A DNA stretch of 64,000 bases from Gammaproteobacteria bacterium (GTDB lineage Bacteria > Pseudomonadota > Gammaproteobacteria > Steroidobacterales > Woeseiaceae). The translations under genes were made by a program, and so were the position numbers. Positions 1 through 64,000 of the stretch are shown here, one piece after another (position 1 is the first letter of the stretch; every line of letters starts with the position of its first letter). The notes beneath the pieces are model-generated. The model was given only the letters and a program-made list of their open reading frames with translations. It had not been told where the DNA came from and did not search any database. The stretch covers positions 62,001-126,000 of the forward strand of contig JAHZJK010000023.1 of the NCBI GenBank assembly GCA_022600955.1, in the 5' to 3' direction.

Positions 1-653
1 GTATCCTGCAAATTGTCATCAGGTGCTACGTCTTCCTGGCTGATTTCGCCACTTGCCGGCGTGTATCGAATACGTACACGCTCGCTGTCGTCGCCATTTG
101 AGTCAGCTTCAATCCGTTGCTCGGCTATGTTGTAGAGCAGGAAGTTAGAGGAGATTTCGTTGCCCGCCTCGGTGATGGTGGCTTGTTCTGAAAATTCGAT
201 TACACCGGCAGGCACATCGTAGGAGAGTCGACCGGCTTCTGCGTAGGTAGCGTCTTCACTACCCGGTCGGGTGAGACGGAATTTAGCGGGGGAACCCGTT
301 ACAGAGGCCCGATTGAGCTGGTTTTCAGCGAACTCCAGATCGGCGGCTTCGCATTCGATCTGTCCTGTCTCTACTTCGATAACAACATTGCCAGAAAACT
401 GCCAGGTACTGTCTGCTGACTCGCGGTTCGTAACGCGACCCTCGTCAGCTTCGATCGAGATAGTACCGCGGGACAATCTTAGGCCCTTGAAGATCAGTGT
501 GGCAGTCTTGCCGTCATAAGACGTAGAGTCTGCGTCGATGCCCCAGGGCAATCGCAAGTCGAGATCCTCGAGCTGCGCTGACGCGAACGCAGGCGCGAGC
601 AGCAACAGTGCGATCAGCCGGACTCGCGGCATTTTTCGGATTCTTCGATTCAT
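1..653 (-). CDS. lptA: LPS transport periplasmic protein LptA (3' end beyond window)
   Basis: This is the periplasmic bridge protein of the Lpt machine, which carries LPS from the inner-membrane complex (LptBFGC) to LptD. The ATG at 653-651 directly follows the lptC stop codon (TGAATG). The N-terminus is a signal peptide: basic start MNRRIRKMPR, hydrophobic core, then AFASAQ. The mature part shows the beta-rich OstA/LptA pattern, with phrases such as GNVVIEVETGQIECEAADL. About 217 codons are visible and the frame is still open at the window edge, so the C-terminus is missing. The position after lptC matches the enterobacterial order kdsD-kdsC-lptC-lptA-lptB. Confidence 0.88.
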   Translation of the reverse strand, partial: MNRRIRKMPRVRLIALLLLAPAFASAQLEDLDLRLPWGIDADSTSYDGKTATLIFKGLRLSRGTISIEADEGRVTNRESADSTWQFSGNVVIEVETGQIECEAADLEFAENQLNRASVTGSPAKFRLTRPGSEDATYAEAGRLSYDVPAGVIEFSEQATITEAGNEISSNFLLYNIAEQRIEADSNGDDSERVRIRYTPASGEISQEDVAPDDNLQD

Positions 654-1211
654 TCAGGGAATAATTCTGCCACGTACGTTGGCGCGGAGTTCAATTTTGT
701 CATCGTTTAGTGATGCTAGCATTCCCGTGGCGGTCACGCTTCGCGAACCGAAACGGATTCGGACTCGAGCATCGGTTTCTGCGATAAACCGATCAGGATC
801 CAGCTCCATGTACTGACTGAGAATCTCGGTTTCGTCGCTGGCGTCTGTCGAGTTGTTCACAAATTGTACGTCTCCGCGAAGCGCGATGCGCGGCATGTCC
901 TCACGCAACGTGGCGCGGTCCGCATTGACGGTCCAGGGTACACCGCTGTCGGGTGCATAGCGGATTCTGACGTCCAGGAACTCTATGCGATTGTCGTCCT
1001 GTTGTTCCGCGTGCTCTGCCTCGATCTCATACAGCAGGCTGCCATCCTGATCGGTACCGAGGATACGGGCCTGTTTCAGGTAGTAGCCGCGGTGCTCAGG
1101 GGTTAGTGGAGGCGTGTCATCGCTCGCGGGTCCGTCCGGGCGCGACAGATACCAGCTACCTAGCGCGGCCGCAAACAGCAGGACAATGAATGTGATTGTG
1201 CGTGGACTCAT
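654..1211 (-). CDS. lptC: LPS export protein LptC
   Basis: LptC is a bitopic inner-membrane protein that passes LPS from LptBFG to LptA. The 185 residues begin with MSPRTITFIVLLFAAALGSW, a single membrane anchor (about residues 5-22), followed by a periplasmic beta-jellyroll domain. Length is normal for the family (about 190). The ATG shares one base with the kdsC stop (TGATG), and the stop abuts the lptA start, so the three genes are probably translationally coupled. The sequence is weakly conserved, as usual for LptC, so the call rests on architecture plus position. Confidence 0.87.
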   Translation of the reverse strand: MSPRTITFIVLLFAAALGSWYLSRPDGPASDDTPPLTPEHRGYYLKQARILGTDQDGSLLYEIEAEHAEQQDDNRIEFLDVRIRYAPDSGVPWTVNADRATLREDMPRIALRGDVQFVNNSTDASDETEILSQYMELDPDRFIAETDARVRIRFGSRSVTATGMLASLNDDKIELRANVRGRIIP

Positions 1212-1699
1212 CAGTGTTGATGACCACTGGATGCCAGTACTAGTTCACAAACTTCGCGTACCGCGCCACAGCCTCCTGCCGCGGTGGTTGTGTAGTGGCA
1301 TTTCTCACGTACTGCTGGAACAGCGTTTGCTACAGCAACCGAGAATCCAACGTGGTGCAGCAGTGGCAAGTCAGGTATGTCGTCGCCGACATAAACACAA
1401 TCGGCCGCGATAACGTCAAGCTGGTTGGCAATTTCGTCGAGCGCTGCAACCTTGTCCTTGCAGCCCTGGACCACGTGTTGCACACCCAGTTCAGCCATTC
1501 GCTTGGCGACGGCACCGGAGGCACGCCCACTAATCACGGCAACATCAATACCGGCCTCCAGAAGTCGGCGAACGCCGTAACCATCCTGTGTATGAAATGA
1601 CTTCGACTCGATGCCTTCGTCAGACAGGTAGAAGCGCCCGTCAGTGAATACACCATCAATATCGAATGCCACCAGTTTAACGTCGCGAGGTGTGTTCAC
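1211..1699 (-). CDS. kdsC: 3-deoxy-D-manno-octulosonate 8-phosphate phosphatase
   Basis: KdsC removes the phosphate from KDO-8-P, the last step before CMP-KDO activation for LPS inner core. It is a small C0-type HAD phosphatase with no large cap (162 aa; family about 170-190). Visible motifs are the nucleophile motif FDIDGVFTDG (Asp13, Asp15), VISGRAS (motif II), and VYVGDDIPDLPLL (motif IV). The start is GTG at 1699-1697, overlapping the kdsD stop by four bases (GTGA), which fits coupled translation. Confidence 0.93.
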   Translation of the reverse strand: MNTPRDVKLVAFDIDGVFTDGRFYLSDEGIESKSFHTQDGYGVRRLLEAGIDVAVISGRASGAVAKRMAELGVQHVVQGCKDKVAALDEIANQLDVIAADCVYVGDDIPDLPLLHHVGFSVAVANAVPAVREKCHYTTTAAGGCGAVREVCELVLASSGHQH

Positions 1700-2679
1700 A
1701 TCAGTCCCTCCCGAAACAGATCGTGGATGTTCAGTGCACCTATGAGCTTATTGTTTTCATCCGCAACGAGTAGCGAGGTAATTTTGTTCGTCTCAAGAAT
1801 ATGCAGTGCTTCCGCAGCAAGTACATCTGCTTCTATGGTTTTGCAGTTCGCATGCATGACATCACGGATCGAGGTCTTGTGAATGTCCGCACCGCTATCC
1901 AGCACGCGGCGTAAGTCGCCGTCTGTAAATATGCCCTGAATGTCGCCGTCGGCGGACACAATTGCTGTCATTCCGAGGCCTTTGTCCGTCATTTCCATGA
2001 GGCCATCGCGCAGACTGACTTCGGCCTGTACGGCAGGAACGCGGTCGCCAGCGCGCATCACATCCGAGACACGCAACAGCAAGCGTTTGCCAAGGCTGCC
2101 GCTAGGGTGAGAACGGGCGAAGTCTTCGGCCGTAAAGCCACGCGACTGCAGCAGCGCTACGGCGAGCGCGTCTCCCATAGCAAGCGTTGCTGTTGTGCTG
2201 GCGGTCGGAGCCAGGTTCAGTGGGCAAGCCTCTTCGTCAACTCGAATATTGAGGTGCACGTCCGCTGTTCGGGCCATGGTTGACTCGGGGTTACCGGTGA
2301 TCGACAGCAGTTTGGCTCCCATGCGCTTCACAACTGGCAGAATGCGCACCACCTCTTCGGTCTCGCCAGAGTAGGAGATCGCGAGGAGCAGATCCTGGCT
2401 GGTAATCATGCCAAGATCGCCGTGGCTGGCTTCGGCAGGATGCATGAAAAAAGCTGGCGTCCCGGTCGATGCAAGCGTCGCGGCAATCTTGTTGCTGACG
2501 TGTCCGGATTTGCCCATGCCGGTGACAACAACCCGACCAGGGATATCAAGACATAATTTACACGCGGCGATAAAGTCGTCGTCAAGTCTGTCGCGCAATG
2601 TGGCCACAGCGCGCGACTCGATATCGAGCACCTCGCGCGCGAGTGCGAGTAGTTCGTCAGGGTTGGGCTTGTCAGGCAA
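1696..2679 (-). CDS. kdsD: Arabinose-5-phosphate isomerase KdsD
   Basis: KdsD interconverts D-ribulose-5-P and D-arabinose-5-P, the first committed step to KDO. The 327 residues contain an N-terminal SIS sugar-isomerase domain (about 40-175) with GMGKSGH (54-60), ASHGDLG (84-90) and SYSGETEE, followed by two CBS domains (about 205-327). This is the classic KdsD/KpsF layout. The start is a TTG at 2679-2677 supported by a strong GGAGG Shine-Dalgarno seven bases upstream; no ATG fits the family N-terminus as well. It is followed by kdsC with a four-base overlap. Confidence 0.95.
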   Translation of the reverse strand: MPDKPNPDELLALAREVLDIESRAVATLRDRLDDDFIAACKLCLDIPGRVVVTGMGKSGHVSNKIAATLASTGTPAFFMHPAEASHGDLGMITSQDLLLAISYSGETEEVVRILPVVKRMGAKLLSITGNPESTMARTADVHLNIRVDEEACPLNLAPTASTTATLAMGDALAVALLQSRGFTAEDFARSHPSGSLGKRLLLRVSDVMRAGDRVPAVQAEVSLRDGLMEMTDKGLGMTAIVSADGDIQGIFTDGDLRRVLDSGADIHKTSIRDVMHANCKTIEADVLAAEALHILETNKITSLLVADENNKLIGALNIHDLFREGLM

Positions 2680-2711
2680 GGCGGGCCTCCAGCGTTGGAT
2701 AGCGGCCTATT

Positions 2712-3677
2712 CTATATGTTTTGCGCTATGACGTAGGAGCCATATGCGATATAGGCGGTAAGCAAGGCGGTGCCCTCGAGACGCGATAGCTTGGCTTTGC
2801 CGTCATAGTCATAGGTCATGGCGAACAACACCAGTGTGAAAGCGACCATAACGAATATGTGCAGGGACAAAACGGTGGGCGCCAGCGCCGCTGGCTGAAT
2901 GGTCGCCGCTACGCCGATTACAGCGAGCAGATTGAAAATATTGGAGCCGACAATATTACCGATAGCCAGGCCGTATTCACCCTTCAACGCACTGACAAGG
3001 GATACCGCGAGTTCCGGAAGGCTGGTACCGAACGCCACGATCGTTATGCCTATGACCACTTCGCTGACGCCGAGGTCCTTGGCGATACCAACAGCGCCGC
3101 CGACGAGCAATTCAGCACCTATTAGCAGCGTGAGCAAACCAACAACCAGCCAGACAATGGCCATCGTCATCGAGACATCGGATGGAATTTCGGCATCGTA
3201 GTCCATCGCGATCGGGTCATTTGCAGCGGAACGCAGGCCAAGCCGAGCCAGCCAGATCATCACGATGACGAGGCCTGTCAGCATGACGACGCCGTCGATA
3301 CGACTCAGGTAGGTGTCCAGAAACAACGAAACGGTGAGCAGTGACACAGCAAGAAGCGCGGGCATCTCGCGGCGCAGTGTTGCCGATTCAAGCGCTATAG
3401 GCCGAATCATGGCGGTGACGCCCAGCACCAGGCCGATATTGACGATATTGGAGCCGATGGCATTGCCGATCGCGAGGCCGGGTTTACCGCCAATTGCCGC
3501 GACCGCGGATACCAGTATTTCGGGTGCTGATGTGGCAAAAGCGACGATAGTGAGGCCGATCAACAACGGCGGTACGCCAAGGTTTCGCGCCCCTGAACCT
3601 GCACCATGAACGAACCGGTCCGCACCCCAGATCAGGAGTGCAAGGCCGGCAACAATTAGACCAATATCGCCAAGCAT
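2712..3677 (-). CDS. Calcium/sodium antiporter, YrbG-like CaCA family
   Basis: This is an inner-membrane cation exchanger of the CaCA superfamily. It shows two inverted repeats, each with the family alpha-motif: ATSAPEI with GNAIGSNIVNIG in the first half, and GTSLPELAVS with GNIVGSNIFNLL in the second. About ten membrane segments are apparent over 321 residues (family about 320-330). The frame is open further upstream from a TTG at 3761, but ATG at 3677-3675 gives MLGDIGLIVAGLALLIWG, the normal N-terminus, and is preferred. In E. coli the homologue yrbG heads the same kdsD-kdsC-lptC-lptA operon. Substrate and physiological role are not established by sequence. Confidence 0.88.
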   Translation of the reverse strand: MLGDIGLIVAGLALLIWGADRFVHGAGSGARNLGVPPLLIGLTIVAFATSAPEILVSAVAAIGGKPGLAIGNAIGSNIVNIGLVLGVTAMIRPIALESATLRREMPALLAVSLLTVSLFLDTYLSRIDGVVMLTGLVIVMIWLARLGLRSAANDPIAMDYDAEIPSDVSMTMAIVWLVVGLLTLLIGAELLVGGAVGIAKDLGVSEVVIGITIVAFGTSLPELAVSLVSALKGEYGLAIGNIVGSNIFNLLAVIGVAATIQPAALAPTVLSLHIFVMVAFTLVLFAMTYDYDGKAKLSRLEGTALLTAYIAYGSYVIAQNI

Positions 3678-3749
3678 AAGACTTCGTGTTGATGTGCCGT
3701 TGCCGCCAAATGAGTATTCCCATCGTCCTGCCGGCCAGCACCGGCCGGC

Positions 3750-3755
3750 TATAAT
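3750..3755 (+). promoter_or_regulatory. Possible -10 element for ibaG-murA
   Basis: A consensus TATAAT lies about 95 bases before ibaG on the plus strand, in the divergent region between the antiporter gene and ibaG. No good -35 hexamer is visible 16-18 bases upstream, where the DNA is GC-rich and palindromic (GCCGG...CCGGC, 3730-3749). It may need an activator, or may be chance. Confidence 0.3.
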
Positions 3756-3850
3756 ACACAATCATAGCTGCGCGTTGGGAAGCACATTCGAATGCGGTTA
3801 CACTTCGCGCCCCCACACTGATTGTGCAAGCTGAGCCAGAAAGAGTAAAT

Positions 3851-5360
<1,510 letters not shown>

Positions 5361-5369
5361 CGAGCCCTG

Positions 5370-6440
5370 CTATTGCGGGTCGTCCGGGCGCTCGACCGCG
5401 GTTACCGTGGTTTCGAATCGAACGCCATCTCGCAAAGCGACTACGTCCACCGTATCGCCTGGCCGGGTGCTCGCCGAGATCAATAGCGCCTGGCGTTGCG
5501 AGTAGACTGGCTCGCCGTTCATTTCGAGAATTATGTCACCGACCTGCAGTTCAGCCGTTTCTGCAGGCCCGCCCGAATACACGTTGATCAGCAAAATACC
5601 GTTGCCGCTTTCAATTCCCGCGGCAAACCGCTCGGAGGACGTCATGTCATCGGGCAACAGACCCATGTAGCCGCGGATAACGCGGCCATTGAGTTTAATC
5701 TGGTCCACGACGCCCCGTACCAGGTCCACGGGAATCGCGAAGCCAATTCCCTCGGTACCCGGGTCTTGCGCGAGTACCGCGGTGTTAATGCCGACGAGTT
5801 CGCCATTGGTATTGATCAACGCGCCACCGGAATTACCGGCGTTGATCGCTGCGTCGGTCTGGATAAAGTTCTCGAACGTGACCAGGTTTAGCAGCCCTCG
5901 TCCTGTCGCGCTGACTATTCCCTGCGTAACAGAGGTTGTCAGGCCGTACGGATTACCGATAGCGAGTACGACGTCGCCAATGCGCAAATCCGTGGAGCTC
6001 CCCAGGTTGATGGCCGGGAGTTCGCCCAAATCAACTTTTAACAGCGCCAGATCCGTTTCGGCGTCGACGCCGACTGTCACGGGCTCAGTGATTCGTCCGT
6101 CACTGAGTTGCACTCGAATCTCGGCAGCCGTAGCGACAACGTGATAATTCGTTACCAGGTAGCCTTCTGCGTCGATAATCACTGCTGAGGCAAAGCTGGT
6201 GTCGACCCGGAACCGGGCTCGCTCCGTATCGGCGGCGGGGTCCTGAACGAGTCGTTTGGTGTAGATGTTGGCGACTGCATCGGAGCTCACATCCACAGCA
6301 TCCGCGAAACTGGCGGGCTGTCTGGCCACCGCGACCCCCGGCATCAGGTCGGGACGGACGAGCACGACGACGAATGCGACTGCCAAACCGACGACAATCG
6401 ACTGCAACAGGAAGATCAGAGCTGGCTTGAATCGGGCCAA
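5370..6440 (-). CDS. degS: DegS-like membrane-anchored serine protease with one PDZ domain
   Basis: DegS cleaves the anti-sigma factor RseA in the periplasm when unfolded outer-membrane protein tails occupy its PDZ domain, starting the sigma-E response. The 356 residues have one N-terminal membrane anchor (about 8-30), an S1C trypsin-like domain with His100 (VTNYH), Asp130 (ETDLALL) and Ser204 (GNSGG), and a single C-terminal PDZ (about 258-350). A single PDZ plus an uncleaved anchor argues for DegS rather than DegP/DegQ. The start is TTG (6440-6438) with an AAGGA Shine-Dalgarno seven bases upstream. The gene converges on murA with nine bases between the stops. Confidence 0.88.
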   Translation of the reverse strand: MARFKPALIFLLQSIVVGLAVAFVVVLVRPDLMPGVAVARQPASFADAVDVSSDAVANIYTKRLVQDPAADTERARFRVDTSFASAVIIDAEGYLVTNYHVVATAAEIRVQLSDGRITEPVTVGVDAETDLALLKVDLGELPAINLGSSTDLRIGDVVLAIGNPYGLTTSVTQGIVSATGRGLLNLVTFENFIQTDAAINAGNSGGALINTNGELVGINTAVLAQDPGTEGIGFAIPVDLVRGVVDQIKLNGRVIRGYMGLLPDDMTSSERFAAGIESGNGILLINVYSGGPAETAELQVGDIILEMNGEPVYSQRQALLISASTRPGDTVDVVALRDGVRFETTVTAVERPDDPQ

Positions 6441-6480
6441 GCGACGTCCTTTGGGTCCTATTAGTGTCTTTAGTATCTAG

Positions 6481-6728
6481 CCAATTTCGATTGGCCCCGT
6501 GTATAATGCGCCGTGGTTCCGCACTCAGTCCCGGGGCAACCGTCATCCTGACGGCAAACCGAGTCTGCTGCAAATCTATCAGTTTCGAATTAAAGCAAAA
6601 CGCGCTGTAGAAGAGGCCGTAAAAAGAACGAAGCGATTTTCGCCAGGGCAAGGCAAATCTGATCTGAATAAGTCGGGTTTAATCGCCGTTCAACAAACCT
6701 TTTCCAGCCAGGCGTATGGGAGTGCCTG
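6481..6728 (+). promoter_or_regulatory. petABC promoter and long leader
   Basis: A consensus TATAAT at 6502-6507 lies about 220 bases before petA. It has no clear -35; instead the palindrome CCAATTTCGATTGG (6481-6494) covers the spacer, which could be a regulator site. The inferred leader of about 215 nt carries a perfect small hairpin CCGTCA-TCC-TGACGG (6540-6554) and an A-rich segment. No known riboswitch is recognised. The upstream part (6441-6480) is the divergent degS 5' region. Confidence 0.4.
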
Positions 6729-7316
6729 ATGACCGAAGACGACCTTGATCGAAATAGGCGTCATTTTTTGACGATTGCAACCGTTGTTACCGGCCTTGCC
6801 GGAGCAGGTGCTGCTGCTATTCCGTTCCTTTCCTCATTGAAGCCAAGCGCTCGAGCACAAGCAATGGGTGCGCCCGTAGAGGTACCCATTGGGTCTCTGC
6901 AGGTTGGCGAAATGGTGCGGGTGCTGTGGCGAGGCAAGTTGGTTTTTGTGCTTCGCCGCGACGAAGCCATGCTCGCAACATTGCCGGGCATGACCGACAA
7001 TTTGCGCGATCCGAACTCTGAGGTCGTCGAGCAACAACCTGAGTATGCGATGAACGAATCGCGCTCAGTCAAGCCTGAATACCTGGTCGTCGAAGGTTCA
7101 TGTACGCATCTTGGCTGTGCGCCGATAGAGGATTTCGAGGTGCGTCCTGCGGAAGGTTGGGGCGGCGGTTTTTTCTGCCCGTGCCATGGTTCGAAATTCG
7201 ACCTCGCCGGCCGCGTATTCAAGGGGGTTCCCGCGCCAACAAATCTGCGGGTCCCACCTTACCGGTTTGTCAGGGATGACCTGATTCTGATCGGTTTGGA
7301 CACGGGAGCAGCGTAA
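6729..7316 (+). CDS. petA: Ubiquinol-cytochrome c reductase, Rieske iron-sulfur subunit
   Basis: The Rieske protein of complex III accepts an electron from ubiquinol at the Qo site and passes it to cytochrome c1. At 195 aa it has an N-terminal twin-arginine-type anchor (NRRHFLTIATVVTGLAG, residues 9-25) that stays as the membrane helix. The [2Fe-2S] ligands are in CTHLGC (125-130) and CPCHGS (150-155): Cys125, His127, Cys150, His153, with Cys130/Cys152 forming the disulfide. The stop codon shares one base with the petB start (TAATG). Confidence 0.96.
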   Translation: MTEDDLDRNRRHFLTIATVVTGLAGAGAAAIPFLSSLKPSARAQAMGAPVEVPIGSLQVGEMVRVLWRGKLVFVLRRDEAMLATLPGMTDNLRDPNSEVVEQQPEYAMNESRSVKPEYLVVEGSCTHLGCAPIEDFEVRPAEGWGGGFFCPCHGSKFDLAGRVFKGVPAPTNLRVPPYRFVRDDLILIGLDTGAA

Positions 7317-8566
7317 TGGCCAGAATCGAAGCAGAAGTAGGTACACCCAAAGGCGGATTCATGAAGTGGATCGATGACCGCTTCCCGTTCACGTCGACGA
7401 TGAAATATCACGTCACGGAATACTACGCCTCGAAGAATTTCAATTTCTGGTACGTATTTGGCGTACTGGCATTCGTGGTGCTGTTTATCCAGCTGTTCAC
7501 GGGTATTTTCCTGACGATGAACTACAAGCCGGATGCAGCACAGGCGTTCGCGTCGGTTGAGTACATCATGCGTGACGTCGAATGGGGCTGGTTGATTCGC
7601 TATATGCATTCAACAGGTGCCTCATTCTTTTTCATCGTTGTGTATCTGCACATGTTCCGCGCGATGTTGTACGGCTCATATAAAAAGCCACGTGAACTTA
7701 TCTGGATTATCGGCATGCTGATTTTCCTCGTTTTAATGGCGGAGGCGTTTGCAGGCTACTTATTGCCGTGGGGGCAGATGTCCTACTGGGGCGCTCAGGT
7801 AATTATTTCGCTGTTTGGTGCTATCCCGGTCGTCGGTGATGCGCTCGTTGAGATAATTCGGGGCGACTATTCGATTTCCGATATCACTCTGAATCGATTC
7901 TTCGCACTGCATGTCATCGCGTTGCCATTGGCACTGATCGGGCTTGTCTTCGTGCATATCGTTGCATTGCACGAGGTTGGATCGAATAACCCGGACGGTA
8001 TCGAGATCAAGGAAAACAAGGATGCCAAAGGCGTGCCGCTTGACGGCATTGCATTCCATCCGTATCACACTTCGAAGGACCTGGTAGCAATCATCATATT
8101 CTTGATGATCTTCAGTGCAGTCGTGTTCTTTGCGCCGGAGATGGGTGGCTATTTCCTCGAGCATGCGAACTTCGAGCCTGCAAACCTGACGGCAACTCCG
8201 GAGCACATCGCACCGGTTTGGTATTTTACGCCGTTCTACGCAATCTTGAGAGCGGTCCCGGACAAGCTTTGGGGATTCATTCTGTTCGGACTGTCGGTAT
8301 TGCTGCCAATGTTCTTGCCGTGGCTCGATAAGTCGCGAGTCAAGTCGATTCGCTACCGTGGTCCGATATACAAGAGTGCACTGACTATTTTCGTCATATC
8401 GTTCCTGACACTTGGTTGGCTGGGTGTGCAACCTGCGGAAGGAATCTACGTTCGGATGGCGCAGTTTTTCGGTGTTTTGTACTTCGCGTTCTTCCTGTTG
8501 ATGCCGTATTACACGTCGATAGACAAGACGAAGCCGGTACCGGAAAGGGTGGTCTATAATGGATAA
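7316..8566 (+). CDS. petB: Ubiquinol-cytochrome c reductase, cytochrome b subunit
   Basis: Cytochrome b is the membrane core of the bc1 complex and holds the two b hemes and the quinone sites. The 416 residues include heme ligand candidates His98, His112, His199 and His214. The Qo-site motif is PVWY rather than PEWY, a variant common in beta- and gammaproteobacteria. About eight transmembrane helices are evident. It overlaps petA by one base and petC by eight, consistent with one polycistronic message. Confidence 0.96.
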   Translation: MARIEAEVGTPKGGFMKWIDDRFPFTSTMKYHVTEYYASKNFNFWYVFGVLAFVVLFIQLFTGIFLTMNYKPDAAQAFASVEYIMRDVEWGWLIRYMHSTGASFFFIVVYLHMFRAMLYGSYKKPRELIWIIGMLIFLVLMAEAFAGYLLPWGQMSYWGAQVIISLFGAIPVVGDALVEIIRGDYSISDITLNRFFALHVIALPLALIGLVFVHIVALHEVGSNNPDGIEIKENKDAKGVPLDGIAFHPYHTSKDLVAIIIFLMIFSAVVFFAPEMGGYFLEHANFEPANLTATPEHIAPVWYFTPFYAILRAVPDKLWGFILFGLSVLLPMFLPWLDKSRVKSIRYRGPIYKSALTIFVISFLTLGWLGVQPAEGIYVRMAQFFGVLYFAFFLLMPYYTSIDKTKPVPERVVYNG

Positions 8567-9314
8567 GCTGAATCGATTTGCCAGCGTATTGGCATTGAGT
8601 GCCTTTTTCATGTCTCCCACAAGCTTCGCCGCCGGTGGCGGTGCCGCGCTTGAGCCAGCGAAGATTGATCCCGACAACATCAACTCGTTGCAACGTGGTG
8701 CCGCAAACTTCATGAACTACTGTTCAGGTTGCCACTCGGCCGAATACGTGCGTTTCAACACGATTGGCAAAGACCTCGAGCTGTCCGAGGAAATGCTGGT
8801 TGATAACCTGATGTTCAATGCGGAAAAAACCTTCGAGACGATTCAGTCGGCGATGCCAGCCGAGCAGGCTGCGGTATGGTATGGCAAGGCGCCCCCCGAC
8901 CTGTCGTTGATGGCGCGGGCAAAAGGTGCTGACTACGTCTATAACTTTCTCAAAGGCTTTTATATTGAGGAAGGGAGCCCGACAGGCGTCAACAACCTGG
9001 TTCTCGCGGGTACCAGCATGCCGCACGTTTTGTGGGAATTGCAGGGATACCAAAAAGCGATCTTCGACCACCATGAGAATGCTGACGGCTCGGTAACTAC
9101 GACGTTTAAAGAGTGGGAGCAGCTCAGCGAAGGCGAGCTTGACACCAAAGACTACGATGAGTTTGTTCGCGATACCGTGAATTTCCTCGCCTACATTGCT
9201 GAGCCGATGCGCTCTGACCGTCGCAAACTTGGTGTATGGGTGCTGATGTATCTGCTGTTTTTCCTGATCATCGCACGCATGCTTAAGAAACAAATCTGGA
9301 AGGATGTAAAATAA
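8559..9314 (+). CDS. petC: Ubiquinol-cytochrome c reductase, cytochrome c1 subunit
   Basis: Cytochrome c1 carries electrons from the Rieske cluster to soluble cytochrome c. The 251-residue product has a cleavable signal peptide (about 1-25, ending TSFAAGG). The heme-attachment motif CSGCH is at 55-59, and the axial-ligand methionine is probably in the GTSMPHVLWE segment. A C-terminal membrane anchor (WVLMYLLFFLIIARM) is followed by a basic tail. The ATG lies within the petB end; the stop shares one base with the sspA ATG. Confidence 0.95.
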   Translation: MDKLNRFASVLALSAFFMSPTSFAAGGGAALEPAKIDPDNINSLQRGAANFMNYCSGCHSAEYVRFNTIGKDLELSEEMLVDNLMFNAEKTFETIQSAMPAEQAAVWYGKAPPDLSLMARAKGADYVYNFLKGFYIEEGSPTGVNNLVLAGTSMPHVLWELQGYQKAIFDHHENADGSVTTTFKEWEQLSEGELDTKDYDEFVRDTVNFLAYIAEPMRSDRRKLGVWVLMYLLFFLIIARMLKKQIWKDVK

Positions 9315-9943
9315 TGGCAGTAGTAGCCAACAGGCGTTCAGTAATGACGCTGTTTTCGCGACCGACTGATATTCACAGTCACCGCACTCGGCTGGTACTG
9401 GCTGAGAAAAATATCAATATTGAAATCTCCAATGTGGCGGGTCCGGATCTTCCGGAAGACCTCATGGATCTCAATCCCTATCACACTGTGCCGACATTGG
9501 TTGACCGCGATCTGACGCTCTATGATTCGCGCGTAATCGTCGAGTATCTCGATGAGCGTTTTCCGCATCCGCCGTTGATGCCGGTCGACCCGGTAACGCG
9601 TGCGCAATTTCGTCTGGCGTTGTTCCGCATCGAGAAAGACTGGTACGCGCTGGCCGAGGAAGCGGAGTCCACTCCGGACGGCAAGTTGGGCACCAAGTCT
9701 CGTAAGCTGTTGCGCGAGAGCATTCTGCAGAGCACCGAACTGTTCGGTGCGCGACCGTACTTCCTGAGCGAAGAGTTTTCGCTGGTAGATTGCACGATCG
9801 CACCACTCATGTGGCGCCTTCCTGTATACGGTATCGACCTCGGCAAGGATGCAGAGCCTATTGAGACCTACATGGAACGTGTTTTTGCGCGTCGCTCGTT
9901 TCAGGAAAGTCTGACAGAACTCGAGCAGGAAATGCGACTCTAG
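9314..9943 (+). CDS. sspA: Stringent starvation protein A
   Basis: SspA is a GST-fold protein that binds RNA polymerase and acts as a transcription co-regulator under starvation and acid stress. The 209 residues show the N-terminal thioredoxin-like domain (MTLFSRPTDIHSHRTRLVLAEK) and the conserved LNPYHTVPTLVDRDLTLYDSRVI-type segment, followed by the all-helical domain. No catalytic glutathione residue is expected in this family. It directly follows petC (TAATG), and sspB lies 183 bases downstream, behind a large hairpin. Confidence 0.93.
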   Translation: MAVVANRRSVMTLFSRPTDIHSHRTRLVLAEKNINIEISNVAGPDLPEDLMDLNPYHTVPTLVDRDLTLYDSRVIVEYLDERFPHPPLMPVDPVTRAQFRLALFRIEKDWYALAEEAESTPDGKLGTKSRKLLRESILQSTELFGARPYFLSEEFSLVDCTIAPLMWRLPVYGIDLGKDAEPIETYMERVFARRSFQESLTELEQEMRL

Positions 9944-9953
9944 CAAGCACAGG

Positions 9954-10021
9954 TTTTGAGCCGGATACCCGATCAATTCTCCACGACTCACAGTCGAATT
10001 GATCGGGTATCCGGCTCAAAA
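9954..10021. repeat. 26-bp perfect inverted repeat (large hairpin) between sspA and sspB
   Basis: The arms 9954-9979 and 9996-10021 are perfect reverse complements over 26 bp, separated by 16 bases. Within the loop, GACT (9985-9988) pairs with AGTC (9992-9995), extending the stem to 30 bp with a five-base bulge. No U-tract follows on either strand, so it is not a textbook intrinsic terminator. It could be a bidirectional transcription block, an RNase-processing or mRNA-stabilising site, or a small palindromic repeat element. No second copy was noticed in the window. Confidence 0.9.
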
Positions 10022-10126
10022 TCGATCCCTTGCGAAATACACTATTCGCGTTAAGTTAAGTTCCCGGAAAGCCGCTCAATCAATGTTAAGCTAAGGTCTT
10101 TCGGCGACGACAAAAAGTACAAAAAA

Positions 10127-10537
10127 GTGAATCAACGCAGCCGTTCAAAACGCCCGTACCTGATTCGTGCGATGCACGAGTGGATGGGCGACAACACACA
10201 TACACCGCATATCGTTGTTGACGCATCTGTCGATGGCGTCAGCGTGCCTGTAGAACACGTAAAAGATGGCAAGATCATCCTGAATATCAGTGAGTCTGCA
10301 GCGCATAATCTGAAGCTGACCAACGACGCTGTGAGTTTTCGGGCTCGCTTCGGCGGCGTGCCGTTTGATGTATGGGCACCGATGCAGTCGGTGCTCGGAA
10401 TCTATGCGCGTGAAACCGGGCAGGGCATGATTTTCTCTCAGGATACGGAAGCTGCGGAGCACGTCGAGCCGCCAGAGCTCCACAATGATCCGATCGAGGA
10501 AACCCGGTCACGGCCGCATTTGACGCTCGTCAAATAA
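10127..10537 (+). CDS. sspB: ClpXP protease specificity-enhancing factor SspB
   Basis: SspB tethers ssrA-tagged proteins (and RseA fragments) to ClpXP. The 136 residues contain the substrate-binding Sm-like domain (RPYLIRAMHEWMGDN... to about residue 105), an acidic flexible linker, and the C-terminal ClpX-binding XB motif RPHLTLVK at the very end, which closely matches the known RPxLxxVK pattern. The start is GTG at 10127 with only a poor Shine-Dalgarno. The two proteolysis-related genes degS and sspB are near each other, but no shared operon is visible. Confidence 0.93.
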   Translation: MNQRSRSKRPYLIRAMHEWMGDNTHTPHIVVDASVDGVSVPVEHVKDGKIILNISESAAHNLKLTNDAVSFRARFGGVPFDVWAPMQSVLGIYARETGQGMIFSQDTEAAEHVEPPELHNDPIEETRSRPHLTLVK

Positions 10538-10561
10538 TCCTTCGGCGTTGGCTGTGTTTGC

Positions 10562-11161
<600 letters not shown>

Positions 11162-11193
11162 TTAGATGTCCGTGGTCGAATACTAGCAGTTGC

Positions 11194-11574
11194 TCACAGG
11201 GTAGAGCTATCTGGCCGAAACGCGTCCTTAATCCAGTCTGGTCCAGAGTCTTCGAGACCGTCGATCGCGATTACGTCAAAGCGCATTGTATGATTGCTGA
11301 ATCTCACGTGACGGGTCAGAAACATCGCTGCAGTACGAATGATCTTGCGTTGTTTGTGGTGATCTACAGTGATGCCTGCTGTTGCAAATCGATTCGGTGC
11401 GCGGAAACGCACTTCGACAAACACAAGGCAGCTGCTGTCCAGCATGATGAGGTCGATCTCACCACCTCGGCATCGAAAGTTCCTGGCGACGAGTGCCAGG
11501 CCGTTTTGCAGCAAGTAGCGGTAGGCGAGCTGCTCAGCTCGATTACCTACCGTTGTTGTGGTGTCGGATCCCAT
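11194..11574 (-). CDS. yraN: YraN-family (UPF0102) predicted nuclease-fold protein
   Basis: This 126-residue protein belongs to UPF0102, which has a PD-(D/E)XK-like nuclease fold and unknown function. Motifs visible are GNRAEQLAYRYLLQNG, RNFRCRGGEIDLI (with Glu39, Asp41) and VFVEVRFR (EVR in place of the usual EVK). The ATG at 11574 lies inside the 3' end of lpoA, giving a 28-base overlap in different frames and probable translational coupling. The lpoA-yraN-diaA order is conserved in gammaproteobacteria. Confidence 0.88.
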   Translation of the reverse strand: MGSDTTTTVGNRAEQLAYRYLLQNGLALVARNFRCRGGEIDLIMLDSSCLVFVEVRFRAPNRFATAGITVDHHKQRKIIRTAAMFLTRHVRFSNHTMRFDVIAIDGLEDSGPDWIKDAFRPDSSTL

Positions 11575-13523
11575 GGCGCTTCATCGGCCGCCTCGGGCAG
11601 TATCAGTTCACTGTCGTCGCTGATGTCCTGAATGGGACCGCCAGCGTCTTCCTGCTGCGGCAGCGCGATGACTTCGCCACGCTGAAACTGTGCCCAAGCC
11701 AGGCGGCGATGCACACGACCTGTCTGGTCGAGGAACAATGTTCCGGTTGCGCCGTCTATCTCTTCCATGCCTGCGCCGCGCGCGGCGTACAGGTTAGCGA
11801 TGAGGTTGTATGCGTCGTAACCCATGGCGTGCAAACGTCCGAGGCGACGTTCTTTTGGCCAGTATTCGGCATACAGTTCCGGCAGATAGCGTATCCAGGG
11901 CTGCGGATCGATCAGCCAGGGTGTGTCCGCGAACATGATGCCATTCAGGTCCGAGTTCGAGCGGCTGTCCAGCGAGTTAACCGAGGACGTTGAGTAGGCT
12001 TGCAGATCGCCGGAATAATGAAACTTGAGCTGTGACTTGAGCAACCGCCCGTGACTGGCGTCGGCAGCGAGAAAGATGAATTCCGCGTCCTGGCGGCGGC
12101 GCGGATCCCACTGCAGGGCGCCGCCGAGGTTGGCGCGCATGCGCTGGTAACGTCGCTTGCTTTCACTGATACCCATGAGATTCTCGATTTCATTCGAGAA
12201 ATCCTGCTTGCCGGGTGTGTAGGTTCGGTAGTCGAGCAACAGGCCGCCACGACCTTCGAATTCGGTTGTGAAACTCTGCAGTACGCGTCTACCCCACGCA
12301 TTGTTCGGTACAAGGGCAACGGCCCTGGCATAACCGTCGCCGAGCGCGCGTTCGGCGGCCGACGCAGCTTCATCTTCTGGTGCGAGCGGGAATTGATACA
12401 GGCCCGGCGGCGCGAGTGTGTCCGCAGGCAGGTTGTTGAGTGTGAGTACCGGTACAGGCACGAGGATGTCATTGGCGAGTTCTGCAACGCTCGATTTCAG
12501 TAACGGACCGACAACGAACTCCGCGCCGTCTTCTATCGCGCTTTGATAGGCCGCACCTGCGCCGCCCGCCGCATTCACGTCGTAAATTCGGACAGTCTGC
12601 TGGTCATCGAGGGCGCTGGCACTCGAGAAGTAGGCACCCAGGAAGCCGTTCTGAATAGCGCGGCCGTTGGCCGCCGCGCCACCGGATAGCGGTAGCAACA
12701 ATGCAATATGTCGGGGATAGTCATACATCGCCGGGTCGCTGGCCTGCATCTCACCAAGAATCATGATGGCCGGATGATCGCGGTTCGCTTCGCGCCAGCG
12801 TGCAATCCCGTTACTCCAGCCGGGACCTTGCTGACCGGTTGTCGTGGCAAGTGACCCAAGCGTCAGCCACGCGCGCGTCTGCTCGTCCGTTGTAATGGCC
12901 GCGGCCTCGCGTAAAACCTGCGGGTTACTGAACAGCAGTCCTTGCCACAATCGATCACGACTTACTTCTATCGCGCGGCGACTATCAAGCCAGGTTTCGC
13001 GCTGCGTCATGAGTTCGACCGCTCTGGCCGGGTCCTGTTTCTGTATCCAGGCGTCGGCACGCAGCGCTTCGACACGCAGCCGGTCACGGGTGCTTAGCGG
13101 TTGCCGGCTCAGTGGCTCGAGCAGGCCGAGCGCTTCGTCGGCCTCGCCTTTGTACAGCAACATTGCCGCACTGTCGGTGCTCCACAGCGGCTTGAGCGTG
13201 TCGGGTAGCGGTAGTGCAACATTTGCGAACTCGATCCGGGCTCTGTTTACATCACCGTCGTCCAGCCACTGTTCGACAGCGAGTAATGACAAACGGCTGC
13301 GCTCATCGCCGATTGCATTGCTGGCGAGGTATACGTACTCGGCTGCGGCTTCCTGGTGACGGCCAGCTTCGGCCAGGCGTTCGGCGCGTGTTTCACCCGA
13401 TCCTGACAGGCCACCCAGCCCCGTGGTTTCGCACGCGCCCAGCAGCAGGCTCGCAGCCAAAACTGCCACAAGGCTTGCCAGTGAACGCAATTTCGCTGCA
13501 GGATGTCGATCGGTTCTCATCAT
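11547..13523 (-). CDS. lpoA: Penicillin-binding protein activator LpoA (outer-membrane lipoprotein)
   Basis: LpoA reaches from the outer membrane through peptidoglycan to stimulate PBP1a. With start ATG 13523, the 658 residues have a lipoprotein signal with lipobox LLGAC (Cys31). A TPR-like helical N-domain (about 50-270) follows, then a C-terminal two-lobed periplasmic-binding-protein-like domain (HIALLLPLSGGAAANGRAIQNG onward). A GTG at 13574 is in frame but would place non-signal sequence ahead of the leader and overlap rsmI. A second ATG at 13520 is equally possible. The gene is divergent from rsmI with 38 bases between starts. Confidence 0.9.
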   Translation of the reverse strand: MMRTDRHPAAKLRSLASLVAVLAASLLLGACETTGLGGLSGSGETRAERLAEAGRHQEAAAEYVYLASNAIGDERSRLSLLAVEQWLDDGDVNRARIEFANVALPLPDTLKPLWSTDSAAMLLYKGEADEALGLLEPLSRQPLSTRDRLRVEALRADAWIQKQDPARAVELMTQRETWLDSRRAIEVSRDRLWQGLLFSNPQVLREAAAITTDEQTRAWLTLGSLATTTGQQGPGWSNGIARWREANRDHPAIMILGEMQASDPAMYDYPRHIALLLPLSGGAAANGRAIQNGFLGAYFSSASALDDQQTVRIYDVNAAGGAGAAYQSAIEDGAEFVVGPLLKSSVAELANDILVPVPVLTLNNLPADTLAPPGLYQFPLAPEDEAASAAERALGDGYARAVALVPNNAWGRRVLQSFTTEFEGRGGLLLDYRTYTPGKQDFSNEIENLMGISESKRRYQRMRANLGGALQWDPRRRQDAEFIFLAADASHGRLLKSQLKFHYSGDLQAYSTSSVNSLDSRSNSDLNGIMFADTPWLIDPQPWIRYLPELYAEYWPKERRLGRLHAMGYDAYNLIANLYAARGAGMEEIDGATGTLFLDQTGRVHRRLAWAQFQRGEVIALPQQEDAGGPIQDISDDSELILPEAADEAPWDPTPQQR

Positions 13524-13561
13524 TACGTCTAATATTCCACCAGGAAAAGGCCCAACGCCAT

Positions 13562-14392
13562 ATGAGCGGCACACTGTTTATTGTTGCAACGCCGATTGGC
13601 AATCTTGAAGACCTGACACCGCGAGCGCGCCAGACGCTCGACTCCGTGAGTCTTATTGCAGCCGAGGATACCCGCCACACGGGGCGATTACTATCGCATA
13701 TTGGCTGCAAAACTCGACTTATGGCTATGCACGATCACAACGAGGCCGAGGCCTTAAGACCCGTAATCAGGATGTTGCAGGACGGCGAATCCGTTGCTCT
13801 CGTGAGCGACGCGGGCACTCCTCTGGTCAGTGACCCGGGTTTTCGCCTTGTACGGGCTGCGCATGCCGCGGGCATAGCAGTTTCACCTGTTCCTGGCGCA
13901 AGCGCTGTCACTGCAGCGCTTTCGGCGGCCGGGATAGCAACTGACCGTTTTTGCTTTGAAGGATTCGCGCCTGCGAAGCGCGTCGCGCGTCAGCAGTGGT
14001 TGGAGCAGCTGGCCACAGAAGCCCGCACGATAGTCTTGTACGAATCGGTGCACCGCATTGTCGACTGCCTTGCCGATATGGTGGATGCGTTTGGCGCCGA
14101 TCGACGCGCGTTTATTGGCCGGGAAATGACGAAAATGCACGAGCAATGCGTTCAGGGAACGTTGCTGGATCTCTCCGAGCAAGTCGCCAGTGGGGCGATC
14201 AAATCCAAGGGCGAGTTTGTCATCGTCGTGTCCGGAAACCCTGTTCAGGAAGCGTCAGCGTGGGATGTGGACGTGCTGTTGCGCGAGCTTGCCCGGCACC
14301 TGCCGGCCAAGGAAGCGGCAAGAATCAGTGCGAAACTTAGCGGCGAGAAAAAGAACGCACTCTATGATCGATTGTTGCAGCTAAAGGAGTAG
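13562..14392 (+). CDS. rsmI: 16S rRNA (cytidine1402-2'-O)-methyltransferase RsmI
   Basis: RsmI methylates the 2'-O of C1402 in the 16S rRNA decoding centre, partner to RsmH (N4-methylation of the same base, encoded at 15.6 kb here). The 276 residues show the tetrapyrrole-methylase-type fold: MSGTLFIVATPIGNLEDLT, AEDTRHTGRLLSH, SDAGTPLVSDPG and PGASAVTAALSAAG. The frame stays open far upstream through lpoA antisense, but ATG 13562 with GGAAAAGG upstream is the clear start. The stop codon TAG overlaps a possible rnpB -10 element. Confidence 0.95.
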   Translation: MSGTLFIVATPIGNLEDLTPRARQTLDSVSLIAAEDTRHTGRLLSHIGCKTRLMAMHDHNEAEALRPVIRMLQDGESVALVSDAGTPLVSDPGFRLVRAAHAAGIAVSPVPGASAVTAALSAAGIATDRFCFEGFAPAKRVARQQWLEQLATEARTIVLYESVHRIVDCLADMVDAFGADRRAFIGREMTKMHEQCVQGTLLDLSEQVASGAIKSKGEFVIVVSGNPVQEASAWDVDVLLRELARHLPAKEAARISAKLSGEKKNALYDRLLQLKE

Positions 14393-14403
14393 AATCCCGC
14401 CCT

Positions 14404-14786
14404 GAGAAAGTCGGAGTCAGTCAGACAATCGCTGTAGTTCGCTATAGAGGAAAGTCCGGGCTCCTTCGGACAGGGCGCCAGGTAACGCCTGGGGGGCGTG
14501 AGCCCATGGAAAGTGCCACAGAAAATATACCGCCTGTATCGGCCTTGGTGCCGTAACAGGTAAGGGTGAAAAGGTGCGGTAAGAGCGCACCGCGCGACTG
14601 GTAACAGCTCGCGGCACGGTAAACCCCGCCCGGAGCAAGACCAAATAGGGGAGTAAGCAGGTTCGGCCTGCACCGCCGGTTCCGAGCGGACTCCCGGGTA
14701 GGTTGCTTGAGGCCGCTGGTGACAGCGGTCCCAGATGAATGATTGTTCCAGACAGAACCCGGCTTATTGCTGGCTCCGGCTTTCTC
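14404..14786 (+). ncRNA. rnpB: RNase P RNA, bacterial type A
   Basis: This is the catalytic RNA that trims tRNA 5' leaders. Universally conserved blocks are present in order: GAGGAAAGTCCGGG (14447-14460), GCCAGGTAACGCCTGGGGGG, GGTAAGGGTGAAAAGGTGCG, TAAGAGCGCACCGCGCG, CACGGTAAACCCCGCCCGGA, GATGAATGATTG and ACAGAACCCGGCTTA. The terminal P1 helix can be drawn as 14404-14420 pairing with 14770-14786 over 17 positions including G-U pairs, which sets the ends. A TAGAAT at 14390-14395 is a plausible -10; the -35 is weak. A T-rich stretch follows 14786. Confidence 0.97.
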
Positions 14787-15051
14787 ACCTTCTATTTCAC
14801 TTTATTAATCAATGAGTTATACTTTGGTCACGACAATTCGCGACTTTGGCCGCGCGGCTTGCGCAAATTGACCTCCACAGCGGCGCAAAAACGACTTTGT
14901 CGCGGTTTTGAGACTCATATCTAAGGCCTTGTCTAAGAAGTACGCGTAAGCATCTGATTTGCTTGGCGCACGGAGTGCCACTTTTCGCCCTTTTTGGGCC
15001 ACCAGATCGCCCCTAAGTCCCTGTACAACAACAGTTATTCAGTAAACGTTG
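14787..15051. other. Intergenic region between rnpB and the dcw promoter
   Basis: There is no convincing gene here. The first part is AT-rich (possible -10 TATACT at 14818-14823, weak -35) and may include the rnpB termination region. Two CG-rich near-repeats (CGCGACTTTGG and ACGACTTTGTCGCG) are visible, with no identified function. Confidence 0.5.
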
Positions 15052-15080
15052 TTGACCATAATCAGGGCCGACCCTATAGT
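15052..15080 (+). promoter_or_regulatory. Sigma-70 promoter of the dcw cluster (Pmra)
   Basis: TTGACC (15052-15057) and TATAGT (15075-15080) are separated by exactly 17 bases, an excellent sigma-70 promoter. Transcription should begin near 15087, about 80 bases before mraZ and at the first MraZ box. This is the main promoter apparent for the tightly packed mraZ-to-ftsZ run. Confidence 0.8.
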
Positions 15081-15089
15081 GTTGAAAAG

Positions 15090-15114
15090 TGGAAAAAAGT
15101 GGGAGGAGATGGGC
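15090..15114 (+). promoter_or_regulatory. MraZ operator: three TGG-type boxes at 10-bp period
   Basis: TGGAA (15090), TGGGA (15100) and TGGGC (15110) recur at exact ten-base spacing just downstream of the dcw promoter. This is the arrangement bound by MraZ in E. coli (TGGGN repeats separated by five bases). The first box is degenerate (TGGAA). It implies autoregulation of mraZ and repression of the dcw genes by MraZ. Confidence 0.8.
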
Positions 15115-15167
15115 GTGCAGCCCGGATATCGCGCCAGAAGAGCGATCCCCGGCGAGTCCGATTCACC

Positions 15168-15617
15168 GTGTTTAGAGGGGCTACAAAAGTATCACTGGAC
15201 GCCAAAGGGCGTATGGCAATACCGACCCGGTATCGGGAGCGGCTGTCTGCTCGTTGTGATGGCCAGATTATTGTGACTGTGGACAAAGACCACTGCCTCC
15301 TCGTTTATCCGCTGCCCGACTGGGAAGAGCTCGAGCGCAAGTTAGTGCGTCTGCCAAGCATGAACAAGGCCGCACGTCGACTGGTACGAATTATGGTCGG
15401 TTATGCGACCGAGGTCGACATGGATGGCAGTGGTCGGATCCTGGTCTCCAAAGAGCTGCGTGAATTCGCCAGCCTCGACAGGCAGGGAATGCTGATCGGG
15501 CAGGGCAACAAGTTTGAACTATGGGACGAGGCAACCTGGAACGAAAAACGTGACGCGTGGCTATCAGAAGAGGACGACGGCGACATGCCGGCCGACCTCG
15601 AATCGATTGCTTTCTAG
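15168..15617 (+). CDS. mraZ: Transcriptional regulator MraZ
   Basis: MraZ is an AbrB-fold ring-forming DNA-binding protein that controls the dcw cluster. From GTG 15168 the product is 149 aa (family about 150) and starts with the canonical pattern VFRGATKVSLDAKGRMAIP. Two tandem SpoVT/AbrB-like halves are visible, the second containing VDMDGSGRILVSKELREFA. The open frame begins earlier (14994), but that would cross the promoter and add an unrelated 58-residue extension, so GTG is chosen. Shine-Dalgarno is weak (GGCGAG). It is followed by rsmH after 15 bases. Confidence 0.92.
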   Translation: MFRGATKVSLDAKGRMAIPTRYRERLSARCDGQIIVTVDKDHCLLVYPLPDWEELERKLVRLPSMNKAARRLVRIMVGYATEVDMDGSGRILVSKELREFASLDRQGMLIGQGNKFELWDEATWNEKRDAWLSEEDDGDMPADLESIAF

Positions 15618-15632
15618 GATGCGGTTCATGTC

Positions 15633-16568
15633 ATGAGCAGCAACGAGCATGTGCCGGTGCTGTTGGGGCCAGTCCTTGATGGGCTGGATATAAAACAAGA
15701 CGGCTGTTACGTCGATGGAACGTTCGGTCGCGGTGGTCACAGCGGGGAGATTCTGAAGCACCTTGGAGAAAACGGACGACTGATCGGAATCGATCGTGAC
15801 CCCGACGCCATTGCTTCAGCACCTTCGCAGTTCACCGATGATCCGCGCTTCGAATTGATCAGGGGTGAAAGTGCAAAACTCGAAACATTCATGGTTGAAA
15901 GGGATCTCGCAGGCAAAGTCGATGGATTGCTCTTCGACCTGGGAGTCTCCTCGCCGCAACTGGATGAAGCCCGTCGTGGCTTCAGCTTCCTCCGTGACGG
16001 CCCGCTCGATATGCGAATGGACCCGGATTCAGGCGAGTCAGCGAGTGATTGGCTTGCGACTGTGGAACCACAAGAGCTAACAAGGACGCTACGCGTGTAC
16101 GGCGAGGAAACATTTGCAAAACGGATTTCGGGCGCGATTATTGCGGCGCGCCTGCAGTCTCCGTTGCTGACGACTACGCAGCTCGCCGACGTCGTTGAGG
16201 CAGCGGTGCCAGCCAAAGCGCGCGCGCAAAAGAAACACCCCGCTACCAAAACGTTTCAGGCCATTCGGATCGCAATCAACGGAGAGCTTGAACAGCTTGA
16301 GGCCGTTCTGCAGCAGTCGATTGACGTTTTGAAACAACGCGGACGACTGTGTGTTATCAGTTTTCACTCGCTCGAAGATCGGATGGTAAAGCGTTTCATG
16401 CGTGATGCGTCACGCGAGCCTGAGCAGTACCGTGGCATGCCGAATGTTCCTGTCGAGTTTCAGCCGAAACTGCGCACGGTCGGCAAGGCAGTCGTTGCGA
16501 CCGCCGAAGAAATCACGATGAACCGCCGCGCACGCAGCGCACGGCTCAGAATTGCGGAGCGAAACTAA
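15633..16568 (+). CDS. rsmH: 16S rRNA (cytosine1402-N4)-methyltransferase RsmH
   Basis: RsmH (MraW) methylates N4 of C1402 in 16S rRNA using SAM. The 311 residues show the SAM-binding start DGTFGRGGHSGEIL, the LLFDLGVSSPQLDEARRGFSF segment, and the C-terminal ISFHSLEDRMVKRFMRD, all diagnostic. Usual length is 310-315. It overlaps ftsL by one base (TAATG) and is the second gene of the dcw run. Confidence 0.97.
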   Translation: MSSNEHVPVLLGPVLDGLDIKQDGCYVDGTFGRGGHSGEILKHLGENGRLIGIDRDPDAIASAPSQFTDDPRFELIRGESAKLETFMVERDLAGKVDGLLFDLGVSSPQLDEARRGFSFLRDGPLDMRMDPDSGESASDWLATVEPQELTRTLRVYGEETFAKRISGAIIAARLQSPLLTTTQLADVVEAAVPAKARAQKKHPATKTFQAIRIAINGELEQLEAVLQQSIDVLKQRGRLCVISFHSLEDRMVKRFMRDASREPEQYRGMPNVPVEFQPKLRTVGKAVVATAEEITMNRRARSARLRIAERN

Positions 16569-16855
16569 TGCAGCCGGTTAAGCCTCGTCAATCGTTCCTG
16601 CTGGTATTTGTCTTCGCGGCCGTCTGCGTGATGAGTGCTATCGCGCTGGTCTATACGAAACACGATTCGCGAAAACTCTTCGTCGAACTTGAAGCGCTCT
16701 CGCATGAGCGTGACGAATTGAATATCGAATGGGGTCAGTTGCAGATTGAACAAAGCACCTGGGCGACCCATGCGCGCATAGAGCGGGTCGCGGCCGAAGA
16801 CCTGTCATTGTCGCGTCCTGAAACGTCGGACATTTACGTCATTGAGCGGCCATGA
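16568..16855 (+). CDS. ftsL: Cell division protein FtsL
   Basis: FtsL is a small bitopic protein of the FtsQLB complex that activates FtsWI at the septum. The 95 residues have a short cytoplasmic N-terminus, one membrane helix (about 11-30, FLLVFVFAAVCVMSAIALV), and a periplasmic coiled coil (LFVELEALSHERDELNIEW). Identity relies on this architecture plus the invariant position between rsmH and ftsI. Both ends overlap neighbours (TAATG and ATGA). Confidence 0.9.
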   Translation: MQPVKPRQSFLLVFVFAAVCVMSAIALVYTKHDSRKLFVELEALSHERDELNIEWGQLQIEQSTWATHARIERVAAEDLSLSRPETSDIYVIERP

Positions 16856-18594
16856 CACGCGGAGCAGAGACAAAACAACAAACTGCACGGCGTTTCGTAG
16901 GCAGAGTGTCGCTGGTAATGGCGGTATTTGCTTTGGTGGCATCGTCGCTTGTGGCCCGGGCCGTTCACTTGCAGGTGTTGGATACCGAGTTTCTCAATCG
17001 GCAGGCGGATACCCGCCATTTGCGTACAGAATCCATTTCTGCACATCGTGGCTCCATTCTCGACCGCAATGGCGAGCCACTGGCGATCAGTTCGCCGGTC
17101 GACAGCATCTGGGTTAACCCGCAAAAGTTCGCTCCGGCCGTCGACAAGATACCGCACCTGGCACGCGCACTTGATCTGCAGGCCGATCAACTGATTCGTC
17201 GCATTACACGCAGCATGGACAAGGAATTTCTTTACCTGAAGCGTCACGTCAGTCCGGAAAGTGCAGCTGTGGTCATGGCGATGGAGTTGCCGGGTGTCAA
17301 CGTGCAGCGTGAGTATCATCGCTACTACCCGGCCTCCGAGGTGACGGGCCATCTGGTTGGTTTTACCAATATCGACGATGAAGGCCAGGAGGGCCTGGAG
17401 CTGGCGGCCAACAACTGGCTGTCTGGCGAACCCGGCGCGAAGCGCGTTTTGAAAGACCGCCTCGGACGCTCGATCGAAAACGTTGCCAGTATTCGTCCAC
17501 CAAGGCACGGTAAGGAACTGCGCACGAGCATCGACCTGCGCTTGCAGTATCTCGCCTATCGAACCCTGAAGGCGGCGGTAAAGACACATAGCGCGCGATC
17601 CGGATCGGTCGTCATTATCGATGTGCAGACCGGCGAAGTGCTGGCCATGGCGAATCAGCCAACATACAACCCTAACGATCGGGCGCAATTCATTGCGGAG
17701 CGCTACCGCAATCGCGCCATCACGGACATTTTCGAACCAGGATCCAGCATTAAACCGCTGGTTGTGGCAGCGGCGCTTGAGAGTGGCCAGTACAGCCCGA
17801 GCAGCGTTGTTGATACGGCGCCAGGGTCAGTAACTGTTGGCGCGAAGAAGATTGAAGATAGCCGCAATCTTGGTCGTATCAGCCTGACGACTATCCTGGC
17901 GCGATCAAGCAACGTCGGTGTCACCAAGGTGGCCATGTCACTGCAACCGGACCAGTTGTGGGGCACGATGGCGCAGTTCGGCCTCGGAGAAATGACAACG
18001 AGTGGATTTCCGGGCGAATCCGCAGGCATGTTGACGCACTACAGCAACTGGCGTCCGATTAGCCAGGCGACGATCGCTTACGGCTATGGTGTATCGGTGA
18101 CGCCACTACAGCTGGCACAGGCGTATGCGGCAATTGGCAATGACGGCGTCATGAATCCCGTATCGCTATTCGCAGTCGAAGATGCTGCGGATGGAGAGCA
18201 GGTTATCTCTGTCGACACCGCGAACAATGTTCGGCGAATGCTCGAAGAGGTCGTCAGGCCAGGCGGCACGGGCACCAAAGCGTCTGTCGATGGCTACAAG
18301 GTCGCAGGAAAAACCGGTACCGCCTGGAAGTTCGCAAGAGGTGGCTACTCCGAAGACAAATACATATCCATATTCGCCGGGTTCGCGCCAGCGAGTAATC
18401 CGCGTCTCGCGACGGTCGTCGTTATCGACGAGCCTGCCGGAGAGCTGTACTACGGCAGTGACGTGGCGGCTCCGGTATTCGCCGACGTCATGTCAGAGTC
18501 GCTGCGCTTGCTGGCAATTGCGCCAGACGCGATGCCTGCGAGAGACCCTGGCAGCGTCATGCAGGCCATGGCGGACCAAAAGGCGGTTCAATGA
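16852..18594 (+). CDS. ftsI: Peptidoglycan D,D-transpeptidase FtsI (PBP3)
   Basis: FtsI crosslinks septal peptidoglycan and is a beta-lactam target. The 580 residues have an N-terminal membrane anchor (about 17-38), a class B pedestal domain (HRGSILDRNGEPLA), and a transpeptidase domain with SxxK at Ser298-Lys301 (PGSSIKP), SxN at 352-354 (SSN) and KTG at 487-489. Length fits E. coli PBP3 (588). It starts four bases before the ftsL stop and overlaps murE by four bases. Confidence 0.97.
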   Translation: MTRGAETKQQTARRFVGRVSLVMAVFALVASSLVARAVHLQVLDTEFLNRQADTRHLRTESISAHRGSILDRNGEPLAISSPVDSIWVNPQKFAPAVDKIPHLARALDLQADQLIRRITRSMDKEFLYLKRHVSPESAAVVMAMELPGVNVQREYHRYYPASEVTGHLVGFTNIDDEGQEGLELAANNWLSGEPGAKRVLKDRLGRSIENVASIRPPRHGKELRTSIDLRLQYLAYRTLKAAVKTHSARSGSVVIIDVQTGEVLAMANQPTYNPNDRAQFIAERYRNRAITDIFEPGSSIKPLVVAAALESGQYSPSSVVDTAPGSVTVGAKKIEDSRNLGRISLTTILARSSNVGVTKVAMSLQPDQLWGTMAQFGLGEMTTSGFPGESAGMLTHYSNWRPISQATIAYGYGVSVTPLQLAQAYAAIGNDGVMNPVSLFAVEDAADGEQVISVDTANNVRRMLEEVVRPGGTGTKASVDGYKVAGKTGTAWKFARGGYSEDKYISIFAGFAPASNPRLATVVVIDEPAGELYYGSDVAAPVFADVMSESLRLLAIAPDAMPARDPGSVMQAMADQKAVQ

Positions 18595-20090
18595 ACATGC
18601 CGGCAATGCAGATCGACAGCGCCCCGACTCTCGCGACTTTGCTGCAGGGGTTTGCGCGTGCGCCGAGCATCGGGATTTCGGGAGTCGCGAGCGACAGCCG
18701 CAAGCTGTGTCGTGGCAACCTGTTTCTGGCGACGCAGGGCATGAATCACCACGGGCTCGATTACCTTGATCAGGCAAAGAACGCGGGCGTGGCGGCGGTT
18801 GCGTGGGACTCGAGCAGCGCCAACGCACCAGCCGATATTGGTGTCCCATTGATCGCCGTGGAAAACCTCGCGGCGCACGTTGGTGAGATCGCAAGTCGTT
18901 TTTATGGTGCCCCGAGCGAGCAGATGCATGTCGTCGGTGTTACCGGAACCAACGGTAAAACGACAGTTGCATGGCTGATCTCGCAATGCTGGCAACAGCT
19001 GCAACATCGTTGTGCCTATCTCGGCACGATCGGCTACGGGGTTGACGAGCTGGAACTTGCAGAGGGCATGACCACGCCTGCGGCAGTCGACTTGCAGGCA
19101 CGGCTTACGGGTTTTGTTGAGCAGGGCGCGACATATGCGGCGATGGAGGTTTCCTCACACGCATTGACACAACATCGTGTCGACGGCGTACGTTTTAGTG
19201 CGGCGTTGTTTACCAACCTGACGCACGACCACCTCGACTATCACGGCGATATGCAGTCTTACTTCGATGCCAAGTCGGAGTTATTCCTCAAGCATGGTCC
19301 GGCGACACGCATCATAAGTCTGGATACCGAATTCGGCGCGCAACTTGCAGAACGTTGTGGTGTTGACGCCGTGGCCGTTTCAACGCAGTTTGATCGTGTC
19401 GCAAATGGTCGTCCGTACCTGTTTGTACGCTCAGTTGTCGAGACGCCGCGAGGATCGGACGTAACGTTCACCAGCTCATGGGGTGATGGTCGCTTTTCGC
19501 TCGCGCTGCCCGGTGACTTCAATGTTGCCAATGCAGCCATCGTTCTGGCGTATTTGCTGACCCAGAATGTGCCGCTTGAGATGGCAAGTGATGTGCTGCA
19601 GCTGGTACAGGCTCCACCTGGCCGCATGCAGCGGGTCGATGACTCCGGTGTTTATGTTGACTACGCGCATACACCGGACGCACTTGAGTCTGCTTTGCGA
19701 GCGCTGCGGCCGCATACGCGCGGCAAGCTGTGGTGTGTGTTCGGTTGCGGCGGCGACCGCGATATCGCGAAGCGTCCACAGATGGCATTGGTTGCCGAGC
19801 GCCTTGCTGATCACGTGATCGTGACCAATGACAACCCGCGCTCGGAACCACCTCAAGAAATCGTGGCGAACATCGTTGCAGGCTTTACCGAAGCCAGTTC
19901 GGCTGTCGTCATAGAGGACCGCGCAGCCGCAATCGCGTGGGCGATCGATCAGGCAAACGACTCAGACACCATTCTGGTGGCCGGCAAAGGTCATGAGGAC
20001 TATCAGGAGATCGGCGCAGAGCGCTTGCCGTTTTCGGATCTTGCGGTCGCGACCGCTGCCTTGCAGGCGAGGGTTGTGCGCAATGACTGA
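18591..20090 (+). CDS. murE: UDP-MurNAc-Ala-Glu:meso-diaminopimelate ligase MurE
   Basis: MurE adds the third stem residue to the peptidoglycan precursor. The 499 residues have the Mur ligase three-domain layout with P-loop GTNGKTT (119-125). The motif DNPRSEPP marks the meso-DAP-specific branch (Arg in DNPR contacts the DAP carboxylate), which predicts a DAP-type Gram-negative wall. It overlaps ftsI by four and murF by eight bases. Confidence 0.97.
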   Translation: MNMPAMQIDSAPTLATLLQGFARAPSIGISGVASDSRKLCRGNLFLATQGMNHHGLDYLDQAKNAGVAAVAWDSSSANAPADIGVPLIAVENLAAHVGEIASRFYGAPSEQMHVVGVTGTNGKTTVAWLISQCWQQLQHRCAYLGTIGYGVDELELAEGMTTPAAVDLQARLTGFVEQGATYAAMEVSSHALTQHRVDGVRFSAALFTNLTHDHLDYHGDMQSYFDAKSELFLKHGPATRIISLDTEFGAQLAERCGVDAVAVSTQFDRVANGRPYLFVRSVVETPRGSDVTFTSSWGDGRFSLALPGDFNVANAAIVLAYLLTQNVPLEMASDVLQLVQAPPGRMQRVDDSGVYVDYAHTPDALESALRALRPHTRGKLWCVFGCGGDRDIAKRPQMALVAERLADHVIVTNDNPRSEPPQEIVANIVAGFTEASSAVVIEDRAAAIAWAIDQANDSDTILVAGKGHEDYQEIGAERLPFSDLAVATAALQARVVRND

Positions 20091-21441
20091 CTCCCTCGCC
20101 GCGGCTGCAAACAACATGAATGGTGAATTGCACGGCAATGATTGTGCGTTTGCCGGGATCAGTACGGATACTCGTTCGATCAGGTCGGGCGAATTGTTCT
20201 TCGCCTTGCAGGGTCCGAACTTTGACGGCCACGAGCACCTCGCGGCTGCGATACAGATGGATGCGGCAGGCGCCGTCGTGAGTCGGGCATGCGACGACGG
20301 CATCCCGCAGATAAGAGTCGAAGACACACGCTTGGCGCTTGGCCAGTTCGGCGCCGCCTGGCGTGCCAGCAAGGATGTAACCGTTGTCGGTGTGACGGGC
20401 AGCAACGGCAAGACGACGCTCAAGGAAATGATCGCGGGCTGTCTTTCGACTCGTGCTGCGACCCTGGCGACTGAAGGCAATCTGAATAACGACATTGGCA
20501 TGCCGCTGATGCTCGCCCGGATTGAAGACCAGCACGACTATGCGGTTATTGAGATGGGTGCCAATCATGCGGGTGAAATCGCGTATCTCGTGTCACTGGC
20601 CAGCCCGGATGTTGTTGTCATCACCAATGCAGGTGCCGCGCATCTGGAAGGTTTTGGATCGATAGAAGGCGTTGCGAAAGCGAAGGGTGAAATCCTGCAG
20701 AACGCCAGGCGCCCGGCAGTAGCTGTGCTGAATGCTGACGACGACTACTTCGACTACTGGTCGACGCTGGTTACCGACGTCCGGATGCTGAGCTTTGGTT
20801 TCGGCGCCGGCGCTGATGTCCGCGCAAGCAATATACGCGCGACCGCACATGGGTCGGAATTTGATTTGTCGATTGCCGGTGAAGAAAAAGCGGTTTCGCT
20901 GCCGCTTCCGGGAATTCACAACGTTCGTAACGCTTGTGCAGCGGCTGCCGTTGCCACGGCACTTGAGATCGATGCTGATTACATCGCTGGGGCACTGCAA
21001 AAAATCGCGCCGGTAGAGGGACGAATTCGCCCGTTGCAAGGGATCAATGATTGCACTTTGTTTGACGATTCTTACAACGCGAATCCGTTATCTGTCGCTG
21101 CGGCGGCAGAATTCCTGGCGAGCCTGGAAGGTGACAGCTGGCTGGTCCTTGGTGACATGAAGGAACTCGGAGACGATGCAAAGGAATTGCATCGCGAGGT
21201 TGGGGCGTCAGCTCGGGCAAGCGGTATCAGTCGCTTGTTCGCGCTTGGCGACCTTTGCAAACACAGCGTCGCGGGATTTGGACCTGGCGCGTCGTGGTAT
21301 TCCTCGCTGGATGATTTGCTGCATGACGTGTTGCAGGCCAGCGAGTCAACCAATGTGTTGGTGAAGGGCTCTCGCTCCATGCACATGGAACGCGTCGTAG
21401 ACGCTCTACGTGCGAGTGACCCTGTGAGGAAGGAGGCCTGA
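20083..21441 (+). CDS. murF: UDP-MurNAc-tripeptide:D-Ala-D-Ala ligase MurF
   Basis: MurF completes the pentapeptide by adding D-Ala-D-Ala made by Ddl. ATG 20083 gives 452 aa (E. coli 452), beginning [16 protein letters not shown]. The P-loop is in [14 protein letters not shown]; further Mur-ligase marks are [25 protein letters not shown] and DDSYNANP. The frame is open 30 codons upstream inside murE, but ATG 20083 is the family start. A strong AGGAAGGAGG near its end serves mraY. Confidence 0.96.
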
Positions 21442-21442
21442 C

Positions 21443-22525
21443 ATGCTGCTTTATCTCACCAACTACCTCGCGCAGTATGAATCCGGTTTTAACGTATTCA
21501 ATTACCTGACGATGCGCGCCATTCTTGGTGCTCTGACGGCACTGGTATTCTCGTTCGTCGTTGGCCCGCGCATGATTAAACGGCTGAGCGTGAATCAGCT
21601 GGGTCAGCCGGTTCGAGAAGATGGTCCGGAGACGCACTTGCTCAAGGCGGGCACGCCGACCATGGGCGGTGCGTTGATACTCACGGCTATTTCGGTAGCA
21701 ACCGTACTGTGGGCTGACCTTGAGAACCATTACGTCTGGATAGTGTTGTTCGTCACTCTGTCTTTCGGTGTTATCGGCTATGTCGATGACTACAAAAAAC
21801 TCGTATTGCAGGACCCCGCCGGTATCTCGGCGAAGCAAAAACTCTTCTGGCAGTCTAGTGCGGCAATTATTGCCGCCATTGCTCTGTACGTTACGGCGAC
21901 CAGTGAGGTTCAGACCTCTCTTTTGATTCCGTATTTCAAGGATCTGTCGATCCCGCTTGGCATGTTTCAGGTCGTCGTGACGTACTTTTTTATTGTTGGC
22001 TTCAGCAATGCTGTGAACCTCACTGATGGCCTTGACGGGCTCGCGATCATGCCGACAGTTCTGGTCGGCGGGGCACTGGGACTATTCGCGTATGTGACTG
22101 GTAACGTAAATTTTTCAGGTTACCTCGGTATCCCTTACGTCGCGGGCACAGGCGAAATCATGGTGTTTTGCGCGGCACTCGCCGGTGCGGGGCTTGGCTT
22201 TCTGTGGTTCAACACATACCCGGCGCAAGTATTCATGGGCGACATTGGTGCGCTGGCGCTCGGTGCGGCTCTCGGAGTCGTGGCAGTTGTTGTGCGCCAG
22301 GAAATTGTGCTCGCGATCATGGGTGGCGTATTCGTCATGGAAACGCTGTCGGTCATTATCCAGGTCGCATCATTCAAGCTGACGGGCAAGCGCGTGTTTC
22401 GCATGGCGCCAATCCACCACCACTTCGAACTGAAAGGTTGGGCGGAGCCGAAAGTGATCGTTCGGTTCTGGATTATTACGGTCATCCTTGTGCTGATCGG
22501 CTTGGCGAGTCTGAAGATCCGATGA
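21443..22525 (+). CDS. mraY: Phospho-MurNAc-pentapeptide translocase MraY
   Basis: MraY transfers phospho-MurNAc-pentapeptide to undecaprenyl phosphate on the inner membrane to make lipid I. The polytopic 360-residue protein (family 360) carries the catalytic aspartate motifs [18 protein letters not shown] and [11 protein letters not shown], and the histidine motif [12 protein letters not shown]. It begins one base after the murF stop behind AGGAAGGAGG and overlaps murD by four bases. Confidence 0.98.
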
Positions 22526-23853
22526 GCAAAGCGACTACTCAAAAAGATCTCGTCGTTGGCCTTGGTGCGACAGGGCTGTCAATTGCGCGCTATCTGCAGC
22601 GCAATGACAGCAACGCAATATTTTTTGATAGTCGTGAAACTCCGCCAGGCGCCGATGAACTGCAGGCGCTGTTGCCAGATAGCGAGTTACTGCCCGGCGA
22701 TGCGAAGCTGCCGAACAGCGTGGAGCGCGTGATCGCGTCGCCCGGTGTTCCGGATAGCCAGCCAATACTCAGGCAAGCGCTGGACAAGAAGCTCGAAATT
22801 GTTTCCGACATCGAATTATTTGCCGATGAGGCTCAAGCGCCGTTTGTCGCGATTACCGGTTCTAACGGTAAGAGTACGGTGACGACACTGCTGTACCACA
22901 TGTGTATTGCAGATCAACGTGAAGCTCTTGCAGGCGGCAATCTTGGAGAGCCGGCACTCGACCTTCTCGACCGTAGTAAGCCTGACGTTTACGTTCTCGA
23001 ACTGTCGAGTTTTCAATTGCATCGGACGCAGCACTTGCCGGCAATGGTTGCGGTTCTTCTGAATGTCTCACCAGACCATCTTGACTGGCACACCGATGAA
23101 GACGAATACCGGCACGCCAAGTACCGCGTATTCCGCGAGGCAGATGCGGCCGTCGTGAATCGTGCCGACGAAACAGCGGCGGAATATGCCAGCCATTGCG
23201 ATCGCATTGTCAGCTTCGGTCTCGATCTGCCCGAGGACGGCCAGTACGGAATTCGAGTTGATGACAGTAAACGCTATCTGGCACGCGGTGAGACGCTGCT
23301 GCTGGCAATCGACGAGCTGTCGATGTATGGCGTACACAATCAGCTGAACGCATTAGCCGCGCTCGCGGCCGGAGATCTGCTGGGCCTTGATATGACTGCG
23401 ATGTTGCAGGTTCTGGCAGAATTTCCCGGGCTTCCACATCGCATGCAGTTTGTTGCTCGTATTGCAGCGGTCGACTACATCAATGATTCAAAGGCGACCA
23501 ATGTAGCCGCGGCCGTGGCCTCAATAGCCTCAGTTGACACGATGCTGGTTCTTGTCGCGGGTGGTGATGGCAAGGGCGGAGACTTCGGTGAGCTCGCGAA
23601 CGCGCTCGAAGACAAACTGCGCGGTGCCGTACTTATAGGCAAGGATGCGGAAGAAATCGCACATGCACTGGACACAGTAATGCCAGTCCATTTCGCCGAG
23701 AACATGACGGCGGCTGTTGGTATGGCGGCTAATTGCGCTGAGTCAGAAGATACAGTCTTGCTCGCACCCGCATGCGCAAGCCTCGATCAGTACGACAACT
23801 ACATGGCGCGTGGTGAAGCGTTTTGCATGGCAGTGGAGGCATTGAAACGATGA
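22522..23853 (+). CDS. murD: UDP-MurNAc-L-alanine:D-glutamate ligase MurD
   Basis: MurD adds D-Glu, the second stem residue. From ATG 22522 the product is 443 aa (E. coli 438). It shows the N-terminal Rossmann start [16 protein letters not shown]-loop [33 protein letters not shown] and [10 protein letters not shown]. The frame continues upstream inside mraY but without family similarity. Four-base overlaps with both mraY and ftsW indicate coupling. Confidence 0.97.
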
Positions 23854-25043
23854 CTGCACGCAACGTAACAATGCCATTCCCGGCACGCATGCGAACTGAA
23901 TTGCAGATCGACCCGGTGCTATTAACCCTGGTTCTGGCTTTGCTGCTTGGCGGCTTTGTCATTCTCGCATCCGCATCGATATCGGTGTCTGATAACCTGA
24001 CAGGCAACCCGTTCCACTATGTGCAGCGCCAATTGCTCGCGGCGGCAATCGGCACGGTCGCTGGTTTCGTTTGCCTGTTTATTCCAATGCAGGTCTGGCG
24101 AAGCCTGGGGCCGGTGATGCTGCTGCTTGGCATTGTGTTGTTGGCTGTCGTGCTACTGCCCGGCGTCGGTCATACAGTTAATGGCAGCACCCGCTGGGTA
24201 CGTCTTGGTGTCATGAACCTGCAGGTATCCGAGCCGGCGCGGCTCTGTTTCTTGTTATACCTCGCGGGTTATCTTGTTCGACGTAACAAAACCCTGCGCG
24301 AAGAATTTACAGGCTTCCTGCGACCGATGATCGTGCTGAGTGTCGCCTGCGTACTGCTGCTCGCCGAGCCGGACTTTGGCGCTGCTGTGGTCCTGTTGTC
24401 GACGGCAATGGCAATGATGTTCGTCGCTGGCGCACGCATTCGTGATTTCCTGCTGTTCTTCTTGCTGGCTGTCGTGGCAATGGCAGCGCTGGCTGTGGCG
24501 TCTCCGTATCGGATGCAGCGCCTGACGGGTTTCCTTGATCCGTGGGCGGACCCGTTTAACTCGGGGTTTCAGTTGACCCAGTCACTGATCGCTATTGGCC
24601 GTGGAGAATGGCTCGGCGTCGGTTTGGGCGAGAGTGTGCAAAAACTTTTCTACCTTCCGGAAGCGCACACGGATTTCGTATTCGCGGTGTACGCGGAGGA
24701 ATTCGGGTTAATCGGTTCGCTGCTACTGATCGCACTGTTTCTCGCGTTGTTGTGGCGCATTTTCAAACTTGCGATGCGTGCTGCAGATGCCGAGCGCTTT
24801 TTCGAGGCATACGTTGCTATTGGTCTTGGTACCTGGCTCGGTATTCAGGCGTTCATCAATATTGGCGTGAACATGGGGCTGCTACCCACCAAAGGTCTTA
24901 CGTTGCCGCTGATCAGCTACGGTCGCAGCAGCCTGATTATCACGATGATCTGTATATCGCTGCTGCTGCGAATTCATCATGAGCTGGCCGTTGATGCGAA
25001 GCCCATCAATCGCAAGCGCAAGCCGCGCAGGAGCAAGGCATGA
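23850..25043 (+). CDS. ftsW: Septal peptidoglycan glycosyltransferase FtsW (SEDS)
   Basis: FtsW polymerises glycan at the septum in complex with FtsI. From ATG 23850 it is 397 aa with about ten membrane helices. SEDS hallmarks are GSTRWVRLGVMNLQVSEPARL, PDFGAAVVLL, and the C-terminal NMGLLPTKGLTLPLISYGRSSL. The FtsW/RodA distinction is settled by the dcw position next to murG and by the cytoplasmic basic tail. It overlaps murD and murG by four bases each. Confidence 0.96.
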   Translation: MTARNVTMPFPARMRTELQIDPVLLTLVLALLLGGFVILASASISVSDNLTGNPFHYVQRQLLAAAIGTVAGFVCLFIPMQVWRSLGPVMLLLGIVLLAVVLLPGVGHTVNGSTRWVRLGVMNLQVSEPARLCFLLYLAGYLVRRNKTLREEFTGFLRPMIVLSVACVLLLAEPDFGAAVVLLSTAMAMMFVAGARIRDFLLFFLLAVVAMAALAVASPYRMQRLTGFLDPWADPFNSGFQLTQSLIAIGRGEWLGVGLGESVQKLFYLPEAHTDFVFAVYAEEFGLIGSLLLIALFLALLWRIFKLAMRAADAERFFEAYVAIGLGTWLGIQAFINIGVNMGLLPTKGLTLPLISYGRSSLIITMICISLLLRIHHELAVDAKPINRKRKPRRSKA

Positions 25044-26128
25044 GTGCGCGGCCGATTCTTGTTATGGCAGGTGGCACGGGTGGGCACGTCTATCCGGCAT
25101 TGGCGGTGGCGCGTGCGTTGCAGGCCCATTCGCGCGACGTCGTATGGCTCGGCACTCATCGCGGCCTCGAGTCTCGCGTGATTCCTGAGGCAGGCATCGA
25201 TATGGAATGGATCAGTGTTCAGGGGCTTCGCCGCAGGGGGCTGCTGGCTTTACTGATTGCACCGCTACAAATTGGCTGGGCGCTGATACAAGCGCTTGGC
25301 GTTATCTTCCGTCGTCGTCCTGCCGCTGTGCTCGGCATGGGTGGATTCGCGAGTGGTCCTGGTGGTGTCGCCGCCTGGTTAACTCGTCGTCCGCTTGTGA
25401 TTCATGAGCAGAATGCGGCTGCAGGGCTGACAAATCGTCTTCTGGCGCGTCTTGCCCGGGTTGTGCTGCAAGCCTTCCCGGGCAGTTTTTCTTCTAACGT
25501 CGAGGTGGAAACCGTCGGCAATCCGGTGCGCGAGGAAATTGCCGCGATAGTGCCTCCCGGAGAACGCTACACAAATCGTCAGGGTCCGCTACGCCTGCTC
25601 GTGCTGGGTGGCAGCCAGGGCGCACTGGCGCTGAATCGCACTGTGCCCGCCGCACTGGCTGAGCTCGATGCTGACGTGCGACCGATAGTTAAACACCAGT
25701 GCGGTGAACGCACACTGGACATCGCAAAATCATCCTACGTTGAGCACGGCGTCGATGTAGAGCTGGTGTCCTATATCGAAGACATGGCATCGGTGTATGC
25801 ATGGGCTGACCTCGTCGTATGCCGCGCCGGTGCGCTGACGGTTGCTGAACTGTGTGCAGCTGGCGTACCTGCGCTGTTCGTACCCTACCCGGCAGCGGTC
25901 GACGACCATCAGACCGCCAACGCGGGACCAATGGCTGCGGCGGGCGCGGCACAGATTATTCAGGAGTCGGAACTGACGCCGACGATGCTTGCCGGCTTGT
26001 TGCGTGACTGGTTGCAATCACGCGCCGAATTGGCACGCCGCGCGGAGCTGGCACGGTCCCTTGCACGACCGGACGCGCTGTCACGCATAACCGAGCTGTG
26101 TCTTGAGCAAGCGGGAGCAACGTCATGA
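25040..26128 (+). CDS. murG: Lipid II synthase MurG
   Basis: MurG is a peripheral inner-membrane GT-B glycosyltransferase that adds GlcNAc to lipid I. The 362 residues contain the N-terminal glycine loop MAGGTGGHVYPALAVA, GMGGFASGPGG, VIHEQNAAAGLTNRLLA, LGGSQGALALN, and the UDP-GlcNAc site CRAGALTVAEL and PYPAAVDDHQTANA. Length and motifs are normal. Four-base overlaps join it to ftsW and murC. Confidence 0.97.
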   Translation: MSARPILVMAGGTGGHVYPALAVARALQAHSRDVVWLGTHRGLESRVIPEAGIDMEWISVQGLRRRGLLALLIAPLQIGWALIQALGVIFRRRPAAVLGMGGFASGPGGVAAWLTRRPLVIHEQNAAAGLTNRLLARLARVVLQAFPGSFSSNVEVETVGNPVREEIAAIVPPGERYTNRQGPLRLLVLGGSQGALALNRTVPAALAELDADVRPIVKHQCGERTLDIAKSSYVEHGVDVELVSYIEDMASVYAWADLVVCRAGALTVAELCAAGVPALFVPYPAAVDDHQTANAGPMAAAGAAQIIQESELTPTMLAGLLRDWLQSRAELARRAELARSLARPDALSRITELCLEQAGATS

Positions 26129-27549
26129 TCAGTCGCATGCGCCGCATTCATTGCGTGCACTTCGTCGGTATCGGCGGCTCCGGCATGTCTGGTATTGCGG
26201 AGGTAATGCTAAGTCTCGGCTATGCCGTGCAAGGCTCCGACCTGAAAAAGAACAAGCAAACAAAGCGCCTTGAGAAACAGGGCGCTACCGTATTCATCGG
26301 CCACGCTTCAGATCACATTCGCGATGCAGATGCTGTTGTTGTCTCCAGCGCGGTCGATGAAACCAATCCCGAAGTTGCCGCCGCACGAGAGCAACTCATG
26401 CCCGTTGTGAGTCGTGCAGAAATGCTCGCTGAGCTTATGCGGTTTCGATACTCCATTGCTGTCGCGGGTACACATGGCAAAACCACCACTACCAGCCTGG
26501 TGGCCAGTGTTCTTGCAGAAGGAGGGCTTGATCCAACGTTTGTTATTGGCGGGCGCTTGAAGAGCGCTGATGCCAATGCGCGCCTTGGTCAGGGTGACTA
26601 CCTGGTTGCTGAGGCTGATGAGAGTGATGCGTCGTTCGTGCATCTGAAACCGATGCTCGCGGTGGTCACCAATATCGACGCTGATCACATGTCGACGTAC
26701 GACGGCGATATCGAAAAACTGAAGGGTGGATTCATAGAGTTTCTGCACAACCTGCCATTCTACGGACTGGCCGTTGTCTGTACCGATGACGCGGGCGTCA
26801 ACTCTGTGCTCGGCGAAATTGGCCGCTCGGTAACCACGTACGGCACTAACGATGAAGCGGACGTACGGGCTGTCAATATCGAGTTTTCGGAGGCCAGAAC
26901 GGAATTCGATGTCGTTCGTACTGGCAGCGATGAAACTCTGCATGTGACGTTGCAATTACCGGGCATGCATAACGTTCGCAATGCGCTGGCGGCCATCGCG
27001 GTGGCCGATGAAGTACAGATCGGAGCTCAGTCAGTCGTCAAAGCGCTGCAGGAATTCGAAGGCATAGATCGCCGCTTCCAAAAGATGGGCGAAGTCCAGA
27101 CTGCGACTGGTTCGGTATTACTGGTTGATGACTACGGCCATCACCCGACGGAAATCGCGGCGACATTGTCGGCAGCAAAAAGTGGCTGGCCGGAAAAACG
27201 AATCGTACTGGTGTTTCAACCACATCGCTACTCGCGTACGCGTGACCTTATGGACGATTTCGCAAGCGTCCTGTCTGACGCGGACGTACTCGTGCTGCTC
27301 GATGTCTACGCGGCAGGTGAGGAGCCGATTGCAGGCGCTGATGGTCGGGCAATGGCTCGAGCGGTCCGCTCTCGTGGCGCTGTTGAGCCGGTGTTTGTTG
27401 AGTCGCTCGACGAATTACAGCCAGTTCTGCAGGATTTGCTGGCCGACGGCGACCTGGTATTGACGATGGGCGCGGGCGACATCGGTGCCTATGCGGCTGA
27501 ACTGCCGCAACTGTTGAGCAGCAGTCCGCCGCTCAAGGTGCACTCATGA
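26125..27549 (+). CDS. murC: UDP-N-acetylmuramate:L-alanine ligase MurC
   Basis: MurC adds the first amino acid, L-Ala, to UDP-MurNAc. The 474 residues begin with HFVGIGGSGMSGIAEV, have P-loop AGTHGKTTTTSL, EADESDASF, NIDADHM, DDYGHHPTEI and FQPHRYSRTRDL. This is the full-length free-standing enzyme, not a MurC-Ddl fusion. It overlaps murG and murB by four bases each. Confidence 0.97.
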   Translation: MISRMRRIHCVHFVGIGGSGMSGIAEVMLSLGYAVQGSDLKKNKQTKRLEKQGATVFIGHASDHIRDADAVVVSSAVDETNPEVAAAREQLMPVVSRAEMLAELMRFRYSIAVAGTHGKTTTTSLVASVLAEGGLDPTFVIGGRLKSADANARLGQGDYLVAEADESDASFVHLKPMLAVVTNIDADHMSTYDGDIEKLKGGFIEFLHNLPFYGLAVVCTDDAGVNSVLGEIGRSVTTYGTNDEADVRAVNIEFSEARTEFDVVRTGSDETLHVTLQLPGMHNVRNALAAIAVADEVQIGAQSVVKALQEFEGIDRRFQKMGEVQTATGSVLLVDDYGHHPTEIAATLSAAKSGWPEKRIVLVFQPHRYSRTRDLMDDFASVLSDADVLVLLDVYAAGEEPIAGADGRAMARAVRSRGAVEPVFVESLDELQPVLQDLLADGDLVLTMGAGDIGAYAAELPQLLSSSPPLKVHS

Positions 27550-28448
27550 TGGCTGCCCCGAGAGCGCCTGGCGTGCACGGCGAACTGCGCTACGACGAGC
27601 CGATGAGCCGCCACACATCGTGGCAGGCAGGCGGCTCGGCAGACGTATTCTTCATGCCGGCGAGCATCGAAGATCTGGCTGCGTTCCTTGCCAGCCTCGA
27701 TGCTGACAGCCCTGTCTTCTGGCACGGCGTTGGCAGCAATTTATTGGTGCGCGACGGTGGTATACGCGGCGTTGTCATATCGGCCACGAAAATGCTGCGA
27801 GAACTTGAGCGAGTCGAGGAACTGTCGGTGCGCGCCGGTGCGGGTTTACCGTGCACACAGCTATCGCGGCAATGCATCCGTTGGGGCCTGGGTCCTTCCG
27901 AGTTCTTCGCCGGGATTCCAGGCACGGTTGGTGGTGCGCTGGCGATGAATGCCGGAGCGCACGGCGGGGAAACCTGGGAGCGGGTTGCTGCGGTTCGGAC
28001 GATTAATCGCGAAGGGCTTGTTCAAGACCGTACGCCGGCCGACTACGAAGTTGCCTATCGCAGCGTGCAGGGTCCGACTGACGAGTGGTTTCTGGAAGCA
28101 ACATTCGAATTCGACGCAGATGTTACGCCGAGCATGGAAACGATGAAGGCCATGCTTGAGCGTCGCAAGAGGACACAACCGCTCGGCCTGCCGAGTTGCG
28201 GCTCTGTGTTTCGCAACCCGCCCGGCGATCACTCAGCCAGACTGATCGAGGCGGCCGGTTTAAAGGGCTTCCGTATTGGTGGGGCCGAAGTGTCTGACAA
28301 ACACGCGAATTTCATAATCAATCGTGACAAAGCAAGTGCTGCGGATATCGAAGCGCTAATCGCACACGTACAAAAGACGGTTGCCAAAGAACACGGTGTG
28401 AAGCTGGTACATGAAGTACGCATGGTCGGGGAGGCAAGTCATGACTGA
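27546..28448 (+). CDS. murB: UDP-N-acetylenolpyruvoylglucosamine reductase MurB (short, type II-like)
   Basis: MurB is the FAD enzyme that reduces the enolpyruvyl product of MurA to UDP-MurNAc. At 300 aa it is about 40 residues shorter than E. coli MurB. It shows GVGSNLLVRDGGIRG, FAGIPGTVGGALAMNAGAHG, and the active-site serine segment SCGSVFRNPPGDHSA followed by KGFRIGGAEVSDKHANFIIN. These features match the type II form found in dcw clusters of some gammaproteobacteria and in Gram-positives. A second ATG at 27549 is possible. Confidence 0.95.
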   Translation: MMAAPRAPGVHGELRYDEPMSRHTSWQAGGSADVFFMPASIEDLAAFLASLDADSPVFWHGVGSNLLVRDGGIRGVVISATKMLRELERVEELSVRAGAGLPCTQLSRQCIRWGLGPSEFFAGIPGTVGGALAMNAGAHGGETWERVAAVRTINREGLVQDRTPADYEVAYRSVQGPTDEWFLEATFEFDADVTPSMETMKAMLERRKRTQPLGLPSCGSVFRNPPGDHSARLIEAAGLKGFRIGGAEVSDKHANFIINRDKASAADIEALIAHVQKTVAKEHGVKLVHEVRMVGEASHD

Positions 28449-29439
28449 TTTAGCCACCCGCGACCAGCGCCACGTGATCGTTGATGCCTCTGAGTTCGGC
28501 CGTGTTGCAGTGATGCTTGGCGGCGACTCCAGCGAGCGTGAAGTGTCGCTCGATAGCGGCTCCGCGGTGCTGTTTGCGCTGAAGTCAAAGGGGATTGATG
28601 CGCACGGCTGGGACCCGGCAGAGAAGTCGATGGTCGAGTTTGCCAATGCGGGCTTCGATCGGGTCTGGATCGCGTTGCACGGTCCGGGCGGTGAGGACGG
28701 AGCACTGCAAGGCACTTTGCAGTGGCTGAAGGTTCCGTACACCGGCAGCGGCGTCATGGCATCAGCGATCGCTATGGACAAAGTGCGCAGCAAGCATCTG
28801 TTCCGCGCAGCTGGCATTCCGACACCTGAATACGCGGTTGTTACGACTACCGCGGAAGCATCTATTGCAGCCGAGAAACTGGGTTTCCCGCTTATCGTGA
28901 AGCCGTCCGGTCAGGGTTCGAGCGTCGGTATGTCGAAAGTTTTTGAACGTGCTGAACTGGATAAAGCTATCGATGTCGCGCTGCAATACGGCGATAACGC
29001 GTTGCTTGAGTGCTGCGTTGACGGCGGCGAATTTACCGTGTCTGTCTTGCAGGGCCGCGCATTGCCCAGCATTCGTATCGAAACGCCGCGAGTCTTCTAC
29101 GACTATCGCGCCAAGTATGAGTCCGAGCGGACTGCGTACGTGTGCCCCGGCACCAGCAGCGATGCAGAAGAATCCTTATACGCCGAGCTGGCTGTGGCCG
29201 CTTTTAACGAGTTGGGATGCAGCGGCTGGGGTCGCGTCGACTTCATGACCGGTTCTGATGGGCAACCTTTGGTGCTGGAGGCGAATACCGTTCCCGGTAT
29301 GACCAGCCATAGCCTTGTTCCAATGGCGGCGAAAAAGGACGGCATGGATTTCGAAGAATTGTGCTGGCGAATTCTGGAAACCAGCTTCGCCTGGGACACG
29401 GAAACCGTTGCTCTGGAGGTTGCAGCCAATGGCACGTAA
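28441..29439 (+). CDS. ddl: D-alanine:D-alanine ligase
   Basis: Ddl makes the D-Ala-D-Ala used by MurF. From ATG 28441 it is 332 aa with an ATP-grasp fold: GGDSSEREVSLDSG, ALHGPGGEDGALQG, PYTGSGVMASAIAMDK, FPLIVKPSGQGSSVGMSK, GWGRVDFM and LEANTVPGMTSHSLVP. The frame extends ten codons upstream within murB; the internal ATG is preferred because it removes an unconserved extension. It overlaps murB by eight and ftsQ by eleven bases. Confidence 0.95.
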   Translation: MTDLATRDQRHVIVDASEFGRVAVMLGGDSSEREVSLDSGSAVLFALKSKGIDAHGWDPAEKSMVEFANAGFDRVWIALHGPGGEDGALQGTLQWLKVPYTGSGVMASAIAMDKVRSKHLFRAAGIPTPEYAVVTTTAEASIAAEKLGFPLIVKPSGQGSSVGMSKVFERAELDKAIDVALQYGDNALLECCVDGGEFTVSVLQGRALPSIRIETPRVFYDYRAKYESERTAYVCPGTSSDAEESLYAELAVAAFNELGCSGWGRVDFMTGSDGQPLVLEANTVPGMTSHSLVPMAAKKDGMDFEELCWRILETSFAWDTETVALEVAANGT

Positions 29440-30241
29440 GCAAGCCAGACGTCGTAAGCCTAAACAGGCGCCGCGTTTCACATTGCCAAAGATTCGCGTC
29501 GCTCGCATCGTTACGCCGCTGTTGGCAGTGGGTTTCGTATTCGCAACCTATCAGGTCAGCCTGAGAATGCTGGACCGTGAAATTACATCGATCGAAATCA
29601 GCGCACCGTTCCAGCGTGTGACGGCCTTGCACATTGAAGAGGCAATCAGCGAAGAAATCGAGGCGGGTTTTGTTGGTGCAAGTCTGGACACGATCCGGGA
29701 ACAAATAGTTGCGTTGCCGTGGATAGATCAGGCGCGTGTGTCTCGCCGCTGGCCAAGTCGAATTGCGATTTCCGTCACCGAGCAGATTCCCGCAGCTGTC
29801 TGGGGTGACAGCGGCTTGTTGAATACGCGCGGCGAGCTGTTCGTCAGCGAACTGCGGCACACACCCGCAGAGTTGCCGAAGCTGAGTGGCCCGGATGCAC
29901 GTTCGGCAGAAGTCGCTGCGCGCTATCTGAGTGTGCGCGAACAACTGATTCCGGTTGGCCTGGACGTGCGGCGAGTGCATCTCGATGCCCGCGGTTCCTG
30001 GGAAATGACATTGCAAAGTGGCATTGAGGTTCGCCTCGGCCGCCGCGATGTTGCCGAGCGTACCGACCTGTTTCTTGACGTCGTGGCCGACATCATTACC
30101 GGGCGAGCCGCGGATATTGACTACGTCGACATGCGCTATGGCAACGGCTTTACGATCGGCTGGAAGAGTGGTCTGCAAACACCGGTGAATGAGTCGGAAA
30201 AAGAAGATGCAGCAATGTTCGCTGCCAGAGGTAGGGATTGA
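29429..30241 (+). CDS. ftsQ: Cell division protein FtsQ
   Basis: FtsQ is the bitopic scaffold of the FtsQLB complex. From ATG 29429 the 270 residues have a very basic cytoplasmic tail (MARKQARRRKPKQAPRF), one membrane helix (about 26-42), a POTRA domain (IEISAPFQRVTALHIEEAI...), and the FtsQ beta-domain. Typical phrases are WIDQARVSRRWPSRIAISV and the late YVDMRYGNGFTIGWK. It ends directly against the ftsA start. Confidence 0.94.
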   Translation: MARKQARRRKPKQAPRFTLPKIRVARIVTPLLAVGFVFATYQVSLRMLDREITSIEISAPFQRVTALHIEEAISEEIEAGFVGASLDTIREQIVALPWIDQARVSRRWPSRIAISVTEQIPAAVWGDSGLLNTRGELFVSELRHTPAELPKLSGPDARSAEVAARYLSVREQLIPVGLDVRRVHLDARGSWEMTLQSGIEVRLGRRDVAERTDLFLDVVADIITGRAADIDYVDMRYGNGFTIGWKSGLQTPVNESEKEDAAMFAARGRD

Positions 30242-31480
30242 ATGTCCAAGAGGCCTGACAAGAACCTGATCGTTGGACTCGACATCGGTACGTCGAAAGT
30301 CGTCGCCATAGTCGGCGAGGTCAACGAGGAAGGCAATATCGAAGTCGTCGGTATTGGCTCGCACCCATCGCGCGGCCTGAAGAAAGGCGTGGTCGTCAAT
30401 ATCGAGTCCACTGTGCATTCCATTCAGCGCGCAGTGGAGGAGGCCGAGCTCATGGCCGGCTGTGATATCCACTCTGTATACACCGGCATTGCCGGCAGCC
30501 ATGTGCGTAGTCTCAATTCTCACGGCATCGTTGCGATACGCGACTCGGAAGTCAGCCCGAACGATGTCGACCGCGTTATCGACGCTGCGCGTGCCGTCGC
30601 CATTCCTGCAGATCAGAAAATCTTGCATATCCTGCCGCAGGAATTTGTCATCGATAATCAGGAGGGTATTCGTGAGCCGGTCGGAATGTCCGGTGTGCGG
30701 CTGGAAGCAAAAGTACACATGGTGACCGGCGCCGAGAGTGCGGCACAGAATATCGTCAAGTGCGTGCAGCGTTGCGGACTGGAAGTGGATGACATTGTGC
30801 TGGAGCAACTGGCATCCAGTTATTCCGTGCTGACGGATGATGAAAAGGAGCTTGGCTCCTGCATCGTCGATATTGGTGGCGGCACCACGGACATCGCCGT
30901 TTTTCTTGGCGGTGCGATCCAGCACACAGCGGTGATTCCAATTGCCGGTGACCAGGTCACTAATGACATCGCCGTGTCGATGCGAACGCCAACCCAATAC
31001 GCCGAGGAAATTAAGATCAAGTACGCATGCGCGCTTTCACAGCTCGCGAACCCGGACGAAACCATTGAAGTGCCGAGTGTTGGTGAGCGGCCGCCGCGCA
31101 GGCTTGCACGGCAAACGCTCGCAGAAATCGTTGAGCCACGTTACGAAGAGTTGTTCGGCCTGGTGCGGGATGAGTTGCGCAGAAGCGGTTTTGAAGAATT
31201 GATCGCAGCGGGCGTCGTAATTACGGGCGGCAGCGCAAAGATGGAAGGAGCGGTCGAACTGGCGGAGGAGGTTTTTCATATGCCGGTCCGCCTCGGTGCG
31301 CCGCAATACGTCGAAGGTCTCGGCGATGTCATACGAAATCCGATTCATGCCACGGGCGTGGGTCTGTTGTTGTACGGGTTCGAAAATTTGTCTCGTCGTG
31401 ATCAGCGCAGTACGCCGATCGGCGGCAATCTAGGGGAAGTCTGGGAGCGCATGAAATCGTGGTTCCAGGGCCAGTTTTAG
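30242..31480 (+). CDS. ftsA: Cell division protein FtsA
   Basis: FtsA is the actin-like ATPase that anchors FtsZ to the membrane. The 412 residues show phosphate-1 LDIGTSKVVAIVGEV, phosphate-2 IVDIGGGTTDIAVF, the adenosine motif VVITGGSAKMEG, and the C-terminal amphipathic membrane-targeting helix (VWERMKSWFQGQF). Length fits the family (about 410-420). It starts immediately after the ftsQ stop. Confidence 0.97.
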   Translation: MSKRPDKNLIVGLDIGTSKVVAIVGEVNEEGNIEVVGIGSHPSRGLKKGVVVNIESTVHSIQRAVEEAELMAGCDIHSVYTGIAGSHVRSLNSHGIVAIRDSEVSPNDVDRVIDAARAVAIPADQKILHILPQEFVIDNQEGIREPVGMSGVRLEAKVHMVTGAESAAQNIVKCVQRCGLEVDDIVLEQLASSYSVLTDDEKELGSCIVDIGGGTTDIAVFLGGAIQHTAVIPIAGDQVTNDIAVSMRTPTQYAEEIKIKYACALSQLANPDETIEVPSVGERPPRRLARQTLAEIVEPRYEELFGLVRDELRRSGFEELIAAGVVITGGSAKMEGAVELAEEVFHMPVRLGAPQYVEGLGDVIRNPIHATGVGLLLYGFENLSRRDQRSTPIGGNLGEVWERMKSWFQGQF

Positions 31481-31517
31481 TAGCAGTTTTATTGTTTTAA
31501 AAGCGGAGGAACACTCA

Positions 31518-32663
31518 ATGTTTGAACTAATGGATGCGCATAGCTCTAGCGCTGTCATCAAAGTCATCGGTGTCGGTGGCGGCGGTGGTAACGCTGTCGC
31601 ACACATGGTGGAAACCGGCATCGAAGGTGTCGATTTCATCTGTGCGAATACGGACTCGCAAGCGCTCAAGGGATCGCGCGTGCGGACATCGTTGCAGATT
31701 GGCTGCAACATTACGAAAGGACTCGGCGCTGGCGCTGATCCTGATATCGGCCGTCAGGCGGCGATGGAAGATCGTGACCGGATTCTCGAAGTGATCGAGG
31801 GTGCGGACATGCTGTTCATCACGGCTGGTATGGGCGGCGGAACAGGCACAGGTGCGGCACCGATCGTGGCGCAGGTTGCCAAGGAACTTGGAATACTGAC
31901 CGTTGCTGTCGTCACCAAGCCTTTCCAGATGGAAGGCGGCAAACGCATGACAATCGCGGAGAGCGGCATTGGCGAGCTCGGTAAATACGTCGACTCACTG
32001 ATCACAATCCCGAACGAGAAGCTGTTAACTGTTCTCGGCGGCGAGACAACGCTGCTCGACGCATTTCGCTCTGCCAACCAGGTTCTGCAAGGCGCTGTAC
32101 AAGGTATTGCCGAGCTGATCACGCGACCGGGTCTGATTAACGTCGACTTTGCCGACGTCAGAACCGTAATGTCGGAAATGGGCATGGCGATGATGGGTTC
32201 AGGTACATCGTCTGGTGAGGATCGTGCTCGTGAAGCAGCAGAAGCCGCTGCATCGAGCCCGCTGCTCGAAGACATCAATCTTGCAGGTGCGAACGGCATA
32301 CTTGTCAACGTAACGGCGGGCATGGATCTTTCGATTGGCGAGTTCCAGGAAGTTGGCAATACCGTTAAGGAATACGCGTCTGACAATGCGACTGTGGTTG
32401 TCGGCACGGTGATCGATCCGGAAATGACGGATCGCATTCGCGTAACGGTTGTTGCAACCGGCCTCGGCAAGCAGGCAGCAAACGCCGACTCGCCGATGCG
32501 TATTGTGCGCCGGCCGGCTGCACAGGCTGAGCCCAACTACCAGGCGATGGAGAAGCCAACCGTACAGCGGCAACGTGCTGTCGGTGATGGTCTCGACAAC
32601 GGTCCTGGGCTGCAGGAAGAATTGCTGGATATTCCAGCATTCCTGCGCCGCCAGGCTGACTAG
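31518..32663 (+). CDS. ftsZ: Cell division protein FtsZ
   Basis: FtsZ is the tubulin-like GTPase that forms the division ring. The 381 residues carry the tubulin signature GMGGGTGTG (104-112), GVGGGGGNAV near the N-terminus, and the T7 loop region NVDFADVRTVM. A variable linker leads to the conserved C-terminal peptide LDIPAFLRRQ that binds FtsA, ZipA and ZapD. The 37-base gap after ftsA holds a strong GGAGGAA Shine-Dalgarno, suitable for higher expression than its neighbours. Confidence 0.98.
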   Translation: MFELMDAHSSSAVIKVIGVGGGGGNAVAHMVETGIEGVDFICANTDSQALKGSRVRTSLQIGCNITKGLGAGADPDIGRQAAMEDRDRILEVIEGADMLFITAGMGGGTGTGAAPIVAQVAKELGILTVAVVTKPFQMEGGKRMTIAESGIGELGKYVDSLITIPNEKLLTVLGGETTLLDAFRSANQVLQGAVQGIAELITRPGLINVDFADVRTVMSEMGMAMMGSGTSSGEDRAREAAEAAASSPLLEDINLAGANGILVNVTAGMDLSIGEFQEVGNTVKEYASDNATVVVGTVIDPEMTDRIRVTVVATGLGKQAANADSPMRIVRRPAAQAEPNYQAMEKPTVQRQRAVGDGLDNGPGLQEELLDIPAFLRRQAD

Positions 32664-32678
32664 GCCTGGGCCCAGGCC
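32663..32678. repeat. 16-bp perfect palindrome at the ftsZ stop
   Basis: GGCCTGGGCCCAGGCC begins on the last base of the ftsZ TAG codon. It is fully self-complementary. There is no U-tract after it, so it is not a standard intrinsic terminator; a protein binding site or part of a larger folded 3' region is possible. Confidence 0.8.
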
Positions 32679-32705
32679 AAGGCCAGCAGTAACCGGGTAG
32701 TTTGA

Positions 32706-32775
32706 TGCCCGGGGCAGGTAACTCCGCTTGCCGACCCGGATTAGTCCGGGTCGGCTACCTGACCGACCCCGGGCA
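32706..32775. repeat. Nested three-part inverted repeat between ftsZ and lpxC
   Basis: Three concentric pairs of arms are visible: 32706-32714 with 32767-32775 (9 bp), 32715-32720 with 32756-32761 (6 bp), and 32731-32740 with 32745-32754 (10 bp around TTAG). Together they fold about 70 bases into one long branched hairpin. No U-run follows, and lpxC starts 99 bases later. It may limit read-through from ftsZ, protect mRNA ends or be a repeat element. Confidence 0.85.
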
Positions 32776-32873
32776 CAGACACCTCTCAAAACCCTTGATT
32801 GCTTTGTTCTAACAGTCTGAATTTAATAGTATTTTGGGTTTTTCTAGGAATTTATGATAGGCTTCGCCGCGAC

Positions 32874-33782
32874 ATGCTTCGACAAAGAACCTTAAAAACC
32901 ACGATTCGCGCCACGGGTGTTGGCCTGCACAGCGGCGAAAAAGTCTACATGACGCTGCGCCCTGCTGCTGAGAACACGGGAATCGTGTTTCATCGTGTCG
33001 ATCTTGAGGAGCCAGTAGATATTCAGGCGGACCCACGCCTGGTGACAGAGACCATGCTGGGTACGACATTGACTCAGGATGGCATCAAGGTTGCGACCGT
33101 TGAACACCTGATGTCTGCGCTGGCGGGTCTGGGTATCGACAATCTGCACGTCGACCTGTCCGCTGCTGAAGTTCCGATCATGGACGGAAGTGCCGGGCCA
33201 TTCGTATTCCTGCTGCAGTCGGCAGGTATCGAAGAACAAAACGTCGCGAAACGGTTTATTCGCATCAAGAAGACGGTGCGCGTGGAAGAAGAAGACAAGT
33301 GGGCCGAGCTCGTGCCATTTGATGGATTCAAAGTTAATTTCGAGGTGTACTTCAATCACCCCGTTTTTAACAAGCTGTCACAGCAAGCGACGATCGATTT
33401 TTCCTCCACATCTTTTCTCAAAGAGGTGAGTCGCGCACGCACGTTTTGTTTCCTGCGCGATGTAGAGGCGCTACGCGAACGCAACCTGACGTTGGGCGGC
33501 AGCATGGATAACGCCATCGTGCTCGATGACTACCGCATCCTCAACGAGGATGGGTTGCGCTATTCCAATGAGTTTGTCATCCACAAAATTCTTGATGCAA
33601 TTGGTGATGCGTACCTTCTGGGTCACAGTCTGATCGGCGAACTGCGTGCCTATAAATCGGGACACGATCTGAACAACAAACTGCTGCGTGCAATGCTGGC
33701 GGATGAATCAGCGTGGGAGGAAGTGACCTTCGAAGACTCACGCAAAGCGCCTATTTCCTACGCAACGCCAGCCTACGCTTAA
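32874..33782 (+). CDS. lpxC: UDP-3-O-acyl-N-acetylglucosamine deacetylase LpxC
   Basis: LpxC is the zinc hydrolase that commits UDP-GlcNAc to lipid A. From ATG 32874 it is 302 aa (E. coli 305) and starts [20 protein letters not shown]. Zinc ligands are His78 (VEHLMSA), His237 and Asp241 (HKILDAIGD), with His264 (KSGHDLNN) as the catalytic acid. The frame is open 25 codons upstream, but without family similarity. A possible -10 TATGAT lies at 32853-32858. The last four bases overlap the convergent DciA-like gene. Confidence 0.97.
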
Positions 33783-34078
33783 CCTTGCGAGACCCGCACA
33801 CGACAGGCACTGGCTGATACGCCAGCGTCCTTCGCTGCGGCCAGCATTGTGTCGGCCTGGTAGCGCAATCTGGACGCCCAGGCGGACGACGCACAGATCA
33901 CAACCAGCTCGCCGTCTTCCCGCACATTCGCCGCGACCACGGCGGCCCGCTCATCCTCCGGCAGCGAGGCCGCGATCACCTCTGTGAGCTCGCCGAGCCG
34001 CTTGGCGCGCTTGATGATGTTCCCTAACTCCCCGTCATTACTGGGATTTAAGAGGTTTTGAAGCTTGTCAGCTGGCAT
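33779..34078 (-). CDS. Short DUF721 (DciA-like) protein
   Basis: DUF721/DciA proteins load the replicative helicase DnaB in bacteria lacking DnaC. This product is only 99 aa and corresponds to the conserved DUF721 core: [41 protein letters not shown], which has the typical 'L.V...S..WA..L.' pattern. It lacks the longer tails seen in some DciA proteins. Its location between lpxC and the M23-secA pair is conserved in pseudomonads and relatives. It converges with lpxC with a four-base overlap of stops. Confidence 0.72.
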
Positions 34079-34115
34079 AAAAATGTGACGCAGTTAGCGC
34101 TTTTCTCCTGATGTA

Positions 34116-34131
34116 GGTGACCCCGGTCACC
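34116..34131. promoter_or_regulatory. Operator-like palindrome GGTGACC-CC-GGTCACC
   Basis: A perfect 7-bp inverted repeat with a two-base centre lies 38 bases upstream of the DciA-like start and about 45 bases before the riboswitch aptamer, in the divergent promoter region. Its symmetry and spacing suit a dimeric regulator. No known factor is assigned. Confidence 0.5.
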
Positions 34132-34175
34132 CTTCGCGGGGCCTTGCCTTGTAATGATTTCCGACATTATGCATA

Positions 34176-34268
34176 GTTTCGCAACGATAAAGGCATACCC
34201 GTTGAAAGGCGGGGTCGCAAAACCACCGGTCTAAGGGCGAAATCCTAGGACAGCGGGGCTACCGAAGT
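34176..34268 (+). ncRNA. Cyclic-di-GMP-I (GEMM-I) riboswitch aptamer
   Basis: The conserved GEMM-I blocks occur in order and at the right spacing: AAAGGCATACC (34190-34199 region), a GAAA-capped stem (CCCGTT-GAAA-GGCGGG), GTCGCAAAACCACCGGTCTAA (34214-34234 region), a second stem (GTCTAAGG / CCTAGGAC), and AGCGGGGCTACCGA (34252-34265). This matches the Vibrio Vc2 aptamer nearly block for block. The C of AGCGGGG and the G of the early AAAGGC correspond to the ligand-recognising C and G. A possible promoter (TTGTAA at 34149, CATAGT at 34172) precedes it. It lies in the leader of the M23 gene. The 5' boundary is approximate. Confidence 0.93.
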
Positions 34269-34385
34269 GAGCAGGTACAGCAAGTTGAATACAACTCTAA
34301 TAAGTGAGCGCGGCTCAATAATCCGCGACTTCGGAACTTGCATGACGAATAAGCAAATACTCTTGACGCACTTGAGGCGTACTCG
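34269..34385 (+). promoter_or_regulatory. Probable riboswitch expression platform upstream of the M23 gene
   Basis: After the aptamer come 117 bases with foldable parts. ACTTCGG (34328-34334) is a perfect complement of CCGAAGT (34262-34268), the 3' edge of the aptamer. A CGCGG/CCGCG hairpin (34309-34327) sits between them. Near the start, ACGC (34366-34369) and GCGT (34377-34380) frame the Shine-Dalgarno GAGG (34374-34377). This suggests control of translation or mRNA folding; no terminator with a U-tract is seen. Confidence 0.5.
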
Positions 34386-35318
34386 ATGAATGTCGTAATT
34401 TTTGGCAAGGGGTTCGGAAAACCCCGGCAAGTAAACCTGTCCGGCGTGACTGCCGGTTTAGGTGTTGTTGCTGTTGTCGGCGGCATTATCGGTATTGGAT
34501 TTCTGGCAGGATCCTGGCACGCAGCGCGTACCGGATCCGGTATTAGCAATTCCGAGTTGGGCGGAATTACCGCGCAGCTGGAATCGCAACGCGATGGTAT
34601 TGATGCGATTCGCCAGGAAAACGAAGATACACTTGACGCGCTGTCAATCCGCATTGCGCAGATGAACGCGCGCGTCATTCGACTCGACGCTCTGGGCCGT
34701 CGCCTGACTGAAATGGCAGAGATCGAAGACGGTGAGTTTGATTTTGATTCGGACCCTGCAGTCGGTGGTCCGGAAGAGCCAATGGCTGCCGGATCGAATG
34801 TTGCTGTTCCGGAAGTTCTCGAGGCGATGAGTTCCCTGAATGCGCAGCTGAGTAATCGTGAAGCACAGCTTAATGTGCTTGAAGGCGTACTCATGAATCA
34901 GAACCTGAGTGACCGCGTCTATCCTCAGGGTCGACCTGTCAAAGCCGGTTGGCTCTCGTCATACTTCGGGAAGCGCACGGACCCGTTCACGGGCAAACCT
35001 GCGAACCACACCGGAATCGACTTCGCGGGCAAGCACGGCGCCGAGATAGTCGCTGTTGCCGATGGCGTGGTGACCTGGTCGTCCGACCGATATGGCTACG
35101 GCATAATGGTCGAAATCAATCATGGCAACGGCTATTCAACTCGCTACGCCCACAATTCAGAGAATCTGGTCGCTGTGGGTGATGAAGTACGCAAGGGCCA
35201 GGTCGTCGCTCTGATGGGCAAGACAGGGCGCGCCACGGGCCCGAACCTTCATTTTGAAGTGTTGCAAAATGGCCGCCGCGTCAACCCGGTCAAGTTCATA
35301 CGCGATTCCTCCAAGTAA
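34386..35318 (+). CDS. Membrane-anchored M23 (LytM-type) peptidase
   Basis: This is a predicted periplasmic peptidoglycan endopeptidase or amidase activator. The 310 residues have one N-terminal membrane helix (about 21-43), a coiled coil (about 56-112), a linker, and a C-terminal LytM domain (about 183-305). Zinc ligand candidates are His208 and Asp212 (NHTGID) and His289 (GPNLHFEV); His256 (YAHN) is present. The first histidine of the usual HxH is Asn287, so catalysis may be weakened. The gene lies directly upstream of secA, the secM position of enterics, and is led by a c-di-GMP riboswitch. ATG 34386 has GAGG eight bases upstream. Confidence 0.88.
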   Translation: MNVVIFGKGFGKPRQVNLSGVTAGLGVVAVVGGIIGIGFLAGSWHAARTGSGISNSELGGITAQLESQRDGIDAIRQENEDTLDALSIRIAQMNARVIRLDALGRRLTEMAEIEDGEFDFDSDPAVGGPEEPMAAGSNVAVPEVLEAMSSLNAQLSNREAQLNVLEGVLMNQNLSDRVYPQGRPVKAGWLSSYFGKRTDPFTGKPANHTGIDFAGKHGAEIVAVADGVVTWSSDRYGYGIMVEINHGNGYSTRYAHNSENLVAVGDEVRKGQVVALMGKTGRATGPNLHFEVLQNGRRVNPVKFIRDSSK

Positions 35319-35474
35319 CCCGGCTGTCCCGCAAGAATCACGAGAGTTTTCGGCCCCGGCCGAGGGTCCTTGTGAATGCGAAAAACGCCCATAAATCGCC
35401 TGATTAGATAGTTAATGTCGCCGCAAAAGCTATAGAATAGCGGCCTTTGTTTGACCGTATCCTTAGGAGCCTCA

Positions 35475-38360
<2,886 letters not shown>

Positions 38361-38369
38361 TGTGACAGC

Positions 38370-38762
38370 ATGAATCACTATGATGTCGCAGCCGGTATTC
38401 TGTGCGATCCGGACGGTCGAGTCCTGATCGCTGAGCGGCTTGGCGATGGGCCGTTTCATGGCATGTGGGAATTTCCGGGAGGCAAGATTGCCGCGGGAGA
38501 GACTGCACCGGAAGCACTGTCGCGCGAACTCGCTGAAGAACTCGGCATCGAGGTTACAGTCTGTTCGTCGTTCATGAATCTGCGGCACGAGTATGACGAC
38601 CGTATCGTGACGATTGAGTTTTTTATCGTCAGCGACTGGAACAGCGAACCTGTTGGCAGGGAAGGGCAGCAATTACGCTGGGTCCCGAGACGTTCGCTCG
38701 ACGCGAATCAATTGCTACCCGCAGATGTGCCGGTTGTCGAGGCTCTGCAGCAAAACCATTAG
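38370..38762 (+). CDS. mutT: 8-oxo-dGTP diphosphatase MutT (Nudix)
   Basis: MutT removes oxidised 8-oxo-dGTP from the nucleotide pool to prevent A:T to C:G errors. The 130-residue protein has a perfect Nudix box from Gly38 to Ile60 (G-x5-E-x7-RELAEELGI). The MutT-type context is also present: VAAGILCDPDGRVLIAER, and HGMWEFPGGK before the box. The thiamine-phosphate-synthase fusion seen in some MutT proteins is absent. It follows secA by nine bases, as in E. coli, and converges on zapD across 182 bases. Confidence 0.92.
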   Translation: MNHYDVAAGILCDPDGRVLIAERLGDGPFHGMWEFPGGKIAAGETAPEALSRELAEELGIEVTVCSSFMNLRHEYDDRIVTIEFFIVSDWNSEPVGREGQQLRWVPRRSLDANQLLPADVPVVEALQQNH

Positions 38763-38944
38763 CCGAAATATCCGGCTGCTGACCTGACATTCTGAAACTA
38801 CGAGATGAGCGTACGACGAGTGTAAGGCACAGGGATGCTGCCGATACGCCAATGCCTTCTCCACGACCAGCGCCGGATCAAGCACTGTGTGTTGTGACGT
38901 CTGAAACACATCGGTCGATGTCAGATCAGTTGGCGGAAATAGAA

Positions 38945-39745
38945 CTAGCAGATCGATAACTGAAACGGCGTGTCGTGGCCTGTCTGGACGGCGCGACTCT
39001 CAGTCGTCGACCATTCGAGAAACCGCACTGTAAATCGATGTTGGCTACCGCTGATTTCGGGAAACAAATTAGACCCGGGTGCAATGCTGACTCGAAGCAG
39101 GCAGCAATTGCTGTCTTTCTGCATACTGTGTTGGTACATGCCGTTGATCGCGACTTTCTCATTTGGCTGTGCGCTTTCGCGAATGAGCCAGAGGACTTCA
39201 GTGACCGCGTCGCATAATGGCCTGACGCAATGAATCCACGTTGCCATGTCTTCTTGCCGACGCTGCAGAGGTTGTCGTAACCAGTGACTGTATTCCGGCA
39301 GATCAAATTCGCAGGTGCCACCGGGAATGGCACTGCGGTGCTTGATCGCGTTCAGGAAATCACTGTCCTTTAAGGGTTGCAGGAATCCCGTGCCGATCGA
39401 GACAATCTCGTCACGGCTACTGGAAAGATTGTGCATTATTGTGTCGAGTCGCCCGCCGTCGACCCCGTGGTGCGCCTGAAACCGCTCCAGCGCAGATATC
39501 TGGTGGTCCAGTTCTTTATGCACCTCGCTGCGCACGTCACCACGCGACAAAATCGCCAGAATTTCAAGCAAAGTGGAAATCGTGCTCCTCGTCGCCCAAT
39601 CCGCGTCGCCGTCACTGTGATAGAGCATCTGCTGGTACAGATATTCGAGGCGCAAAAATGTGCGCATTCGCTCCGACAGGGGCTGCTCGTAGTGTGCGAA
39701 TTCTATCGCAGAGCCGGCAGCGACTTTTCCAGCAGGTTTGGCCAT
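38945..39745 (-). CDS. zapD: Cell division protein ZapD
   Basis: ZapD (YacF, DUF1342) binds the FtsZ C-terminal peptide and crosslinks filaments. The 266 residues align by eye with the E. coli protein: FAHYEQPLSERMRTFLRLEYLYQQ, RGDVRSEVHKELDHQ, LSSSRDEIVSIGTGFL, SAIPGGTCEFDLPEYSHWL, WIHCVRPLCDAVTEVLWLIRESA, NGMYQHSM and FPEISGSQHRFTVRF. A C-terminal stretch after that is slightly longer than in E. coli. Normally coaE lies directly upstream and yacG downstream; here a plus-strand gene separates coaE, and no yacG is found in the 182-base gap to mutT. Confidence 0.92.
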   Translation of the reverse strand: MAKPAGKVAAGSAIEFAHYEQPLSERMRTFLRLEYLYQQMLYHSDGDADWATRSTISTLLEILAILSRGDVRSEVHKELDHQISALERFQAHHGVDGGRLDTIMHNLSSSRDEIVSIGTGFLQPLKDSDFLNAIKHRSAIPGGTCEFDLPEYSHWLRQPLQRRQEDMATWIHCVRPLCDAVTEVLWLIRESAQPNEKVAINGMYQHSMQKDSNCCLLRVSIAPGSNLFPEISGSQHRFTVRFLEWSTTESRAVQTGHDTPFQLSIC

Positions 39746-39852
39746 TGCTCTATTTTGCGCCAGCTGGTGAGGTGAGGCAAATCGCGGCTACGTCGTAGCT
39801 GTATTCGATATAGAATCCCCATGGTGAGGCCGGCAACGGGTGTGCGGCGAAA

Positions 39853-41823
39853 ATGGAAATTCATAGCATGTGGCGATTCGAAAAGAACCCGTTCCTGCCA
39901 GCTCTCGGTGCCTGGGCAGCACTATTCATAACGGCAGTCTGGGCGTATTTCCCGGGTCTCGCCGGACCTTTCGTTCTCGATGACGTCCTCAATATTGCGA
40001 CATTGGGCGATTATGGCGGCGTCACCGACTGGAGTACGTTCAAGGCCTTCGTATTCGGCGGAAACTCGGGTCCGACGGGTCGTCCCATCTCGCTACTGAC
40101 GTTCCTCATTGACGCCAACAACTGGCCCGCGGAGCCGTTTCCGTTCAAGCGCACGAACCTGGTGATACATCTCATGAATGGCGCGCTTGTTGGCGTGCTG
40201 GTGTCCCTGATTCTGCGGCTGCTACAGTTCGAGGCGAAACAAGTGCGCTGGCTGGCCTTGTTCGCTGCTGCTGTCTGGGTGCTACACCCGTTCTTGATTT
40301 CAACGACTTTGTACGCTGTGCAGCGCATGGCTCAGCTTTCCACGCTGTTCGTCCTTGCCGGACTCTGCCTGTTCGTCTACGGGCGCATGCAATTGCGTTC
40401 GAGTCCGCAGAAGTCGTATTTGATCATGACGATCGGCATCGGACTATTCACATTATTGGCCACATTTTCCAAAGAAAACGGAATTCTGCTACCGATGCTG
40501 GCGGGCGTAATCGAAATCACTGTCGTCGCGAGCCAGCGGCGGTTTGGTGTTCTGAGTCGCCTGTGGATGTCAGCTTTCCTGCTGCTGCCTGTGCTCGTTG
40601 TTTTCGCGTATCTCGGGGTGCGTGTATCACAAACCGGCTTTTTTACGGTCGACCCTCCACAAAACTTCAGTGTATTCGAACGGCTCCTGACAGAAGCCCG
40701 CATCCTGATGGACTATTTGCGTCACTGGTTTGTGCCTGATCTTTACACAGCGGGTATTTATCAGGATCACTTTCTAAAGTCGACGGGCTGGTTGTCACCC
40801 GTTACGACATTGCTGAGCGTGATTGTCCATGTCGCTGCGATCGGCTGCGCGATTCTGTATAGGCGCAAGCTTCCTCTGCTGTCGCTGGCGGTGTTGTTTT
40901 TTTATGCAAGCCACGTTCTCGAGTCTACGGTGTTGCAGCTGGAGTTGTACTATGAACACCGTAACTACCTGGCGACAGTATTTCTGGTTCTGCCAGTGGC
41001 AACGGTGCTGTATCAAAAACTTGATCGTCGTGCATTCGCGATAACCGCTATCGTGGTTACAATTATTCTCGCAGGGCTAACGCGCTACTCGGCGACGCTC
41101 TGGTCGAGCTATCCTACGATGCTCACTGCAGCGGCGCAAAAAGCACCAACATCTGTACGTGCGCAAACGCGTTATGCGACTTACTTGTTTCAACAGGCGG
41201 AGTATCAAACGTCTCTCGAAGTGATCGACCGCGCCATCGATGTTATTCCGGGTGATCATGCGGACTTGCTGGTTAACCGTCTGCACATGCTGTGCCGGTT
41301 GAGTATTCTGGACCAGCAGGAGTTCGATAAGGTAGCGCCAACGCTGTCAGGTATGCCCTATCAGCCCGGGTTGTTTCGCCTGTACTACTTGTTCGTGAAC
41401 GGTGTTGCCAAAGGCAATTGTCCGCGCTTGCCGGTCGAGTCTCTATGGCCAGTGTTTGCTGCCCAACTTGACGTGCCGTTAAACCAGGACCCCAATTCGA
41501 TGCCGTATTCACAGTTGCACTATCTGCTTGGTTTCGTTGCCGTTGCATCCGGTGAGCCTGTAAGGGCGGTCAGCCAGTTTGACGTGACGCTTAGCGTCGA
41601 ACCGCGAGCCGATACTGCATTGCGTATTGCGAAGATTTTCGCTGCCAGCAATTTCCACGAAGAAGCACTGGAATTCTCAGGGCAAGCGTTACAGCTGATG
41701 GGTTCAGAAGGCCCGGAAGGTGCCGGAATCGGCGTCAGCGAGGCCGAAATTGTCACGTTCAGGAATGCTGTTCAGGAGCAGATCGCCGAGCCGCCAGCTG
41801 CTGATAGTACTGATCAAGATTAG
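39853..41823 (+). CDS. Large GT-C-like membrane protein with C-terminal TPR region (possible glycosyltransferase)
   Basis: No firm family name is certain. The 656 residues have about eleven membrane helices (residues 16-410) and a soluble C-terminus (about 425-640) of helical repeats resembling TPRs. The first periplasmic loop has an acidic pair in PFVLDDVLN (Asp43, Asp44), followed by GRPISLLTFLID, NLVIHLMNG, HPFLISTTLYAVQRMAQLS and YYEHRNYL. These phrases resemble the TMTC/TfpW-type GT-C proteins, which use polyprenyl-linked sugars. It lies in opposite orientation between coaE and zapD beside the pilus genes, so pilin glycosylation is one hypothesis. ATG 39868 is an alternative start. Its 3' end overlaps coaE antisense by 65 bp. 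Confidence 0.7.
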   Translation: MEIHSMWRFEKNPFLPALGAWAALFITAVWAYFPGLAGPFVLDDVLNIATLGDYGGVTDWSTFKAFVFGGNSGPTGRPISLLTFLIDANNWPAEPFPFKRTNLVIHLMNGALVGVLVSLILRLLQFEAKQVRWLALFAAAVWVLHPFLISTTLYAVQRMAQLSTLFVLAGLCLFVYGRMQLRSSPQKSYLIMTIGIGLFTLLATFSKENGILLPMLAGVIEITVVASQRRFGVLSRLWMSAFLLLPVLVVFAYLGVRVSQTGFFTVDPPQNFSVFERLLTEARILMDYLRHWFVPDLYTAGIYQDHFLKSTGWLSPVTTLLSVIVHVAAIGCAILYRRKLPLLSLAVLFFYASHVLESTVLQLELYYEHRNYLATVFLVLPVATVLYQKLDRRAFAITAIVVTIILAGLTRYSATLWSSYPTMLTAAAQKAPTSVRAQTRYATYLFQQAEYQTSLEVIDRAIDVIPGDHADLLVNRLHMLCRLSILDQQEFDKVAPTLSGMPYQPGLFRLYYLFVNGVAKGNCPRLPVESLWPVFAAQLDVPLNQDPNSMPYSQLHYLLGFVAVASGEPVRAVSQFDVTLSVEPRADTALRIAKIFAASNFHEEALEFSGQALQLMGSEGPEGAGIGVSEAEIVTFRNAVQEQIAEPPAADSTDQD

Positions 41824-42403
41824 AGACTTGCCGCCTGGAGTCGCGTAGCGAGCCACCGTTTCGGATAATATCATCCGCGATCTGCAGCCGTTCTTCACGG
41901 CTTGCCTGAGCCGCCAGGATCTTTTGTGCCTGCTCTATGGTTTCCGTATCCCGCGCCAGCAATCGCTGAATCTGCACGTCTTCATCACAATCAACCACCA
42001 ATACTCGGTCAACAAAGTCGAGCAGCGCAGATCCGACCAATAGCGGTACAACGATAATTTGATAGGAGCCGTCGGCGATGTCCGCCTGCCGTCGCACTTC
42101 GTCGCCGATGCGCGGGTGCAGAATAGCCTCAAGATCCAGTCGTGCCTGCTCGTCGTCGAATACGATTTTGCGCAGAGCTTTCCGCATCAACTGGCCGTCC
42201 GTGCCAACAATGCCTTCACCGAAGCGATCGCGAATATCCTCCAGTGCCGGCTGTCCCGGTTCAACTACTTCGCGCGATATGATATCGGTGTCGACTATTG
42301 CGACGCCAAGATCGGAGAACATGTCAGCGACGGTCGACTTGCCGCTCGCGATTCCGCCGGTGAGGCCGATGCGCAGTGGCGGTTTGTCTGCTTTTTCACT
42401 CAC
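41759..42403 (-). CDS. coaE: Dephospho-CoA kinase
   Basis: CoaE phosphorylates dephospho-CoA in the last step of CoA synthesis. The 214 residues have the P-loop GGIASGKST (16-24), VDTDIISREVVEPGQPAL, and HPRIGDEV with VVPLLVGS, all typical of the family (about 200-210). The start is GTG immediately after the pilD stop (TAG then GTG). The pilD-coaE pair is conserved in gammaproteobacteria. The last 65 bases are shared, antisense, with the GT-C/TPR gene, which is unusual. Confidence 0.95.
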   Translation of the reverse strand: MSEKADKPPLRIGLTGGIASGKSTVADMFSDLGVAIVDTDIISREVVEPGQPALEDIRDRFGEGIVGTDGQLMRKALRKIVFDDEQARLDLEAILHPRIGDEVRRQADIADGSYQIIVVPLLVGSALLDFVDRVLVVDCDEDVQIQRLLARDTETIEQAQKILAAQASREERLQIADDIIRNGGSLRDSRRQVSNLDQYYQQLAARRSAPEQHS

Positions 42404-43291
42404 CTAGAACATCGCGTCAATGTAAGCGTTCTTGATCGACTCACCCCACATCATCGTTATCCAGCCAGCGGCTGCGAGGTAGGGACCAAATGGGATAGGC
42501 ACAGTGCGGTCCTTGCCACGAAATACAATCATGGCGATATTGATTGCGGCACCCACAGCGGCGGACATCAGGATAATCATGGGTAGCTGCTGCCAGCCAA
42601 GCCAGGCGCCAAGCGCGGCGAGTAACTTGAAGTCTCCGTAGCCCATACCGTCCTTTCCGGTGACGAGCTTGAACGCCCAGAAAACGCTCCAGAGACTCAG
42701 GTAACCGGCCATAGCGCCCGCAATGGCGTCGACCGGGGATATGAACAGCATTGTCGCGCCATTCATTGGATGGAACAGGCTCATCGCAAGGCCAAGCCAC
42801 ATTAGTGGCAGGACTATCGAATCGGGAATCAGCTGCGTATCGGCATCTATCATCGCAATCGAGACGAGCGCAAGCGTCAGCACGATGGCCATGATGGCCT
42901 CCCACCCCGGTCCAAAGTACCAGGCACAAACCGTGCTCAGGATCGCCGTCATGAACTCGACCAGCGGGTAGCGGGCCGAGATAGATGCGCCACATTTTGC
43001 GCACTGACCCTTTAGGAGCAAGTAACTGATCACCGGAATGTTCTGCATGGCGGTGATCATCGTGCCGCAAGACGGACAGCGGGAACGGGGTACGACGAGA
43101 TCGAATCGACCTTCGGGCAGTTCAGACTCCGGTGGCGTCTTGACAAGTTCGTCAGCCTGTTCGCGCCACTCACGTTCCATCATTATCGGCAGGCGATGAA
43201 TGACAACGTTCAGGAAGCTGCCGAGCAACAGTGTGAATGCAAACACCACTGCCGTAAACGCGACAGCTGATTCACCTAATAATTCGATCAT
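42404..43291 (-). CDS. pilD: Type IV prepilin peptidase/N-methyltransferase PilD
   Basis: PilD cleaves the leader of type IV prepilins on the cytoplasmic face of the inner membrane and N-methylates the new Phe. The 295 residues include the zinc-binding cytoplasmic loop Cys72-x2-Cys75 and Cys97-x2-Cys100, needed for methylation, and the aspartic protease residues Asp149 (MIDADTQ) and Asp220 (GYGDFKL). Substrates here are the two pilins at 46.5-47.6 kb. GGAG precedes ATG 43291. A terminator hairpin lies between pilC and pilD, so separate transcription is likely. Confidence 0.96.
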   Translation of the reverse strand: MIELLGESAVAFTAVVFAFTLLLGSFLNVVIHRLPIMMEREWREQADELVKTPPESELPEGRFDLVVPRSRCPSCGTMITAMQNIPVISYLLLKGQCAKCGASISARYPLVEFMTAILSTVCAWYFGPGWEAIMAIVLTLALVSIAMIDADTQLIPDSIVLPLMWLGLAMSLFHPMNGATMLFISPVDAIAGAMAGYLSLWSVFWAFKLVTGKDGMGYGDFKLLAALGAWLGWQQLPMIILMSAAVGAAINIAMIVFRGKDRTVPIPFGPYLAAAGWITMMWGESIKNAYIDAMF

Positions 43292-43318
43292 TCCAGGTCT
43301 CCGCTGGTGCCGGAACGC

Positions 43319-43359
43319 AAAAAAACAAAACGGCGTCCGGAGTGTTCCCCGGACGCCGT
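43319..43359 (-). terminator. Intrinsic terminator after pilC
   Basis: On the minus strand an 11-bp perfect stem (43349-43359 with 43330-43340, ACGGCGTCCGG / CCGGACGCCGT, eight-base loop) is followed by TTTTGTTTTTTT. This is a strong Rho-independent terminator placed 28 bases before the pilD start. Confidence 0.92.
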
Positions 43360-43389
43360 CACATTGTATTGCAAACGATCTAAGGTTTC

Positions 43390-44610
43390 TTAGACGACTG
43401 CGCCGAGTTTGAAGATAGGCAGGTACATGGCGACGACAAGTCCGCCAACGAGTACGCCTAGAATGGCCATAATCATTGGCTCCAGCAAACTGGAGAGATT
43501 ATCCACAGCGTTATCGACATCCTCTTCGTAGAAGTCGGCGACTTTTGCTGACATGTCGTCGAGCGAGCCGGATTCTTCACCGACTGCGATCATCTGGATA
43601 ACCATATTGGGGAACAGGTCGATATTTTCCATTGCCTGTTGCAGGCGTTGACCCGTTGCAACTTCATCCCGCATTTCCAGCACGCCTTTTTCGTAGACGA
43701 TGTTGCCCGTCGCACCGGCGACAGACTCAAGTGCTTCTACGAGAGGTACACCTGCCGCGAACATTGTGGACAAGGTACGCGCATAACGAGCGATGGCAGC
43801 TTTTTGAATGATTGGCCCAATAATCGGCAGCTTCAACATAGTCCTGTCTAGAAACTGTTGAAACTGTCGTGAGCGTTTCTTGAAATAGATAAATGTCGCG
43901 ACAGCGCCACCGATAATCAGGCCAATGTAGAGTCCGTTGGATCGCACAAAGAAAGACAGGTCGATAACCATGCGTGTAAAGCTCGGCAAGTCGGCGCCAA
44001 AGCCCTGGAACAGGTCCTCAAAAGACGGAATTACGAAGATCAACAGGATGGTCGTAACTACCAGGGCGACAACCAAGACTGCCGCCGGGTAGGTCAGCGC
44101 CTTCTTGATCTTCTTCTTGATAGCCTCAGTTTTTTCTTTATAGGTCGCGATCTTGTCGAGCAATGACTCGAGCGCACCGGCTTGCTCGCCCGATTCAACC
44201 AGGTTGACAAACAGGTCATCGAAATAGAGTGGGTGCTTCGCAAGAGCTTCAGCGAGTGACGAGCCGCCTTCGACGTCGCCCTTGATCGTCAGAATAAGTT
44301 TCTGCATGGCGGCATTTTCGTGGCCGTTGCCAACGATCTCAAACGCTTGTACCAGGGGAATACCTGCGGCCAGCATCGTGGCGAGCTGACGACTGAATAT
44401 TGCGATATCAGAGGTCTGGATTTTGCCGCCACCAGCAAACAGGCCCTTGCTCTGTTTCTTGATTCTGGTCGGCAGTACACCTTGGCGGCGCAGCTCCGCA
44501 CGAACCTGCGCCTCATCGTTGGCAAGACTCTTGCCTTTGATTTTCTTGCCGTTTCTGTCGGTTCCTTCCCACAAAAAAGGCGTGTTGCTCATCACTGCTG
44601 ATTCAGCCAT
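43390..44610 (-). CDS. pilC: Type IV pilus inner-membrane platform protein PilC
   Basis: PilC is the polytopic platform on which PilB and PilT act. The 406 residues contain two T2SSF domains (about 70-195 and 275-400), each ending in membrane helices. Typical motifs are FSRQLATMLAAGIPLVQAFEI, LVESGEQAGALESLLDKIA and the second-repeat YARTLSTMFAAGVPLVEALE and VGEESGSLDDM. ATG 44610 has GGAAGAG just upstream; ATG 44592 is possible. It lies 28 bases after pilB. Confidence 0.96.
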   Translation of the reverse strand: MAESAVMSNTPFLWEGTDRNGKKIKGKSLANDEAQVRAELRRQGVLPTRIKKQSKGLFAGGGKIQTSDIAIFSRQLATMLAAGIPLVQAFEIVGNGHENAAMQKLILTIKGDVEGGSSLAEALAKHPLYFDDLFVNLVESGEQAGALESLLDKIATYKEKTEAIKKKIKKALTYPAAVLVVALVVTTILLIFVIPSFEDLFQGFGADLPSFTRMVIDLSFFVRSNGLYIGLIIGGAVATFIYFKKRSRQFQQFLDRTMLKLPIIGPIIQKAAIARYARTLSTMFAAGVPLVEALESVAGATGNIVYEKGVLEMRDEVATGQRLQQAMENIDLFPNMVIQMIAVGEESGSLDDMSAKVADFYEEDVDNAVDNLSSLLEPMIMAILGVLVGGLVVAMYLPIFKLGAVV

Positions 44611-44638
44611 TGTTCTCTTCCGTTAGCTCGGTGCAAAC

Positions 44639-46357
44639 CTACTCAATTGTAACCCGGTTGATCTCGTCAAGGCTGGTAACCCCGTCCTTGACTTTGTTCA
44701 ATCCGGCCCGTCGCAAATCGATAACCCCCTCTTGCAGGGCCTGGTCTGCGATCTGAATCGCGTTGCCGCCCTCCATTATTATCCGGCCCATTGCCTCGGA
44801 AACCTCCATGACCTGGAAGATGCCGAGGCGGCCCTTATACCCGCCATTGCATTGCTTGCAGCCGTTCGGTCCAAACACCGAAACGCCCTTGTCAATTTCT
44901 TCCGCTGTGAAGCCTTCTTTCTCAAGGGCTTCGCGCGGAATGTCTTTTGTTTCTTTGCAGTTGTCACACAAACGGCGTGCCAGCCGCTGCGCAATTATCA
45001 GGCTCACGGACGTCGCGATGGCATACGGTTTGACGCCCATATCGACCAATCGCGTCAGTGTCTTGGGTGCGTCATTAGTGTGCAGTGTCGACAATACCAG
45101 GTGACCGGTTTGGGCGGCCTTGATCGCGATCTCTGCAGTTTCTAGATCACGAATCTCACCGACCATGATGACGTCCGGATCCTGGCGCAGGAACGCTTTG
45201 AGTGCCGACGCAAACGTCAGGCCAACCTTCGGGTTGACGTTGACCTGATTAATGCCCGGCAAGTTGATTTCCGCCGGGTCCTCAGCGGTTGAAATGTTGC
45301 GATCAACTTCGTTGAGGATGTTGAGACCTGTGTACAGCGAAACGGTTTTACCTGATCCGGTCGGCCCGGTCACAAGGATCATGCCGTATGGTTTGGCGAG
45401 GTGTTTCTCATAAAGCTTGCGTTGGGCATCTTCATAGCCGAGCATCTCGATACCAAGCTTGGCGCTGGACGGATCGAGAATACGCAGTACGATTTTTTCG
45501 CCGAACAATGTCGGGCAAGTGTTAACTCGAAAGTCGATAGCCCGGTTCTTCGAGAGTCGCATCTTGATGCGGCCATCTTGTGGCACACGCCGTTCGGCGA
45601 TGTCCATACGTGACATGACTTTGAGTCGCGCGCAGACCTTGTTTGATAGTGCGACTGGCGGCGATGCGACTTGTGACAGCACGCCGTCCAGACGCGTACG
45701 GACACGGAAAATTTTCTCATAGGGCTCGAAATGCACATCCGACGCGCCGCGCTTGATCGCGTCGAGCAGTATCTTGTTGACGAAACGCACGACCGGCGCG
45801 TCTTCGATGTCGTCACGTTGAACGTCATCCTGTTCGTCTTCCTCGCCCGAAATATCGAGGTTTTCGAGATCAAAATCGTCGTCGTCGAGGCCGGACATAC
45901 TGGTATCGACGGCTTCAATCGCGGAGGTAATGCGCTCTTCAAGCTTGTCCTGTTCAACGACGACCGGATCGATACGCAGGCTGGTCGCGAACTTGATATC
46001 GTCGATCGCTTGCAGGTTGGTCGGGTCAGAGATCGCCAGAAACAGGCGCTGTCCGCGTTTCACCAGCGGTAGTACGCGATGTTTATTGATCAGGTTCTGG
46101 TCAACAGCGCGGATGACATCGAGGTCGATCTCGACAGCGTCCAGATCGAGCAGTGGTACACCGAATTCATGGGATGCTGCGACAGCGATCGCGCGTGGAT
46201 CGGCGATTTCGTCTCGCACCAGGAACGCGATCAGGGGTACTTTTTCCTTCTTGGCCGCCTCAGTCGCTTCCTGCAACTGAACTTCAGAGACTATACCGTC
46301 CTGAACAAGCCGCCGGGGCAGGCCTGCGAGGTTCGATTGTGAAGCGGTTGCCGCCAT
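44639..46357 (-). CDS. pilB: Type IV pilus extension ATPase PilB
   Basis: PilB is the hexameric ATPase that powers pilus assembly. The 572 residues include an N-terminal MshEN/T2SSE_N-like domain (about 10-145) and a very acidic linker (about 151-188). The GspE ATPase core has Walker A GPTGSGKTVS (331-340), Asp box, Walker B VGEIRDLETAEIA, and the zinc CDNCKE...CKQCNGG. Some homologous N-domains bind c-di-GMP; whether this one does cannot be decided by eye. It lies directly upstream of pilC on the same strand. Confidence 0.96.
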   Translation of the reverse strand: MAATASQSNLAGLPRRLVQDGIVSEVQLQEATEAAKKEKVPLIAFLVRDEIADPRAIAVAASHEFGVPLLDLDAVEIDLDVIRAVDQNLINKHRVLPLVKRGQRLFLAISDPTNLQAIDDIKFATSLRIDPVVVEQDKLEERITSAIEAVDTSMSGLDDDDFDLENLDISGEEDEQDDVQRDDIEDAPVVRFVNKILLDAIKRGASDVHFEPYEKIFRVRTRLDGVLSQVASPPVALSNKVCARLKVMSRMDIAERRVPQDGRIKMRLSKNRAIDFRVNTCPTLFGEKIVLRILDPSSAKLGIEMLGYEDAQRKLYEKHLAKPYGMILVTGPTGSGKTVSLYTGLNILNEVDRNISTAEDPAEINLPGINQVNVNPKVGLTFASALKAFLRQDPDVIMVGEIRDLETAEIAIKAAQTGHLVLSTLHTNDAPKTLTRLVDMGVKPYAIATSVSLIIAQRLARRLCDNCKETKDIPREALEKEGFTAEEIDKGVSVFGPNGCKQCNGGYKGRLGIFQVMEVSEAMGRIIMEGGNAIQIADQALQEGVIDLRRAGLNKVKDGVTSLDEINRVTIE

Positions 46358-46527
46358 AGGATTCTGTATATTCGCGTTTCTGTCAGCGTTACAGTCTCAC
46401 TGATCCAAGTGCCCGATTCAACTGGATTTTGTGCGGTCGTTCACAGTTACTGGAATTGATTAAGTAAAACGCCGATATTGGCCGCATTAACAGGCGCAGC
46501 TGCGCCGAAATAGGCCTCCGCCGGTTT

Positions 46528-47019
46528 CTAACGGCAGGATGCCGGCAGATAACGAGTTGGCACAGTCGACGGTGCATAGGCAGTTGTAGTACCGCCGCCC
46601 GTCAGCAATGCAGCGGCTGTAGGAGCGGGGGCAGCACCGCAACGCCAAATAACCGAGTTGCCCGATGCATAGGGCGTAAATGAAATCGTGTCACCGAAAA
46701 TGTCCGCGTGTACGTCACCGCCGAAAGTGACGTCAATGCGGCCATCGACAATATCGACCTGGGCGACATACTTGCCGCTCGTATCCGTGGCCGTCGCTGA
46801 CATGCCTGATTCAACGCGGCCGGCGGGGGGTTCGCCCGCATTGTTAAAGGCATCCATTATCGGTGTCTTAGCTAATGCGGCCATATTGAGCCCTTCAGCA
46901 ACCTGCGCCCGTACCGTGTACGTCTGGTAGGCCGAAACGGCAAGCGACGCGAGTATTCCGATGATCGCGACGACAATCATCAACTCAATCAGTGTAAAAC
47001 CTGTTTGCTGTCTGTTCAT
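46528..47019 (-). CDS. Second type IV pilin (PilA-like)
   Basis: A 163-residue type IVa prepilin from ATG 47019: short leader MNRQQTG, then [24 protein letters not shown] with Glu5 of the mature protein. The C-terminus has a disulfide-region pair (WRCGAAP ... PASCR). Compared with the upstream pilin it has a longer Cys loop rich in Thr/Ala/Gly and a more variable middle. The frame is open 21 codons further upstream but the leader must start at MNRQQTG. A weak promoter (TTTATC, 16 bases, TAGTAT) may lie just upstream, since a terminator separates it from pilA. The 170-base gap to pilB holds a perfect 14-bp palindrome (46493-46506). Confidence 0.92.
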   Translation of the reverse strand: MNRQQTGFTLIELMIVVAIIGILASLAVSAYQTYTVRAQVAEGLNMAALAKTPIMDAFNNAGEPPAGRVESGMSATATDTSGKYVAQVDIVDGRIDVTFGGDVHADIFGDTISFTPYASGNSVIWRCGAAPAPTAAALLTGGGTTTAYAPSTVPTRYLPASCR

Positions 47020-47099
47020 GGTGCCCGTCACCCCTAACGATTCGCGCCATACTAGCGCATTACCCACGGTGATAAACCACAAAGTTTTGCGATTGGATT

Positions 47100-47126
47100 A
47101 AAAAAAAGCCCCGGCTGGCCGGGGCT
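47100..47126 (-). terminator. Intrinsic terminator after pilA
   Basis: On the minus strand GCCCCGG (47125-47119) pairs with CCGGGGC (47114-47108) around a four-base loop and is followed by eight T residues (47107-47100). It ends pilA transcription, isolating the major pilin gene from the second pilin. Confidence 0.93.
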
Positions 47127-47170
47127 TTTCAACTTCTGTTGTCTAAGCGAAAAGCTCTAGACAGTCGTCC

Positions 47171-47602
47171 TTACGGACGGCAAGCAGCCGGCAGGTGCTT
47201 GTTAGCAATACCACTACCCGCACATGCCCACTCAACACTACCACCACCTGCTGTATCAGGGGTCATCGTCAAGTTACCGGCAGCCAGGATCGTGTGGGCG
47301 CTGTTACCGTAGTCAACAACGATCACACCAGCAGTGCCAACTGTTACGCTAACGACATACTTGCCGCTGATAGATGTAGCTGCGGAAAGACCCGCTATCG
47401 AGTTGGTGGTCGGGAATGCACCAGTGTCCATCGTGAACTCGGAAACCGCAGCTTTTGCACCGCCCGCCAGGTTCAAACCTTCAGAAACCTGAGCACGGAT
47501 CGTGTAATCCTGGTAAGCAGGAATAGCGATGGCCGCCAAAATACCGATGATCGCTACAACGATCATAAGTTCGATAAGTGTAAAACCTTGTTGCTTCTTC
47601 AT
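47171..47602 (-). CDS. pilA: Major type IV pilin PilA
   Basis: This is the probable major pilus subunit (143 aa). It has a six-residue leader MKKQQG, then [40 protein letters not shown], the classic type IVa start cleaved by PilD, and a C-terminal Cys pair (WACAGSG ... PAACRP). Assignment as major pilin rests on its own strong sigma-54 promoter, GGAGACGAAG Shine-Dalgarno and dedicated terminator, all expected of a highly expressed gene under PilSR. Confidence 0.93.
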
Positions 47603-47667
47603 CTCTTCGTCTCCATGAATTGAGAGTTTTTCAAAACTAACGGCGAAATCGCCTGTACACGAGATAA

Positions 47668-47684
47668 AGCAAGCGCCGTGCCAA
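47668..47684 (-). promoter_or_regulatory. Sigma-54 promoter of pilA
   Basis: Read on the minus strand, TTGGCAC (47684-47678), five bases, then TTGCT (47672-47668) match the -24/-12 consensus (TGGCAC-N5-TTGCW) with correct GG-GC spacing. Transcription would start near 47656, giving a leader of about 55 nt. It fits activation by PilR, encoded just upstream. Confidence 0.88.
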
Positions 47685-47763
47685 GTTGATCGATGGGCGT
47701 ATAAGTGATTGTTTTAAAAGGGGTGACGGCGCCGCATTAACCATAATCGGCGTCTGCGTTGGG

Positions 47764-47818
47764 TGACAATGCGGGGTGAGATTGTCAGTTTCGTGTCACA
47801 TAGTGACTATTTTTGTCA
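47764..47818. promoter_or_regulatory. Probable PilR binding region (TGTCA-type motifs)
   Basis: Within 55 bases, 80-150 bp upstream of the sigma-54 promoter, there are repeated TGTCA/GTGTC words: TGACA (47764), TTGTCA (47782), GTGTC (47793), GTGAC (47803) and TGTCA (47814). TGACAAT and ATTGTCA form an inverted repeat. PilR in Pseudomonas binds several (C/G)TGTC-containing sites at a similar distance. The last motif overlaps the pilR stop. Confidence 0.55.
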
Positions 47819-49117
47819 CTCTATACCCAGTTTCTTGATGCGATAACGCAACTGCCGGAACGTGAGACCCAGAAGCTTCGCCGCGGCAGTCTTGTTATAG
47901 CGGGTTTTCTCTAGCGCCTCGACAATCGCCTGCCGTTGTACATCTTCGACCTGGTCTCCCAACTTGCCGGCCAGGGCACCCGGCGCTACCGTCGCGTCAG
48001 ACGAATCTCGCATCTGCAGGTCGCTGGCCCGGATCGTACCGCCGGCGCACAGCGTCACCGCTCGTTCGAGCATGTTCTCGAGCTCACGGACATTGCCAGG
48101 AAACGTATACCTGAGCAGTGCCTCGCGTGCGTCTTCATGCAGGGACGCTGACGTGTCCAGCCGCTGCAGGATGTGCTCTGCCAGCAGCATGACGTCGTCG
48201 CCGCGTTCGCGTAGCGCGGGCACACGCAGTTCTATCACGTTGATGCGGTAGTACAGATCTTCCCGAAACTCCCCGTCCGTGACCATCTGCGACAAATTCT
48301 GGTGCGTCGCAGAAAGCACGCGTACGTCTATTGATTCTTCCTGGGCTGCGCCGACGGGCCGCACGGTTTTTTCCTGGATCACGCGTAGCAGCTTGACCTG
48401 CATGGACAATGGCAGGTCGCCGATCTCGTCGAGAAACAATGTGCCGTCCTGCGCGCACTGGAACAGACCGGCCTTATCGTTTACCGCTCCTGTGAAACTG
48501 CCTTTGCGATGGCCGAAGAATTCGCTTTCCATGAGCTCCGACGGTATTGCGCCGCAGTTCACAGGTACAAACGGGCCTTCGCTTCTCGGGCCACTGTCGT
48601 GGATCAGGCGAGCAACAAGTTCCTTACCCGTGCCGGATTCCCCCGATATATGTACCGGTGCCTGCGAGCGGGCGACCTTGTCGATCATCTCGCGCAGTTC
48701 CTGCATGCGTGGCGAATCTCCAAGCAGCTTGGCTCCCTGCTGGCCAAGCGCATTGATTCGCAGCGCGTTCTCAACGATGTTGCGCAGATTGCCCAGGTCG
48801 AGTGGTTTTGAAATGAAATCAAACGCGCCGAGCTTCAGCGCCTGCACAGCCGTTTCTACATTGCCGTGCGCAGTGATGACCGCGACTGGCACGCCCTGGG
48901 CATTGCTCTGCATCCATTCAACCAGTTCGAGACCATCGCCGTCGGGCAGGCGCATATCCGTCAGGCAAATGTCGAAGTCATGCTTGGCCAACAGCGCTTT
49001 CGCGCTCGCGACGTTTTCGGCCGACTCCGTGCGGACGTCCATGCGTCCGAGCGTGAGTGTGAGGAGTTCGCATATATCCGGTTCATCATCGATGACCAGT
49101 GCCAGTGGTTGATTCAT
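47816..49117 (-). CDS. pilR: Type IV pilus response regulator PilR (NtrC family)
   Basis: PilR is the sigma-54 activator of pilA. The 433 residues comprise a receiver domain (phosphoacceptor Asp54 in LTDMRLPDG; Lys104 in SKPLDL), an AAA+ domain with Walker A GESGTGKE (159-166) and the sigma-54 loop GSFTGA (206-211), and a Fis-type helix-turn-helix at the C-terminus (KTAAAKLLGLTFRQLRYRIKKLGI). Ser for Ala in the GAFTGA loop appears usual for PilR. It overlaps pilS by four bases and directly precedes the pilA promoter. Confidence 0.95.
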   Translation of the reverse strand: MNQPLALVIDDEPDICELLTLTLGRMDVRTESAENVASAKALLAKHDFDICLTDMRLPDGDGLELVEWMQSNAQGVPVAVITAHGNVETAVQALKLGAFDFISKPLDLGNLRNIVENALRINALGQQGAKLLGDSPRMQELREMIDKVARSQAPVHISGESGTGKELVARLIHDSGPRSEGPFVPVNCGAIPSELMESEFFGHRKGSFTGAVNDKAGLFQCAQDGTLFLDEIGDLPLSMQVKLLRVIQEKTVRPVGAAQEESIDVRVLSATHQNLSQMVTDGEFREDLYYRINVIELRVPALRERGDDVMLLAEHILQRLDTSASLHEDAREALLRYTFPGNVRELENMLERAVTLCAGGTIRASDLQMRDSSDATVAPGALAGKLGDQVEDVQRQAIVEALEKTRYNKTAAAKLLGLTFRQLRYRIKKLGIE

Positions 49118-50802
49118 TTTTCTTCCTGCGCTTCCCAGCGGTCGGGATCTGCAAATACGATACGGAAGATACTGCCTCCGGCCGGCCGGTCAAGATAAAC
49201 CAGCGTTGCGCGGTTTAACTCGCACAATTCCCGAGAAATATAAAGTCCGAGCCCGGTGCCGCCGGAGCGGGCCGTAAAGAATGGTTCGAAGATCTTGTCC
49301 GCGGTTGCGGCATCAACACCAAGACCGCAATCAAGCACTTCCAGGTATGGGCGTCCCTGGCCGGGCATTCGGCCGCCCTGAATTTCGACCATGATGCCAC
49401 CCGTCTCACTGGCATACTTCACGGCGTTGTCACACAAATTCCATAAGACCTGCCGCAGGTGACTTCTGTCGATCCGGGCTTCCAGCTCCGCAGGCACATC
49501 CCTGATCGTGAACTCGCCTTCCTGCAATTCAAGCGTGCGGGTGAATTCGTCCGCGAATTCGTCAAGCCAGCTTTTTAGCCGCAGCAACTCCGGCCGACTG
49601 GATTCACGTCGCGAGAGTTGCAATACGTTGTCGATGATATGGCTGACGCGACCTGAATGCGTTTGAATGATCTCGGTCAGGCGAACGTCATCGTCGGTCA
49701 GGCCCTTGGACTCACCCAGCAACTGAGCTGCATGACTCATGGCGCCTACAGGGTTACGAATTTCGTGTGCGATTGAGGCGCTCAAACGCCCCAGTGATGC
49801 AAGTTTTGATTGCTGCACGCGTGCATTCATGAGGCTTGCGTCTTCGAGGAAGATCAGGATTGGACCATCGCGCTGGCCCTCGGTGCCGAGCGGCGCGAGA
49901 TGTGCTGTTACGCGAGCGTTGTCACCCTCGGTTATGAGCGTAAATTCAGGATGGGACGAGACCCCCATGTCCTTGCGCCAGCCCAGCAGGTACGCAGCCA
50001 GCGGTTCGAACACCTCGCTGAGCGGTGTTCCGGCGATGCTGTTGCCCGTGCCCAGCAACCCGATAGCGGAACTGTTGATCAGGCGCAGCGCATTGCTCGC
50101 ATCAACCACGACGATACTCTCGCGCAGGTGCTGCACGATGTACTCGTTCAGTTCCGAGAGGTTCTTGAGGTCGACGCCGAACTGCCTGACCAATGCTTCG
50201 CTCGTCTGAATACGTCGTGCGAGCGGCTGCACCATGAGCGACACGATCAGGATTACGCCGCTGAGAATGCCGGCCGCCGGATAATTGGTCAGCCGTGATA
50301 CACCGAAAAAATGCGTATAAGCCTGCTCGCCGAGGATGACAAATGTCGTCACGACGGCCAGTACCGCTGAAACCGGTCCGGGCAGAATCAGGCTGCCTGC
50401 ACCGACGAAAATGATGAGTAAGCCGCCGAGCCCGCTGGATATGCCGCCGCTGGCATTCATCAGCAGGGTAATCGCGACGATATCGACGATGAGTTGAGTG
50501 ACACCCAGGGCCTGTTCCGGCACCCACCTCTGGCGCAATGAAAATGCGGACAGGATCGCAAATACGAGATAGCCGGTGGCCGTAGCTGAGAATAGCGTGG
50601 GCCTGATGTCACCAAAGAAACGCGACTCCGAACTGACGGCGAACAACAGCAATAGAGTTACCGCCACGAGCAGTCGAAACGCGTTGAGCGTCGTGAGAAC
50701 CCGTAGCCCGAGCTCGGGCTCGTCGGTTGCTCTTTGTATCAGTGCATCCCGACTGCCGCGGAAGGTCCGTTTCAGGGGAGCCTCGGTTTGTGCCTGATTC
50801 AT
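49114..50802 (-). CDS. pilS: Type IV pilus sensor histidine kinase PilS
   Basis: PilS senses pilin level in the inner membrane and controls PilR phosphorylation. The 562 residues have six predicted membrane helices in the first 195, a PAS-like domain (about 215-325), HisKA with His346 in SIAHEIRNPVGAMS, and an HATPase domain with LWNLCDNAVKYA (N box), LDCGLGVDAA (G1) and GGTGLGLYIS (G2). This matches PilS of Pseudomonas in layout and length. The gene heads the pilSR unit and is divergent from sucC, with 111 bases between starts. Confidence 0.94.
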   Translation of the reverse strand: MNQAQTEAPLKRTFRGSRDALIQRATDEPELGLRVLTTLNAFRLLVAVTLLLLFAVSSESRFFGDIRPTLFSATATGYLVFAILSAFSLRQRWVPEQALGVTQLIVDIVAITLLMNASGGISSGLGGLLIIFVGAGSLILPGPVSAVLAVVTTFVILGEQAYTHFFGVSRLTNYPAAGILSGVILIVSLMVQPLARRIQTSEALVRQFGVDLKNLSELNEYIVQHLRESIVVVDASNALRLINSSAIGLLGTGNSIAGTPLSEVFEPLAAYLLGWRKDMGVSSHPEFTLITEGDNARVTAHLAPLGTEGQRDGPILIFLEDASLMNARVQQSKLASLGRLSASIAHEIRNPVGAMSHAAQLLGESKGLTDDDVRLTEIIQTHSGRVSHIIDNVLQLSRRESSRPELLRLKSWLDEFADEFTRTLELQEGEFTIRDVPAELEARIDRSHLRQVLWNLCDNAVKYASETGGIMVEIQGGRMPGQGRPYLEVLDCGLGVDAATADKIFEPFFTARSGGTGLGLYISRELCELNRATLVYLDRPAGGSIFRIVFADPDRWEAQEEK

Positions 50803-50913
50803 GGGCGAATTGTAGACTGATTATGGACATGGGTCCCGCAAACATACAAAATACATCGCTGTTTTCGCGTCGACCGCGAAGATCTCTCTCGCCAACAGAA
50901 AGACCAATAACTA

Positions 50914-52074
50914 ATGAATCTTCACGAATACCAATCGAAACGATTGTTCGCCGATTACGGCATCACGGTTCCGCGCGGCATCCCCGCAGAAAATTCTGAC
51001 GATGCCGTCAAAGCGGCGCAGACCCTGGGCGGTGACCTGTGGGTCGTCAAAGCACAGGCTCACACGGGTGGTCGCGGTAAGGCCGGCGGCGTCAAGCTCG
51101 CAAAGACACTTGATGAAGTGCGCGAGTTCAGCGATGAAATGCTCGGCATGACGCTCGTGACCTATCAGACGGGCCCGGACGGACTGCCTGTCAACGTTGT
51201 CTATATAGAAGAAGGTTCACAGATCGAGCGCGAGTTGTACCTGAGCATGCTGGTTGATCGCGAAGTCAGCCGCATCTCCTTTATTGCGTCTGCGGCCGGC
51301 GGTATGGACATCGAGCAGGTCGCGGCGGAAACACCTGAAAAAATCTTCTCGATCGCTGTTGCGCCTGACGCGGGTCTGCAGGACTACCAGGCACGCCAGC
51401 TGGCATTTGGCCTCGGCCTCAACAAGAAGCAAATGTTCCAGTTTGGCGATCTCGTGAAGAAGCTCTACCAGTTGTACCTCGATACTGACGCGAGCCTGAT
51501 CGAAGTTAATCCGTTGATTACCAACACGGATGGCGACGTAATCGCACTGGATGGCAAGATCAACGTGGATGGCAGTGCAATGTTTCGCCAGGCGGCGATT
51601 GCAGAGTTGCGGGATCCCAGCCAGGAAGACGATGCGGAGCGCAAAGCGGCGGAACATGATCTCAATTACGTGTCGCTCGACGGCAATATTGCCTGCATGG
51701 TAAATGGTGCGGGTCTTGCGATGGCAACGATGGACCTGATCAAACTGCATGGCGGCGACCCGGCGAACTTCCTCGATGTCGGCGGTGGTGCGACCGCTGA
51801 GCGCGTTGCGGCTGCATTCAAACTGATCCTGTCAAACGACAAGGTGTCAGCGATACTCGTGAATATTTTCGGCGGAATTGTACGTTGCGACGATATCGCG
51901 GCAGGCATTATCAGCGCGGTTAAGGAAGTTGGAGTGAGCGTTCCCGTGGTCGTGCGACTGGAAGGGACCAATGTAGAAAAAGGGCGCGAGCTGCTGGCGA
52001 ACAGCGGGCTCGATATTATCGCCGCGGACGATCTTACCGACGCTGCCAAGAAAGCGGTTGCCTCGGCAGCCTGA
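50914..52074 (+). CDS. sucC: Succinyl-CoA synthetase (ADP-forming) beta subunit
   Basis: SucC is the ATP-grasp subunit that, with SucD, converts succinyl-CoA to succinate with ATP formation in the TCA cycle. The 386 residues (E. coli 388) begin [17 protein letters not shown] and contain [48 protein letters not shown] and [27 protein letters not shown] hairpin lies in the 5' region. The 2-oxoglutarate dehydrogenase genes usually upstream are not here. Confidence 0.97.
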
Positions 52075-52087
52075 CGGACAAAAATTA

Positions 52088-52960
52088 ATGAGCATTTTGG
52101 TTAATAAAGAAAGCAAGATTATCTGTCAGGGCATCACTGGCAATCAGGGTTCGTTCCACACGGAACAGTGCATCGAGTATGGCAGCAATGTCGTCGGCGG
52201 CGTTACGCCGGGACGCGGCGGCTCGGAGCATCTGGGCGTGCCGGTTTACAACACCATGCGCGAAGCAGTTGCCGATACGGCTGCAGATGTCAGCATGATC
52301 TATGTGCCGCCGCCATTCGCAGCGGATGCGATTCTGGAAGCGGCAGACTCCGGTGTCAGCCTGATCGTGTGCATCACCGAAGGCATACCGGTCAATGACA
52401 TGGTGAAAGTGAAATCTGCTCTGCGCGATCATGATTGTCGCCTGATCGGCCCGAATTGCCCGGGCATTATCACGCCGGAAGAGTGCAAGATCGGCATCAT
52501 GCCTGGTTTCATTCATCAAAAAGGTCGGATCGGCGTTGTTTCCCGCTCCGGCACGCTCACCTACGAGGCGGTCTATCAGACTACGACTAACGGTCTCGGT
52601 CAGAGCACCTGCATCGGCATCGGCGGCGACCCGGTTCGTGGCATGAATTTCATCGACTGCCTCGAGCTGTTCGAGGAAGATGCGGATACAGACGGCATCA
52701 TCATGGTTGGCGAAATTGGTGGCACTGACGAAGAGGCTGCCGCTGAGTTCATCAAGAGCAATGTGAGCAAGCCTGTTGTGGCATACATCGCCGGTGTCAC
52801 CGCACCTCCGGGTAAGCGCATGGGCCATGCCGGCGCTATTATTGCTGGCGGCAAAGGTACAGCGGAAGACAAATTCAAGGCGCTGGATGCAGCTGGTGTC
52901 GCAACCGTGCGGTCTCCGGCAGAGCTGGGCTCGCGAATGAAGGAAGTTATCGGCGGCTGA
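52088..52960 (+). CDS. sucD: Succinyl-CoA synthetase alpha subunit
   Basis: SucD binds CoA and carries the phospho-histidine intermediate. From ATG 52088 it is 290 aa (E. coli 289), starting [24 protein letters not shown]. The active-site histidine lies in [20 protein letters not shown], and the CoA-binding segment is [17 protein letters not shown]. It is 13 bases behind sucC, so they form an operon. Confidence 0.97.
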
Positions 52961-52985
52961 GCTTGCGGCGACGCCGGAATCGACG

Positions 52986-54623
52986 ATGGACCAAACAGTC
53001 AAAGTCGCGCTGGCGCAGCTTGATCTCACGGTGGGTGCGGTTGCGCACAATGCCGATAAGATCATCGCCAGTGCGAGCCGCGCCCGTGACGAACTGCGTG
53101 CGGACCTTGTCGTTTTCCCCGAACTCAGTGTGTGCGGTTACCCACCCGAAGACCTGTTGCTTCACGCAGGCCTGCGCGACGGGGTTGAAAGCGCCGTCCG
53201 GAACATCCGTGACAGTGTTTTCGGTATAGCGATTCTCATCGGCTTCCCTGAATACGAGGCTGACGACATCTACAATTCCTGTGCGGTTTTTGAGGATGGC
53301 AAAGTCGTTGCACATTACCGCAAGCACCTGTTGCCGAATTACAGCGTATTTGATGAGAAACGCTATTTCACCGAGGGCAAGGATGCGTCGGTCTTCACAC
53401 TCAAGGGTATCCGCATCGGACTCAATATCTGTGAGGACGTCTGGAGCCCTGCGCCGATAGCTGCGGCTCGAACGGCAGGCGCTGAGTGTGTCATCGCTAT
53501 CAATGGTTCACCGTATGAGCTGGCGAGCCAGGCGAATCGTGAGGCAGAAGTGCAGCGCCGAATCGGTGAAGCTCGTGTTCCGGTTGTTTACGTCAATATG
53601 GTCGGTGGCCAGGACGAGCTGGTATTTGACGGTGGATCATTCGTCATGGCTGCGGACGGCGAAATCGCGTTCCGCGCACCCGCTTTCGACGAAGGTCTGC
53701 ATTGTGTAGCACTGACTGGCACCGTGAGAGGTGTAGTGCCCGAGGCCGGCCAGATCGCAAATTCGTCGCAAGACGAAGCGCGAATATACAAAGCGCTCGT
53801 AACGGGTACGCGCGACTACATTAACAAGCACGGCTTTCCAGGCGTCATCCTGGGACTGTCCGGAGGCATCGACTCGGCACTGGTCGCCACGATAGCCTGC
53901 GACGCGATCGGCGCTGACAGGGTGCGCGCCGTAATGATGCCGTTTCGGTATACGTCCAACATGAGCCAGGAGGACGCGGCGCAGCAGGCAGCAGCACTCG
54001 GCATTCGCTACGACGTCATTCCGATCGAACCAATGTACGAAGCGACTATCACGCAGCTGCAACCGGTTCTCGGTGACAGCGAACCGGACGCGACCGAGGA
54101 GAATATCCAGGCACGTTGCCGTGGTTTGCTGCTCATGGCTATATCCAACAAGACCGGCCGAATGCTGCTGACAACGGGCAACAAGAGTGAGATGGCCGTT
54201 GGTTATGCGACTCTCTACGGTGACATGGCCGGGGGTTTTGCGCCGATCAAGGACTGCAGCAAGACGCTGGTTTATCGGTTGGCTCGCTATCGCAATACAC
54301 TGGGCGACGCCATTCCGGAACGCGTGATTACGCGACCACCGTCCGCTGAATTGCGTCCCGACCAGAAAGACAGTGATTCATTGCCCGATTACGATGTGCT
54401 GGACCCGATTCTCGAGGCGTTCATCGAGGAGGACCTGTCAGTCGCCGAAATCACCGCGCGCGGCTACGACAGAGACACGGTTATTCGCATCCTGGGAATG
54501 GTCAAGCGCAATGAGTACAAACGACGCCAGGCTCCGCCGGGGGTGCGTATCAGCGGTCGTGCTTTTGGCCGAGACTGGCGATATCCGATTACCTCGGGAT
54601 ATCGCTTTCCTACAGAATCCTGA
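52986..54623 (+). CDS. nadE: Glutamine-dependent NAD+ synthetase
   Basis: NadE amidates nicotinate adenine dinucleotide to NAD+. The 545-residue two-domain form has an N-terminal nitrilase-type glutaminase (Glu46, Lys113, Cys149 in NICEDVW) and a C-terminal PP-loop synthetase (SGGIDSAL, 292-299; KSEMAVGYATLYGDMAGG). It therefore uses glutamine, unlike the short ammonia-dependent form in E. coli. It lies 25 bases after sucD and converges with bamD. Confidence 0.96.
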   Translation: MDQTVKVALAQLDLTVGAVAHNADKIIASASRARDELRADLVVFPELSVCGYPPEDLLLHAGLRDGVESAVRNIRDSVFGIAILIGFPEYEADDIYNSCAVFEDGKVVAHYRKHLLPNYSVFDEKRYFTEGKDASVFTLKGIRIGLNICEDVWSPAPIAAARTAGAECVIAINGSPYELASQANREAEVQRRIGEARVPVVYVNMVGGQDELVFDGGSFVMAADGEIAFRAPAFDEGLHCVALTGTVRGVVPEAGQIANSSQDEARIYKALVTGTRDYINKHGFPGVILGLSGGIDSALVATIACDAIGADRVRAVMMPFRYTSNMSQEDAAQQAAALGIRYDVIPIEPMYEATITQLQPVLGDSEPDATEENIQARCRGLLLMAISNKTGRMLLTTGNKSEMAVGYATLYGDMAGGFAPIKDCSKTLVYRLARYRNTLGDAIPERVITRPPSAELRPDQKDSDSLPDYDVLDPILEAFIEEDLSVAEITARGYDRDTVIRILGMVKRNEYKRRQAPPGVRISGRAFGRDWRYPITSGYRFPTES

Positions 54624-54637
54624 CGAAGCCTCGGACG

Positions 54638-55402
54638 CTAAGGAAAATTCGACGCCATCACTTTGCGCGCGTCGGCGGCAAGGTCTGCCATACCGAGTGC
54701 GTCGTAGGCTTCTATCATGATGCGCAGTGACTCTTCATTAGCCGGCGAACCGTTGTATTCCTCTAACGCCGTCTTGGCGCGATTGGCGGCCGCAACATAG
54801 GCACCGCGCCGGAGATAATAGTCAGCAACGTGATTCTCGTATGTCGACATGCGGTTCTTGATTGCAATGATGCGTTGTTCGGCATCGGGTGCATACTCAC
54901 TGTTCGGGAAACGTTCAACGAGCCGCCGCAACGTTGAATATGCCAGGTCGACGTCTTCAGGCGGTCGGGTCGTAATATCACGCCGGAACCAGCGCTCCAG
55001 GATGCCAGGATCGTTTTCGAAAAAAGCCAGAGCCTTGATATAGAGCGCGTAGTCGACCTGTGGATGAATCGGGTTTTCCTGCATGAAGGTGTCGGCGGCA
55101 TCGATTGCCTGCTCTTTGCTGCCTCGCTGGTAGTAAGCGTGCATCAGTTCGAGCTGAATCTGGCGCGACAGGTCACTGAACGGATAGCGCGCCTGGATAG
55201 CTTCAAAAATCTGGATGCCTTTGGCATAGTTTTTGCGCAGGATCGAGGTCTGTGCGAGCTCGTAGGCTTCGCTGAGATCCTGTATCTGAGTGCGTTCTTC
55301 AGATTTGCTGGCGCAGGCTGCGATTGCGCAGGCGACGACTGTTATGGTCGTCAGACGCAGGTAGCGATTGGTAAAAATTGTCATTGTCAGGCTGGAGTGC
55401 AT
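54638..55402 (-). CDS. bamD: Outer-membrane assembly lipoprotein BamD
   Basis: BamD is the essential lipoprotein of the BAM complex. The chosen start (ATG 55402) gives 254 aa with a lipobox AIAAC and five TPR-like helical pairs, including YELAQTSILRKNYAKGIQIFEAIQARYPFSDLSRQIQLEL in pieces typical for BamD (ComL). The frame is open up to 55498, but a -10-like TATACT (55460-55455 on the minus strand) would fall inside that extension, and lipoprotein leaders are short. ATG 55384 is also possible. It is divergent from rluD, the same arrangement as in E. coli. Confidence 0.92.
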   Translation of the reverse strand: MHSSLTMTIFTNRYLRLTTITVVACAIAACASKSEERTQIQDLSEAYELAQTSILRKNYAKGIQIFEAIQARYPFSDLSRQIQLELMHAYYQRGSKEQAIDAADTFMQENPIHPQVDYALYIKALAFFENDPGILERWFRRDITTRPPEDVDLAYSTLRRLVERFPNSEYAPDAEQRIIAIKNRMSTYENHVADYYLRRGAYVAAANRAKTALEEYNGSPANEESLRIMIEAYDALGMADLAADARKVMASNFP

Positions 55403-55480
55403 ATTTTCGTCTTTTAGCATGGCCATTTGGCGGCCAGATCGATCAAGGTCGGCGAGTATACCGTAAACTCCGCGATATCT

Positions 55481-56434
55481 ATGAGCATCGAAAAACAAAC
55501 TTTAGCAGTTCCCGAGGAGCTCGCTGGCCTGAGATTGGACCAAGCGCTGGCGCGGATGTTTCCTGATTATTCGAGAAGCCGACTCAAGGACTGGCTAATC
55601 GCCGGTTCAATCGTGGTTGAGGGTGGTCCGAAACGTCCACGCGATGCGGTTTCCGGTGGGGAAATCGTGATCTTCGAGCCGCAGGCTGAAGTTGAAGTGC
55701 AAGCCGAGGCTGAGCCAATGTCTCTCGAAATCGTGCACGAGGACGACGACCTGCTGGTCGTGAACAAACCTGCCGGTCTTGTTGTACACCCGGGCGCAGG
55801 TAATGCTGCGGGCACCCTGATGAATGGTCTGCTGCACCACGTGCCGGCACTTGAAGAGATTCCGCGGGCCGGAATTATTCATCGACTGGACAAGGATACC
55901 AGTGGCCTGCTGCTGGTCGCCAAAACCCTGACGGCACACACGGCGCTGGTGCGTCTGCTTGCCGAGCGAGATATTTCCAGGCACTACCTCGCCGTTTGCA
56001 CGGGTGTCCTCACAGGGGGCGGTACGATCAACGAGCCCATTGCGCGGCACCCGGTCGATCGAAAACGCATGAGCGTGCAGCAAAGTGGCAAGCACGCCGT
56101 GACCCACTACACAGTCAAAGAGCGTTTCCGCGCGTTCACTTATGTTGACGTGAAACTCGAGACTGGCCGCACGCACCAGATTCGAGTGCACTTCGCCCAC
56201 CGCCGCCATGCGCTGGTCGGAGACCAGACTTATGGCGGTCGACTGGCATTGCCAAAGGCAGCGACGGAGCACCTGATTGTCGCGCTGAGGCGCTTCAAGC
56301 GGCAGGCACTGCATGCGACGCGGCTGGCATTTATTCACCCTGTATCCGGGGCGGTGATGGATTTCTGCGTCGCGCCTCCGCAGGACTTTGCGGATCTGCT
56401 CATCGTCATGCGCGAAGACCGCGATGCCAGGTAA
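55481..56434 (+). CDS. rluD: 23S rRNA pseudouridine(1911/1915/1917) synthase RluD
   Basis: RluD makes three pseudouridines in helix 69 of 23S rRNA. From ATG 55481 the 317 residues include an N-terminal S4 RNA-binding domain (about 14-70), an acidic linker, and the RluA-type catalytic domain with HRLDKDTSGLLLVAK (catalytic Asp137) and LETGRTHQIRVHFAH. The frame extends 18 codons upstream without a better start. Its 3' end overlaps pgeF by 11 bases, and the rluD-pgeF-clpB order is conserved in gammaproteobacteria. Confidence 0.95.
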   Translation: MSIEKQTLAVPEELAGLRLDQALARMFPDYSRSRLKDWLIAGSIVVEGGPKRPRDAVSGGEIVIFEPQAEVEVQAEAEPMSLEIVHEDDDLLVVNKPAGLVVHPGAGNAAGTLMNGLLHHVPALEEIPRAGIIHRLDKDTSGLLLVAKTLTAHTALVRLLAERDISRHYLAVCTGVLTGGGTINEPIARHPVDRKRMSVQQSGKHAVTHYTVKERFRAFTYVDVKLETGRTHQIRVHFAHRRHALVGDQTYGGRLALPKAATEHLIVALRRFKRQALHATRLAFIHPVSGAVMDFCVAPPQDFADLLIVMREDRDAR

Positions 56435-57071
56435 CTGGATAACAGCAGACTGGCCGGCGCCGGCGGGCGTGGTTGCCGGGACGACGACGCGGACAGGCGA
56501 CTTGGCGGAGCTCGCGCTGGCTGCGACGCCATGCTGGCTGAACCAGGTGCATGGTGCCGAGGTAGTTGCGGCCAGCAACCATGACGCTCCGCCAAGTGCA
56601 GACGCGTCAGTCAGTCGTTCACGTGACATGTCCTGCGTGATTCGTACGGCGGACTGCCTGCCTGTGTTGTTGTGTGCTGTAGACGGCAGTTGTATCGCCG
56701 CGGCACACGCGGGCTGGCGCGGGCTGGCCGCGGGCGTGATCGAGAACACTGTTGAAAAAATGGCGGCGGCCGATACAGAGGTCATGGCCTGGCTCGGCCC
56801 GGCGATTTCGCAGGCCTGTTTCGAGGTGGGTGGCGAGGTACGTGAGGCATTCGTCGGAGTTGATGCGGCTGCGGAGTCCTGTTTTCAGGCCAATGAACGC
56901 AGACGATACCAGGCGGACCTGTACGGGCTGGCACGGCAGCGGCTGGCTCGAGCAGGTATTACGAAGGTATTCGGTGGCGGCCTTTGTACCTACTCGGACA
57001 GCGAGCGTTTCTTTTCGTATCGCCGCGATGCGGACTGCGGCCGGATGATCAGTTTTATCGCCTTGAAATAG
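56424..57071 (+). CDS. pgeF: Peptidoglycan editing factor PgeF (YfiH, laccase-like domain), short form
   Basis: PgeF hydrolyses wrongly made UDP-MurNAc-L-Ser to keep L-Ala in peptidoglycan. The 215 residues keep the three metal/catalytic residues: His43 (QVHG), Cys78 (RTADCLP) and His95 (HAGWRG). The usual N-terminal stretch between the first strand and WLNQVHG (the NLG-x-HVGDD segment, about 30 residues) is missing: TTTRTGDLAELALAATPCWL joins directly. The family is normally about 240-250 aa. A heat-shock-type promoter for clpB begins within its last codons. Confidence 0.9.
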   Translation: MPGNWITADWPAPAGVVAGTTTRTGDLAELALAATPCWLNQVHGAEVVAASNHDAPPSADASVSRSRDMSCVIRTADCLPVLLCAVDGSCIAAAHAGWRGLAAGVIENTVEKMAAADTEVMAWLGPAISQACFEVGGEVREAFVGVDAAAESCFQANERRRYQADLYGLARQRLARAGITKVFGGGLCTYSDSERFFSYRRDADCGRMISFIALK

Positions 57072-57090
57072 CCGCCGATGCCTCAATTTA
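57062..57090 (+). promoter_or_regulatory. Probable sigma-32 (heat-shock) promoter of clpB
   Basis: CTTGAAA (57062-57068), 12 bases, then CCTCAATTTA (57081-57090) resembles the RpoH consensus CTTGAAA-N11-16-CCCCATNT. It overlaps the pgeF stop codon and would start transcription about 40 bases before clpB, as for E. coli clpB. Confidence 0.6.
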
Positions 57091-57134
57091 AAGGGCAATT
57101 CGAGATTTCGCCGTTTTAGGCGCGGGGTATTCCA

Positions 57135-59714
57135 ATGCGAATGGATAAACTGACAAGCAAATTTCAGCTGGCACTCGCTGACGCGCAGTCGCTGGCAGTG
57201 GGCCAGGAACATCAGTTCATCGAGCCTGTTCATATCATGGTTGCCCTGCTGGATCAGCAGGGCGGCAGCGTCCGTGGGCTGCTCACAAAAGCAGGCGTAA
57301 ACGTCAACCTGTTGCGCTCGCAACTGGGCGTCGCTACCGACCGCTTGCCAAAAGTCGAAGGTGCGGGTGGTGACGTGCACATCGGCTCGGATCTGCAGAA
57401 GCTCTTCAACCTGACCGACAAGCTCGCACAAGACCGTGGCGACCAGTACATTTCCAGCGAGCTGCTGGTGTTGGCCGTACTGGACGACAAGTCGCCGTTG
57501 AAGAACCTCCTAGAGCAATCCGGAGCGGTTCGCGGTGCAGTCGAAAAGGCCATCGATGATTTGCGCGGTGGTCAGCAAGTCGACGATCCGAACGCCGAGG
57601 ACACACGGCAGGCGCTGGATAAGTACACCATTGATCTGACGGAGCGCGCCGAGCAAGGCAAGCTCGACCCGATAATCGGTCGCGACGATGAAATTCGCCG
57701 CACTATTCAGATTCTGCAGCGCCGTACCAAGAACAACCCCGTGCTCATCGGTGAGCCCGGCGTGGGCAAGACCGCGATACTCGAAGGGCTGGCGCAGCGC
57801 ATTGTGAACAACGAGGTGCCTGAGGGTTTGCGCGGCAAGCGTATTTTGTCGCTCGACATGGGTTCGCTGATCGCGGGCGCAAAATTTCGTGGCGAGTTCG
57901 AAGAGCGCCTGAAAGCTGTATTGAATGATCTCGCCAAGCAGGAAGGGCAGATCATCCTGTTCATCGACGAGTTGCACACCATGGTTGGCGCCGGCAAGGC
58001 TGAGGGCTCGATGGACGCTGGCAACATGCTGAAACCGGCTCTGGCGCGTGGCGAACTGCATTGTGTCGGGGCCACTACTCTCGACGAATATCGGTCGCAC
58101 CTTGAGAAAGACGCGGCCCTTGAGCGACGCTTCCAGAAAGTACTCGTCGAAGAGCCGACCGTCGAAGATACGATCGCAATCCTGCGCGGCCTTAAAGAAC
58201 GCTATGAAGTTCATCATGGCGTTGAGATCACCGATCCGGCGATCGTCGCTGCGGCGACTCTTTCACATCGCTACATCAGTGATCGGCAGCTGCCGGACAA
58301 GGCGATCGACCTGATCGACGAGTCGGCATCGCGCATTCGTATTGAAATCGACTCCAAGCCTGAAGAAATGGATCGTCTCGAGCGCCGTATTATTCAGCTC
58401 AAAATCGAGCGCGAGGCACTCAAGAAAGAGTCCGACGATGCGTCGGTCAAACGCTTGCAGGACCTGCAAACGCAACTTGGCGATCTTGAACGCGAGTTCG
58501 CGGATCTCGAAGAGGTCTGGAAAGCCGAGAAGGCTGCCATGCAGGGCGCGACCCACATCAAGGAAGAGCTGGAACGTGCGAAGCTCGAACTCGAGACAGC
58601 TCATCGTGCCAATGACCTGGCGCGCATGTCGGAGCTGCAGTATGGGCGTATTCCGGAACTGGAGAAGCAACTCGATGATGCGATGCAGGTCGACCAAAAG
58701 GAAAACACCCTGCTGCGAAACAACGTGACCGAAGAAGAGGTCGCGGAGATTGTCTCGAAATGGACGGGTATCCCGGTCAGCAAGATGCTCGAAGGCGAGA
58801 AAGAAAAACTGCTGCAGATGGAATCGGTTGTGCAGCAGCGCGTGGTCGGACAGGAGGAAGGCGTGACCGTAGTGTCCAATGCCATTCGCCGCTCGCGCGC
58901 GGGACTGTCTGATCCGAAACGACCGATTGGTTCCTTCCTGTTTCTCGGGCCGACGGGTGTTGGTAAAACAGAGTTGACGAAGGCCCTGGCTAACTTCCTG
59001 TTCGATACGGACGATGCCATGGTGCGGCTGGACATGTCCGAGTTCATGGAAAAGCATTCTGTGGCTCGCCTGATCGGCGCGCCGCCGGGCTATGTTGGCT
59101 ATGAAGAAGGTGGATACCTGACTGAAGCCGTCAGGCGTCGTCCGTATTCAGTCATCCTGCTCGATGAAGTTGAGAAAGCACATCCTGATGTCTTCAACGT
59201 TCTGTTGCAGGTCCTGGATGACGGGCGCCTGACCGATGGGCAGGGCAGAACAGTCGATTTCCGCAATACGGTGATTGTCATGACCTCGAACCTGGGCTCC
59301 AACCTGATTCAGGAGATGGCGGGCGAGGAGCAATACGATGCCATGAAGAGCGCGTTGATGGATGTTGTCGGTACACACTTCAGGCCAGAGTTCATCAACC
59401 GTGTTGACGACGTGGTGGTATTCCATCCGCTTGGCCGTGACCACATTCGCAAGATTGTTGATATCCAGCTTGGCTATTTGCATGAACGACTTGCAGAGCG
59501 CGACATTCAGATCAATCTGTCGAATGCCGCTCGTGACAAGCTTGCCGATGCCGGTTTCGACCCGGTTTACGGGGCCAGGCCGCTGAAGCGCGCGATTCAA
59601 CAGCAGGTCGAAAACCCGTTAGCTCAGGAGATCCTGCAGGGCAAATTCAAACCCGGTGATGTCATTGAAGTGGGTGTCACGGATGAGCGACTTGAATTCA
59701 GGAATGCCGCTTGA
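57135..59714 (+). CDS. clpB: Protein disaggregase ClpB (Hsp100)
   Basis: ClpB is a hexameric AAA+ unfoldase that, with DnaK, rescues aggregated proteins. The 859 residues have the Clp-N double repeat (about 1-145), first AAA+ domain (Walker A GEPGVGKT, 206-213), the coiled-coil M-domain (about 405-525, [13 protein letters not shown]...), and second AAA+ domain (GPTGVGKTE). The M-domain and the lack of a ClpP-binding IGF loop distinguish it from ClpA. ATG 57141 is an alternative start. Confidence 0.98.
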
Positions 59715-59722
59715 TTCGAGGG

Positions 59723-59766
59723 GTCGGCGCCTTTTCGACTGTAAGTCGTGGAGAAATGGCGCCGAC
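59723..59766. repeat. Nested hairpin downstream of clpB
   Basis: GTCGGCGCC (59723-59731) pairs perfectly with GGCGCCGAC (59758-59766), and within it CGACT (59736-59740) pairs with AGTCG (59744-59748). It follows the clpB stop by eight bases but has no U-tract. It may mark the clpB mRNA end. Confidence 0.75.
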
Positions 59767-59790
59767 GCTCAGGACGACCTGCAATTGAGA

Positions 59791-59796
59791 TATACT
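59791..59796 (+). promoter_or_regulatory. Possible -10 element for the fmdB-like/DUF502/aspS unit
   Basis: TATACT lies 44 bases before the FmdB-like start, after the clpB hairpin; the -35 region (CTCAGG at 17 bases) is poor. The position suits a promoter for the three downstream genes. Confidence 0.35.
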
Positions 59797-59840
59797 CGCG
59801 CGCCGTACCAGCAAAGATCAGATTAAGAGTAGCCAGAGAA

Positions 59841-60134
59841 ATGCCGATTTACGATTACGCCTGCAAGAGCTGCGAACATACGTTCGATGCGTTGCAGAAA
59901 ATGAGCGAGCCGAAACTGGTGGATTGCCCTGAGTGCGGCGAGCCGTCCCTGCGCAAACTGATGTCGGCGCCAAAATTTCGCCTGAAAGGCCAGGGCTGGT
60001 ACGAGACTGACTTCAAGACGGGCGACAAGCGCAATATCGCGGGCGGTTCAGAAAAGAAGAGTGACGCCGGCAAGACGGACACGAAAAAGACTGACAGCAA
60101 GAAGACGCCCGACAGCAAAGCGGCCTCGACTTGA
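59841..60134 (+). CDS. FmdB-family zinc-ribbon protein
   Basis: A 97-residue putative regulatory protein with an N-terminal zinc ribbon MPIYDYACKSC ... CPECG (Cys8, Cys11, Cys29, Cys32) and a Lys/Asp/Ser/Thr-rich low-complexity tail (KTDTKKTDSKKTPDSK). The function is unknown. The frame is open upstream to 59748, but MPIYDYAC is the invariant family start and has AGAGAA upstream. It overlaps the DUF502 gene by four bases; fmdB-DUF502-aspS is a common order in gammaproteobacteria. Confidence 0.9.
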   Translation: MPIYDYACKSCEHTFDALQKMSEPKLVDCPECGEPSLRKLMSAPKFRLKGQGWYETDFKTGDKRNIAGGSEKKSDAGKTDTKKTDSKKTPDSKAAST

Positions 60135-60799
60135 AGCGCATACGCCGATATCTGGTGACCGGCATCCTCGTCTGGGCGCCGCTTGCAGTGACATTCGTCT
60201 TGCTCAAGATCGCGGTTGGATTCATGGACCGGACGCTGGGCTGGCTGCCGCAAAAGTTCCAGCCGGGAATTCTGCTGCAACAACTCTTCGGCACCGAAAA
60301 CCCGATCCATATTCCCGGGCTCGGCGTCATCCTCGCTCTGCTGGTCTTGCTGCTCACAGGTGTGCTGGCAGCCAACTTTGTCGGCCGGGCGTTTGTTGGT
60401 GGCTGGGAATCGCTGATGGATCGCATACCGGTTGTGCGCGCGATTTACTCTGCGGCCAAGAATTTCGCCGAGATCGTTTTTTCTGACTCGAGTCAGTCGT
60501 TCAAAAAAGTGCTTCTCATCGAGTATCCGCGCAGAGGCCTGTACAGTCTCGCGTTCCAGACTTCCTCTGAGCTGGGCGAGGTACAGGGCCGCACTGGCGA
60601 AGATGTTGTTTGCTGCTTCGTGCCAACGACGCCAAACCCGACATCGGGACTGATCCTCGTGGTGCCGACCAGGGATATCACCGAACTTGATATGGAAGTG
60701 GATGAGGCACTGAAGATGATTATCTCGCTCGGTGTTGTGGTGCCAACATGGAAAGCCGCTCAGACAGGCGAGCTGCCCTTGAAGATGCCCGACGAATAA
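60131..60799 (+). CDS. DUF502 membrane protein
   Basis: A 222-residue inner-membrane protein of unknown function. Two membrane helices (about 6-28 and 63-85) flank a short loop. The conserved family block is [21 protein letters not shown], followed by a soluble domain with the phrases [18 protein letters not shown] and [16 protein letters not shown]. The start is TTG at 60131, in a TTGA overlap with the fmdB-like stop. It lies directly upstream of aspS, a conserved linkage. Confidence 0.88.
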
Positions 60800-60873
60800 G
60801 CGTTCGCCTGCTTGCTAAGCACCCCTTCAACCCGTACCATTCCGCCTCTTTTTTCACGGGTTTTCCTTTCAAA

Positions 60874-62652
60874 ATGACGATGCGTAGCCATTATTGCGGA
60901 GAGATCAACGAATCTCTGAACGGTACCGAGATTGAGGTCTGCGGCTGGGTTCACCGGCGCCGAGATCATGGCGGCGTCATTTTTATCGATCTTCGCGATC
61001 GGGAAGGCATTCTGCAGGTCGTTTTCGACCCTGATCGTGCCGAAATTTTTGCGCAGGCTGAGCGAATTCGTTCCGAATTTGTGCTCAAGGTGAAAGGCCT
61101 TGTTCGGCCGCGCCCGGAAGGCACCATGAACCCGAACATGCGGACCGGACAGGTCGAAGTGCTGGCGCATGATCTGGAGATTCTGAACAAGTCCGAGACG
61201 CCGCCGTTTCATCACGACGAGCAGGCGAACGAAGATATCCGCCTCAGGTATCGCTATCTCGATCTGCGACGGGAAAACATGCTTGGCAACCTGATGCTGC
61301 GTCACAAGGTGACGGTTGCGATGCGCAACTTCCTCGACGGCAACGGCTTCGTCGACGTAGAAACTCCGATGCTGACGCGTGCGACACCAGAAGGTGCTCG
61401 TGACTACATCGTTCCCAGTCGCACACACCCTGGCAAGTTTTTCGCACTGCCGCAATCGCCACAGATCTTCAAGCAGCTCCTGATGATGTCAGGGCTGGAT
61501 CGCTACTACCAGATCGTGCGCTGTTTTCGCGATGAAGACCTGCGTGCGGATCGCCAGCCGGAGTTTACTCAGCTCGATATCGAGATGAGCTTCATCGATG
61601 AAGAAGACGTCATGGGCACGATGGAGGGCATGGTCAGTCATCTCTTCAAAGAAACGATGGCGATTGATCTGCCGACGCCGTTCCCGCGTATGACCTATGC
61701 CGATGCAATGCACCGTTTTGGCTCCGATAAGCCGGATCTCAGAATCGATCTCGAACTTGTCGAGGTTGCTGATCTGATGAGTTCAGTTGAGTTCAAGGTG
61801 TTCGCCGGCCCTGCCGCAGATCCGGAAGGACGGGTCGCCGCGCTGTGTGTTCCGGGCGGTGCTGAGATGAGCCGCAAGATTATCGACGACTACACAGCCT
61901 ACGTTGGCCGCTACGGCGCCAGGGGTCTCGCTTATATCAAGGTCAATGATGTCGCGGCTGGCCGTGACGGATTGCAATCACCGATTCTGAAGTTCCTGCC
62001 TGACGAAGCCGTCAACGGCATCATCGAGCGTACGGGCGCAAAAACAGGTGATCTGATTTTCTTTGGCGCGGACAAGGCACGAGTCGTCAATGACGCATTG
62101 GGCGCGCTGCGCGTGAAGGTTGGCGAGGACCGCGGTCTGGTGAGCGATTGCTGGGCGCCACTCTGGGTCGTCGATTTCCCGATGTTCGAATGGGATCCGG
62201 CAGCGAAACGCTACACCGCATTGCACCATCCGTTTACCGCCCCTTCGATTAACGACGCCGATGCGCTCAGAGCAGACGCCACCAATGCGTTGTCGCGCGC
62301 CTACGATATGGTGCTCAACGGCTCAGAGATTGGCGGCGGTTCGATTCGTATCCATGATCAGGACATCCAGGCTGCGGTTTTCGAGTTGCTGGGCATCAGT
62401 GAAGAGGAGGCCGAAGAAAAATTTGGCTTCCTGTTAACGGCATTGCAGTACGGTTGCCCGCCGCACGGTGGAATTGCTTTCGGCCTCGACAGAATTATCA
62501 TGTTGATGGCCGGTGCCGAAAGTATTCGCGATGTGATCGCATTTCCGAAGACACAAACGGCGAGCTGCCCGTTGACCAATGCGCCGGGCGAAGTGTCGGC
62601 AGAACAACTTAAAGAAACTGGTATACGGCTGCGGGCCCCGCGCACTGAATAA
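60874..62652 (+). CDS. aspS: Aspartyl-tRNA synthetase
   Basis: AspRS charges tRNA-Asp. From ATG 60874 it is 592 aa (E. coli 590) with the OB anticodon-binding domain ([22 protein letters not shown]), class II motif 2 ([22 protein letters not shown]), the bacterial GAD insertion (about 300-420), and motif 3 ([12 protein letters not shown]). A second ATG at 60880 is possible and no clear Shine-Dalgarno is seen. Sequence alone does not decide whether it is tRNA-Asp specific or non-discriminating. Confidence 0.97.
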
Positions 62653-63295
62653 ACCGTCGGAAAACGTCGTTTGCGTGCATGGCTACCTTTCCCATGGCGC
62701 TGGAATGTATCTGATCAAGCGCCGCCTGGAACGCGAATACGGAATGCGCGTTTCCCTGTTCAGTTATCCCTCGGTCCGCGGAATGCTCGACGAGAATGCG
62801 AGCGCATTGGCTGATTTCATTCGCGAACGACACAATGATTCGGCGAACATCGTCGGGCACAGCCTGGGCGGTGTACTGGCGCTGCGTATGCTTTCAAACT
62901 ATCCCGGTTTCTTACCCGGGCGCGTCGTTTGCCTCGGTTCGCCTCTGTCGGGATCGAGGGCGGCAAGTTTCCTGAATGAGTACGTCTGGGCCGAAGAGAT
63001 TATCGGCCGATCGGTCCCCGATGCGCTGATCAATCAGACGGCCAACGACTGGGCGCAGCAAGTCGCTGCAGATCGAGATGTCGGCGTGATCGCTGGCAAT
63101 GTACCGCTGGGCTTCGGCCGCCTGGTAGCCAACTTTGACGAAGACAATGACGGTACGGTAGGGCTGTCAGAGACCAGGCTCGACGGTGCGGCAGACCACA
63201 TGGTCATGTCCGTTAGCCACAAAGGCATGCTGGTCTCTTCTGACGTTGCAGATCAGGCGGCCGCGTTCATCAAGCGCGGTACGTTCCTGCGCTAA
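62579..63295 (+). CDS. Alpha/beta hydrolase (lipase/PGAP1-like), function unknown
   Basis: A small serine hydrolase of unknown substrate. It shows the oxyanion-side [11 protein letters not shown], the nucleophile elbow GHSLGG (Ser95 counted from ATG 62579), an acidic candidate in DNDGTV (Asp191), and His214 in SHKGML, a complete triad. No signal peptide is visible, so it is probably cytoplasmic. The start is uncertain: ATG 62579 overlaps aspS by 74 bases, while a CTG at 62645 would begin just before the core. It follows aspS on the same strand. Confidence 0.75.
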
Positions 63296-63319
63296 CGGCA
63301 AGCCGGGCTGTTAGCCACG

Positions 63320-64000
63320 CTACTGCAGGTCCTCGGGCAGCAATGGCGACGAAAGCATGGCTTCGAATTTTTTCCAGCGTTCGGCATCGCTGGCATTTCC
63401 ACGTTCGACGTAGTCTGCAACCAGGTCCATGCCGTGGTTGTAGTTGATGACGTAGCTCCGGTAGGTGTCGAAAAAACGTGTGCGCTGCTCAGCACGCGCC
63501 TTCGAACTCAGCGCGTACCGGGTCAGCCAGTCGACGGCCTGTTCCCGAGTCATGTCGCCATTGAGGTAGCCACGTGCCGCTTCGTTGCCCGCGTAATTCA
63601 GTTGTTTCTTAAGGCTTTGCAGCTCGTAGTAGAGTGCCGCTTTTTCAGGATCGAGACCGGCGAGCGGAAAGAGCACGTCCTTCTCGTATTGCGCCCTTTC
63701 TTCACCCGGGAACGCGAGTTGCACACCGTAGTTGCCGCTGCCCTCAGCCAATACCGATTGCGGACTGAACAGCGGGTACAAGGTGTATTCCAGCCAGCCT
63801 TCACCATCGACCAAATTCTTTTCAAGAAGCGCATTGTAGGTGTGATGCCCGGGATAGCCTTCGTGGCAACCTAGGTCGATCGCACGACTGATGAATATGG
63901 GCAGGTCTGTATTGACCTGGATCAGGCTAATCGAGTTTCCCTGGTACCAGTTGTAACCACTCCAGGGTTTATCGTTAACGTACTCTACAGAACACGACTC
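63320..64000 (-). CDS. DUF885-like predicted metallopeptidase (5' part beyond window)
   Basis: The frame is open to the window edge, so only the C-terminal 226 residues are seen. It contains DLGCHEGYPGHHTYN, resembling the HEAxPGHH signature of DUF885 proteins (putative zinc peptidases), followed by GEGWLEYTLYPLF and a helical tail with NYNHGMDLV. DUF885 members are often secreted lipoproteins, but the N-terminus is missing here. It converges with the alpha/beta hydrolase gene, with 24 bases between. Confidence 0.7.
   Translation of the reverse strand, partial: ESCSVEYVNDKPWSGYNWYQGNSISLIQVNTDLPIFISRAIDLGCHEGYPGHHTYNALLEKNLVDGEGWLEYTLYPLFSPQSVLAEGSGNYGVQLAFPGEERAQYEKDVLFPLAGLDPEKAALYYELQSLKKQLNYAGNEAARGYLNGDMTREQAVDWLTRYALSSKARAEQRTRFFDTYRSYVINYNHGMDLVADYVERGNASDAERWKKFEAMLSSPLLPEDLQ

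Follow-up and report, generated by a model that had tools for sequence, protein, structure and literature searches.

Riboswitches of the c-di-GMP-I (GEMM-I) class have been described with expression platforms that act through terminators or through access to the ribosome-binding site, and their targets are motility, chemotaxis and adherence genes, as set out in the available part of PMC6366702. A riboswitch coupled to a relay upstream open reading frame (uORF) is known from one experimental case, uPPE2 of M. tuberculosis (PMC11260477, likewise available in part). There, a B12 riboswitch gates the translated uORF uPPE2 ahead of ppe2 and works as an OFF switch. PPE2 depends on translation of the uORF, mainly via termination-reinitiation at AUGA. 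Its uORF site is masked by an anti-TIR stem, and no obvious Shine-Dalgarno sequence is described for ppe2 itself.

The DNA analysed here, which we call the window, is a stretch of 64,000 nt from a Gammaproteobacteria bacterium of the Woeseiaceae (GCA_022600955.1, contig JAHZJK010000023.1, positions 62,001–126,000, forward strand). It contains the arrangement that defines a relay uORF, namely a short ORF at the edge of a riboswitch aptamer whose stop codon overlaps the start of the next gene. The features of the locus are:

34161..34179, + strand: conserved promoter-like element CCGACATTATGCATAGTTT, immediately 5' of the aptamer (leader conservation)
34182..34266, + strand: c-di-GMP-I (GEMM-I) riboswitch aptamer (RF01051, 77.2 bits, model positions 1–87 of 87)
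34255..34258, + strand: GGGG in the aptamer 3' strand, proposed as Shine-Dalgarno sequence for the relay ORF, whose GTG follows after 8 nt (paired in the Rfam structure)
34267..34389, + strand: unannotated relay ORF, GTG to TGA, 40 aa, VSRYSKLNTTLISERGSIIRDFGTCMTNKQILLTHLRRTR (sequence and leader comparison)
34280..34286, + strand: 5' helix arm GCAAGTT within the relay ORF (pairs with 34335–34341)
34335..34341, + strand: 3' helix arm AACTTGC within the relay ORF (RNAalifold and pairing in relatives)
34374..34377, + strand: GAGG, the M23 Shine-Dalgarno sequence, lying within the 3' end of the relay ORF (spacing 7; duplex in the window –5.6 kcal/mol)
34386..34389, + strand: ATGA, in which the M23 start codon and the stop codon of the relay ORF overlap (leader comparison)
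34386..35318, + strand: gene of the M23 (LytM-type) protein, 310 aa (PF01551, 114 bits)
35433..35440, + strand: conserved –10-like element TAGAATAG in the M23–secA gap (pattern in 63/76 loci)
35475..38360, + strand: secA (SecA Pfam domains)

The aptamer and its gene context

Searching the whole window with cmscan against Rfam 15 at curated thresholds returned two matches, an RNase P RNA (bacterial class A, 14413–14781, 321 bits) and the c-di-GMP-I riboswitch RF01051. The latter is a full-length match to 34182–34266 on the + strand, scoring 77.2 bits where the cut-off is 35 (E 2e-13). A preliminary description of this DNA had placed a GEMM-I riboswitch at 34176..34385 on the strength of its conserved blocks and had proposed the RF01051 covariance model as a check. 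The blocks are present and the score clears the curated cut-off. The aptamer part of that interval stands as far as 34266, but the remainder to 34385 belongs to a short open frame (34267–34389).

In the RF01051 alignment, model position 12 is G and position 83 is C, the ligand-contact bases of the c-di-GMP type. We take these positions to be G20 and C92 of Vc2; a G-to-A change at the Vc2 G20 position marks cGAMP variants. The ligand is presumably c-di-GMP, as assigned by family membership. The source genome has two c-di-GMP-I matches in total, one of them at the M23 leader, along with 24 GGDEF and 14 EAL matches, which makes a c-di-GMP signal plausible here. Pfam matches bear out both the lpxC, dciA (opposite strand), M23 and secA neighbourhood and the type IV pilus genes noticed earlier in the region, the latter as pilD- and pilC-type genes at 42404–44610.

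To cover close relatives, we took the best 80 of 336 M23 protein relatives together with their flanks; two of them (L074 and L082) lack upstream DNA. We call this set Woeseiaceae, many of its records being so labelled and others just Gammaproteobacteria, Proteobacteria, Chromatiales or, once, Deltaproteobacteria. A c-di-GMP-I family match lies just 5' of the M23 start in all 78 loci with upstream DNA among these best 80, labelled RF01051 in 53 and RF03167 (the GGC variant) in 25. In the RF03167-labelled leaders L005 and L009, tetraloop (GAAA) and receptor (CTAAGG) are both altered; GAAA is retained in other M23 leaders with that label, for example L003 and L028.

A wider sample comprised 40 M23 leaders out of 69 genomes of the order with a match, chosen after setting aside the source genome and others of its genus, many within-genus near-duplicates, contig-start matches and the weak f12 set. 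Rfam models find the aptamer in 26/40 at E ≤ 0.01, with 22 of these at or over the curated cut-off, and a self-built model finds it in 27/40, once weakly (L116, 22 bits). The aptamer-bearing leaders come from ten families (f1, f2, f3, f4, f6, f7, f9, f10, f11 and f15), while those sampled from f5, f8, f14 and f16, and part of those from f6 and f10, lack the aptamer. Among other orders of the class, where 40 of 61 further matches were sampled and searched with the self-built model only, none of the 40 M23 leaders carried the aptamer. This distribution indicates that the aptamer is old at the M23 locus, and the GEMM-I aptamer originally proposed ahead of M23 is both supported and conserved across much of the order. 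Comparing the leader query with plasmid records gave three matches, covering 20–30% of the query.

GEMM-I copies vary in number and placement. Inside one genus the copy number is very uneven, from 1 (G004 and G010) to 17 (G026), and some copies stand in close pairs (G046:C28:111525/111764 and G059:C27:85314/85558). One close locus, L046, has a second c-di-GMP-I match on the opposite strand (1516–1629, 54.5 bits), roughly 1.2 kb 5' of its M23 aptamer.

Directly before the aptamer, a motif around CATTATGCATA(G/T)T recurs in 78/79 leaders; taking the aptamer as 87 nt, it lies approximately 3–6 nt ahead of it in 69 of 78. The motif occurs once in the source genome, the other five places having three mismatches. 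The element was not a hit in a sigma-70 scan, and its place and conservation suggest that it is a promoter. Further upstream, the divergent dciA/M23 promoter region contains a palindrome, GGTGACCCCGGTCACC, at 34116–34131, and a GGTCACC or GGTGACC half-site is found upstream in 35/79 leaders. The gap between M23 and secA (35319–35474) measures 156 nt. The –10-like element within it, seen in 63/76 loci, indicates that secA probably has its own separate promoter, and the idea that c-di-GMP is linked to SecA supply is accordingly weak.

The M23 protein resembles solved LytM/M23 chains (6muk, 3slu, ShyA (6ue4) and EnvC (6tpi)) in its M23 domain (PF01551, 114 bits against a cut-off of 28.7), and residues 189–303 align with 6muk. 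It differs from these chains in its HxH motif, where Asn replaces the first His in 79/79 Woeseiaceae proteins (GPNLHFE; GPNLHFEV in the window), leaving the active-site motif incomplete; three aligned solved relatives have GPHLHY. The second His is present in 79/79 and HxGxD was read in 77/79. In other orders, 13/15 orthologues keep the first His and two could not be read. Order loci with the aptamer have Asn in 13 cases and His in 11 (three not read), and those without it have Asn in 11 and His in two; a tie between aptamer presence and loss of the catalytic His, which we considered, is not supported by these counts. Peptidoglycan hydrolase activity, which the preliminary description had offered as one of two roles beside that of an activator, is doubtful on this motif, and "wall remodelling" is a term to be used with care.

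A short frame between aptamer and M23

The GTG at 34267 begins with the first base past the end of the aptamer model, and the TGA at 34387–34389 overlaps the M23 ATG at 34386 as ATGA. The M23 gene had been proposed as the riboswitch target; the direct target appears to be this relay ORF, which was overlooked at the time.

We scored a leader as positive when a start codon at the aptamer edge was followed by an in-frame stop no more than 12 nt from the M23 start. This layout is present in 77/79 close leaders, against 4.2 expected with freely shuffled linkers and 23.4 expected when only the middle was shuffled and the start zone and gene start were held fixed. The frame that ends at the M23 overlap has a median open length of 47 codons, against 11 and 13 in the other frames (79 Woeseiaceae leaders). 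Among the 77 positives, the start codon is GTG in 50, ATG in 16 and TTG in 11, offset from the edge by 0 in 64, +2 in 4 and +3 in 9. Their stop codons end at +4 in 67, +1 in 9 and 0 in one, as counted from the M23 start, and the ORF is 40 or 41 codons long in 62/77. The first start codon stands at 2 mod 3 from M23 in 77/79, at distances of 92 to 149 nt. Median identity of the linkers is 55%, and 27 of 28 clusters formed at 70% identity contain a positive member. Two close leaders fail: L077, and L067, in which the frame stops 17 nt short of the M23 start.

Across the order, the layout is found in 19/27 aptamer-bearing leaders and in 9/10 families, against 2.2 expected, and 0 of 200,000 simulations reached 19; these odds are indicative, as the simulations treat leaders as independent, which they are not, and the windows were chosen after viewing the leaders. 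The count rose from 17/27 to 19/27 when the start window was widened from +8 to +12 and L130 and L141 were given corrected starts. With fixed ends and the narrower window it is 17/27 against 7.1 expected. Start offsets in the 19 positive leaders range from –2 to +11, and 16 of them lie between –1 and +4. One positive leader, L147, passes with just 11 codons. Eight leaders fail (L120, L128, L129, L139, L141, L146, L148 and L149); in L146 the frame reads in-frame into M23, which may itself begin at the aptamer edge there.

Two controls bear on how easily such a layout arises. Under a looser measure, an ORF of at least 25 codons ending at M23, 5/20 class loci without an aptamer are positive, and the same measure gives 20/27 in the order leaders and 77/79 in Woeseiaceae. 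The layout is also not forced by the aptamer consensus, since 20 of the 34 rows scored as non-M23 GEMMs have no start codon at the aptamer edge (L101 was not readable). The 14 rows with an edge start codon include L103, really an M23 leader, and four that stay open for at least 60 codons (L002, L249, L251 and L266), with the ORFs of L251 and L266 running off the end of the stretch.

One of these rows is the second c-di-GMP-I aptamer of the source genome (L002, 1501–1590), where the ATG of a 450-codon ORF takes the same spot, AGCGGAGTTACCAAT being followed immediately by ATG, behind AGCGGAG. Its aptamer strand, AGCGGAGTTACC, directly precedes that ATG and is a possible direct ribosome-binding site. 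L251 (1–90) has the same arrangement, its ORF running off the stretch after approximately 385 codons.

The peptide shows no comparable constancy. With five codons trimmed from either end, and with 20 disjoint pairs of close relatives out of 66 eligible, we counted 112, 123 and 127 substitutions at codon positions 1, 2 and 3, and 100 silent changes where random placement predicts 92.6; there is thus no excess of silent changes in the relay ORF in these pairs. Between families, the peptides look unrelated and range from 11 to 90 codons. Among close relatives the N-terminal part is alike. In the closest 26 leaders, however, several third codon positions are near-invariant while second positions vary, which points to conservation of nucleotides. 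None of five relay peptides has a Pfam match above cut-off; there is a single match below it (E 0.12), and a known domain was rejected. On these comparisons, the reading frame is conserved and its protein product is not.

This pattern weighs on two explanations that give the peptide a role. A ribosome-stalling regulatory leader peptide, SecM- or attenuation-like, could add a second signal on top of the c-di-GMP switch. The secM gene of enterobacteria stands between lpxC and secA, as does the leader here, and both this position and the similar N-terminal parts would suit such a peptide. Silent and replacement changes that fall about as chance predicts, unrelated peptides of widely differing length, and nucleotide rather than amino-acid conservation in the closest 26 make it very unlikely. 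A functional microprotein would account for the near-constant length in the close set, but with amino-acid selection not seen in the 20 pairs, unrelated sequence in other families and no Pfam domain in the five peptides, we find this reading scarcely credible.

Leader structure and the proposed route of control

The aptamer 3' strand, AGCGGGGCTACCGAA, carries the GGGG and is paired with the aptamer 5' strand in the Rfam structure. In 13 leaders scored, the duplex of CGGGGC/T with the anti-Shine-Dalgarno sequence is worth about –5 kcal/mol. Since GGGG stands 8 nt before the GTG and is paired within the aptamer, we propose that c-di-GMP locks the relay ORF site. The second aptamer of the source genome, with an ATG at the corresponding spot, speaks for this proposal.

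A probable explanation of the locus is a translational OFF switch working through the relay ORF, in which c-di-GMP gates loading of the ORF and its translation feeds M23. The M23 mRNA would begin with a canonical c-di-GMP-I riboswitch whose expression platform involves no terminator and no hairpin covering the M23 start; instead, the aptamer 3' strand GCGGGG would double as the ribosome-binding site of the relay ORF. With c-di-GMP bound, the strand would be locked in the aptamer and ribosomes would not load (OFF). Without c-di-GMP, ribosomes would load, translate the ORF of approximately 40 codons and stop at ATGA on the M23 start, to be handed to M23 via termination-reinitiation or coupled initiation. 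The relay peptide would have no function of its own, the act of translation being what selection keeps. The OFF direction, the translation of the ORF and the dependence of M23 on it are inferred from this arrangement. The aptamer, the place of the ORF, the stop-start overlap, the recurrence in 9 of 10 sampled aptamer-bearing families and the lack of any sign of amino-acid selection are read from the sequences themselves. Against the proposed OFF switch, the model predicts that GGGG is already mostly paired without ligand, at 19% unpaired on average over 79 leaders.

We considered conventional platforms as well. An intrinsic terminator was rejected, as scanning the leader's + strand revealed no terminator-like site and TTTT is present in 9/79 linkers. 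Concealment of the M23 ribosome-binding site by structure was likewise unsupported, the M23 Shine-Dalgarno sequence being predicted 35% unpaired against 28% for the secA site. With normal spacing and no greater occlusion than at secA, M23 could be initiated directly, which counts against the relay.

Two helices were examined as switch elements. The GCAAGTT/AACTTGC helix keeps a run of 5 pairs in 26/26 close relatives, with weak covariation (RNAalifold, term –0.85). Helices from the place of GCAAGTT exceed shuffles in 36/79 leaders; the helix is thus solid in the closest 26, but we rejected it as a general one. A second possible pairing in the window joins CCGAAGT, 3' of the aptamer, to ACTTCGG. 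Only 8/26 relatives keep 5 consecutive pairs of it, and it was rejected as a general switch helix.

These elements are what an ordinary translational riboswitch would draw on, in which leader structure acts on the M23 ribosome-binding site and the frame is incidental or just protects against Rho. The good M23 Shine-Dalgarno sequence, the CCGAAGT/ACTTCGG pairing in the window and the GCAAGTT/AACTTGC helix kept in close relatives all fit this reading. It is nevertheless unlikely, given the poor retention of CCGAAGT/ACTTCGG, the predicted accessibility of the M23 site relative to that of secA and the frame that runs from an edge start to a stop overlying the start of M23 in 77/79 and 19/27 leaders. 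The same CCGAAGT/ACTTCGG competitor, present in the window and some relatives, could instead make c-di-GMP an ON signal that frees the start of the small ORF from competing structure. We regard this as quite unlikely, as the competitor is kept in so few of the 26 relatives and the proposed ribosome-binding site sits in the very aptamer strand that the ligand should stabilise.

Beyond the single locus, the relay ORF may be a content-free expression platform of this riboswitch class in much of the order, with its start, openness and stop-start overlap selected and its sequence free, a generalisation on which we are evenly divided. If true, such riboswitches would control the delivery of ribosomes: what they target first would be translation itself, of a disposable ORF, and it would be a mistake to class their leaders as non-coding expression platforms. 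A gene for a cell-envelope protein would also be tied to c-di-GMP, in a lineage represented here mainly by metagenome-assembled genomes. The signature, an edge start codon combined with a stop codon that falls on the start of the following gene, is cheap to read from genomes and usable in other riboswitch classes, so how common relay ORFs are behind riboswitches is directly testable.

Comparison with described systems

In the covered part of the open-licence PMC literature, we came across no c-di-GMP riboswitch that is followed by an upstream ORF or that precedes an M23 or secA gene. With RF01051 and its variant RF03167 (c-di-GMP-I-GGC), the leader shares a full-length covariance match and the conserved blocks. 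It differs from the c-di-GMP-I systems described in the available part of PMC6366702 in that the aptamer edge abuts a relay ORF ahead of an M23 gene.

The position also invited an analogy with the secM sensor ahead of secA. Whereas a SecM-type leader is a conserved arrest peptide before secA, the small ORF here precedes M23 and bears no mark of amino-acid selection, and the gap before secA has a promoter-like element of its own; nothing seen here supports the analogy.

The closest likeness is to ppe2/uPPE2 (PMC11260477, as far as the available portion goes), where a riboswitch is also followed by a short ORF whose stop overlaps the next start (AUGA there, ATGA here). The two differ in ligand and aptamer, and whereas an anti-TIR stem masks the uORF site in ppe2, the proposed site here lies in the aptamer strand itself and M23 has a Shine-Dalgarno sequence. 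Unlike the ppe2 case, the layout described here recurs in nine families with unrelated ORF sequences. The ligand class, the use of an aptamer strand as the proposed ribosome-binding site, the target gene and this nine-family recurrence with a drifting ORF thus appear to be new.
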